From Acidobacteriota bacterium (GTDB taxonomy: Bacteria; Acidobacteriota; Vicinamibacteria; Vicinamibacterales; CAVVIG01), in assembly GCA_020850715.1 (NCBI GenBank), contig JADZED010000055.1:1-38761 (forward strand): a DNA stretch of 38,761 bases. Reading direction: 5' to 3'. Positions 1 to 38,761 of the stretch are shown here, piece after piece. Below the pieces are notes generated by a model, which did no database searches, was not told the origin of the DNA, and saw nothing but the letters and a program-made list of their open reading frames with translations. How positions within the stretch are numbered: position 1 is the first letter of the stretch; every line of letters begins with the position of its first letter. The translations under genes and the position numbers were made by a program.

Positions 1-782
1 AGCAGCACGATCAGGTAGACCTCGGGATGGTTCGCCGACACCGACTGCGCGATGCTCTGCAGGAGCATGGTCTTGCCGGTGCGCGGCGGCGCGACGATGA
101 GGCCCCGCTGCCCCTTGCCGATCGGCGTCATCAGGTCCATGACCCGGCCGGCGAGGTTCTCGGCGGCGGTCTCGAGCCGCAGCCGCTCCTGTGGGTACAA
201 CGGCGTGAGATTCTCGAAGAACAGCTTGTCGCGCGCCTGATCGGGCGCCTCGAAGTTGACCGCCTCGACCTTGATCAGGGCGAAGTACCGCTCGCCCTCC
301 TTGGGCGGCCGAATCTGCCCGGACACCGTGTCGCCGGTCTGGAGATCGAACTTCCTGATCTGCGACGGCGAGACGTAGATGTCGTCGGGCCCCGGCAGGT
401 AGTTGTAGTCGGGCGCGCGGAGGAAGCCGAAACCGTCGGGCAGCACCTCGAGCACGCCTTCCGAGAAGATGAACCCGCTCTGCTCGGTCTGCGCCTTCAG
501 GATCTGGAAGATCAGCTCCTGTTTCCGCATCCCGGTCGCGCCTGCGACCGCCATGTCCTTGGCGATCTGCGTGAGCTTCTGGATGCTCATGTCCTTCAGG
601 ACCGTTATGTTCAGTCCCTCGCCAGGCCGGCGACCCGTCGAGCCGCCGCCGGGCGGCGGCGCCGGCGGCACCGGCGGCGCGTCGGCGGCGACCTCGGCGG
701 CCGTCGGGCCGGATTCCTTGTCGGTGGGCGTGGTGCCGTTGGAGGTGCGCGCTGGTGCGTGCCGCTTCTGGTTGGTTGGCAT
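1..782 (-). CDS. rho: Transcription termination factor Rho (N-terminal 260 residues; runs off the window)
   Basis: Rho is the hexameric RNA-dependent ATPase that ends transcription of untranslated RNA. The visible part has a poorly conserved Pro/Ala/Gly-rich extension (about residues 10-56) and then the Rho N-terminal helical domain beginning LNITVLKDMSIQKL (57-70). The cold-shock-like RNA-binding domain follows with FGFLRAPDYNYLPGPDDIYVS (near 118-138). The start of the ATPase domain carries the P-loop APPRTGKTMLLQ (about 231-242). The gene is cut by the window edge before the Q-loop and R-loop. The ATG at 780-782 lies 5 bases after the stop of the CoA-binding gene, so the two are probably cotranscribed. 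Identity is secure; only the extension is unusual in sequence. Confidence 0.97.
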   Translation of the reverse strand, partial: MPTNQKRHAPARTSNGTTPTDKESGPTAAEVAADAPPVPPAPPPGGGSTGRRPGEGLNITVLKDMSIQKLTQIAKDMAVAGATGMRKQELIFQILKAQTEQSGFIFSEGVLEVLPDGFGFLRAPDYNYLPGPDDIYVSPSQIRKFDLQTGDTVSGQIRPPKEGERYFALIKVEAVNFEAPDQARDKLFFENLTPLYPQERLRLETAAENLAGRVMDLMTPIGKGQRGLIVAPPRTGKTMLLQSIAQSVSANHPEVYLIVL

Positions 783-787
783 GGGGA

Positions 788-1159
788 TCAGATCTCGTAA
801 GGATTTCGACCGATGGCCACGATGCTGCAGGCGACGATGGGCTTCAGCTGCAGAGCTCTTGCCCGGGCGACGACGGCATCGGCGTCGGCGCCAGGATTCA
901 ACCACACTTCGGGGATCCTCTTCAGCGCAATTTCTTCCATGATCCGTTCACCCGCCTCCGGCGGGACATAGACGGTCGCCATGTCGATGGCGCCAGGCAC
1001 GTCGAGCACCGACGGGTACGCCGGAAGACCCTCGACCTCCGCTTCGTGCGGGTTGATCGGAATCACGGTGTCGCCCTGCTGCCGGAACGCGCGCAGCGCG
1101 CGATTGCCGAACTTGCTCCGGTCGTTGGACGCGCCGATCACCGCGACCACCCTGGCCAT
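788..1159 (-). CDS. CoA-binding domain protein (YccU/Rossmann type)
   Basis: This 123-residue single-domain protein begins MARVVAVIGASNDRSKFGNR, the nucleotide-binding start of the CoA_binding family related to the succinyl-CoA synthetase alpha subunit N-terminus. Later landmarks are INPHEAEVEGLPAYPSV (35-51), a VYVPPE segment (63-68) and EVWLNPGADAD (84-94), all typical of the short YccU-like stand-alone proteins. The family binds CoA, but the cellular role of the stand-alone members is not established, so I give no enzymatic function. It lies 5 bases before rho and 113 bases after the aminotransferase gene. That 113-base gap shows no convincing promoter to my eye. Confidence 0.85.
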   Translation of the reverse strand: MARVVAVIGASNDRSKFGNRALRAFRQQGDTVIPINPHEAEVEGLPAYPSVLDVPGAIDMATVYVPPEAGERIMEEIALKRIPEVWLNPGADADAVVARARALQLKPIVACSIVAIGRNPYEI

Positions 1160-1272
1160 CGATCTACCAGGTGGCAGCGGGACGCTGCGCCGCGGAAGGT
1201 TCCAGCCTGCGGCTACAGCCCGCGATCGGCTGAGCAGCGCCGGTGACGGCTTCGCGGATCCGCCGCATCGTC

Positions 1273-2466
1273 TCAGGCGGCCGGCACGCCGGACGCCACG
1301 AACTCGAGCAGCCGCGCGCTGCCCTCGCGCAGCACTGTCATCGACGTGGCGTACGAGAGCCGGATGAAGCCGGGGGCTTCGAACGCCTCGCCCGGGGTGA
1401 CGGCGACGCGCGCCCGCTCGAGCAGCGCGTCGGCGAGTTCGGCCGACGTGGTCAGTCCGAGACCCGCCAGCACGCCGCGCACGTCGACGAACATGTAGAA
1501 GGCACCGGCCGGCCTCCGGCAGCGCAGCCGCGGCTCCGCCGCCAGCCAGTCGTGCAAGCTGTCGCGTCGCACCCGGTACTCGGCCAGCATCCTCGTCACC
1601 GCATCCTGCGGTCCGGTGAGCGCCGCGATAACCGCTTGCTGCGTGATCGACGACACGTTCGAGGTGGCGTGGCTCTGGATCGCGCTGCACGCCGCGATGA
1701 GCGGCGCCGGGCCGAGCAACCAGCCGCACCGCCAGCCGGTCATCGCGTACGCCTTCGAAGCCGAACCGCACAGCGCCATCCGGTCGCGGCACCGGTCGGC
1801 CAGCACCCTGGGCAGATTGTGAGCGACCGCATCGTAGATCAGCTTCTCGTAGCAGAGATCCAGCACGATCCAGATGCCGCGGCGGGCCGCCTCGTCGGCG
1901 ACGGCTGCCAGCTCCGCTTCCGCGATCAGCGCCCCGGTCGGATTGCACGGCGAATTGATGACGATGCCGCGCGTGCGCGGCGTGATGCGCTCGAGCAGCG
2001 CCGAAGCCCGTATGGCAAAGCCGTCGGACGGGTCGCCCGGTACGAGGACCGGCGTCGCTTCGGCGAGCCGGACCTGTTCGGGGATCGATGGCCAGGCGGG
2101 CGCGTGGACGATGACCTCGTCGCCGGGCCCGAACAGCGCCAGCGCCGCGTTGTAGAGCGCCTGCTTGCCTCCGGCCGTCGCCATGACCTCGGCGTCGCCG
2201 AGATCGATTCCGTAGTCGGCCTCGTAGCGCGCGGCAATCGCCTGCCTGAGCTCGATCGCGCCGCCGACCGGCGTATAGCGGGTGAAGCCGGCGCGCAGCG
2301 CCTGGTGCGCCGCCGCCTTGATCGGCTCCGGCGTGTCGAAGTCGGGCTCACCGGCACCGAAGTCGATGACCTCGACGCCGCTGCGCCGCAGCCTGTCCAC
2401 GGCTGCCGTCACCTTCATGGTCGGGGAGCCGGCCATGCGCATCATCCGTTCGGCCAGTCTCATCAT
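1273..2466 (-). CDS. Class I/II PLP-dependent aminotransferase, aspartate aminotransferase-like
   Basis: This is a 397-residue fold-type I aminotransferase. Visible motifs are FGAGEPDFDTP (36-46), YTPVGGAIELRQAIA (64-78), the glycine-rich cofactor site ATAGGKQALYNA (96-107), NSPCNPTG (171-178), an Asp/Tyr pair in LDLCYEKL (202-209), the PLP lysine in SASKAYAMTGWR (K238), and the C-terminal FIRLSYAT arginine segment. The pattern fits the Ib aspartate/prephenate aminotransferase group, and substrate preference cannot be read from sequence alone. It would transfer amino groups between glutamate and oxaloacetate or aromatic keto acids. The start lies 6 bases after the coaD stop. Two further in-frame ATGs (codons 2 and 8) leave the exact N-terminus open. 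Confidence 0.9.
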   Translation of the reverse strand: MMRLAERMMRMAGSPTMKVTAAVDRLRRSGVEVIDFGAGEPDFDTPEPIKAAAHQALRAGFTRYTPVGGAIELRQAIAARYEADYGIDLGDAEVMATAGGKQALYNAALALFGPGDEVIVHAPAWPSIPEQVRLAEATPVLVPGDPSDGFAIRASALLERITPRTRGIVINSPCNPTGALIAEAELAAVADEAARRGIWIVLDLCYEKLIYDAVAHNLPRVLADRCRDRMALCGSASKAYAMTGWRCGWLLGPAPLIAACSAIQSHATSNVSSITQQAVIAALTGPQDAVTRMLAEYRVRRDSLHDWLAAEPRLRCRRPAGAFYMFVDVRGVLAGLGLTTSAELADALLERARVAVTPGEAFEAPGFIRLSYATSMTVLREGSARLLEFVASGVPAA

Positions 2467-2472
2467 GCGTGA

Positions 2473-2967
2473 TCAGCGCACGGGTTGTGCCGCCAGCTTC
2501 TCGCGAAGGCGTGATTCGACCATCTCGGGCACCAGGCCGCTGACGCGGCCGCCGAGCGCGAACACCTCCTTGATGAGCCGGGAACTGATATAGGTGTACC
2601 GCTCGGCCGGCATCATGAATACCGTATCGACGCGCGGCGCGAGCCGCTGGTTCATCAGCGCCATCTGGAATTCGAACTCGAAGTCCGACACCGCGCGCAG
2701 GCCCCGGACGATGACCTGCGCCCCGCGCCGCTCGACGTAGTCGACCAGCAGGCCATCGAACGTGTCGATCTCGACGTTCGGCAGGTCCCCGAACACGCCG
2801 CGCGCGATCTCGAGGCGCTCGGCCGTCGTGAACAGCGGCGCCTTGTCGGCGTTGATCAGGATCGCGACGACGATGCGGTCGAACAGACGCGCCCCGCGGG
2901 AGATGATGTCCACGTGGCCGTTGGTCAGCGGGTCGAACGAGCCGGGATAGACCGCTAGGGTTGCCAT
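2473..2967 (-). CDS. coaD: Phosphopantetheine adenylyltransferase
   Basis: CoaD transfers AMP from ATP to 4'-phosphopantetheine, the penultimate step of CoA synthesis, in the cytoplasm. The 164-residue length is normal for the family. The nucleotidyltransferase signature is present as YPGSFDPLTNGH (7-18, with the TxGH-type motif). The conserved RGLRAVSDFEFEFQMA (88-103) and the C-terminal YTYISSRLIKEVFALGG (124-140, ISSxxxK-type motif) follow. Its first 13 bases overlap the end of rsmD, an rsmD-coaD pairing common in bacteria. Confidence 0.97.
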   Translation of the reverse strand: MATLAVYPGSFDPLTNGHVDIISRGARLFDRIVVAILINADKAPLFTTAERLEIARGVFGDLPNVEIDTFDGLLVDYVERRGAQVIVRGLRAVSDFEFEFQMALMNQRLAPRVDTVFMMPAERYTYISSRLIKEVFALGGRVSGLVPEMVESRLREKLAAQPVR

Positions 2968-3527
2968 GCGTAAAACGCCAGCGCGCTGTCGCCGGCCGCG
3001 ACGAGCCGGGTCTGCGCCAGAGGACCGATCCGCGTGGGCAATTGGCGCCGCCGTGCGTGTTCCAGGACCACGAGGCCATCGGGCGCCAGGAGCGCCGCCG
3101 ATGGCGTGAGCACCGTTGTGATCTGCGTGTCGCTGTCCGCGTAAGGCGGGTCGAGCAGAATCAGATCGAACGCCGCGCCGCGGGCACGTAACTCGTCGAG
3201 CGCCCGCTCGGCGCTGGACTGGATAATAGCACAGCCCTCCGCGATTCCGCAGTGGGCCAGGTTCCTGGCGATCAACGCCCGCGCGCGACGGTCCTGCTCG
3301 ACGAAGACGGCCGAGGCCGCGCCCCGGCTCAGGGCCTCGATGCCGATGGCCCCGGTGCCGGCATAGACGTCCAGCACGCGCGCCCCGACGACGCGCGGCG
3401 CGAGGATGTCGAAGAGGGTCTCGCGGAGCCGATCCGAGGTGGGCCGCAACCCCGACCATGTCGGCGCCTGCAGGCGCCGCCCCTTGTGCGTCCCCGCGAT
3501 CACCCTCAAGCCCGAGCCCCTGTACAC
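2955..3527 (-). CDS. rsmD: 16S rRNA (guanine966-N2)-methyltransferase RsmD
   Basis: RsmD methylates N2 of G966 in 16S rRNA using S-adenosylmethionine. The 190-residue protein has the family start RVIAGTHKGRRLQAP (9-23) and RPTSDRLRETLFDIL (28-42). The SAM motif LDVYAGTGAIGIEALSRGA lies at about 52-70, and the catalytic DPPY motif in LILLDPPYADSD. A few residues (MYRGSG) precede the usual start, so a start a few codons downstream is possible. It lies 16 bases after the recG stop and overlaps coaD by 13 bases. Confidence 0.95.
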   Translation of the reverse strand: MYRGSGLRVIAGTHKGRRLQAPTWSGLRPTSDRLRETLFDILAPRVVGARVLDVYAGTGAIGIEALSRGAASAVFVEQDRRARALIARNLAHCGIAEGCAIIQSSAERALDELRARGAAFDLILLDPPYADSDTQITTVLTPSAALLAPDGLVVLEHARRRQLPTRIGPLAQTRLVAAGDSALAFYAWQP

Positions 3528-3543
3528 CGATGCCCGACCAACA

Positions 3544-5631
3544 CTACCCGACTTCGATTAGCCGGAACCGAAGCTCCCAGTTGCGCACCAGTCTGGCCAC
3601 CTCGCCCGCGGGTGGCTTCGCCGTCTCGAACCACTGCCCCGCTTCCTGCTGCGCCGCCTCGAGCAACTGGCGGTCGCGGACGAGATCGATCAGTCGGAAG
3701 GTCGGCACGCCGGCCTGGCGCGTGCCGAAGAAGTCCCCCGGCCCCCGCTGCTGCAGGTCGCGCTCCGCGATCTCGAAACCGTCGGCCGTCTCCGTCATCG
3801 TCTTGACCCGCTCGCGCGCGTCGTCGGACAGCGGCGATTGGTACAGGAGGAAACAGTACGACTGCCGGGCGCTCCGTCCCACGCGTCCGCGCAACTGATG
3901 GAGCTGGGCCAGTCCGAAGCGCTCCGCATGTTCGATCAGCATCACCGTCGCGTTGGCGACGTCGACGCCGACCTCGATGACCGTCGTGCAGACGAGCAGC
4001 TGCAGTTCGCCGGCGGCGAACGCCCTCATCACGCGCTCTTTCGCCTCCGCCTTCATCCTCCCGTGCAGCAGGCCCACGCGGCAGGCCGGGAAGACGTCGG
4101 CGGCGAGATGATCGGCCATCGCGGTCGCCGCCTTCACGTCGACCTTCTCCGATTCCTCGACGAGCGGATAGACGACGTACGCCTGCCGGCCCGCCTCCAG
4201 CTGATCGCGGATGAAGGCGTAGATCTCCCCGCGCCGCGACTCCGGCTTCGCGGCAGTCCGCACCGGCCGCCGCCCCGGAGGCAGGTCGCGGATCGCCGAC
4301 ACGTCGAGATCGCCGTACAGCGTGAGCGCGAGGGTGCGCGGAATGGGGGTGGCCGTCATCACGAGGACATCCGGGTGCAGGCCCTTTGCGCGCAGGAGCG
4401 CGCGCTGTACTACCCCGAAGCGGTGTTGCTCATCGATGACGACGAGCCCGAGTCGACTGAAGCCGACGCCGCCCTGGACCAGGGCGTGGGTCCCGACGAC
4501 CAGCGCGATCGTGCCCGCCGAGATCTCGGCGATCAGGCGCTTGCGCGAGGCCCCCGGAGTGCTGCCGGTCAGCAGAGCGGCGCGGAAGCGCGACGCCTGC
4601 AGGAGGCGCGAAAGGTTGAAGAAGTGCTGCTCGGCGAGGATCTCGGTGGGCGCCATGAACGCCACCTGCAGGCCGTTCTCCATCGCAACGAGCGCCGCCA
4701 TCAGCGCGACAATCGTCTTGCCCGCGCCGACATCGCCCTGCAGCAGCCGGTTCATCGGCTGCTGCCGCTGCATGTCGCCGACGATCTCCTTCACCGCCAA
4801 CCGCTGGCCGGCGGTGAGGCGGAAAGGCAGCGCCCGGCGTGCCGACTCGCGGACGTGCTCGTCGACCCGCACGGGCAGCGTCTTGCGCTCGGCGGCCGCG
4901 GCACGGCGCCGCGCGAGCAGGCCGACCTGGAACAGGAACGCCTCCTCGAAGAGCAGCCGCTGCTGCGCCGGCGTCTCGAACCGGTTCAGCGCGTCGAGCG
5001 AAGCGTCCTCGGGCGGAAAGTGCGCCGCCAGCATCGCCGCATACCGCGTCGGATACTGCCGCGCGCTGCGCACCCGCTCAGGCAGCGCGTCGGACACATC
5101 CGGCGACAGATGCTGCAGCGCCTCCCAGACCAGGCGGCGCTGGATCTTTGTCGTGATCCCGCCGACCCTCTCGTAGATCGGCACGATGCGTCCGGTGTGA
5201 AGCGTCTCCCCGTCCTCCTCGTCGAGGATCTCGTACTGCGGGTTGGTGAGCTGGAGGCCGCCGCCGCGCATCTCGACCGGTCCGTACAGCACGACCTGCT
5301 GGCCGCGAACGAAGACGTCGCGCAGGAACGGCTGGTTCAACCAGACGACGCGCAACGAGCCGCTGTCGTCGCCGACGACCGCCTCGAAGATCTTGAAGCC
5401 GGGACGGCGCGTCGCGCGCAGGCCGCAGCCGAGCATGCGGCCGGACACCGACGCGGGCCGCCCGGGCCGAAGCGACGCGACCGGCTGCAGGCGGCTGCGG
5501 TCCTCGTAGCGGAGCGGAAAGCGGTGCAGGAGGTCGTCGACGGTCTCCAGCCCGGCGCGCGCCAGGTCGGCGGCGCGCCGCGGTCCGACGCCCTTCAGGT
5601 ACTGCAAGGGCGTCTCGAGCTCGACATTCAC
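3544..5631 (-). CDS. recG: ATP-dependent DNA helicase RecG
   Basis: RecG is a monomeric double-stranded DNA translocase that regresses stalled replication forks and processes branched recombination intermediates. The 695-residue length matches the family. An HhH-like start (LQYLKGVGPRRAADL) and the OB-fold wedge domain occupy about 1-200. The helicase core has Walker A LLQGDVGAGKT (297-307), a DEQH box (400-403), a TATPIPRTLA motif and the QLRGRVGR motif VI. The C-terminal TRAG-like segment contains GPGDFFGTRQ. I chose the GTG at 5629-5631 because it gives the standard N-terminus. It overlaps the TGA of the upstream gene in the order GTGA, so translation is probably coupled. Confidence 0.96.
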   Translation of the reverse strand: MNVELETPLQYLKGVGPRRAADLARAGLETVDDLLHRFPLRYEDRSRLQPVASLRPGRPASVSGRMLGCGLRATRRPGFKIFEAVVGDDSGSLRVVWLNQPFLRDVFVRGQQVVLYGPVEMRGGGLQLTNPQYEILDEEDGETLHTGRIVPIYERVGGITTKIQRRLVWEALQHLSPDVSDALPERVRSARQYPTRYAAMLAAHFPPEDASLDALNRFETPAQQRLLFEEAFLFQVGLLARRRAAAAERKTLPVRVDEHVRESARRALPFRLTAGQRLAVKEIVGDMQRQQPMNRLLQGDVGAGKTIVALMAALVAMENGLQVAFMAPTEILAEQHFFNLSRLLQASRFRAALLTGSTPGASRKRLIAEISAGTIALVVGTHALVQGGVGFSRLGLVVIDEQHRFGVVQRALLRAKGLHPDVLVMTATPIPRTLALTLYGDLDVSAIRDLPPGRRPVRTAAKPESRRGEIYAFIRDQLEAGRQAYVVYPLVEESEKVDVKAATAMADHLAADVFPACRVGLLHGRMKAEAKERVMRAFAAGELQLLVCTTVIEVGVDVANATVMLIEHAERFGLAQLHQLRGRVGRSARQSYCFLLYQSPLSDDARERVKTMTETADGFEIAERDLQQRGPGDFFGTRQAGVPTFRLIDLVRDRQLLEAAQQEAGQWFETAKPPAGEVARLVRNWELRFRLIEVG

Positions 5632-6224
5632 TGCACGATTATCGCCTGACCGCGAAGGACCTGGATTTCCTGAATACGGACCGGCAACTCGAACGGATCG
5701 TCGAGCGTGAAGCCGGCGGGATTGTCGGGCGTGCGCGAGTAATAGCTCACGATCTGCTGCAGCACCGTCTTCGGCACCGGCACCCCGGCGACCGCGGCCG
5801 ATTCGAGCGTGAAATGCCCCACGCCCCGGCTCGTGGCAATCGTGCCGGCCGCCGTGATCGGCACCTCGCCCGACAGATAGCTCATCGGATCGAACATGCC
5901 ATGCGATTCCCGCCCCGCGCGGACTTCGTCGAGGTCGACGACCGCGCTGGCCGACACGCGCCCGGTGCCGAGGATGGCCACGGTGGGACTGGTCACGCCG
6001 GGGGGCAGACTGGAGCCGGCGTCGTACGCCAGGAACGAGTTCAGCTCCTCCTCGGTGATCATCGTGCGCACCGCCCTGCCCGGCGGGCGTGCCGCGACCT
6101 GCTTGATCGCCGCAACCTTCGTCTTGAGGAGATCGGCATCGCGCTTCGTCGTCTGGGCATCGGCTGAGAGGCCGGCCGCCGCGGCGACGCACAGCAGGAT
6201 CACGAAGGCGCGGCGGGAGCACAT
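5628..6224 (-). CDS. Exported protein of unknown function (198 aa)
   Basis: I do not recognise a named family. The N-terminus (CSRRAFVILLCVAAAAGLSADAQ) is a clear Sec signal peptide with a probable cleavage near residue 23. The mature part is predicted to be mixed beta and soluble. Notable segments are TMITEEELNSFLAY (near 54-67), a repeated theme of short hydrophobic beta strands with glycine turns (VAILGTGRVSASAVVDLDEV, GEVPITAAGTIATSRGVGHF), and VPVPKTVLQQIVSYYSRTPDNP. This could be a periplasmic lipid- or ligand-binding fold, but that is a guess. It sits 9 bases after another exported protein in the sigma/anti-sigma operon and its stop overlaps the recG start, so it is cotranscribed with both. 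Confidence 0.8.
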   Translation of the reverse strand: MCSRRAFVILLCVAAAAGLSADAQTTKRDADLLKTKVAAIKQVAARPPGRAVRTMITEEELNSFLAYDAGSSLPPGVTSPTVAILGTGRVSASAVVDLDEVRAGRESHGMFDPMSYLSGEVPITAAGTIATSRGVGHFTLESAAVAGVPVPKTVLQQIVSYYSRTPDNPAGFTLDDPFELPVRIQEIQVLRGQAIIVQ

Positions 6225-6233
6225 GGCTCGATT

Positions 6234-6794
6234 CTACCCTCTCGGCTGGCGCGGCCGGGCCGCGCGCACAGCGGGCCGCGCGCTCTGCCGCGCCCGGCTG
6301 ACGAGGTCCAGCTTGCGCCGTTCCATCAGCACCTCGAACGCGCGAAACCGCGCCTGCTGGCGGACGTCGAGCACCTGATCGATCTGCGCGTAGGCGGCGC
6401 GCATCTCGTCCGCCGTGCGCGTCTCGAACGCGCGCAGTTCGTCGAGGCGTGTCTTGATGTCCGCATCCGGGCTGGCCGCGTCGGCGGCCAGCCGCTGCAG
6501 CTCGGCGGTCCGGCGCGTACGCTCTCCCGTCGCCCGCCGTCGCGCGTCCTGCAGCGCCTTGAAGCGCATGAGGAAGCGGGGATAGCTCTCGTCGCTGATC
6601 TCGAGCAGCTGCTGCGCCTGCAGCAGCGCATAGGCGTCGAACATGCGCTGGAGCTCCGCCGGCGCGATATCGGCCGCCGCGATCCCCTCGCCCGCTGCCG
6701 GCGCCTGCGGCGCCGACTGTGAGGCCGATGCGGCGGCGGGCGCCGCGGCCAGCGCGGCGAGGCAGGCGGCGGCCAGCCAGCTTCTCCCCCTCAT
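6234..6794 (-). CDS. Exported helical protein, Spy/CpxP-like in character, unknown function
   Basis: This 186-residue protein has a signal peptide (RGRSWLAAACLAALAAAPAAAS), a short Ala/Pro/Gln linker and then an almost entirely helical, highly charged region (about 48-165) with many Arg, Glu and Gln residues. Segments such as LQRMFDAYALLQAQQLLEIS and ISDESYPRFLMRFKALQDARRR, and then QARFRAFEVLMERRKLDL, resemble the periplasmic stress-sensor/chaperone group (Spy, CpxP, ZraP) in composition and layout. I cannot confirm the LTxxQ motif. The Arg-rich tail is probably disordered. Its ATG overlaps the anti-sigma factor stop by 4 bases (ATGA). That position suggests a periplasmic partner or output of the ECF system. 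Confidence 0.75.
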   Translation of the reverse strand: MRGRSWLAAACLAALAAAPAAASASQSAPQAPAAGEGIAAADIAPAELQRMFDAYALLQAQQLLEISDESYPRFLMRFKALQDARRRATGERTRRTAELQRLAADAASPDADIKTRLDELRAFETRTADEMRAAYAQIDQVLDVRQQARFRAFEVLMERRKLDLVSRARQSARPAVRAARPRQPRG

Positions 6795-7372
6795 TGCAGC
6801 TCCTCGAGCAGCGCATGCGCCTGGCGGCGCTCCACGTCGGTGAGCGCCGCGAATGCCTCGTCGACACCACCCTGCTGCGCGCCGACGGCCATCTGACTCA
6901 CGCTCTCCCAATCCATCTGTGCGGCCAGCTCCGCCACCAAGTCCAGCATCGGATCGGCGGCCTGGTCGTCTGGCGAGGGTACGGCCGTTCTCGACGCTCC
7001 GGCCGCTGCCGGCGCCGGTGCAGCCGGCCGTGCACCGGTCGGCGCCAATGCCCGCGCCGTCCAGAACGCCGCAGCGAAGATGACCGCGAGTGCGCCGGCC
7101 AGCGCCGGGCGCGTCACGCGCCACACGATCAGCTCCCGCCAGCGGGCCCGGCGCCCATCTGCCGCATTCGCTGCGTCGTGCACGCGTGCCGACAGATGCT
7201 CCCAGAAGGCCGGCGACGGCTCGGGCACGTCGGCGGCGGCCGCCGCCGACAGCGCCGCGCGGAGCTCGTCGAGCTGCCGGCGGCAGCGGGCGCATTCGCG
7301 CAGGTGCGGCGGCTCGACGCCGGCACCTTCTGCGATATCCACGAGCCGGTCGGCGCTCACGTGGCGCATCAC
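6791..7372 (-). CDS. Zinc-finger anti-sigma factor (membrane-spanning)
   Basis: The 193-residue protein carries the ZAS signature H-x3-C-x2-C in PHLRECARCR (about 22-31), the zinc-binding module by which anti-sigma factors of ECF sigma factors clamp their partner. One transmembrane helix follows (RPALAGALAVIFAAAFWTARAL, about 89-110). The extracytoplasmic part is short, Ala/Pro-rich and acidic. The start overlaps the sigma factor stop by 4 bases (ATGA), the classic coupled arrangement. From family knowledge it would hold the sigma factor inactive at the membrane until an envelope signal releases it; the signal is unknown. Confidence 0.88.
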   Translation of the reverse strand: MMRHVSADRLVDIAEGAGVEPPHLRECARCRRQLDELRAALSAAAAADVPEPSPAFWEHLSARVHDAANAADGRRARWRELIVWRVTRPALAGALAVIFAAAFWTARALAPTGARPAAPAPAAAGASRTAVPSPDDQAADPMLDLVAELAAQMDWESVSQMAVGAQQGGVDEAFAALTDVERRQAHALLEELQ

Positions 7373-7932
7373 GCGCGATCCTTGTCCAGCAGCTTCTTCA
7401 GATTCGCGAGCGCGTGGAAGAAGTTCGCCTTTACGGCGCCGGCAGTGCTGTCGAGCGCGCCGGCAATCTCCTGATGCGACATCTCGTGATACATCCGCAG
7501 GATGAGCACCGCGCGCTGGCGGCGCGGCAGCCGCGCGATCGCGGCGCGGACCTGCGCCGCCCGTTCGCAGCGCAGCAGGCGATCCGACGCGTTCTCCCGT
7601 GAGACGTCTGCCCGATCACGCCCGTCGAGCGGCAGGCTCGGCGGGCGCTTCGCGGCGACGCTGTTCAAGCAGACGTTCACGCCGATGCGATAGAACCAGG
7701 TGGCGAGCGTCGACTGGCCGCGAAATGCGCGGAGGCCGCGGTAGGCGCGAAGAAAGACCTCCTGAGTGTGGTCGCTCGCATCCTCGTGGTTGCCGAGAAA
7801 GCGGTAGCACAGCAGATACACGTTGCGCCGATGGCGCGCGACGACGAGGTCGAACGCGCCGGGCCGACCCGCGAGGCAGGCACCGACCAGCGCCGGCTCG
7901 CTCAGCTCATCGAGCGGCGTCTCAGCAGCCAT
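7369..7932 (-). CDS. ECF-family RNA polymerase sigma factor
   Basis: The 187-residue form has sigma region 2 (LVGACLAGRPGAFDLVVARH, then DHTQEVFLRAYRGLRAFRG, then TLATWFYRIGVNVCLN). A short linker leads to region 4, with LPRRQRAVLILRMYHEMSHQEIA and the helix-turn-helix STAGAVKANFFHALANLKKLL. It would direct RNA polymerase to a small envelope-stress-type regulon. I chose the ATG at 7930-7932 because it puts region 2 at the usual distance from the N-terminus. An in-frame ATG at 8034 would add 34 residues and make the transcript almost leaderless from the ECF-type promoter just upstream. The gene is coupled to the anti-sigma factor and followed by two exported proteins. Confidence 0.93.
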   Translation of the reverse strand: MAAETPLDELSEPALVGACLAGRPGAFDLVVARHRRNVYLLCYRFLGNHEDASDHTQEVFLRAYRGLRAFRGQSTLATWFYRIGVNVCLNSVAAKRPPSLPLDGRDRADVSRENASDRLLRCERAAQVRAAIARLPRRQRAVLILRMYHEMSHQEIAGALDSTAGAVKANFFHALANLKKLLDKDRA

Positions 7933-8045
7933 CGCCGGCCGGTCGCCCGAGAACCGTCGGTTCGCCGCCGATTCCCAGGAGCCGGCCCGTTCCGACAGGC
8001 CGGCGCGAAGGGTCCACGCCAGTGATGATGACATCGCGTCAGAGC

Positions 8046-8072
8046 TTAGACCGCGTCCATCGGAGGAAGTTA
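8046..8072 (-). promoter_or_regulatory. Candidate ECF-type promoter of the sigma/anti-sigma operon
   Basis: On the minus strand TAACTT (8072-8067) is followed after exactly 16 bases by TCTAA (8050-8046). This closely resembles the extracytoplasmic sigma pattern GAACTT-N16-TCTGA. The predicted start near 8040 gives a leader of about 107 bases to the chosen sigma ATG. A matching element precedes the second ECF gene at the right end of the window, which strengthens the call. Confidence 0.45.
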
Positions 8073-8092
8073 CGCCCGCCGGCGGGGTGCCG

Positions 8093-8121
8093 TTGACCTT
8101 CGCCTTTCTTTTGCGTATAGT
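8093..8121 (+). promoter_or_regulatory. Sigma-70 promoter of lexA
   Basis: TTGACC (8093-8098) and TATAGT (8116-8121) are separated by 17 bases, one mismatch from consensus in each hexamer. A GGAGGG ribosome site (8132-8137) stands 5 bases before the lexA ATG at 8143. I looked for a LexA operator over the promoter and saw no known box type (no GAAC-N4-GTTC or CTGT-N8-ACAG). The only symmetric element is a weak CGC-N9-GCG (8101-8115) in the spacer. Confidence 0.8.
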
Positions 8122-8142
8122 CTTCGGCACTGGAGGGCACTC

Positions 8143-8751
8143 ATGCTTCCGCTCACCAAACGGCAGCGCGAAATCCTCGATTACCTGAACGAGTTCATCT
8201 CGCAGCACGGCTATGCTCCAAGCCTCGAAGAGATTGGCCACCGCTTCGGCCTTTCTTCGCTCGCGACGGTTCACAAGCATCTGACCAATCTGCAGGAGAA
8301 GGGGTTCATCAAGCGGGCGTGGAACCGGAGCCGCTCGGTCGAGATGGTCTCGACGCGCAGCGGCGGACGCGCCGTCGAGCTCCCGCTGCTCGGCTATGTC
8401 GCTGCCGGCACGCCGATCGAGGCGGTCGCGTCCTCGGCCACAATCGCCGTGCCCGAAGACCTCGTCGGCCGGAAGGACACCTATGTCCTCCGCGTCCGCG
8501 GCGATTCGATGATCGACGAACAGATCCGCGACGGCGACTTCGTGGTCGTGGAAGACCGCAAGTCGGCCGATAACGGCGAGATGGTCATCGCCCTGCTGCG
8601 CGGCGCCGACGTGACGTTGAAGAAGTTCTATCGCGATCCCGGCGGGAAGGTCCGCCTGCAGCCGGCCAACATCACGATGCAGCCGATCCTCGTCGAGCCG
8701 GATCAGGTCCAGATCCAGGGCGTGGTCGTCGGGGTGATGAGGAAGTACTGA
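8143..8751 (+). CDS. lexA: LexA repressor (SOS regulator, S24 self-cleaving)
   Basis: LexA represses DNA-damage genes and cleaves itself when stimulated by RecA filaments. The 202-residue protein has the winged HTH domain (LTKRQREILDYLNEFI, then PSLEEIGHRFGLSSLATVHKHL, about 4-55). The Ala-Gly cleavage bond is in GYVAAGTP (A88-G89), the catalytic serine in RGDSMIDEQI (S122) and the catalytic lysine in VTLKKFYR (K160). All active residues are intact, so it should be autocleavable. A strong promoter and ribosome site lie directly upstream. It is followed within 53 bases by a DUF3467 gene and then nth. Confidence 0.96.
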   Translation: MLPLTKRQREILDYLNEFISQHGYAPSLEEIGHRFGLSSLATVHKHLTNLQEKGFIKRAWNRSRSVEMVSTRSGGRAVELPLLGYVAAGTPIEAVASSATIAVPEDLVGRKDTYVLRVRGDSMIDEQIRDGDFVVVEDRKSADNGEMVIALLRGADVTLKKFYRDPGGKVRLQPANITMQPILVEPDQVQIQGVVVGVMRKY

Positions 8752-8804
8752 GAGAATTGACCGCTGCCGCCGACTGGCTCCACAATCTGCAGACTGGAGA
8801 CGGG

Positions 8805-9131
8805 ATGGCCGACAATCCGCCCAAACAGATCAATTTCACCATCGTGCCGGGCGAGACAGCCGCGGCCGGGCGCACGTACGCGAACTTCTGCGCCATCGCT
8901 CACACGCCGTTCGACTTCACGCTCACCTTCTGCGAGGTGATGCCGCTCACCGAACGGGAAATCAAGGCCGCCGAGACGGACCACGTGGTCGAGGCGCCGG
9001 TGCGCGTGCAGGTGGTCGTGCCGGTCCAGTTCGTCCCGAACCTGATCGCCGCCCTCCAGGAGCACGTGCGCATCTTCAACGAGTCGTACAGCAACGTCGG
9101 CTGGAACCGCGCGGACAGCGGCGTTCACTAG
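8805..9131 (+). CDS. DUF3467 family protein
   Basis: This small 108-residue protein of unknown function matches the DUF3467 pattern. It has an N-terminal INFTIVPGETAAAGRTYANFCAIAHTPFDF-like strand region (about 9-38; positions given because the run is long), then LTFCEVMP, and a C-terminal PVRVQVVVPVQFVPNLIAAL that leads into a helix ending in ESYSNVGW. The family is predicted to form a small beta-sandwich and has no established role. I chose the ATG at 8805 because it has a GGAG element (8796-8799) in front. An in-frame ATG at 8757 would add 16 residues with no family resemblance. The location between lexA and nth is suggestive only. Confidence 0.8.
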   Translation: MADNPPKQINFTIVPGETAAAGRTYANFCAIAHTPFDFTLTFCEVMPLTEREIKAAETDHVVEAPVRVQVVVPVQFVPNLIAALQEHVRIFNESYSNVGWNRADSGVH

Positions 9132-9148
9132 CTCACGGCGGCACGCCC

Positions 9149-9856
9149 GTGAAGACCGCGATCGACACCCGCCGCATCCTCGATCAGCTCGAGGCCCAGC
9201 ACCCCGACGCCGGCACGGCGCTGGACTACGGCAACGCGTACGAGTTGCTCGTGGCGACGATTCTCTCGGCGCAGTCGACCGATCGACGAATCAACCTGGT
9301 GACCCCGGAGCTGTTTCGCCGGTTTCCCGATGCGCACGCGCTCGCGGCGGCGACCCCGGCCGTCCTCGAACCATTGATCCACGCCACCGGCTTCTTCCGG
9401 GCGAAGGCGAAATCGCTCATCGGCATGGCGACCGCGCTCGTCGAGCGGCACGGCGGCCGCGTGCCTGCCGACATGGCCGCGCTCGTCGCCCTTCCGGGCG
9501 TCGGACGCAAGACCGCCAATGTCGTCCTCGGGCATGCGCTCGGCGTGCCCGGGCTGGCGGTCGATCGGCACGTGCTTCGCGTTGCCAACCGCATCGGGAT
9601 CGCGGCGTCCGACGATCCCGAGGTGGTCGAATCGCAGTTGACGTCGAAGCTGCCGCGGGCGCGGTGGACCCGCGCGTCCGATACGCTCATCCTTCACGGG
9701 CGGCGCATCTGCCGTCCCAAGCCGCTCTGCGACCAGTGCGCCGTCCGCGACGACTGCGACTACTTCGCCCGGGTGATCCTCCCCGCCCGCCGCGCGGCCA
9801 GGCCGCGCACGAGCCCCTCCCGTGGAACGCGCAGAGTTCGACCACCTCGTCGCTGA
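9149..9856 (+). CDS. nth: Endonuclease III (DNA glycosylase/AP lyase)
   Basis: Nth removes oxidised pyrimidines and nicks abasic sites in base-excision repair. The HhH motif LPGVGRKTANVVLGHALG (115-132) contains the catalytic lysine K121, and the catalytic aspartate is D139 in LAVDRHVLRVANR. The 4Fe-4S loop is complete but reads C188-x5-C194-x2-C197-x5-C203, one residue shorter in the first interval than the E. coli C-x6-C. The GTG at 9149 is the only start that keeps the N-terminal helix. The basic C-terminal tail (about 212-235) is read through the start of the next gene, with which it overlaps by 35 bases, and is likely non-essential. Confidence 0.94.
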   Translation: MKTAIDTRRILDQLEAQHPDAGTALDYGNAYELLVATILSAQSTDRRINLVTPELFRRFPDAHALAAATPAVLEPLIHATGFFRAKAKSLIGMATALVERHGGRVPADMAALVALPGVGRKTANVVLGHALGVPGLAVDRHVLRVANRIGIAASDDPEVVESQLTSKLPRARWTRASDTLILHGRRICRPKPLCDQCAVRDDCDYFARVILPARRAARPRTSPSRGTRRVRPPRR

Positions 9857-10226
9857 GGCGCTGCGGACGATCCCGCGCCGGTTCCGCAAGGCGATGGCGA
9901 ACCTGGCCATCGTCGTGGAGGACGAACCGCCGCCCGATCTGCTCCACGAGATGGACATCACGCCGCCCGATACGCTCCTGGGCCTGTACCAGGGGACTCC
10001 GCTCACCGAGCGGCACTGGGATTACGGCAACGCCCTGCCCGATCGGATTCTCCTGTTCCAGGGGCCCCACGAACGCGACGCCGAGGATGAGGATGATCTG
10101 GTGATCGCGATCGGCGAGACGCTGATCCACGAGATCGGCCACTACTTCGGGTTGAGCGAGGAGGAGATCGAGGAGATCGAGGAGAGGTACTGGCGCGGCG
10201 AGGTCGATGTCCACGAGGACACCTAG
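9822..10226 (+). CDS. Zincin-like metallopeptidase family protein
   Basis: The 134-residue protein carries the zinc protease motif HEIGHYFGLSEEEIEEIEE, with ligands H103 and H107 and the catalytic E104. It also has the family's upstream IVVEDEPP (30-37) and LLGLYQGTPLTER (52-64) segments. It matches the small minimal zincin family (Possible metallo-peptidase, PF06262 type), whose substrates are unknown. The protein is cytoplasmic with no signal peptide. The start is a GTG inside nth, and its last 20 bases overlap rsmA, so it is tightly cotranscribed with repair and ribosome-maturation genes. Confidence 0.85.
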   Translation: MERAEFDHLVAEALRTIPRRFRKAMANLAIVVEDEPPPDLLHEMDITPPDTLLGLYQGTPLTERHWDYGNALPDRILLFQGPHERDAEDEDDLVIAIGETLIHEIGHYFGLSEEEIEEIEERYWRGEVDVHEDT

Positions 10227-11022
10227 AATCAGGCCGGCGCGCAAGCGCTTCGGGCAGCACTTCCTCGAGCCGGCCTGGGTCGACAAGGTCGTCCGCGCCA
10301 TCGAACCGGCCGCCGGCGATACCTTTCTCGAGATCGGGCCGGGGCGCGGCGCCCTCACGTGGCCGCTTGCCGCCCGTGCCGGCCGGGTCGTCGCGTTCGA
10401 GATCGATCGCGATCTCGTCGCCGATCTCGACCGCGACAGGCCGGCAAACGCCACCATCGTCGCCGGCAATTTCCTCGAGACGACCGCCACCGCGATCCGG
10501 GCGGCGCTGTCGGATCGGGACGCGCTCCGTGCGATCCGTGTCGCCGGCAACCTGCCCTACAATGTCGGGTCGCCAATCCTGTTCAGGCTGATCGAGCTCG
10601 CCGAAGCCGGCCTCCCGCTGGCCGACGCGCACCTGATGCTCCAGCGCGAGGTCGCCGATCGGCTCGTCGCGACGCCGTCGACTGCCGACTACGGCGTCCT
10701 GTCCGTACTGATCGGCCACCGGGCGGCGGTCGATCGCGTGCTGTCGCTGCCGCCGGGCGCGTTCCGGCCGGCGCCCAAAGTCCGCTCCGCGCTCGTGCGC
10801 CTCCGCTTCCATCCGCCGGACCCGCCGGTCCGCGACCTCCGCCTGTTCGACGCGATGGTCCGCCGGGCTTTTACCAGGCGCCGCAAGATGCTCGACAACG
10901 CGCTCGCGCCCGAGCACCGCCGGGCGCTGGCTGCCGCGTCGATCGACGGCCGCCGCCGGCCGGAGACGCTGACCCTGGTCGAGTTCGCCCGGCTCACTGA
11001 GGCGCTGGCGGAGCCGGGATAG
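10207..11022 (+). CDS. rsmA: 16S rRNA (adenine1518-N6/adenine1519-N6)-dimethyltransferase RsmA (KsgA)
   Basis: RsmA dimethylates two adjacent adenines in the 3' hairpin of 16S rRNA late in small-subunit assembly. The 271-residue protein starts with the family hallmark RKRFGQHFLE (12-21). The SAM-binding motif I is LEIGPGRGALT (41-51), the acidic FEID is at 64-67 and the catalytic NLPYN at 115-119. The C-terminal domain holds PPGAFRPAPKVRSALVRL and RRAFTRRRKMLDNAL. It is normal in length and complete, with an ATG start overlapping the preceding protease gene by 20 bases. Confidence 0.97.
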   Translation: MSTRTPRIRPARKRFGQHFLEPAWVDKVVRAIEPAAGDTFLEIGPGRGALTWPLAARAGRVVAFEIDRDLVADLDRDRPANATIVAGNFLETTATAIRAALSDRDALRAIRVAGNLPYNVGSPILFRLIELAEAGLPLADAHLMLQREVADRLVATPSTADYGVLSVLIGHRAAVDRVLSLPPGAFRPAPKVRSALVRLRFHPPDPPVRDLRLFDAMVRRAFTRRRKMLDNALAPEHRRALAAASIDGRRRPETLTLVEFARLTEALAEPG

Positions 11023-11040
11023 GCGCCGCGGGGCGAGCTG

Positions 11041-11049
11041 TGCTATAGT
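11041..11049 (+). promoter_or_regulatory. Possible extended -10 promoter before ribonuclease J
   Basis: TGC immediately followed by TATAGT (11044-11049) forms an extended -10 element in the 147-base gap after rsmA. No recognisable -35 hexamer lies 16-18 bases upstream, so this is a moderate-strength guess. It would give a leader of about 113 bases before the chosen RNase J start. Confidence 0.4.
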
Positions 11050-11097
11050 TTTCCCCTAAGTCGTACGTAACTCGACGCTTAACCCGCCCCTTACTGT

Positions 11098-11119
11098 TCA
11101 GGCGCGCCCAGCCGCCTGA
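11098..11119 (+). other. Hairpin in the leader region of ribonuclease J
   Basis: TCAGGCG (11098-11104) and CGCCTGA (11113-11119) form a perfect 7-bp stem with an 8-base loop. There is no U tract, so it is not a standard intrinsic terminator. It would lie in the 5' untranslated region if the extended -10 upstream is used. Confidence 0.4.
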
Positions 11120-11169
11120 CGTGCCGCTGAACGCGGCCCGCTCGCCGGCATCGCTCCGCCCGGAGTGCG

Positions 11170-12849
11170 ATGCGCTGGCGGCGACGTCGTTTCGCACGCA
11201 GAATGCTGGAAATCGTTCCGCTCGGCGGCCTCGGGGAGTTCGGCATGAACATGCTGGCGCTCACCTGGGGCCAGACCACAATCGTCGTCGATGCCGGCGT
11301 CATGTTCCCGGAGCCGGAGCTGCTCGGAGTCGACCGGATCATCCCGGATCTGACGTACTTGCAGCAGAAAGGGCGCGTGGCCGCGCTCGTGCTCACGCAC
11401 GGGCACGAGGATCACATCGGCGGCGTGCCGCACGTGCTGCCGCTGGTCGACGGGCCGGTCTATGGAACCGCGCTGACGCTGGCGCTGGTGGAGCCGAAGC
11501 TGGACGAACACGGCGTGGCCGCCGACCTTCGGGTCGTGAAGCCGGGCGACCGCGCGGCCGTCGGTCCGTTCACGATCGAATTCATCGCCGTGACGCACAG
11601 CATCCCGGATTGCGTGGCGCTCGCCATCCACACGCCGGCCGGGGTCGTCGTCCACACGGGCGACTTCAAGATCGATCAGACGCCGATCGACGGACGGCAT
11701 TTCGACGTGCACCGCTTCGCGGCGCTCGGGGCCCAGGGGGTGCTCGCCCTGCTGGCCGACAGCACCAACATCGACCGCCGCGGGTACACCGGCTCGGAGC
11801 ACGACGTCACCGACGCCTTCGAGGAGATCTTCACCAGCGCCAGGGGGCGGATCATCGTCGCGGCGTTCGCATCGAGCCTCTACCGGCTCCAGATTCTCGT
11901 CGATCTGGCGGCGCAGTTCGATCGGAAGGTCGCCTTCACCGGACGCGGGATGATCCGCAACGCCGAGATCGCGCAGCGGCTCGGGCACCTGCGCATCCCG
12001 CCCGGCGTGCAGATTCGCGATCTCGAGATCGAGGATCACCCGGCCGGCGACGTCGTCTGCCTCGCGACCGGTTCGCAGGGGGAGCCGATGTCGGCGCTGT
12101 CGCGCATTGCCATCGACGAGCACCGCGCGATCAAGCTCGTGTCGACCGATACGGTCGTCATGTCGGCGCGGGCCATTCCGGGCAACGAGAAGACGATCGG
12201 CCGCGTGATGAACCACATCGCACGCCGCGGCGCCGATCTCGTGTACGAAGGGATCAAGCATGTTCACGTCTCCGGTCACGGCAGCGAGGAGGAGCTCAAG
12301 CTGATGCTCTCGCTCGTGCGGCCGCGCTACTTCATCCCGGTGCACGGCGAGTACCGCCAGTTGTCGCTGCACGGGCGGATCGCGGCGCGGATGTTCGAGG
12401 GACGCGAGCCGCGCACGGAGGTCTTCGTCGTGGAGGACGGCGACGTCGTCGCCTTCGACGAGTCGGGGGCGCGGATCGCCGGACGGGTGCCGGCCGGCCG
12501 CATCCTCATCGATGGCACGCTGACCGGCGAGGTCGGCGGAGAGGTGCTGCGCGACCGCCGGCACCTCGCCGAGGACGGCCTGGTCGTGCCGGTGGTGGCA
12601 ATCAACCGGCAGACCGGCGCGCTCGAGGGCACGCCCGAGATCATCACGCGCGGCTTCGTCATGCAGGACAGCGCGGCGCTGCTGGCCGACGGCGCGCGGG
12701 CGCTCGCGGCGGCCGTCGAACAGGCCAGCGTGGAAACGCGCACGGACCAGGGCCTGATCAAGGAGATGCTTCGCGTCGAGCTGCGCCGTTTCTTCAAGAA
12801 GCGCTCGGGCCGCCGCCCGTTCGTGGTCCCGGTCATCATGGAGATCTGA
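11170..12849 (+). CDS. rnj: Ribonuclease J (beta-CASP metallo-beta-lactamase RNase)
   Basis: RNase J is an endonuclease and 5'-to-3' exonuclease that matures rRNA and degrades mRNA. The 559-residue protein contains the metal site VLTHGHEDHIGG (H77, H79, D81, H82), HTGDFKID, the beta-CASP segment with ADSTNIDRRGYTGSE, and the C-terminal IKHVHVSGHGSEEELKLML and PRYFIPVHGEYRQL. A C-terminal extension domain follows, ending in FKKRSGRRPFVVPVIMEI. The ATG at 11170 has a GGAG element at 11162-11165. The next ATG at 11203 (MLEIVPLGGLGEFG) matches the usual family start but lacks such a site, so the first 11 basic residues are uncertain. ftsK begins 3 bases after the stop. Confidence 0.95.
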   Translation: MRWRRRRFARRMLEIVPLGGLGEFGMNMLALTWGQTTIVVDAGVMFPEPELLGVDRIIPDLTYLQQKGRVAALVLTHGHEDHIGGVPHVLPLVDGPVYGTALTLALVEPKLDEHGVAADLRVVKPGDRAAVGPFTIEFIAVTHSIPDCVALAIHTPAGVVVHTGDFKIDQTPIDGRHFDVHRFAALGAQGVLALLADSTNIDRRGYTGSEHDVTDAFEEIFTSARGRIIVAAFASSLYRLQILVDLAAQFDRKVAFTGRGMIRNAEIAQRLGHLRIPPGVQIRDLEIEDHPAGDVVCLATGSQGEPMSALSRIAIDEHRAIKLVSTDTVVMSARAIPGNEKTIGRVMNHIARRGADLVYEGIKHVHVSGHGSEEELKLMLSLVRPRYFIPVHGEYRQLSLHGRIAARMFEGREPRTEVFVVEDGDVVAFDESGARIAGRVPAGRILIDGTLTGEVGGEVLRDRRHLAEDGLVVPVVAINRQTGALEGTPEIITRGFVMQDSAALLADGARALAAAVEQASVETRTDQGLIKEMLRVELRRFFKKRSGRRPFVVPVIMEI

Positions 12850-12852
12850 CCC

Positions 12853-15186
12853 GTGAGCGGATCGACCGTCAGCCGACGCGTCAGCGAGTTCGCCGGGGTG
12901 GCGCTGTTTGCCGCCGCCATCATCTGGATCATCGCGCTTGCGACCTACCAGCCCAGCGATCCGGTCTGGTTCTTCAGCACGGGGACCCAGGCGACGCCCG
13001 CCAACTTCGCCGGCCGGGTGGGCGCCTTCCTCGCGGAGCTCTCGTTCCAGCTGGTCGGGTACGCCGCGTACTGCATCCCTGCGCTGCTCGTCGTCGTCGG
13101 CTGGCACTACTTCTGGTGCTCGAAACTCGACGCCGGCGCGACCAAGGCCGCCGGCGTCGTCCTGCTGCTCGGCTCCATCAGCGCCTTCCTGAGCCTCGTC
13201 TTCGGCACCCTCGACCTGTCGGGCAAGGCGTTCAGGGCCGGCGGCTCCCTCGGCGAAGGGCTCGCCGGCCTGCTGGCCGAGTACCTCAACCAGACCGGAT
13301 CGATCGTCGTGATCGTGGCGCTCATCTTCTTCGCCGTGATCATGTCGACACAGTTCTCCTTTGGCCGCTTCTTCGGCGACCTGTTCGGCGCGCTTTCGGG
13401 GACGTTCGGCCGGACCGCGACCGCCGTCCGCGAATGGCGGCAGGAACGCCGGCGGGAGAAGCAGCGCCGCGAGGTGATCGCCAAGCACACGAAGAAAGGC
13501 ACCGAGATCAAGGCGGCGCCTGCCGCCGCGGCCCTTCCCGATCTCCCCGCCGCGCCGGCAAAGGGCGGGAAGCGTTCCGCGGCAAGCGACGACGAGGGCC
13601 CTGCGGCGGCCCCCGGGATGGCCGGTCCGCGCTCGTTCGCGCCCGCCAGGCCCCCCAAGGTGACGCTGCCGCCGCCCCCGGCGCCGCTGTCCGAACCCGA
13701 ACCGGCGAAGGCGCCCGCCGAGCGCCGCAAGGGGGATTACGCGCTCCCGCCGCTGGCGCTGCTCGATGCGGCGAAGACGGAGCGGAAGATTGACGAGCGC
13801 GAGCTGATGGACGGGGCGCGGCTGCTCGAGGAGAAGTCGCGCGAATTCGCCGTCGAAGGGGCGGTCGTGCAGATTCATCCGGGTCCGGTCGTGACTACCT
13901 TCGAATTCAAGCCGGAAGCGGGCGTGAAGTACTCGAAGATCACGGGCCTCGCCGAGGATCTCTGCCTGGCGATGCGCGCCGAATCGGTGCTGATCGACCG
14001 CATTCCCGGGAAGTCCACCGTCGGCATCCAGATCCCGAACCACACGCGCGAGCAGATCTCGCTGCGCGAGCTCCTGGAATCCGAGCCGTACCGGCGGTCG
14101 GCCTCCAAGCTCAGCATCGCCCTCGGCAAGACGATTCACGGCGAGCCCTACGTCGCCGACCTCGCGACCATGCCCCACCTGCTCATCGCGGGCGCCACCG
14201 GCACGGGCAAGTCGGTCGGCATGAACGGGATGCTCACCAGCATCCTTTACCGGGCGACGCCCGACGACGTGCGGCTGATCATGATCGATCCCAAGCGCCT
14301 CGAGCTCGGCATGTACGAGGACATCCCGCACCTGCTCACGCCGGTCGTCGTCGATCCCAAGGCGGCAGCCAACGCGCTCCGATGGGCGGTGCGCGAGATG
14401 GAGGAGCGCTACAAGACGCTCGCGGCCGAGGGCGTGCGCAACATCGAGCAGTACAACCGCAACGTCAACCAGACGATCGCGGAGAAGCACACCCCGGCCG
14501 ACGGCCAGCCGCGCCGGCCGCTGCCCTTCATCGTCGTGGTGATCGACGAGCTGGCCGACCTGATGATGGTTGCGAGCAACGAGGTCGAGCAGTCGATCGC
14601 GCGCCTGGCGCAGATGGCACGCGCCGTCGGCATTCACCTGATCCTCGCGACTCAGCGTCCGTCGGTCGACGTGATTACCGGCCTCATCAAGGCCAATATG
14701 CCGTCCCGCATCTCGTTCCGCGTCTCCTCCAAGGTCGATTCGCGAACGATCCTCGACGCCAACGGCGCCGAGCAGCTGCTCGGCCGGGGCGACATGCTCT
14801 TCCTGCCGCCGGCCTCCTCGCGCGTGATCAGGCTGCACGGGCCCTATATCTCCGAGCAGGAGTCGGCGCGCCTGGCGAGCTACCTGCGCAAGCAGGGCAA
14901 GCCGGTGTACGACGACACGATCACGGCCGAAGAGAAGACGGGCGCGGCCGACGTCGAGATGGAGAAGGACGACCTGTACGACGAGGCCGCCCGCATCGTC
15001 GTCTCCAGCGGCCAGGCGTCCATCTCGTACCTGCAGCGGCGGCTCCGCATCGGCTTCAGCCGGGCGGCCCGCCTCGTCGACATGATGGAAGTCGAGGGCC
15101 TCGTCTCCCCGGCCGCGGGGGGCAAGGCGCGCGAAGTCCTCGTCGACCGCGGCTATTTCGAGGAAGTGGACGCGCAGCTCCGATGA
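12853..15186 (+). CDS. ftsK: DNA translocase FtsK/SpoIIIE family
   Basis: FtsK anchors at the septum and pumps chromosome termini to assist dimer resolution and segregation. The 777-residue protein has four N-terminal transmembrane helices (roughly 12-31, 62-84, 98-118, 149-167). A short Ala/Pro/Lys-rich linker follows (about 190-300). The motor domain has Walker A IAGATGTGKSVGMNG (near 446) and Walker B FIVVVIDELADLMM. It ends with a winged-helix gamma domain (DLYDEAARIVVSSGQASISYL to the C-terminus) that would read KOPS-type sequences. The linker is much shorter than in E. coli FtsK and closer to SpoIIIE size. The start is a GTG 3 bases after the RNase J stop. Confidence 0.96.
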   Translation: MSGSTVSRRVSEFAGVALFAAAIIWIIALATYQPSDPVWFFSTGTQATPANFAGRVGAFLAELSFQLVGYAAYCIPALLVVVGWHYFWCSKLDAGATKAAGVVLLLGSISAFLSLVFGTLDLSGKAFRAGGSLGEGLAGLLAEYLNQTGSIVVIVALIFFAVIMSTQFSFGRFFGDLFGALSGTFGRTATAVREWRQERRREKQRREVIAKHTKKGTEIKAAPAAAALPDLPAAPAKGGKRSAASDDEGPAAAPGMAGPRSFAPARPPKVTLPPPPAPLSEPEPAKAPAERRKGDYALPPLALLDAAKTERKIDERELMDGARLLEEKSREFAVEGAVVQIHPGPVVTTFEFKPEAGVKYSKITGLAEDLCLAMRAESVLIDRIPGKSTVGIQIPNHTREQISLRELLESEPYRRSASKLSIALGKTIHGEPYVADLATMPHLLIAGATGTGKSVGMNGMLTSILYRATPDDVRLIMIDPKRLELGMYEDIPHLLTPVVVDPKAAANALRWAVREMEERYKTLAAEGVRNIEQYNRNVNQTIAEKHTPADGQPRRPLPFIVVVIDELADLMMVASNEVEQSIARLAQMARAVGIHLILATQRPSVDVITGLIKANMPSRISFRVSSKVDSRTILDANGAEQLLGRGDMLFLPPASSRVIRLHGPYISEQESARLASYLRKQGKPVYDDTITAEEKTGAADVEMEKDDLYDEAARIVVSSGQASISYLQRRLRIGFSRAARLVDMMEVEGLVSPAAGGKAREVLVDRGYFEEVDAQLR

Positions 15187-16877
15187 CCGCCCTGCGCGCC
15201 TTCGCCGCGGCCCTCGTCCTCTCGCTGCTGGCGCAGCCGGCCCCGGCCGCGCCGCCCGCGGCGGCGCTCTACGAGGCCGCCCTGGCCGACGAGCGCACCG
15301 CGCGGGCCGAGCTCGACTCCGAGATGCGTTCGCTCGAGACGCTGCGCGCCGCCCGTCGCATCGTGGCCCGCTACGAGGAGATTCTCCGGCTGTATCCGAC
15401 CAGCGGCTACGCCGACAACGCGCTCTGGCAGGCCGGGGTGCTCTGCCTCGACCTGTTCGCGCGTTTCGGAATGGAACCGGATCGCGACAAGGGCGTCGGG
15501 CTCCTGCGCCGCATCGCACGCGCCTATCCGACAAGCCGCCTGATCGCGAACGTTCCGGCGCAGCTCGCCCGCGCCGACGAGGAATGGGTCCCGGCGCCGC
15601 CGCGCCGGCCGCTCGCCACGATCACGGCCATCCGGCGCACCGTGCTGCCCGAGGTCGTGCGGCTCACAATCGAGCTCGACGGCGAGGCGGCATTCCGCGA
15701 CGAGCGCCTCCCGAATCCCGACCGGGTGTTCGTCGATCTGTCCGCCACCCGCGCCGCGAGCGCGCTTCAGGACCGGACGCTCCGGTTCGACGCCGACGGC
15801 GACGTGGTGCGCCAGGTGCGGCTCGGACGCCATCCGCACGACGTGACGCGCGTGGTCCTCGACGCGGGCGGCGTCGCCGGCTACAGCGTCTACCCCCTCT
15901 ACGATCCGTACCGCCTGGTGATCGAGTGCGTCCGTGCGGCTGGCACCGGGCCCGCCGAAGGGCCCGCGCTGCTCGTCGCACGGCGCACGGCGGGCGACTG
16001 GATGCGCACGCTCTCGCCGCGCCTGCCGCAGGACGCCCCGGCGATTGACGAGGCGCGTCAGGCGCTGGTGCGCGACGCGGCTCCGGCGCCTGCGGCGCCA
16101 CCCGCCCCGGCGCGCGCAGCGGTCGCGGCCCCGGCTGTCGCCTCGCCGGCCGGCGGAGTCTCGATGGCCCGGCAACTCGGGCTCAACGTCTCGCGCATCG
16201 TCATCGATCCCGGGCACGGCGGCCGCGACCCCGGCGCCCTGGGCAGGGGCCTCACGGAAGCGGACGTCGTGCTCGACGTGGCGCTGCGCCTGGAGAAGCT
16301 GCTGGCCGGCGTGCCGGACGTGGAAGTGATCCTGACCCGGCGAACCGACGTCTTCGTGCCTCTTCAGGAGCGCACGGCAATCGCCAACCGGGAGGGAGCC
16401 GACCTCTTCCTGTCGATTCACGCGAACGCGAGCCGCGACGCCGCGGCGCGGGGCATCGAGACCTATTTCCTGAACTTCGCGTCCAACTTGAGCGCGGCGC
16501 GAGTTGCCGCGCGCGAGAACGCCGCGTCCGGCGAAGCGATGGCCGAGCTCCCGAACTTCGTGAAGGCGATCGCGCTCAACAACAAGCTCGACGAATCCAA
16601 GGACTTCGCCACCCATGTGCAGCGAGAGATGCTCGAGACGCTGCGCGGCCGGAGCAAGAGCATACGCGATCTCGGCGTCAAGCAGGCGCCATTCGTGGTG
16701 CTGATAGGCGCCGCCATGCCGAGCGTGCTCGCGGAAATCTCGTTCGTGACCAACGCGCAGGACGCGAAGCTGTTGAAGGGCGGCGACTACCGGCAGAAGA
16801 TCGCCGAAGCGCTCTATGGCGGCGTCCGCCGCTATCAGCTGTCGCTGCGGAACGCCAGAGCCGTCGCGCTGCGGTGA
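15183..16877 (+). CDS. N-acetylmuramoyl-L-alanine amidase with AMIN domain (AmiC-like)
   Basis: This periplasmic hydrolase cleaves the amide between MurNAc and the stem peptide and splits daughter-cell walls. The 564-residue protein starts with a signal peptide (TALRAFAAALVLSLLAQPAPA). A helical TPR-like stretch follows (about 25-130, ARRIVARYEEILRLYPTSGYAD). Next is an AMIN domain (about 140-255, VVRLTIELDGEAAF to YRLVIECV) for septal targeting, then an Ala/Pro linker, and finally the Amidase_3 domain. Its zinc ligands appear in IVIDPGHGGRDPG, the conserved Glu in GLTEADVVLDVAL and LFLSIHANAS, and the catalytic Glu in VLAEISFVTN. The ATG overlaps the ftsK stop by 4 bases, coupling septal DNA pumping and wall cleavage. 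Confidence 0.93.
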   Translation: MTALRAFAAALVLSLLAQPAPAAPPAAALYEAALADERTARAELDSEMRSLETLRAARRIVARYEEILRLYPTSGYADNALWQAGVLCLDLFARFGMEPDRDKGVGLLRRIARAYPTSRLIANVPAQLARADEEWVPAPPRRPLATITAIRRTVLPEVVRLTIELDGEAAFRDERLPNPDRVFVDLSATRAASALQDRTLRFDADGDVVRQVRLGRHPHDVTRVVLDAGGVAGYSVYPLYDPYRLVIECVRAAGTGPAEGPALLVARRTAGDWMRTLSPRLPQDAPAIDEARQALVRDAAPAPAAPPAPARAAVAAPAVASPAGGVSMARQLGLNVSRIVIDPGHGGRDPGALGRGLTEADVVLDVALRLEKLLAGVPDVEVILTRRTDVFVPLQERTAIANREGADLFLSIHANASRDAAARGIETYFLNFASNLSAARVAARENAASGEAMAELPNFVKAIALNNKLDESKDFATHVQREMLETLRGRSKSIRDLGVKQAPFVVLIGAAMPSVLAEISFVTNAQDAKLLKGGDYRQKIAEALYGGVRRYQLSLRNARAVALR

Positions 16878-16909
16878 GCCGCCGGGCGGCCGGCCCCCCT
16901 CGTGGCTCG

Positions 16910-16966
16910 ACTCCGTGCGATGCGGAGTGCGACACACGAAAGCTGAATCCGCCGGCGCACCGGCGG
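16910..16966 (+). terminator. Two weak hairpins in the convergent gap after the amidase gene
   Basis: ACTCCG (16910-16915) pairs with CGGAGT (16923-16928), and CCGCCGG (16949-16955) pairs with CCGGCGG (16960-16966) over a 4-base loop. Neither is followed by a U tract on either strand. They lie in the 140-base gap between genes that converge, so they may act as Rho-assisted or bidirectional stops. Confidence 0.3.
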
Positions 16967-17017
16967 GACGGTCCCCGCGGCCGCCGGCGGCGGCGTTCAA
17001 TGAACGAGGCCGGAGCG

Positions 17018-17215
17018 CTACGAGGCGCGCGACCGCAGCCAGAACATCAGCCCGCCGACGAGCAGGCCGATCGCCAGCGCCGCGAGGGCGATCGCGCCGC
17101 TGATGCCGAGCGCACCGGTGATGATGTCGGCAATGCGTGTATCCGGCGGCTCGATCAGCTTGACGATGATCGACGGCGGCGCCGGAACCGGCGGCGGGGA
17201 TTGCAGGAGGAGCAT
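17018..17215 (-). CDS. Small single-pass membrane protein (65 aa)
   Basis: This small ORF encodes a proline-rich head (about 5-15, QSPPPVPAPPS) and then a polar segment IIVKLIEPPDTRIADI. One long hydrophobic helix (about 31-60, ITGALGISGAIALAALAIGL onward) ends in a positively charged WLRSRAS tail, so the C-terminus is probably cytoplasmic. I do not recognise a family. The start ATG shares one base with the pepA stop (TGATG, 17213-17217), a hallmark of termination-reinitiation coupling, which supports it as a real gene. It has no other upstream ribosome site of its own; a GAGG-like element lies inside the pepA end. Confidence 0.65.
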   Translation of the reverse strand: MLLLQSPPPVPAPPSIIVKLIEPPDTRIADIITGALGISGAIALAALAIGLLVGGLMFWLRSRAS

Positions 17216-18741
17216 CAGACGTCGAGCGGGTCGAAGGCGAGCCGCGCCAGCGTCCGCACCGCCACGCCGGTCGGTCCCTTCGGCTGATACGGTTTGGCCT
17301 CCTCGGCCCAGGCCGTCCCCGCGATATCCATGTGCACCCAGGGCAGCCCGCCGGTGAATTCCTTGAGGAACATCGCCGCGGTGATCGACCCCGCGGGGCG
17401 GCCTCCCGTGTTGCTGATATCGGCGATCTCGCTCTGCAGCTGTTCCCGGTAATCCTCGAACAGCGGCAGCGGCCACGCGCGATCGCCGGCAGCCTCGGCC
17501 GCGCGCCGTACGTGCGCGACGAAACGCTCCGGCGTGCCGTAGAGCCCGCTGGTCGTCTTGCCCAGCGCGACGACGACGGCGCCGGTGAGCGTGGCCACGT
17601 CCACCAGGTGCGTCGCGCCAAGCCGGCGCGCGTACCACAGGCCGTCGCCAAGGATCAGGCGCCCTTCGGCGTCGGTGTTGATCACCTCAACGGTGGTGCC
17701 CTGCGCGCTCTTCAGAATGTCGCCCGGCTTGATCGCCCGTCCGCCCGGCATGTTCTCCGTCGCCGGCACCACGCCGACGACGCGCATCGGAGCGTTCAGC
17801 ATCGAGATCGCACGCATGGCGCACGCGACCGCCGCACCGCCAGACATGTCGTCCTTCATCCGTTCCATGCCGTCAGCCGACTTGATCGAAATGCCCCCGG
17901 TATCGAAAGTGATGCCCTTCCCCACCAGCCCGAGGATCGGGGCCGCCGGCGCACCCGGCGGCTCGTGCCTGAACACGATCATCCGAGGCGGCTCGCTGCT
18001 CCCGCGGGCCACGCCCAGCAGCAGGCCCATGCCGAGCTCCCCACTCTGCCGCTCGTCGAGAATCTCCACGCTCGCGCCGCCGCCCCCAGCGATCTCGGCC
18101 GCGCGCCGCGCGAATTCGCGCGGCGTGAGCGCGTTGCCCGGTTCGTTTGCCAGGCTCCGCGCGAGATTGCTGCATTCGCCGAGCACGCGGCCCCGCGCCA
18201 CCGCCGCGGCAGCGCCACCCGCTGCTGCCGCGCCGCCGCCGATCACGATGGTCCAGGCCGTCGCTTCGCCCGTGTGCGGCGCGTCGGTCTTGTAGCTGCC
18301 GATGTCGAACTCGGAGAGCGTCAGCCCTTCGGCCACCGCGTGGGCAAATGCGCCCGTCGCGGCGTCGTCTGCGGCGCCCGCGCCGCACCGCAGCAGGAAG
18401 GCCGCGCGCGCGACCCGTCGAAGGCGGACGGCCGCGCCGGCGGCCGCCGCGACCTTCCGCGCCAGCGCGGCGTCGAAGTCCGCCGCCTTTCCCCCACCGA
18501 TGAGCGCAACACGGCGGGCGCGCCAGCGTCCGTCGACCAGCGGCGCGAGAAACAGATCGAACGGCTTGCCTTCGAACTCCTTCGACGCGATTGCCCGGCC
18601 GACCTCTCCGCCGGTCGCATGGTCGAGCCCGGCGACGCCGTCGCGGTCGTCTTCGAACCAGGGCGCGACCAGCAGGTCGGTCTCTACCGCGGCGGGCGTG
18701 CTGTCGGCCGCCAGCATCGTGCGTGTCGTCGTCGCAGGCAT
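17215..18741 (-). CDS. pepA: Leucyl aminopeptidase (M17 family)
   Basis: PepA is a hexameric cytoplasmic two-metal aminopeptidase that trims N-terminal residues from peptides. The 508-residue protein has the two-domain M17 layout: a variable N-terminal domain (about 1-185), then the catalytic domain. Metal and catalytic residues are in LVGKGITFDTGGISIKS (K275 and the following Asp), MKDDMSGGAAVACAM, and the M17 signature NTDAEGRLILGD (about 355-366). GRPAGSITAAMFLKEF and WVHMDIAGTAW follow near the end. The gene is divergent from the PKD-like gene, with 85 bases between the starts. GGGGAG directly abuts the ATG, so a slightly downstream start such as ATG codon 9 is possible. Confidence 0.95.
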   Translation of the reverse strand: MPATTTRTMLAADSTPAAVETDLLVAPWFEDDRDGVAGLDHATGGEVGRAIASKEFEGKPFDLFLAPLVDGRWRARRVALIGGGKAADFDAALARKVAAAAGAAVRLRRVARAAFLLRCGAGAADDAATGAFAHAVAEGLTLSEFDIGSYKTDAPHTGEATAWTIVIGGGAAAAGGAAAAVARGRVLGECSNLARSLANEPGNALTPREFARRAAEIAGGGGASVEILDERQSGELGMGLLLGVARGSSEPPRMIVFRHEPPGAPAAPILGLVGKGITFDTGGISIKSADGMERMKDDMSGGAAVACAMRAISMLNAPMRVVGVVPATENMPGGRAIKPGDILKSAQGTTVEVINTDAEGRLILGDGLWYARRLGATHLVDVATLTGAVVVALGKTTSGLYGTPERFVAHVRRAAEAAGDRAWPLPLFEDYREQLQSEIADISNTGGRPAGSITAAMFLKEFTGGLPWVHMDIAGTAWAEEAKPYQPKGPTGVAVRTLARLAFDPLDV

Positions 18742-18826
18742 CTCCCCATTATGGCCGATGCGGCGCGGAGCCGCCCGAATGCGCTACAATCGCGATCTCG
18801 CCGGTTCCCCCCGCAGGAGGCTCGTA

Positions 18827-19270
18827 GTGCACACTATTCGCGTCCGCCGCGTGCTGCCGGCTGCGATTGCCTGCCTGCTGATCGGTCCGCTCGCCGCCGT
18901 GGCCTCGCAGGAACGCAGCGACGCCGACAAGGAACGGCCGAAGTTGACGCTGAGAGCGTCGCCGCGAGCCGGCCGCTCGCCGCTGCGCATCGTCCTCACC
19001 GCCGAACTGATCGGCGGCGCCAGCGATTTCCAGGAGTTCTACTGCCCGAGCGTCGAGTGGGAGTGGGGCGACGGCACGGAGTCGGAGGCCACCATGGACT
19101 GCGACCCGTACGAGCCGGGCAAGTCCGAGATTCGGCGCCACTTCACCGTCGAGCACGTCTTCAGGGCGGGCACGCACACGGTCTCGTTCCGGCTCAAGCA
19201 GAAGGACAAGGTGGTTGCCGGGATCAACACGCAGGTGCAGGTCCAGCCAGGAATCGACGATCGGCCATAG
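18827..19270 (+). CDS. Exported PKD-like domain protein (147 aa)
   Basis: The protein has an N-terminal signal peptide with a basic start and hydrophobic core (RVLPAAIACLLIGPLAAVAS, about 8-27). A single beta-sandwich domain follows with the PKD-type features LRIVLTAELIGGA, WEWGDGTESEA, and a closing HVFRAGTHTVSFRL followed by a final strand. PKD domains usually mediate protein or carbohydrate contacts outside the cell; no catalytic motif is present. The GTG start at 18827 is fixed by a perfect AGGAGG (18815-18820) six bases upstream. A TACAAT hexamer (18785-18790) might be its -10, but I see no -35. It converges on the thiolase gene with 39 bases between. Confidence 0.75.
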   Translation: MHTIRVRRVLPAAIACLLIGPLAAVASQERSDADKERPKLTLRASPRAGRSPLRIVLTAELIGGASDFQEFYCPSVEWEWGDGTESEATMDCDPYEPGKSEIRRHFTVEHVFRAGTHTVSFRLKQKDKVVAGINTQVQVQPGIDDRP

Positions 19271-19309
19271 GGAGGCGGGGCGCGCGCTTCGAGAGGAGCC
19301 GCCGCGCGC

Positions 19310-20506
19310 TCAGGCAGGGGCGGCGTCGATGGCCATGGCGATCCCCATGCCGCCGCCGACGCAGAGCGCGGCCACCCCGTAGCGCAGACGCCGCGCGCGC
19401 AGCGCATGGATCAGCGTGGTGAGAATGCGCGCGCCGCTCGCGCCGATCGGATGGCCCAGCGCAATCGCGCCGCCATTCACGTTCACCTTTTCCGCTTCGA
19501 TGCCAAGCTCGCGAACGACCGCCACCGACTGCGCCGCGAACGCCTCGTTCAGCTCGAACAGGTCCACCTGCTCGATCGCGAGTCCGGCGCGCTCGATGAC
19601 TTTGCGCACGGCCGGCACCGGCCCGATGCCCATGACCATCGGGTCCACCCCGAGCGTCGCGTGGCCGAGGATGCGCCCCAGCGGCACGGCGCCAAGCGCC
19701 GCCGCCTTCGCCCGGCTCGCGACGACCAGCGCGGCGGCGCCGTCGTTGATGCCGGAGGCGTTCCCGGCCGTGACCGTCCCTCCCGGGGCGAACGCCGCCT
19801 TCAGCGCGGAGAGAGCGGCCTCGGTCGTGCCGGGCCGCGGATACTCGTCGATATCCACGCGTACCGGCTCGCCCTTGCGCTGCGGGACGACGACCGGCAC
19901 GATCTCGTCCCGGAAGGCGCCCTCCCTGATCGCCTGTTCCGCACGCTGCTGGCTGCGGGCGGCGAAGGCGTCCTGGTCGGCGCGCGAGATGCCGTAGCGG
20001 CGCGCCACCTCCTCCGCCGTGGCGCCCATGTGGCATGCGTTGATCGCGCAGGTCAGCCCTTCTGCGATCATCGAGTCGACCACCTCGGCGTGCCCCATGC
20101 GGTAGCCCCAGCGGGCGCCCGGCAGCAGGTACGGCGCGCGCGACATCGACTCGGCGCCGCCGGCGACCACCGTGTCGACGTAGCCGATGCGGATCGCGTC
20201 GGCGGCATGGGCAACCGCCTGCAGTCCCGATCCGCACACGCGATTCACGGTCTCGGCCGGCACCTCGACGGGGATCCCGGCCTTCAGCGCCGCCTGCCGC
20301 GCCACGTTCATCCCGGCACCTGCCTGCAGGACGCAGCCGAGCACGACGTCGCCGACCTCGGCCGGCGGCACCCGCGCGCGGGCGAGAGCCTCGCGGATGA
20401 CGACGGCGCCCAGGTCGGCGACGGAGACCTCCTTCAGCGCCCCGCCGAACGCGCCGATCGGCGTGCGGCAGGCGCCGAGGATCATGGCGTCGCGGTCGGC
20501 GGTCAC
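19310..20506 (-). CDS. Acetyl-CoA acetyltransferase (thiolase)
   Basis: This thiolase interconverts two acetyl-CoA with acetoacetyl-CoA. The 398-residue protein has the nucleophilic cysteine in [12 protein letters not shown] (C91), the catalytic histidine in [19 protein letters not shown] and the second cysteine in [13 protein letters not shown]. All active residues are present and the length is standard. The GTG at 20506 forms a GTGA overlap with the scoB stop. An internal ATG at 20485 is an alternative start. Downstream of the CoA-transferase genes it completes a route that activates acetoacetate with succinyl-CoA and cleaves it to acetyl-CoA. Confidence 0.94.
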
Positions 20507-21153
20507 TGGAACCGCCCGATGTCCGCAGGGACCAGCAGTTGCGCGCCGGTGGCCTGACGAACGGCATCCAGAGTGGTGTCGGCGGCGATCTCGCGCAGGC
20601 GCAGCCCAAGGGGCGTCACGTCGATCACGGCGAGCTCGGTCACGATCTCGTGAACGACCTTCAGGCCGGTAAACGGGAGCGTGCAGCGCTTCAGGATCTT
20701 GTGGCCGCCGCCGCGGGTTGCGTGCTCCATCGCAATCACCACCCGTCTGGCGCCCGCCACCAGATCCATGGCGCCCCCCATGCCCTTGACCATCCTGCCG
20801 GGGATCATCCAGTTGGCAAGATTGCCTTCCTCGTCCACCTGCAGCGCGCCGAGCACGGTGAGGTCGATGTGCCCGCCGCGGACCATGGCAAACGAATCCG
20901 CGCTGTGAAAATAGGCGCAGCCGGGCTGCTCGGTGACCGTCTCTTTTCCGGCGTTGATGAGGTCGGGATCGACTTCGTCGGGCCGCGGGTACGGCCCCAC
21001 GCCGAGCATTCCGTTCTCCGAGTGCAGCGTGATGTGAATACCCGGCGGCACGAAGTTGGCGACCAGCGTCGGCATGCCGATCCCGAGGTTCACGTAGTCG
21101 CCGTCGTGCAGCTCGCGGGCAATGCGGCGGGCGATGCGTTCGCGCGGATCCAC
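20503..21153 (-). CDS. scoB: 3-oxoacid CoA-transferase subunit B
   Basis: This is the catalytic subunit of succinyl-CoA:3-ketoacid CoA-transferase. The 216-residue protein has [32 protein letters not shown], and the active-site glutamate in [12 protein letters not shown]. It continues with [20 protein letters not shown] and [18 protein letters not shown], all family landmarks. I chose the GTG at 21153 because it lies two bases after the scoA stop and gives the usual N-terminus. A longer frame upstream lies inside scoA. It is translationally coupled to scoA upstream and the thiolase downstream. Confidence 0.94.
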
Positions 21154-21155
21154 GA

Positions 21156-21854
21156 TCAGGCGGCTCCGCGGATCGTCCGCCGCTCGATCCGCTTCTCGTA
21201 GCGGACGCCCTGGACGACGTGCTTCACGAAGATGCCGGGCGTGATCACGTGGTCCGGATCGATCTCGCCGGGCTCCACCAGCTGTTCGACCTCCGCGATC
21301 GTCGTTGCGGCGGCCGTAGCCATCACCGGGTTGAAGTTGCGCGCCGTGCGGCGGTAGACGAGATTGCCGAGCCGGTCGCCCCTCCACGCCTTGATCAGCG
21401 CGAAGTCGCCCTGAAGCGGCCGCTCGAACACGTAATGGCGGCCGTCGAGCTCGCGGACCTCTTTGTGCTCCGCCGCCAGCGTGCCGTACGCGGTCGGCGT
21501 GTAGAAGCCGGCGATCCCGGCGCCGCCGGCGCGGATGCGCTCGGCGAAGGTCCCCTGCGGAACCAGCTCGACCTCGAGCTCCCCCTCGAGGAGCTGGCGC
21601 TCGAACTCCCTGTTCTCGCCGACGTAGGTCGCGATCATCTTCCGTACCTGCCGGTTCTCCAGCAGGAGGCCGAGGCCGAATCCGTCGACACCGGCATTGT
21701 TGCTGATGAGCGTGAGGCTCCGTGTACCGCGATCGCGCAGCGCCTCGATCAGGTTCTCGGGAATGCCGCAGAGGCCGAACCCGCCGACCAGGACGCGCGC
21801 CCCGTCGGGGATCATTGCCACCGCCGCGGCGGCGTCCGGCAGCACTTTGTTCAT
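21156..21854 (-). CDS. scoA: 3-oxoacid CoA-transferase subunit A
   Basis: This is the partner subunit of the 3-ketoacid CoA-transferase. The 232-residue protein contains [20 protein letters not shown] (about 21-40), [52 protein letters not shown], and the C-terminal [20 protein letters not shown]. The ATG at 21852-21854 gives the canonical start [12 protein letters not shown]. The 231 bases upstream, to the end of tyrA, hold no promoter I can defend (a TACACT hexamer lies about 10 bases before the start, without a -35). I see no U-tract terminator for the tyrA operon there. Confidence 0.94.
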
Positions 21855-22085
21855 GGCCTCAGTGTACACAGGAGCCGCCGGAGGCAGGCCAGAATCGCAG
21901 AGTCCAGGCGGATGGACGCCCATCGGGATCCACAGAAGATCGAGAGCACCGGAGACGGTCGGGGTTCACGGGAAACGAGGAGGAGCCGGACACGGCCGGC
22001 CGGCAGGGGGGTCGCGCACGAGACGGGCACTTCCCCGCCGGCGCGGCGTCGTGCGTACGCGTCCGCGCATCGAGGAGTCCGGAAG

Positions 22086-22967
22086 CTACAAGGAATCGCG
22101 CCAGCGGGCTGCCGACGCGAAGATCTCGGTCAACTGCTCGCCTTCCGGCAGGTCGCGCCGCAGGCGCTGCAACACGGAAATCAGCGCGTCGAGTGCCGGC
22201 CCGATCTCGTCGGCGTTGGTCGCGGCGACGTCCTTCCAGATATCGGCCGGGCTGCCCGCCAGCCGGGTCGTGTCGGCGAGGCCCCGGCCTGCGAGCGCGA
22301 GCCCTTCGGCGCCGACATGGCTGCCCACCACGTGCATCAGCGCGCTCGCGGCGATCTGCGGCAGGTGGCTGAGGAACGCAAGCAGGCGATCGTGCTCCGC
22401 AATCGTGAGCGTGTGCGGCTCGCCGCCGAGCGCGGTCGCGAACGCGCCCAGCTTCTCGACGGCCGCGCCCCCTGCGTCGCCGGCCGGCGTGAGCAGCCAC
22501 GGCCGCCCTTTGAACAGGTCCGGCCTCGCCCGCTCGAGCCCGCCTTTGGCGGCGCCGGCGAACGGATGCCCGCCGACGAAGGTGAAGCGCGGCGGCAGGT
22601 GCCGCGCGGCGTCGGCGATGGCCCGCTTCGAGCTGCCGGTATCGGTGACGATCGCGGCGGTCCGCACGTTCTCGTCGAGCGCGCCCAGCAGCTCGATGTT
22701 CTGCCGCACCGGCGCCGCCAGGATCACCAGGTCCGCCTCGGCGAGGACGATCAAATCGTCGGCCGCGACGTCGATCGCGTGCAGCCGCATCGCCGTCTCG
22801 AGCACGTCCTTGTTGTCGACGCCGATCACGAGCGCCTTCGGCCAGACCTGCCGGGACGCGATCGCGATCGAACCGCCGATCAGCCCGAGGCCGACGATGC
22901 CGATCCTCTCGAAGACGATCGGCGCATTCGACGGCGGCTGCCCGGGCTGGATGAAGGGCAGCGACAT
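22086..22967 (-). CDS. tyrA: Prephenate/arogenate dehydrogenase
   Basis: TyrA oxidatively decarboxylates prephenate (or arogenate) on the way to tyrosine. The 293-residue protein has a Rossmann NAD(P) site FERIGIVGLGLIGGSIAIA (19-37) and LVILAAPV. The substrate-binding VTDTGSSK and GGHPFAGAAKGGLE region follows, with the helical C-terminal domain starting at LSHLPQIAASAL. There is no fused chorismate mutase and no ACT domain, so no built-in tyrosine regulation is visible. It is the last gene of the aromatic supra-operon, 6 bases after aroF. Confidence 0.93.
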   Translation of the reverse strand: MSLPFIQPGQPPSNAPIVFERIGIVGLGLIGGSIAIASRQVWPKALVIGVDNKDVLETAMRLHAIDVAADDLIVLAEADLVILAAPVRQNIELLGALDENVRTAAIVTDTGSSKRAIADAARHLPPRFTFVGGHPFAGAAKGGLERARPDLFKGRPWLLTPAGDAGGAAVEKLGAFATALGGEPHTLTIAEHDRLLAFLSHLPQIAASALMHVVGSHVGAEGLALAGRGLADTTRLAGSPADIWKDVAATNADEIGPALDALISVLQRLRRDLPEGEQLTEIFASAARWRDSL

Positions 22968-22973
22968 CGCCGG

Positions 22974-24062
22974 TCAGCTGCCCCAGCCGCGGCGCATCAC
23001 CGGCTCGAGGCAGATACTGCGGCCGATGGCCGGCGCGATGATCCGCAGCTCGGCCATCAGGCGGTCGAACTGCGACGGGAACATCGACTGGGCTCCGTCG
23101 CTCAGCGCGTGGTCGGGGTCGCAGTGCACCTCGATGATCAGCCCGTCGGCGCCGGCCGCAACGGCGGCGCGGGCCATCGGCGCCACCATGTCGCGCCGGC
23201 CCGCGCCATGGCTCGGGTCGGCGACGATCGGCAGATGGCTCAGCTTCTTCACCACCGGGATCGCCGAGATGTCGAACGTGTTGCGCGTTGCCGTCTCGAA
23301 CGTTCTGATGCCGCGCTCGCAGAGAATCACGTCGGTGTTGCCGCCGCTCAGCACGTACTCCGCCGAGAGCAGCCACTCCTCGATCGTCGCCGAGATGCCG
23401 CGCTTGAGCAGGACGGGCTTGCGCACGTGCCCGAGCTCGCGCAGCAGCGTGAAGTTCTGCATGTTGCGCGCGCCGACCTGGAAGATGTCGCAGTACCTTC
23501 CGATCACCTCGATCTGGCTGATGTCCATCACTTCGGAGACGAGCATCAGGCTCTCGGCGGTCGCCGCCTCGCGCAGCATCTGCAGCCCTTCTTCGCCGAG
23601 CCCCTGAAAGCTGTAGGGGGAGCTGCGCGGCTTGAACGCGCCGCCCCGGAAGATCTTCGCGCCCGCCTTGCGCACGGCGGCGGCGGCCGCGCGCACCTGC
23701 GGCTCGCTCTCCGCGGAGCACGGCCCGGCCATCACGATCACCTCGTCGCCGCCGATGCGCACGTCGCCGATGGTGACGACCGTCGGTTCGGGCTTGAACG
23801 TGCGGCTGGCGAGCTTGAACGGATCCGAGATCCGAATCACCTCGTGGACGCCGTCGAGCAGTTCGATCAGCTTCGGATCCGGGTGCCCGCGGCCCACCGC
23901 GCCGAGGACGGTTCGCGTCACGCCCGTCGATCGATGGACGTCCATTCCCATCTCGACCAGCCTCGAGACCACCTGCTCGATCTGGATCTCCGAGGCCCCT
24001 TCTTCCATTACGACAACCATGGCGTCTACTGCCTCCCGCGTACTTGTCTTCATGTTGAACAT
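22974..24062 (-). CDS. aroF: 3-deoxy-7-phosphoheptulonate synthase (DAHP synthase, type I-beta with N-terminal regulatory domain)
   Basis: This enzyme condenses phosphoenolpyruvate and erythrose 4-phosphate, the entry step of the shikimate pathway. The 362-residue protein has an N-terminal ferredoxin-like domain (about 15-85, [20 protein letters not shown]), as in the Thermotoga-type enzyme, where it carries feedback control. The barrel has [67 protein letters not shown] and [12 protein letters not shown]. The ATG directly follows the TGA of the chorismate mutase gene (zero spacing). A second ATG four codons on (24051-24053) and one at MVVVMEE are also possible starts. Confidence 0.95.
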
Positions 24063-24353
24063 TCAGCCCGCGGCCGACTCCCCGTGCGCGACCCGGCGCT
24101 CCAGCGTGCGCGCCTCGTCGATGATCCGCTCGAACAGCCGGGCGATCGCCTCGGATCCGAGCGGACCCTCGACCGCGATGCCGCGGACGTGCTCGATCAC
24201 CAGCTTCTCGCGCTCCGGCTGATAGATCGGCACCTGCTGAAGCTTCTTCTGCCGTCCAATCTCGCAGACGATGCGGGCGCGTTCGTTCAGCAGCCGCACG
24301 ATCACCTCGTCCACCCGGTCGATGTTGTTCCGCAACTCTTCAAGCGTTGGCAT
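24063..24353 (-). CDS. aroQ: Chorismate mutase, AroQ type (stand-alone)
   Basis: It rearranges chorismate to prephenate, the branch towards Phe and Tyr. The 96-residue all-helical protein shows the AroQ layout: LEELRNNIDRVDEVIVRLLN (4-23), RARIVCEIGRQKK (25-37) with the substrate-binding Arg and Lys, then YQPEREKLVIEHV and RLFERIIDEARTLERR. The ATG at 24353 is the natural start and overlaps the trpA end by 14 bases; longer in-frame extensions lie inside trpA. Its direct abutment to aroF suggests the two proteins may form a complex, as known for some type I-beta DAHP synthases. Confidence 0.92.
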   Translation of the reverse strand: MPTLEELRNNIDRVDEVIVRLLNERARIVCEIGRQKKLQQVPIYQPEREKLVIEHVRGIAVEGPLGSEAIARLFERIIDEARTLERRVAHGESAAG

Positions 24354-25161
24354 GCGTGGTCCCCTTGGGCGTGGCGGCGCCCTTGAGCCAGCGAACGTAG
24401 GCCTCCACGCGATCGACGACATCCGGCGAGTGGCCGGCCTCTCCAATCAGCGACACCAGCGCGCTGCCGACCACGGCCGCATCGGCACAGGCGTTCACCT
24501 CGGCCACGTGTTCGGGCCGCGAGATGCCGAACCCGAGCGCGAGCGGCAGATCCGTGTGCGCCCGGATGCGCTGCACCATCTCCGAGGCTCCGTCCGCGAC
24601 GCGATCCCGCGCCCCGGTCACGCCAAGCCGCGAGATCCCGTAGAGGAACCCGCGGCCGAGCGCCGCCGCCTTCCGGATCCGCGCGTCGCTCGTCGTCGGG
24701 CTCAGCAGGAAGATCGTGTCGAGCCCACGCCCGGCCAGCGTCTCACGGAAGCTGTCCGCCTCTTCTATCGGCAGGTCGAGCGCCAGCACCCCGTCGACCC
24801 CGGCGCCGGCCGCGCGCCGCGCGAACTCGTCGACGCCCATACGGAGCAGAGGGTTGGCGTAGCTGAAGATCACGACGGGCGCCGACAGGCCCGGACGGAG
24901 CCGGGCGATCAGGCCGAGGGCCGCCGTCAGGTTGCTGCCCGACGCCAGGGCCCGCTCGGTCGCTCGCTGAATGACCGGACCGTCGGCGAGGGGATCGGAG
25001 AACGGCACGCCGACCTCCAGCACGTCGGCCCCTCCGCGATCGAGGGCGCCGAGGATCTCCCCCGACAGGCGGAGATCCGGGTCGCCGGCGGTCGTGAACG
25101 TCACCAGGCCAGGCTGGCCGCCGGCACGCAGGCGCGCGAAGGTTGCGGCGAGGCGGCTCAT
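24340..25161 (-). CDS. trpA: Tryptophan synthase alpha subunit
   Basis: TrpA releases indole from indole-3-glycerol phosphate. The 273-residue protein has the catalytic glutamate and aspartate region in VLEVGVPFSDPLADGPVIQ and LPLALGFGISRPEHV for phosphate binding. The ATG at 25161 gives the usual start MSRLAATFARLRA. Upstream in-frame ATGs belong to the 183-base gap after trpB and add residues unlike the family. That gap is the largest inside the supra-operon. I see only GC-rich short inverted repeats in it and no promoter. Confidence 0.95.
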   Translation of the reverse strand: MSRLAATFARLRAGGQPGLVTFTTAGDPDLRLSGEILGALDRGGADVLEVGVPFSDPLADGPVIQRATERALASGSNLTAALGLIARLRPGLSAPVVIFSYANPLLRMGVDEFARRAAGAGVDGVLALDLPIEEADSFRETLAGRGLDTIFLLSPTTSDARIRKAAALGRGFLYGISRLGVTGARDRVADGASEMVQRIRAHTDLPLALGFGISRPEHVAEVNACADAAVVGSALVSLIGEAGHSPDVVDRVEAYVRWLKGAATPKGTTHANA

Positions 25162-25344
25162 CGCCGCGCCCCGCACGTCCGCCGCCCGGCGGCCCGTCCA
25201 CGCCGACCGAGGCCCGCCTCGCCGGGGAGGCGTCGCGGCTGGCTGCATGGCCCGGCGCTGGAGCCCCCCCGGCATGCCCGCCCTTCGCGCCTTGTCATGC
25301 GGGCGCCGCGCTCGGTGAGCCGTTGGTCGTGCCGCGCGGACGGG

Positions 25345-26544
25345 TTACTGGGCAATTGCGCTCTCCACACTCTGGACGTCCTTGTCGCCGCGGCCGGACA
25401 GGTTGATCAGCAGCAGCGCGTCGCGCCCGAGCTCGCGGGCCACGCTCCGCCCGTGCGCCAGCGCATGCGACGACTCGAGCGCCGGCAGAATCCCCTCGAG
25501 GCGCGCCAGCATCTGGAACGCGTCGAGCGCCGCCGCGTCGCCTGCGCAGGCGTACTCCGTGCGGCCCAGTTCACGCAGCCAGGCGTGCTCGGGGCCGACG
25601 GCCGCATAGTCGAGCCCCGCGGAGATCGAATGGGTCGCCTCGATGTTGCCGTGTTCGTCCTGCAGCACGTAGGTGCGCGTGCCCTGCAGCACGCCGGCGC
25701 TGCCGCCCGCAAAGCGGGCGGCGTGGCGCCCGCGCTCGATCCCTTCTCCGCCCGCTTCCACCCCGATGAGGCGGACCGCCGGGTCGGCGATGAAGGCGTC
25801 GAAGATCCCGATCGCGTTGCTGCCGCCGCCCACGCACGCCACGACGGCGTCGGGGAGGCGCCCGGTCTGCTCGAGGATCTGGCGGCGGGCCTCGCGGCCG
25901 ATGATCGCCTGGAATTCGCGGACCATCAACGGGTACGGATGCGGACCGAGCACCGAGCCCAGAAGGTAATAGGTATCGTCCACGCGGCCGACCCAGTCGC
26001 GCATCGCCTCGTTGATCGCATCCTTCAGCGTGCGGCTCCCGCCGTCGACGCCGACCACTTCTGCGCCGAGCAGCCGCATGCGGAACACGTTCAGCGCCTG
26101 GCGCGCCATGTCGTGCGCGCCCATGTAGACGCGGCACTCGAGACCAAGCAGCGCGCAGGCGGTCGCCGAGGCGACGCCGTGCTGGCCGGCACCGGTCTCG
26201 GCGACGATGCGGCGCTTGCCCATGCGGAGGGCGAGGAGAGCCTGGCCGAGCGCGTTGTTGATCTTGTGCGCGCCGGTGTGCGTCAGATCCTCGCGCTTCA
26301 GCAGCACGCGCGCGCCGCCCCACGCGGCGGCAAGCCGCCGCGCCTCGTACAGCGGCGTCGGCCGTCCGACGTAGTGCGTCAGCAGGCGCCCCAGTTCGGC
26401 GCCGAACGCCGCGTCGTCGCGCGCCGCGAGGTACGCGCGCTCGAGCGCCTCGATCGGCTCCACGAGCGTCTCCGGCACGTAGCGCCCGCCAAAGGCGCCG
26501 AAATAGCCGCGCGCGTCAGGATCGCGTCGCGTCAGGAACGCCAT
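25345..26544 (-). CDS. trpB: Tryptophan synthase beta subunit
   Basis: TrpB joins indole and serine using pyridoxal phosphate. The 399-residue protein starts in canonical form ([21 protein letters not shown]). The PLP lysine is K94 in [17 protein letters not shown], the catalytic Glu lies in [14 protein letters not shown], and the phosphate loop is [14 protein letters not shown]. It ends with [12 protein letters not shown]. It is a TrpB1-type protein of standard length. Its ATG at 26544 lies 29 bases inside the end of trpF, a sizeable overlap that argues for coupled translation. Confidence 0.97.
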
Positions 26545-27145
26545 GCAGGGCCTCGAAGAGGGCGCGGAGGCGCCCGTGATCCTTGATGCCGGGCGCCTGC
26601 TCGACGCCCGACGAGATGTCGATGCCAAAGGGGCGCACGCGCGCCACCGCGTCGGCGACGTTGTCCGGCTGCAACCCGCCCGCCAGGATCGCGCGGCGGC
26701 GGGCGGCGACGGCGGCCGCCGCGCGCCAGTCGATCGTCTGTCCGGTGCCGCCGCGCCGGCCGACGTCGTGCACGTCGAGCAGTAGCGTCACGTGCCCGGG
26801 CCAGGCGCCGGCTCCCCGCGGTTCGGTGCCCGCCTCGACGGCCAGCGCCTTCACCACCGGCCGGACGATGCGGGTCAGGTCGGCGACCTTCTCGTCGCCG
26901 TGGAGCTGGACGGCGCCGAGCCTGACCAGCGACGCCACACCGTTCACGTAGTCGGGCGGCTGATTCACGAACACGCCGACGCTCGTCACGAACGGCGGCA
27001 GCGCGACGGCGATCGCCCGCGCCCGGTACGGATCGATGAACCGCGGGCTGCCCGGCCAGAAGATGAAGCCGACCGCCGAGGCGCCGGCCGCGACGGCCGC
27101 CTCGGCGTCCCCGAGCCGCGTGATGCCGCAGATCTTCACGAACAC
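26516..27145 (-). CDS. trpF: Phosphoribosylanthranilate isomerase
   Basis: TrpF converts phosphoribosylanthranilate to the carboxyphenylamino-deoxyribulose phosphate. The 209-residue protein has the signature [20 protein letters not shown] (3-22), [34 protein letters not shown] and the phosphate-binding [11 protein letters not shown] with a final [10 protein letters not shown] chose the GTG at 27145 because GGGAGG lies six bases upstream. A GTG at 27139 overlaps the trpC stop as GTGA but sits too far from that site. Confidence 0.94.
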
Positions 27146-27966
27146 GCCGAACCTCCCCTGGCGCCGGTCGAATCCGGTGCGGCCGCCATCGCCAGCAGCG
27201 CCCGCAATGCGCTCCCCGGCTCCGCTGCCCGCATGAACCGCTCGCCGATGAGGAACGCCCGATAACCCTGGTCCCGAAGCGCGACCACATCGCCGGCGGT
27301 CTTCAGGCCGCTCTCGCTGACGGCGACGACCTCCTTGGGCATCCTCGCGATCAGGTCCTCCGAGGTGCGCACGTCCACGTCCAGCGTGCGCAGGTTGCGG
27401 TTGTTCACGCCGACGATCGAGGCGCCGGCGTCGATCGCGCGCTGCAGCTCCGTGCGGTCGTGCACTTCGACCAGCGCGTCGAGACCCGCGCCGGCCGCGT
27501 CGGCGACCAGCGCGGCGAGCCCGGCCTGGTCGAGCGCCGAGACGATCAAGAGGACGGCGTCGGCGCCGGCCGCCTTCGCCTCGAGGATCTGGTAGCGCGA
27601 CACGATGAAGTCCTTGCGAAGGATCGGCAGGCCGGTCGCCGTCCGGACCGACGCCAGATGGTCCAGCGATCCGTCGAAGAAGGTCGGCTCGGTCAGCACC
27701 GAGATCGCCGCGGCGCCGGCGTCGGCGTAGCCGCGGGCGATGGCGGAAGGATCGTAGCAGGGGCGCAGGACGCCTTTCGAGGGCGAGCGGCGCTTGCACT
27801 CGGCAATCACGTTGATGCGGCCGGTCCGCGCGAGCGCCGCGCGGAACCGCCCCGCCTCGCCCGCCTCTCCCGTCTGCGCCGCGAGCGCGGCCATCGGCAC
27901 GCGGGCCTCCCGCGCCTGCACGCTCCGGCGCGTACCCGCGACGATCGCGGCGAGCAGATCAGTCAA
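27136..27966 (-). CDS. trpC: Indole-3-glycerol phosphate synthase
   Basis: TrpC closes the indole ring. The 276-residue protein contains INVIAECKRRSPSKGVL with the catalytic lysine, AISVLTEPTFFDGSL, LPILRKDFIVSRYQI, LLIVSAL, LVEVHDRTEL, IVGVNNRNLRTL and VVAVSESGLKT. The start is unusual: the only in-frame codon that gives the family N-terminus (TDLLAAIVAGTRRSV) is TTG at 27966, overlapping the trpD stop by 8 bases. An eight-G run in the mRNA (27980-27973) serves as its only ribosome-site candidate. Confidence 0.93.
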   Translation of the reverse strand: MTDLLAAIVAGTRRSVQAREARVPMAALAAQTGEAGEAGRFRAALARTGRINVIAECKRRSPSKGVLRPCYDPSAIARGYADAGAAAISVLTEPTFFDGSLDHLASVRTATGLPILRKDFIVSRYQILEAKAAGADAVLLIVSALDQAGLAALVADAAGAGLDALVEVHDRTELQRAIDAGASIVGVNNRNLRTLDVDVRTSEDLIARMPKEVVAVSESGLKTAGDVVALRDQGYRAFLIGERFMRAAEPGSALRALLAMAAAPDSTGARGGSACS

Positions 27967-28984
27967 CGAATTCCCCCCCCGTCGAGATCGCCACGAGCTG
28001 CTCGAGCGTCCTGCGCGCATCGCCACGGTCGATCGCGCGCGATGCCTGCAGGATGCCCTGGTCGACCGACGGCGCCGCCCCGGCGACAAAGAGCGCCGCG
28101 CCGGCGTTCAGCAGCACCACGTCCCGCGCCGGGCCGCGCTCGCCGCCGAGGATCGCCTCGATCACCCTTGCGTTCTCGTGCGCGTCGCCGCCTTCGAGCG
28201 ACGCCAGCGCGGCCTTCGGCAGCCCGACATCGGAAGGATGCAGGTAGAACGTGTTCACCGAGCCGTCGCGGCACTCCGAGATCTTCGTGTAGCCGGTCGT
28301 CGTCAGCTCGTCGATCCCGTCGGCGCCGTGCACCACCCAGGCCCGTTCGGACCCGAGCAGCAGCAGCGCGCGGGCCATCAGTTCGGTGAGCTCCGCGCGC
28401 GGCACGCCGACCAGCTGGCGCGTCGCGCCGCCGGGATTGGTCAGCGGCCCCAGCAGGTTGAACGCCGTCCGCACGCCGAGGTCGCGCCGCGTCTGTGCCG
28501 CGTGCCGGAACGAAGGATGGAACGTCTGCGCGAAGAAGAAGCCGATGCCGGCCTCCGCCAGGCACCGCTCCACCACGGTGGGCGCAGCCGTGATGCGCAC
28601 ACCGAGCGCCTCGAACACGTCGGCGCTGCCCGACCGGCTGGAGCTCGAGCGATTGCCGTGCTTGGCGACGCGGACCCCGCAGGCGGCGACCACCAGCGCC
28701 GCGCAGCTCGAGATGTTGAAGGTGCCCGAGCGATCGCCCCCGGTGCCGCAGGTGTCGAACACGCGCTCGTATCGCCGCGCCGTCGGCACCGCGTGCGCGC
28801 GCATCGCGCGGGCGAGGCCGACGATCTCTTCCGGGCGCTCTCCCTTCATCGCCAGGCCGATCAGCAGGCCGGCGAGCTGCGCCGGCGCCGCGCGCCCTTC
28901 CATCATGGCCGACATCGCCGCGGCGGCCTCGTCGGCCGTGAGGTCCTCCTGCCGGCCGAGCTTCTCGATCAGCTCAGGAAACAT
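27959..28984 (-). CDS. trpD: Anthranilate phosphoribosyltransferase
   Basis: TrpD transfers phosphoribose from PRPP to anthranilate. The 341-residue protein has the PRPP motif FDTCGTGGDRSGTFNIS (about 76-92), GVRVAKHGNRSSSSRSGSADV, and FNLLGPLTNPG, all typical. The length is normal and the ATG lies one base after the trpG stop. Its last codons contain a C8 run on the plus strand (27973-27980) that also precedes the trpC start. Confidence 0.95.
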   Translation of the reverse strand: MFPELIEKLGRQEDLTADEAAAAMSAMMEGRAAPAQLAGLLIGLAMKGERPEEIVGLARAMRAHAVPTARRYERVFDTCGTGGDRSGTFNISSCAALVVAACGVRVAKHGNRSSSSRSGSADVFEALGVRITAAPTVVERCLAEAGIGFFFAQTFHPSFRHAAQTRRDLGVRTAFNLLGPLTNPGGATRQLVGVPRAELTELMARALLLLGSERAWVVHGADGIDELTTTGYTKISECRDGSVNTFYLHPSDVGLPKAALASLEGGDAHENARVIEAILGGERGPARDVVLLNAGAALFVAGAAPSVDQGILQASRAIDRGDARRTLEQLVAISTGGEFVD

Positions 28985-28985
28985 G

Positions 28986-29561
<576 letters not shown>

Positions 29562-29562
29562 C

Positions 29563-31035
29563 CTACAGCCCCTCGTGCGCGAGCTCGAGCGCGCGCAGCA
29601 GCGCGCCCGCCTTGGCCCGCGTCTCCTCGTATTCGGCGGTCGGATTCGAGTCGATCACGATGCCGGCGCCCGCCTGGACCAGCGCCCGGCCGCGCGACAT
29701 GATGACGGTGCGGATGGCGATGCAGAAATCCAGGTTGCCGGCGAAATCGAGGTAGCCGACCGCGCCGGCGTAGAGTCCGCGCCCCACCGGCTCCAGCGCG
29801 TTGATGATCTGCATCGCGCGCACTTTCGGCGCGCCCGAGACGGTGCCGGCCGGGAAACACGACACCAGCGCGTCGAGCCGGTCGCGATCGCCGGCCAGCC
29901 GCCCCTCGACGACCGAGGTCAGGTGCATCACGTGCGAGAAGCGTTCGAGACCCATGAACTGCGGCACCCGCACCGAGCCGAATTCGCACACGCGCCCCAC
30001 GTCGTTGCGCCCGAGATCGACGAGCATCACGTGCTCAGCGCGCTCCTTCTCGCTGCGCTTCAGTTCCTCGGCCAGCCGCATGTCCTCTTCGTCGGTCTTC
30101 CCGCGCGGCCGCGTGCCCGCGATCGGGTGGGTCTCGACGCGCGGCCCCTCGACGCGCACCAGCATCTCGGGCGACGAGCCGACCACCGACACGCCCCCCA
30201 TCCGGATGAAGTACATGTAGGGCGACGGGTTCACGTGGCGCAGCGCGCGATAGACCGTGAACGGGTCCGCCGTCACCTCCGCCTCGAACCGCTGCGAGAG
30301 CACGACCTGGTAGATGTCGCCCGCGGCGATGTGCTCCTTCGCCGCGCGCACCTGCTCCTCGAACGCCGCCTGCGTGTAGTTCGATCGCACCTCGAGCGCG
30401 CCGGCCCGCGGTCCGCGCGTGCGCGACAGGCTGCGATCGAGCTCGCGCTCGAGAAACTGGATCTTCGCGCACGCGAACTGGTAGAGCGATTCGAGATCCT
30501 CGTCGGCGGTGATGCGCGCGTTGGCGATGATGAGGATGCGGTGCTGCACGTGATCGAAGGCCAGCACCGTGTCGAACAGCATGAAGCCGGCCTGGTCGGC
30601 ACCGTCCTGTCCCGCCCCCAGATCGCCGAGCACCGGCTCGAACCACGACGAGGCGCCGTACCCGAGGTACCCGACCGCGCCGCCGGTGAAGCGCGGGAGG
30701 TCGGCGACAAACGGCGAGCGGAAATCGGCCATGAGACGGCGGAGCGTCTCGATGAACGGACGCCCGCTCAGCGTCGTCATCCCGCCGCGCTCGATCGTCG
30801 TCCGGCCGCCGTCGGCGCGCAGGATCAGGAACGGATCCTTGCCGAGAAACGAATAGCGGCCCACGTGCTCGCCGCCTTCGACGCTTTCCAGCAGGAAGGC
30901 GTAATCGGAGTGCTCGGCAATCTTCAGGAACGCCGACACCGGCGTCAGCAGGTCCGCGACGATCTCCTTGCAGACCGGCACGAAGGTGCCGCGCCGCGCC
31001 AGTTCCTTGAACGTGTCAAACGAGGTGATGTTCAT
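29563..31035 (-). CDS. trpE: Anthranilate synthase component I
   Basis: TrpE makes anthranilate from chorismate with ammonia from TrpG. The 490-residue protein carries the tryptophan-binding feedback element FLLESVEGGEHVGRYSF (about 47-63). The chorismate-binding domain follows with QVVLSQRFE, PSPYMYFIRMGG, SSPEMLVRVEG, PIAGTRPRGKTDEED, MLVDLGRNDVGRV and FPAGTVSGAPKVRAM. Feedback inhibition by Trp is thus likely at enzyme level in addition to the attenuator upstream. Its ATG at 31035 lies 20 bases inside the end of aroDE. Confidence 0.96.
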   Translation of the reverse strand: MNITSFDTFKELARRGTFVPVCKEIVADLLTPVSAFLKIAEHSDYAFLLESVEGGEHVGRYSFLGKDPFLILRADGGRTTIERGGMTTLSGRPFIETLRRLMADFRSPFVADLPRFTGGAVGYLGYGASSWFEPVLGDLGAGQDGADQAGFMLFDTVLAFDHVQHRILIIANARITADEDLESLYQFACAKIQFLERELDRSLSRTRGPRAGALEVRSNYTQAAFEEQVRAAKEHIAAGDIYQVVLSQRFEAEVTADPFTVYRALRHVNPSPYMYFIRMGGVSVVGSSPEMLVRVEGPRVETHPIAGTRPRGKTDEEDMRLAEELKRSEKERAEHVMLVDLGRNDVGRVCEFGSVRVPQFMGLERFSHVMHLTSVVEGRLAGDRDRLDALVSCFPAGTVSGAPKVRAMQIINALEPVGRGLYAGAVGYLDFAGNLDFCIAIRTVIMSRGRALVQAGAGIVIDSNPTAEYEETRAKAGALLRALELAHEGL

Positions 31036-32509
31036 CGCGCGCGAACTCCGCCAGCTGCTTCAACGCCGCTTCCCGCATGACCCCGGGCTGGGGCTTGACG
31101 CCGGTCCACCACTGGAACTGCTCCTGCGCCTGCGCCACGAGCATCTCGAGGCCGCCGACGACCTGGCACCCGGCCTGCCGCGCTTCGCGCAGCAGGCGCG
31201 TGAGCGGCGGGTTGTAGATCAGGTCGTACACACAGGCGCCGGTCAGATCCGCCGCCGGCAGCGGCGTCTCGTCCCCTTTCGGGTGCATGCCCACCGGCGT
31301 GCAGTTGACCAGCAGGTCCCAGCTCCCCGCCGCCGGCGGCCACCCGCCCGCGCTCGCCGCCGTGAGCCGCGCGACCTCCTCGGCCCGCGCACGGTCGCGC
31401 GCGTGGATCCGGACGGCCGCCCCGGCCGCGGCGAGCGCCGAGGCGACCGCGCGCGCGGCGCCCCCGGCGCCGAGCACCGCCGCGCGGGTCCGCTCGAGCG
31501 GCACGACGCCCCGGAGCGTCGACAGAAAGCCGCTGGCATCGGTGTTCGCCCCGACCCAGCGGCTCCCTTCGATCCGAATCTTATTGATCGCGCCGATCCG
31601 GCGCGCGACCGGACACGCTTCGTCGACCTGCTCGAACAGCGGCACCTTGAACGGCACGGTCACGCTGGCGCCTCTGAGCCCGGCCGCGCGCGCGAACCGG
31701 ACGAAATCGGCGGCGCTCGCCGCGGGGAGCGGCAGGTACACCGCGTCGAGCCGCGCGGCGGCGAACGCCGCGTTGTGCATGGCGGGCGAGACCGAATGGC
31801 CGATCGGCGCCCCGACGAGCCCGTAGACGCCGGTCTGCCGGCCAATCGATCTGAAACGATAGCCATCGAGCAGCGTCCGCAGATCGACCTGTCCGAGCTC
31901 CGCGAGCGCGCCCGCGGAGGTCCACGGCGCGCCGGCGCGTCCCGCGAGCACGCGGGTCGCCACCCCCGCCTCGCCCATGCCGATCAGAATCAGATTCGCG
32001 TCGCGGGCGGTCTGCGCCGCCAGATCGAGCAGCGGCACGCAGTCGCCGAGGCACGTCGTCTGCGCCGCCACCTTGACGACCTCGGCGCCGGTCGCCTGCA
32101 TCGCCCGGACCCGCTCGTTCAGATCCCGCGGCACGCCGTCGAAATCGTGGGTGGAGAGCACGATCCGCCGGCCATCCGCCTGCCCGACCAGTTCGGCGAA
32201 CCGCGCGCGCCACTCGACGTCGACGTATTCGGCGCCGAGCGCCAGCGCATCGGCGAGAATCCGCCGTCGTTCCTCTTCCGCGCCGGCGAAGCGGCCGCCT
32301 TCCCACGTCGGCCGGCAGGTCACGACGACCGGCAGCCGCCGCCCCTCCAGCGCGCCGGCCGCGCTCGGGTCCCTCACCGTGTCGAGCCGGAGCTCGACGA
32401 GATCCGCGCCCTCGACCGCGTCGCGCCGACGACGCAGCTCCGCCATCGTGGAGGCGGTCACGGTGGCGCAGACCGCGGGCGTCGGCATCGATACGACAGA
32501 CATGGGCAC
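31016..32509 (-). CDS. aroDE: Bifunctional 3-dehydroquinate dehydratase (type I)/shikimate dehydrogenase
   Basis: The fusion performs shikimate pathway steps three and four. Residues about 10-215 are a type I dehydroquinase barrel: DLVELRLDTV, the catalytic His in IVLSTHDFDGVP (H121) and the Schiff-base lysine in VVKVAAQT (K146). Residues about 227-497 are AroE: VGAPIGHSVSPAMHNAAF, VTVPFKVPLF with the catalytic lysine (K288), GANTDASGF, the NADP site AVLGAGGAARAVASAL and VNCTPVGMHP. I list the GTG at 32509, which stands 8 bases after AGAGG in the attenuator stem; an in-frame ATG at 32503 is equally plausible. It is the first enzyme gene behind the trp-type leader. Confidence 0.95.
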   Translation of the reverse strand: MPMSVVSMPTPAVCATVTASTMAELRRRRDAVEGADLVELRLDTVRDPSAAGALEGRRLPVVVTCRPTWEGGRFAGAEEERRRILADALALGAEYVDVEWRARFAELVGQADGRRIVLSTHDFDGVPRDLNERVRAMQATGAEVVKVAAQTTCLGDCVPLLDLAAQTARDANLILIGMGEAGVATRVLAGRAGAPWTSAGALAELGQVDLRTLLDGYRFRSIGRQTGVYGLVGAPIGHSVSPAMHNAAFAAARLDAVYLPLPAASAADFVRFARAAGLRGASVTVPFKVPLFEQVDEACPVARRIGAINKIRIEGSRWVGANTDASGFLSTLRGVVPLERTRAAVLGAGGAARAVASALAAAGAAVRIHARDRARAEEVARLTAASAGGWPPAAGSWDLLVNCTPVGMHPKGDETPLPAADLTGACVYDLIYNPPLTRLLREARQAGCQVVGGLEMLVAQAQEQFQWWTGVKPQPGVMREAALKQLAEFARDEHHLV

Positions 32510-32547
32510 AAAAAAAGCCTCTTCAACCGGCTGGGCTGAAGAGGCTT
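32510..32547 (-). terminator. Intrinsic terminator of the aromatic operon attenuator
   Basis: In the minus-strand RNA an 11-bp perfect stem forms between AAGCCTCTTCA (32547-32537) and TGAAGAGGCTT (32525-32515). After one A/C mismatch the loop can add two C-G pairs. A run of seven U (32516-32510) follows the 3' arm at once. It ends one base before the aroDE GTG codon, so terminated RNA would contain no structural gene. Confidence 0.92.
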
Positions 32548-32574
32548 GGTTTCACTCCGTTTCGCGGTGGCAGG

Positions 32575-32667
32575 TCAGGCCAAGGCGGATGCCTCTTCAA
32601 TCGGGCTCCAATACCACCAGGACGCAAACCGGCCGGGGCCGGCCGGTGGGACGTCCAGACGATTCAC
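32575..32667 (-). CDS. trpL: Aromatic-operon leader peptide (30 aa)
   Basis: This short ORF begins at a GTG (32667) and ends with TGA (32577-32575). Residues 14-20 read F-A-S-W-W-Y-W, that is UUU, GCG, UCC, UGG, UGG, UAU, UGG, so it holds three Trp codons, one Tyr and one Phe within seven codons. Trp codons lie at 32619-32617, 32616-32614 and 32610-32608. The first part is an ordinary Pro/Gly/Arg-rich stretch. No good ribosome site precedes the GTG; an in-frame CTG or GTG further upstream could be the true start without changing the aromatic codons. The peptide itself is presumably disposable, and its translation is the sensor. Confidence 0.82.
   Translation of the reverse strand: MNRLDVPPAGPGRFASWWYWSPIEEASALA
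32628..32647 (-). other. Hairpin just before the aromatic codons of the leader
   Basis: ACCGGCC and GGCCGGT (32647-32641 and 32634-32628 in RNA order) form a 7-bp stem over a 6-base loop inside the leader coding region. It ends nine bases before the first Trp codon. It could act as a polymerase pause or slow the approaching ribosome, helping the two stay in step. It could also be only a result of the GC-rich Pro/Gly codons. Confidence 0.4.
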
Positions 32668-32711
32668 AGCCGGCGAGCTCAGGGGCGGATGACCAGACAC
32701 TGGAAGACCGG

Positions 32712-32741
32712 ACGATACCAGAGCAGGTCGTCGGCTGTCAA
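32712..32741 (-). promoter_or_regulatory. Sigma-70 promoter of the aromatic supra-operon
   Basis: On the minus strand a perfect TTGACA (32741-32736) is followed after 18 bases by TATCGT (32717-32712), matching four of six -10 positions. Initiation near 32705 would place the leader GTG about 38 bases into the RNA, a leader spacing like that of the E. coli trp leader. I see no obvious TrpR-like operator. Confidence 0.7.
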
Positions 32742-32760
32742 CATGAATGCCCATTTCTCC

Positions 32761-32790
32761 TTGACCAGCAACGACTTCGTCTCGTATAAC
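32761..32790 (+). promoter_or_regulatory. Sigma-70 promoter of the S55-peptidase gene
   Basis: TTGACC (32761-32766) and TATAAC (32785-32790) are spaced by 18 bases, one mismatch from consensus each. The predicted start near 32797 leaves only about 9 bases before the ATG at 32806, so the mRNA is nearly leaderless. The -35 box lies 19 bases from that of the divergent aromatic operon promoter. Confidence 0.7.
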
Positions 32791-32805
32791 GGGATCGGTC
32801 CCCTC

Positions 32806-34650
32806 ATGATGCTCCGCCGCCTCCTCGTCGCCCTGCTGGTTGCAGCGCCCGCGCTGGCCGGCGTGCAGGCGGATGCCCCTCCGATGCCGGTGTCGGACAT
32901 CCGGCCGGGCATGGTCGGCATCGGCCGCACGGTCTTCAGCGGGACCAAGGTCGAGGAGTTCGAGGCCCACATCATCGGCGTGCTCGACAACGTCATCGGC
33001 CCCCGCCGCAGTCTGATTCTCGCGAAGCTCGAAGGCGGGCCGCTCGCCAGCACCGGCGTCATCGCCGGGATGAGCGGCAGTCCGGTGTACGTCGACGGCA
33101 GGCTGATCGGCGCCGTCTCCTACGCGCTCGGCTCGTTCTCGAAGGAGCCGATCGCCGGCATCACACCAATCGGGGAGATGACCGACGCGACGATGATGAA
33201 CGGCGTGCGGCCGGCCGGCGCGCAGGTGCACGTCGACTTCCCGCTCACCCGCGACGGCCTGACCGCCGCGTTCCGTCAGGCGCTCGACTGGAACCGCCCG
33301 TTCGCGGCGCGCGCCTCGGACGCGCGCCTCACCGGCGCCCAGCAGGTGGCCGGCCTCGCGGATGGACGGATCGGGACGCTGCTGCGCCCGATTGCGACGC
33401 CGCTGGCGATGGGAGGCTTCGAACCGCGCGTCGCCGACACGCTCGGCGCCGCGTTCAGCGACCAGGGCTTCATCCCGACCGGCGGCGGCGAACCTGCGCG
33501 CGGCCAGATGCCCTTCGACGGCCCGTTGAAGCCGGGAGACGCGATCGGCGTCGAGTTCGTCAACGGGGATCTGCAGCTGGGCGGCACCGGCACGGTGACC
33601 CACATCGACGGCAACCGCGTGTACGCGTTCGGCCATCCGATGTACAACCTCGGGCCGACCGAGTTCCCGATGACGCGGGCGTACGTCTACACCGTTCTCC
33701 CGAGCCTCTTCTCCTCGATCAAGCTCTCGAGCACCGGCGAGATCATCGGCACGTTCCTGCAGGATCGCGCGACCGCCATTGCCGGCGAGCTCGGCCGGGG
33801 GCCGCGGATGATCCCGATCGCGCTCACGCTCGAATCCGATCGCGCGCCGAAGCGCACGTTCCATTTCAACGTGGTGAACGATCAGCTCTTCGGTCCGCTC
33901 ATGAGCTATGCCAGCATCCTGAACACGTTCAGCTCGTACGAGCGGCAGTTCGGCGCCGCCACCTTCGCCGTCCGCGGCGAGGTGCGGCTGAAGCACCACG
34001 ACGCCATCAGCTTCGACAACGTCTTCGCCGGCGACCAGCCTTCCACCGGCGCGGCGACCTACGTCGTGGGACCGATGGCGGCCCTGATGGGCAACGAGTA
34101 CGAGAAGGTCGATCTCGAGGCCATCGACCTCACGATCACCGCGACCGAACAGCCGAAGACGGCAACGCTCGAACGCGTATGGCTGGACGACCCGCGGCCG
34201 CGCGCCGGGCGCACCGTACCGCTGAAGGTGCTGCTCCGCACGTACCGCGGCGACGACGTGCTCCGCACGCTGCCGATCGAGATCCCGGCCAACGCGAGCG
34301 GCGCGCTGTCGGTGCTCGTGTCCGACGGTCCCCGGCTGAGCGCCGCCGAGTCGCGCGAGGCGCGCAGCCCGCAGCAGCCGCGCAGCGTGCCGCAGATGAT
34401 CAGACAGTTGAACAACGCGCGCCGCAACAACGCGCTCTACGTCAAGCTGCTCGGCTCCGACGCCGGCGCCGTCGTCAACGGCGAGCTCCTCTCGTCGCTG
34501 CCGCCGTCGGTGCTGTCGGTGCTCGAGGCCGATCGCAACGGCGGCAGCTTCAACGCCCTCTACAACGCGACGCTGGGTGAATGGGAGATCGCCACCGATT
34601 CGGCGGTGAGCGGCACGCGCACGCTCAGCATCCAGGTGTCACCCCGCTGA
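32806..34650 (+). CDS. Exported SpoIVB-type (S55 family) peptidase-domain protein
   Basis: The 614-residue protein starts with a signal peptide (MLRRLLVALLVAAPALAGVQA). The N-terminal region, about 28-400, resembles the SpoIVB serine peptidase domain: a short DIRPGMVGIGRTVFSGTKVEEF segment, GVIAGMSGSPVYVDGRLIGAV with the predicted nucleophile S92, and YAFGHPMYNLGPTEFPM. The S55 family contains the sporulation signalling protease SpoIVB. Here the context is Gram-negative-like and no sporulation gene is near, so the substrate is unknown. Residues 400-614 form a separate, unassigned region. The double ATG at 32806 and 32809 follows a strong promoter closely. A secreted propeller gene lies 41 bases downstream. 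Confidence 0.8.
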   Translation: MMLRRLLVALLVAAPALAGVQADAPPMPVSDIRPGMVGIGRTVFSGTKVEEFEAHIIGVLDNVIGPRRSLILAKLEGGPLASTGVIAGMSGSPVYVDGRLIGAVSYALGSFSKEPIAGITPIGEMTDATMMNGVRPAGAQVHVDFPLTRDGLTAAFRQALDWNRPFAARASDARLTGAQQVAGLADGRIGTLLRPIATPLAMGGFEPRVADTLGAAFSDQGFIPTGGGEPARGQMPFDGPLKPGDAIGVEFVNGDLQLGGTGTVTHIDGNRVYAFGHPMYNLGPTEFPMTRAYVYTVLPSLFSSIKLSSTGEIIGTFLQDRATAIAGELGRGPRMIPIALTLESDRAPKRTFHFNVVNDQLFGPLMSYASILNTFSSYERQFGAATFAVRGEVRLKHHDAISFDNVFAGDQPSTGAATYVVGPMAALMGNEYEKVDLEAIDLTITATEQPKTATLERVWLDDPRPRAGRTVPLKVLLRTYRGDDVLRTLPIEIPANASGALSVLVSDGPRLSAAESREARSPQQPRSVPQMIRQLNNARRNNALYVKLLGSDAGAVVNGELLSSLPPSVLSVLEADRNGGSFNALYNATLGEWEIATDSAVSGTRTLSIQVSPR

Positions 34651-34691
34651 CTCGCGGTCATTTCCGGCGCGCGCGCCGCCGCCACACAACC

Positions 34692-36947
34692 ATGCTGAAG
34701 CTCCGCTCGCGCCATCCGGCCGCCCGCCGGATTCTGCGCTCCCTCTCCGCCGCCGCGCTGGGCGGCCTGCTCGCGCTGCCGCTGGCTGCCTCGACGCCGA
34801 AGTTCTTCCAGGTCGCCGCACAATCCGAGTTCCTCGAGGGCGAGCTCGACAACCTGTCGATCGACGACAACGGCCGGCTGATGCTTGGCGCGGCGACCGA
34901 CCTGGTGCACGAGACCGCCGCGCCCTTCCTCTGGGCGATCACGGCCGGCCCTGACGGTTCGATCTTCGCGGGGACCGGCAACGAAGGGAAGGTCTTCAGG
35001 ATCGACGCGCGGGGCAACGGCGCGCTGTTCTTCGATGCGCCAGAACTGGAAGCGCACGCGCTCGCGCCTGCGCCCGACGGCGGCCTGTATGTCGGCACCT
35101 CGCCCGACGGCCGGATCTACAAGGTCGACCGCAACGGCGGCGCCACCGTATTCTTCGATCCCGACGACAAGTACATCTGGGCTCTCGCGGTCGACGCCGC
35201 CGGCAACCTCTACGCCGGCACGGGCGACAAGGGCCTGGTCTACAAGATCGCGCCCGACGGCCGGGGCGCGCCCTTCTACGCGACCAAGTCGACACACGCC
35301 ACCGCCCTTGCGTTCGACCGCGGCGGCAATCTGCTCGTGGCGACCGGCTCGCCCGGCAAGGTGCTTCGCGTGGATCCGCAGGGCAAAGCCTTCATGCTCC
35401 TCGACTCGCCGTTCGACGAGGTGCGGGCCCTCCGTTTCGACGCCGACGGCGTGCTCTACGCCGCCGCTCAGAGCGGGCGCCCCGCGAGCGGCGCCGCCCC
35501 GGCGCCAGACGACATCGACCGGCCGGCGGCCGGCAGCGCCGCGCAGCCGGTCGCGTCGGTCTCGGTAGACGTCACCTCCATGGCGATCGTCGACACGTCG
35601 GGGGGCGGAGGATCCACGGGCTCGACTCGGGAGGACCGCCGGGCGCCTCGGGGCGCCGTCTATCGCATCCTGCCGGACGGCGTGTGGGATCTGCTCTGGG
35701 AATCGCGCGATGATGCTCCGTTCGACCTGACCTTCGATCAAGGGGCGCTGCTCATCGGCACCGGCAACGCCGGCAAGATCTACAGGCTCGAGGGCGAGCC
35801 GCTTCGGCCGACACTGGTCGCGCGCGCGGTGGCCCAGCAGGTGACCGCCTTCCTGAAGGACGAACGCGGGCGGATCCTCTATGCGACGGCCAACCCGGGC
35901 AAGCTCTTCCGCCTCTCGACCGCCCGCGCCACGAGCGGCACCTACCTGTCCGCGCCGCTCGATGCGGGAATGGTCGCCACGTGGGGCGCGATCACCTGGC
36001 ATGGCACCACCGCCGACGGCACGCGGATTGACGTGTCCACCCGCTCGGGCAACACCGGAACGCCTGACGATACGTGGAGTCCGTGGTCGCCGGCCTATGC
36101 GACGAGCGGCACGCCGATTACGAGCCCCAAGGCGCGCTACCTGCAATGGCGTGCGGTCCTCTCGGGCAAGGAGCGGACGCCAATCCTGACCTCGATCACC
36201 GCAGCCTACCTGCAGCGCAACCTGCGCCCCGAGGTGGAGTCGATCACCGTGCATCCGCCGGGCATCGTCTTTCAGAAGCCCTTCTCGACCGGCGAGCCCG
36301 ACCTCGCCGGCTTCGAGGGCCAGACCACGCCCGAACGCAAGCTGAGCGACGCTGCGATGACCGCGCAGAGCGGGGGCGGCTCGGCCTCCTTCGGCCGGAG
36401 GGCCTTCCAGAAAGGGCTGCAGACGATCGCCTGGCGCGCCGGAGACGACAACGGCGACGATCTGGTCTTCGACGTCGTGTATCGCCGCGAAGGGGAAACG
36501 GCGTGGAAGCCCATCAGGCGCGGCGTCGTCGAACCCATCCTCGTGTGGGACACCAGCACGGTGCCCGACGGCACCTATTTCGTCCGCATCATCGCCTCGG
36601 ATGCGCCGTCCAATCCGCTTGGCACGGCGTTGACCGGGGAGCTCGACAGCTCGGCATTCGACGTGGACAATACCGGCGCGACCATCGCCATCCGCGACGT
36701 GGCCCTCGAACGCGGCAGTACGGTCGTGACCTTCGACGTGACCGATGATCACTCACCCATTCGGCGCGTCGAGTTCTCGCAGGATGGCCAGCAGTGGAGG
36801 GCGATCTTTCCCGTGGACGGAATCTCGGACTCGCCGAGCGAGCACTACGCGCTGACGATTCCGGGCGAACTGGCGTCGCGGGGGTTGACGCTGCGGGCCA
36901 TCGACGCCATGAACAACACGTCCACGACCCACGTGGACAAGCCGTGA
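34692..36947 (+). CDS. Secreted beta-propeller protein with C-terminal Ig/Fn3-like region
   Basis: After a twin-arginine-free signal peptide (LRSLSAAALGGLLALPLAAS, about 16-35) the 751-residue protein shows at least four tandem blades of about 45 residues. They contain the repeated pattern PDGSIFAGTGNEGKVFRID, PDGGLYVGTSPDGRIYKVD, AGNLYAGTGDKGLVYKI and GGNLLVATGSPGKVLRVD, and two later, more diverged copies (LLIGTGNAGKIYRL and ILYATANPGKLFRL). A low-complexity Ala/Pro/Ser/Gly insert splits the propeller at about 275-345. The last 250 residues look like beta-sandwich domains (YFVRIIASDAPSNPLG, VTFDVTDDHSPIRRVEFSQ). No catalytic residues are obvious. It probably binds a ligand or partner outside the cytoplasm, perhaps that of the adjacent S55 protein. 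Confidence 0.78.
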   Translation: MLKLRSRHPAARRILRSLSAAALGGLLALPLAASTPKFFQVAAQSEFLEGELDNLSIDDNGRLMLGAATDLVHETAAPFLWAITAGPDGSIFAGTGNEGKVFRIDARGNGALFFDAPELEAHALAPAPDGGLYVGTSPDGRIYKVDRNGGATVFFDPDDKYIWALAVDAAGNLYAGTGDKGLVYKIAPDGRGAPFYATKSTHATALAFDRGGNLLVATGSPGKVLRVDPQGKAFMLLDSPFDEVRALRFDADGVLYAAAQSGRPASGAAPAPDDIDRPAAGSAAQPVASVSVDVTSMAIVDTSGGGGSTGSTREDRRAPRGAVYRILPDGVWDLLWESRDDAPFDLTFDQGALLIGTGNAGKIYRLEGEPLRPTLVARAVAQQVTAFLKDERGRILYATANPGKLFRLSTARATSGTYLSAPLDAGMVATWGAITWHGTTADGTRIDVSTRSGNTGTPDDTWSPWSPAYATSGTPITSPKARYLQWRAVLSGKERTPILTSITAAYLQRNLRPEVESITVHPPGIVFQKPFSTGEPDLAGFEGQTTPERKLSDAAMTAQSGGGSASFGRRAFQKGLQTIAWRAGDDNGDDLVFDVVYRREGETAWKPIRRGVVEPILVWDTSTVPDGTYFVRIIASDAPSNPLGTALTGELDSSAFDVDNTGATIAIRDVALERGSTVVTFDVTDDHSPIRRVEFSQDGQQWRAIFPVDGISDSPSEHYALTIPGELASRGLTLRAIDAMNNTSTTHVDKP

Positions 36948-36962
36948 CGGCGGCGATTGCGA

Positions 36963-36997
36963 GGCGGCCGCGCCGGGCGCCGGCCGGCGCGGCCGCC
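36963..36997. terminator. Perfect 14-bp GC hairpin between convergent genes
   Basis: GGCGGCCGCGCCGG (36963-36976) is followed by a 7-base loop (36977-36983) and its exact complement (36984-36997). It fills the 55-base gap between the stop codons of two genes that face each other, so it can fold in both transcripts. It has no U tract, so it is best read as a bidirectional barrier or 3'-end stabiliser. Confidence 0.6.
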
Positions 36998-37002
36998 CAA
37001 CG

Positions 37003-37881
37003 CTAACCGACGGCCGCGGACAACCGCGAATCGAGCGACGCAGCCTTCCTGCCCCTCGCGATCGGCGGCGCCGTCGCGAGCGGCGGTTCGGGCGCCCCGG
37101 CACGCACCGTCGTATTCGCCACCAGCCAGACAATGTTCACCGCGACCGGCATGCCCTGCCGCTGCGCCGGCTGGAATCGCGTGCGCGACATCGCGTGCAT
37201 GAGGCCCTTGACCACCTGTTCCTCGTGCGCGATCGGCCGCCCCCCATCGTCGAAATCGAGCAGATCGAGATTTTCGATGCGTCCTTCGCGCGTGACGACG
37301 GCGGTCAGGGCGAAGACCGCATCGCCGTCGCCGGCGGCGCGCGCCGAGATGGCTGCGTCGAGCGCCACCGGCAGGCTGAGCTCCACGCGGAAGCGATCGG
37401 GGAGCGGCAGCGGGATCGTGCGCGGATCGATCGAGACCGGGTATTGGTTCGACCCGGGCGACGCGAGCAGGTTCATGATCGCGGCCAGGGAATCAGGACG
37501 TTCGGCGGTGGCAAAGCGCATCATGCCGAGCACGATGACCAGGCAGGCGGCGGTCGCGAGCGCCGAGCCCACGCCGGCGTAGACCAGGCGGGTGTCGTAG
37601 GCCATCTCCCTGATGCGCGCCCGGAACGACTGGGTCTCCTCCGCCTCGAGCCGGCTCACGACGGCAGCGCTGAAGTCGGGATCGTCGTGCGGCAGGATCG
37701 CGCGGCCCGGCGCCGCGTCGCGCAGGACGGCCCGGATGAACCGGAGGCTGCTGTACTGGTCCGCGCACCCGGTGCACCATTCGAGATGCGCGCTGACGGC
37801 AATCTGGTCGGCCACCGGCAGCTCGCAGTCGTGGAAAGCGTGAAGCCGTCGCCGCGTGGCCCCGCAGCTCAGGATCTTCAT
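37003..37881 (-). CDS. Anti-sigma factor with zinc finger and TonB-like C-terminal domain
   Basis: The 292-residue protein has three parts. Residues about 10-45 are a zinc-finger anti-sigma module with a HDC pair and H-x3-C-x2-C in HLEWCTGCADQ. A transmembrane helix lies at about 98-120 (LVYAGVGSALATAACLVIVL). The periplasmic region includes the pattern FALTAVVTREGRIENLDLLDF and a final MSRTRFQPAQRQGMPVAVNIVWLV, which resembles the TonB C-terminal fold (two strands and the typical FxPA..G.PV). Such a fusion could sense envelope or receptor status and release the sigma factor. The ATG overlaps the sigma gene by 4 bases (ATGA). Confidence 0.82.
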   Translation of the reverse strand: MKILSCGATRRRLHAFHDCELPVADQIAVSAHLEWCTGCADQYSSLRFIRAVLRDAAPGRAILPHDDPDFSAAVVSRLEAEETQSFRARIREMAYDTRLVYAGVGSALATAACLVIVLGMMRFATAERPDSLAAIMNLLASPGSNQYPVSIDPRTIPLPLPDRFRVELSLPVALDAAISARAAGDGDAVFALTAVVTREGRIENLDLLDFDDGGRPIAHEEQVVKGLMHAMSRTRFQPAQRQGMPVAVNIVWLVANTTVRAGAPEPPLATAPPIARGRKAASLDSRLSAAVG

Positions 37882-38510
37882 GCGGGCCTCGCTTCGTCCA
37901 GGTCGAGCCTCAGGGCCCGCCGCGCGCGCGTGAGACGCGACTTGACGGTGCCGACGGCCAGACCGAGGGAATACGCGATCTCTTCATAGCTGAGCCCGTC
38001 GATTTCGCGCAGCACGATCGCCGTGCGCTGGTCGAACGGCAGGCGGTCGAGCGCGGCCTGCAGCCTGGAGGCCAGCTCCTTCTGGGCCAGCACGCGGTCG
38101 GGGGAAGCTGCCCCTCCTTCCATCGGGAAGTCTCCGTGGCTTGCGACATGCTGATCGAGCGACACCTGATCGGCGCGATGACGCCGCCGCCAGAATCGAT
38201 GGCGGTTGCGCGCCTGATTCACGGCGATGCGGTAGATCCAGGTACGGAGACTCGATTGGCCGCGGAACCGGTGGATCGTGCGGAAGACGCGGAGAAAGAC
38301 TTCCTGGGAAAGATCGAGAGCCTCGTCTCGATCGCCCAGCAGGTTCATGGCGAGCTGGATGACCATCCGCTGATGGCTCGCGACCAGCTCCGTGCAGGCC
38401 GCTTCGTCGCCGGCGGCGCACTGTCGGATGAGGGCCGACTCGCGACCATCGACGTCCGACCAGCCGACGACGCGCGCCTGTTTCACGAGCTCCCCAGAAA
38501 TGGCCGACAC
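37878..38510 (-). CDS. ECF-family RNA polymerase sigma factor
   Basis: The 210-residue protein has region 2 (LIRQCAAGDEAACTELVASH, then DEALDLSQEVFLRVFRTIHRF, then SSLRTWIYRIAVNQARNRH) and region 4 (LDRLPFDQRTAIVLREIDGLSYEEIA and LAVGTVKSRLTRARRALR). It is a paralogue of the sigma factor near 7.4-7.9 kb, sharing for example the RFRGQS-LRTWIYRI pattern. The GTG at 38510 has an AGGAG element (38524-38520) 9 bases before it. It is coupled to its anti-sigma factor by a 4-base overlap. Confidence 0.94.
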   Translation of the reverse strand: MSAISGELVKQARVVGWSDVDGRESALIRQCAAGDEAACTELVASHQRMVIQLAMNLLGDRDEALDLSQEVFLRVFRTIHRFRGQSSLRTWIYRIAVNQARNRHRFWRRRHRADQVSLDQHVASHGDFPMEGGAASPDRVLAQKELASRLQAALDRLPFDQRTAIVLREIDGLSYEEIAYSLGLAVGTVKSRLTRARRALRLDLDEARPA

Positions 38511-38564
38511 CGGGCGGAACTCCTGTGACTATATCACTTGCGCGCGAGAAACCCTGCCTGAATG

Positions 38565-38592
38565 TTAGACCCCGTCCCGGCGCCGATGTTCC
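38565..38592 (-). promoter_or_regulatory. Candidate ECF-type promoter of the second sigma operon
   Basis: On the minus strand GGAACAT (38592-38586) is followed after exactly 16 bases by TCTAA (38569-38565). The -10 and spacing match the element in front of the first ECF gene, and the -35 shares AAC. The start near 38558 gives a 48-base leader to the GTG. Confidence 0.5.
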
Positions 38593-38644
38593 GTGGCCCG
38601 GCGTCTGGCGCTGCCGGCCGAGGCGGTTCTCCTGCTAGCAGCCC

Positions 38645-38761
38645 GTGGTGAAAGAGTCGTTTTCAACTGTCGACGGGCAGCAACTCGAAAGGGTGACTCG
38701 GCGTGAATCCGTGTCGAGTGTCGACCGGTTGCGTGCCAAGAGTGATCTGCAGGTCTTCAAC
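38645..38761 (+). other. Open frame reaching the window edge (possible CDS start)
   Basis: A GTG-GTG pair at 38645 opens a stop-free frame of 39 codons to the end of the window. No clear ribosome site precedes it and no family is recognisable (it begins VKESFSTVDGQQ). The base composition here is lower in GC than the neighbouring genes. It may be the start of a gene or chance; the 38511-38644 stretch otherwise holds only the sigma promoter. Confidence 0.2.

What the first reader, a model, noticed from the sequence alone, without database searches (positions are those of the whole stretch)
32510..32741. Complete trp-type attenuator whose leader peptide carries Phe, Tyr and three Trp codons (F-A-S-W-W-Y-W)
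Seen: a TTGACA promoter, a 30-codon leader ORF with UUU GCG UCC UGG UGG UAU UGG, a TTGAAGAGGC copy at 32600-32591, a complementary AAGCCTCTTCA arm at 32547-32537, a second TTGAAGAGGC copy at 32526-32517 and U7 just before aroDE. Known: ribosome stalling at Trp codons frees an antiterminator arm in the enteric trp operon; such attenuators are best described in Proteobacteria. Inferred: because the operon makes all three aromatic amino acids and the leader contains all three, this may be a multi-amino-acid sensor. Stalling at Phe or at the first two Trp codons should favour antitermination. Stalling at the last Trp, whose codon ends 7 bases before the antiterminator arm, may not, so the response could be graded.
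Basis: partly seen in the sequence, partly recalled or inferred. Interest (0 to 1): 0.93.

Follow-up and report, generated by a model that had tools for sequence, protein, structure and literature searches.

The report
Attenuator sensing three aromatic amino acids
In front of an eleven-gene operon for aromatic amino acids, one order of Acidobacteria keeps a short leader reading frame packed with tryptophan, tyrosine and phenylalanine codons plus two competing RNA hairpins, and a ribosome short of any of the three is predicted to switch the operon on.

Summary
In detail: promoter, leader ORF, copy-complement-copy (9 exact bases; 0 of 2000 shuffles) and U7 lie where stated. A covariance model finds the element in 145 of 162 genomes of the order (24 of the 145 trained it). 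In a 100-sequence alignment both alternative helices are kept with paired changes. In 115 usable leaders, F/Y/W fill 62-85% of the five codon slots ending about 9 nt before the antiterminator arm, then 24%, 2% and 1% of the next three; predicted antitermination falls at the same codons. Trp and Tyr share that stretch in 106 of 115 leaders; all three aromatics precede the arm in 92 of 115. Leader Phe and Tyr codons favour the U-ending form. Best reading: a ribosome-mediated attenuator likely reading Trp and Tyr, probably Phe, over aroDE-trpEGDCFBA-aroQ-DAHPS-tyrA. No conserved 1:2 protector was found, so it is predicted ON unless a ribosome runs through. The leader likely starts near the promoter (GTG 32700, 41 codons), not at 32667. 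The graded last-Trp idea depends on footprint size. No experiment was possible. New variant of a known kind.

The parts
32736..32741 (-). -35 box TTGACA of the leader promoter
   Evidence: TTGAC with a -10 of form xAxxxT in 94 of the 96 leaders (window included) in which TTGAC and a start codon were both assigned
32712..32717 (-). likely -10 box TATCGT (18-nt spacer); predicted transcription start near 32705
   Evidence: Read by eye; predicted 5' UTR over 96 leaders median 6 nt
32575..32700 (-). leader ORF, 41 codons from GTG 32700, ...GRFASWWYWSPIEEASALA stop (32577-32575)
   Evidence: start inferred from relatives; SD-like motif in only 3 of 108 leaders with a start
32608..32628 (-). control codons Phe-Ala-Ser-Trp-Trp-Tyr-Trp (slots -8 to -2 before region 2)
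   Evidence: aromatic cluster profile over 115 leaders
32591..32600 (-). region 2, TTGAAGAGGC, inside the leader ORF (codons ATT GAA GAG GCA); antiterminator 5' arm
32534..32547 (-). region 3, AAGCCTCTTCAGCC; shared arm that pairs with region 2 or region 4
32515..32528 (-). region 4, GGTTGAAGAGGCTT; terminator 3' arm
32510..32516 (-). U7 tract of the intrinsic terminator
31016..32509 (-). aroDE, fused 3-dehydroquinate dehydratase / shikimate dehydrogenase
   Evidence: PF01487 and PF08501 above cut-off
29563..31035 (-). trpE
   Evidence: TIGR00564 above cut-off
28986..29561 (-). trpG
   Evidence: TIGR00566 above cut-off
27959..28984 (-). trpD
   Evidence: TIGR01245 above cut-off
27136..27960 (-). 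trpC (start approximate)
   Evidence: NF001377 above cut-off
26516..27145 (-). trpF (start approximate)
   Evidence: NF002298 above cut-off
25345..26553 (-). trpB (start approximate)
   Evidence: TIGR00263 above cut-off
24340..25161 (-). trpA (start approximate)
   Evidence: TIGR00262 above cut-off
24063..24350 (-). chorismate mutase, AroQ type
   Evidence: PF01817 above cut-off
22974..24062 (-). DAHP synthase
   Evidence: TIGR01361 above cut-off
22086..22967 (-). tyrA, prephenate dehydrogenase; last gene of the apparent operon
   Evidence: PF02153 above cut-off

Best explanation
The leader at 32741-32510 (minus strand) is likely a ribosome-mediated transcription attenuator that reads the supply of charged Trp-, Tyr- and probably Phe-tRNA and sets transcription of the eleven-gene aromatic operon behind it. 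Shown by the sequence and by comparison: a short leader ORF with an aromatic codon cluster, region 2 lying inside that ORF, and region 3 able to pair with region 2 (antiterminator) or region 4 (terminator with U7), both pairings kept with paired changes across the order. Inferred: when all three amino acids are plentiful a ribosome would run through the cluster, cover region 2 while region 3 emerges, and leave 3:4 to form, so transcription would stop near 32510. When any of the clustered codons is slow, the ribosome would stop with its front edge at or before region 2, 2:3 would form first, and RNA polymerase would read on. Because no protector of region 2 was found to be conserved, an untranslated leader, or a ribosome stalled further upstream (for example at Phe), would also tend to read through: default ON, switched off by a passing ribosome.
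For: (anatomy; chance excluded for the triple); 145 of 162 genomes of the order (154 of 193 of the class) have the element at E<=0.01; the window and 23 relatives that trained the model are among them, leaving 121 of 138 untrained. (100-sequence alignment; the model did not contain the antiterminator): antiterminator 92.0% of cells paired against 40-55% when slid, 37 double-change cells against 13.2 in shuffles; terminator 97.2%, 101 against 25.3; region 2 better than chance (p<=0.05) in 105 of 133; in those, last aromatic codon to region 2 is median 9 nt (IQR 7-10); aromatic share per codon slot -7 to 0 is 0.62, 0.85, 0.80, 0.83, 0.72, 0.24, 0.02, 0.01; mean predicted antiterminator probability at -4 to 0 is 1.00, 0.97, 0.62, 0.10, 0.00 with a 13-nt footprint. 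Family f13 leaders read WFWF(I/L)YF (4) or WWWFFYF (2). U-ending Phe 100 of 195 against 491 of 1724 in the downstream gene, Tyr 104 of 177 against 197 of 762; the full eleven-gene set in this order in 13 of 25 named loci; 10 contigs end inside it, L025 lacks two genes, and L018 has no trp genes and no attenuator.
Against: No RNA or expression data. For the antiterminator, the number of pairs with any double change (5) and of pair types (14) is not above shuffles (4.3, reached by 220 of 500; 12.5, reached by 67 of 500). 28 of 133 leaders have no region 2 better than p 0.05, and 9 of 142 loci gave no usable leader ORF; those were not settled by eye. 17 of 162 genomes of the order gave no match. 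Phe is in the stall stretch in only 37 of 115 leaders, and Ser (2.7x) exceeds Phe (2.2x) upstream of it. P values are not corrected for kinship; Phe codon choice is up in 10 of 14 families, down in 3, equal in 1. In the fold test a ribosome over region 2 gives zero by construction, and the correlation of cluster end with region 2 start (r 0.82) is partly built in, because aromatic codons were counted only up to region 2. Without a protector hairpin, coupling of ribosome and polymerase must come from something not identified here.
Confidence: 0.66

Rival explanations
1. It is a Trp-only attenuator. Trp codons do the sensing, and Tyr and Phe are passengers or are kept for RNA pairing or codon-context reasons.
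For: Trp is the commonest residue in four of the five cluster slots. In Corynebacterium glutamicum the AroR leader contains Phe-Tyr-Phe, yet the operon answers Phe and not Tyr supply (PMC11802643, passages), so a control-like codon can be silent. The named locus without trp genes (L018) also lacks the attenuator.
Against: Tyr occurs with Trp in the stall stretch in 106 of 115 leaders, in changing orders (WWYW, WRWYW, WYWYW, YWWWY, WWWYY), written with both TAT and TAC. Tyr codons lean to the U-ending form in 12 of 13 families with Tyr, which RNA pairing does not obviously explain. Family f13 has Phe and Tyr right at the permissive edge.
Confidence: 0.26
2. The hairpins are a plain terminator and a repeat; the operon is governed elsewhere, or region 2 is held by a protein or a metabolite rather than by a ribosome.
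For: No in vivo data. The terminator alone would be a normal end for a transcription unit.
Against: A promoter lies just upstream, the reading frame is kept, and the aromatic cluster ends a ribosome-sized gap before region 2. No Rfam family reached its gathering score in the window, so no known T-box or riboswitch.
Confidence: 0.05
3. An ordinary four-segment enteric trp attenuator with a 1:2 protector and pause hairpin, so that an untranslated leader terminates.
For: The window's minimum-energy fold pairs the Trp codons with sequence around and behind the stop codon, similar complements can be seen in some relatives, and pairing of region 2 with the upstream leader is slightly above chance (12%).
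Against: Over 115 leaders, pairing of region 2 with the upstream leader beats shuffles at p<=0.05 in 12%, Trp run with spacer in 5% (3 of 21 in family f1), region 2 with spacer in 3%; chance is 5%. Free RNA is predicted to form the antiterminator (median 0.91; above 0.5 in 64%).
Confidence: 0.03

Closest known systems
Enteric trp operon attenuator (trpL; Rfam Trp_leader; name and four-segment layout recalled)
   Same: Leader ORF with Trp codons, antiterminator and terminator sharing one arm, U tract, in front of trp genes
   Different: Tyr and Phe codons in and before the control stretch; region 2 inside the leader ORF, before its stop; no conserved 1:2 hairpin found; no Rfam match; covers shikimate, DAHP synthase, chorismate mutase and tyrA genes too
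Corynebacterium glutamicum aroR leader before aroF (Neshat 2014, not read; as told in PMC11802643, passages)
   Same: Mixed aromatic codons (Phe-Tyr-Phe) before an operon with DAHP synthase; ribosome stalling
   Different: Trp residues are not mentioned for it and its operon is separate from trpEGDCFBA; reported to answer Phe, not Tyr
trp attenuators of Corynebacterium and Streptomyces (PMC1262725, passages; PMC8079986, passages) and of Sinorhizobium meliloti (PMC7298713, passages)
   Same: Tandem Trp codons, complementary triple, and leaderless trpL in S. meliloti and S. lividans
   Different: Described there as Trp-dependent; other phyla
ilvGMEDA and thr attenuators of enterics (recalled)
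   Same: One leader reading several amino acids
   Different: Branched-chain or Thr/Ile, not aromatic

Membership tests
Ribosome-mediated transcription attenuator of amino-acid operons | Promoter and short ORF before the structural genes | tested here: met
   translation itself not measured
Ribosome-mediated transcription attenuator of amino-acid operons | Control codons for the operon's own products | tested here: met
   In the stretch before region 2: Trp with Tyr in 106, Trp with Phe but no Tyr in 6, Trp alone in 2, none in 1 of 115 leaders; operon
Ribosome-mediated transcription attenuator of amino-acid operons | Mutually exclusive antiterminator and terminator with U tract | tested here: met
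   (prediction and comparison)
Ribosome-mediated transcription attenuator of amino-acid operons | Control codons placed so that a stalled ribosome leaves the antiterminator arm free | tested here: met
   (prediction)
Ribosome-mediated transcription attenuator of amino-acid operons | Terminated leader RNA that disappears on starvation | not testable with these tools
   Needs RNA data
Enteric trp attenuator (four segments) | 1:2 protector/pause hairpin | tested here: not met
   no conserved pairing of region 2 upstream (12% at p<=0.05) or of the Trp run with the spacer (5%)
Enteric trp attenuator (four segments) | Match to the Rfam family at its gathering score | tested here: not met
   0 matches in the window
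T-box leader | Rfam T-box match at gathering score | tested here: not met
   0 matches in the window
TRAP-regulated trp leader | Series of NAG triplet repeats | not tested
   No call made

The most novel reading that the evidence does not exclude
A whole order of Acidobacteria runs its aromatic super-operon through one leader that acts as an OR gate for Trp, Tyr and Phe shortage. The control codons are packed into the last codons before the antiterminator arm is covered, use slow U-ending Phe and Tyr codons, and the switch is ON unless a ribosome on a near-leaderless mRNA drives through it.
Probability: 0.5. Interest if true: 0.74.

Novelty: new variant of a known kind. Interest (0 to 1): 0.62.

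Why it matters
[quoted passage not shown] The natural variety of leaders (WWYW, YWWWY, WFWFIYF and others) is a ready-made test set for which codon positions an attenuator can read, and for whether attenuation works without a protector hairpin. My ten paper searches (open-licence PMC only, some lists cut) showed, in the rows listed, no report of a trp attenuator in Acidobacteria or of a three-aromatic leader. A comparative survey of bacterial attenuators (Lopatovskaya 2010, seen only in a reference list) was not available to me and could change that.

Tried and rejected
Rfam scan: nothing. Protector hairpins: three pairings tested, none clearly conserved; alignment folds of three subsets gave different weak helices upstream of the terminator. 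Extension beyond the order: TrpE was found in 30 of 36 genomes searched. I printed sequence upstream of the match for 27 of the 30 loci held (L259-L261 left out). In six (L267, L271-L275) the match starts inside the gene or at a contig end, so they tell nothing. In the other 21 there was no T run of five or more and no aromatic leader before a terminator; two held a chance aromatic run (L249, L268). An attenuator further upstream in those operons is not excluded. Of eight weak model matches outside the order that I read (one search listed more), one (G427) is a real look-alike and seven look like ordinary terminators. The model found nothing at E<=0.1 in 57 other AroDE loci: L018, L021 and the 55 loci L026-L080, mostly titled Planctomycetes. 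Matches on the opposite strand of the same terminator were set aside as palindromes. Idea that Phe enrichment alone proves Phe sensing: rejected, since Ser is more enriched. My first trpF query was in a wrong frame; one search repeated it. Rows dropped: 142 loci (window included) fetched of 145 matching genomes of the order (G097, G135, G172 not fetched); 9 without a usable leader ORF; 18 more without a region 2 of at least 7 bases at p<=0.10, leaving 115; start-dependent counts use 96 or 108.

Full report
WHAT IS THERE. All coordinates are on the minus strand of the window. The finding's elements are present as written: TTGACA 32741-32736, the Phe-Ala-Ser-Trp-Trp-Tyr-Trp codons 32628-32608, TTGAAGAGGC 32600-32591, AAGCCTCTTCAGCC 32547-32534, a second TTGAAGAGGC inside 32528-32515, and T7 32516-32510, directly before aroDE (GTG 32509). 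The exact complement shared by the three segments is 9 bases, plus one G-U. In 2000 dinucleotide shuffles of the 232-nt region, none held a copy-complement-copy of 8 bases or more. The terminator alone folds at -23.6 kcal/mol (z -6.75), the antiterminator segment at -23.1 (z -1.60). The pattern TTGAAGAGGCTTTTTT, one mismatch allowed, occurs once in the own genome.

THE OPERON. Family searches name the genes behind it as aroDE, trpE, trpG, trpD, trpC, trpF, trpB, trpA, an AroQ chorismate mutase, DAHP synthase and prephenate dehydrogenase. The one prephenate dehydratase found in the genome, the Phe-only step, lies on another contig. Among the 25 named loci L001-L025 (with trpF repeated in the right frame), 13 show the whole set from aroDE to tyrA in this order; L025 has aroDE, the trp genes and tyrA but no detected chorismate mutase or DAHP synthase; ten end before the operon does; L018 has aroDE followed by tyrA without trp genes.

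CONSERVATION. Of those 25 loci, L021 has almost no upstream sequence. Of the other 24, 23 carry the same leader design and L018 does not. The 23 plus the window gave alignment A1 and covariance model R1 with the terminator pairs only. In the class search, 154 of 193 genomes match at E<=0.01: 145 of 162 in the same order and 9 of 31 in other orders, the latter weak (best 2.9e-6). All 24 training rows recur exactly among the 142 fetched loci, so 121 of 138 genomes not used for training match. In a sample of 396 genomes of the phylum, 79 match; the strongest outside the order is G427 at 9.6e-9.

BOTH PAIRINGS ARE KEPT. In a 100-sequence model alignment (100 of the 142 loci were given) the antiterminator, which the model did not contain, forms standard pairs in 92.0% of cells against 40-55% when one side is slid, with 37 double-change cells against 13.2 in shuffles; the number of pairs with any double change, 5 of 10, is no more than shuffles give. 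The terminator: 97.2% and 101 against 25.3 (this alignment was fitted to the terminator). Per locus, the best region 2 beats shuffles at p<=0.05 in 105 of 133.

THE CODON CLUSTER SITS WHERE A RIBOSOME MUST STOP. From the 142 loci (30, window included, and 112), 133 gave a usable leader and 115 a clear region 2. Counting codons back from region 2, the share of Phe, Tyr or Trp is 0.62, 0.85, 0.80, 0.83 and 0.72 at slots -7 to -3, then 0.24, 0.02 and 0.01. Folding the RNA that a stalled ribosome leaves free (13 nt from the first base of the A-site codon masked) gives mean antiterminator probabilities of 1.00, 0.97, 0.62, 0.10 and 0.00 at slots -4 to 0; a 10- or 15-nt mask moves the edge by up to about one codon. 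The gap from last aromatic codon to region 2 is median 9 nt (IQR 7-10, n 105). Both positions move together (r 0.82), but that is partly built in, because aromatic codons were counted only up to region 2.

TRP ONLY, OR THREE AMINO ACIDS? In the stretch 5-27 nt before region 2, 75 of 115 leaders have Trp and Tyr, 31 all three, 6 Trp and Phe, 2 Trp alone, 1 none; from start to region 2, 92 have all three, 18 Trp and Tyr, 4 Trp and Phe, 1 none. The order of residues changes while the aromatic character stays: WWYW, WRWYW, WYWYW, YWWWY, WWWYY, and in family f13 WFWF(I/L)YF and WWWFFYF. Phe upstream of the cluster is 0.069 of codons against 0.031 in the downstream protein and 0.028 and 0.030 in the other two frames, and 67 of 96 leaders have at least one against 38.6 expected; but Ser is enriched more (2.7 against 2.2 times), and Pro and Thr somewhat. 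Phe and Tyr codons of leaders lean to the U-ending form: 100 of 195 against 491 of 1724, and 104 of 177 against 197 of 762 in the downstream gene, while Asp and Ser (AGY) go the other way and His, Cys and Asn move less (no correction for kinship). By family, Tyr is up in 12 of 13; Phe is up in 10 of 14, down in 3, equal in 1. I read this as selection for slow codons; that is inference, by analogy with rare Leu codons in the leu leader (PMC1183508, passages).

HOW IT MOST LIKELY WORKS. Shown: the parts, their spacing, their conservation. Inferred: with ample amino acids a ribosome runs on, covers region 2 as region 3 emerges, and the terminator forms; a shortage of Trp, Tyr or probably Phe holds it at the edge, region 2 pairs with region 3 and the operon is read. 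Three tests for a pairing that would hide region 2 or occupy the Trp run found little (12%, 5% and 3% of 115 leaders at p<=0.05), and free RNA is predicted to antiterminate (median 0.91, above 0.5 in 64%). So the design looks default ON, unlike the enteric trp leader as I recall it. Predicted 5' UTRs are short (median 6 nt, n 96) and an SD-like motif stands before only 3 of 108 leaders; leaderless trpL is known in S. meliloti and S. lividans. For the window's last Trp, a graded response hinges on the footprint (1.00, 0.94, 0.43).

COMPARISON. Mechanistically it belongs with ribosome-mediated attenuators. It is not an enteric trp leader in the strict sense (no conserved 1:2 hairpin found, no Rfam match). 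The closest functional relative I met is the C. glutamicum aroR leader with Phe-Tyr-Phe, reported to answer Phe but not Tyr (PMC11802643, passages), which is a warning against reading function from codons alone. One genome of another class (G427) has the same layout with different arms: a leader with ...VFAASWWWYRR... (translated by eye), arms CCGGAGGGC / GCCCTCCGG / CCGGAGGGC and U6, before an ORF that looks like a TrpB-type tryptophan synthase (by eye), so the design is not tied to one arm sequence.

Noticed in passing
Own genome G000 contig 59 (L276, L300) and L277-L299: pheA (prephenate dehydratase) heads an apparent pheA-ilvB-ilvN-ilvC operon in the own genome (ilv genes named by eye). 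In 18 of 24 family loci a different terminator (GGCCATCATCC...GGTGATGGCC, U tract) lies before pheA; where I read it by eye there is an upstream copy and, in two leaders translated by eye (G047, G069), a Val-rich ORF: possibly a second attenuator, of branched-chain type, over a Phe gene.
   Followed up: partly
G427 contig 137 (L301): In another class of the phylum a WWWY leader with its own copy-complement-copy arms and U tract precedes a TrpB-like ORF (by eye).
   Followed up: partly
32509-32528: Region 4 (GAAGAGG) lies at Shine-Dalgarno distance from aroDE GTG 32509; in 55 of 111 loci the gap from the last (A/G)GG of region 4 to the first in-frame start found is 4-14 nt. The terminator may also hide the aroDE ribosome site.
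   Followed up: partly
L018 (titled Vicinamibacterales bacterium): aroDE is followed by tyrA with no trp genes, and the attenuator is missing.
   Followed up: partly
L025: Operon without detected chorismate mutase or DAHP synthase; its leader has Trp and Tyr but no Phe. One case only.
   Followed up: no
32689-34650, plus strand: Divergent ORF with a SpoIVB peptidase S55 domain match (PF05580, 38.3 bits); as listed, its 5' end overlaps the leader promoter region.
   Followed up: no
L019: Record titled Acidimicrobiia carries a typical leader and operon start of this order; probably a mislabelled MAG.
   Followed up: no
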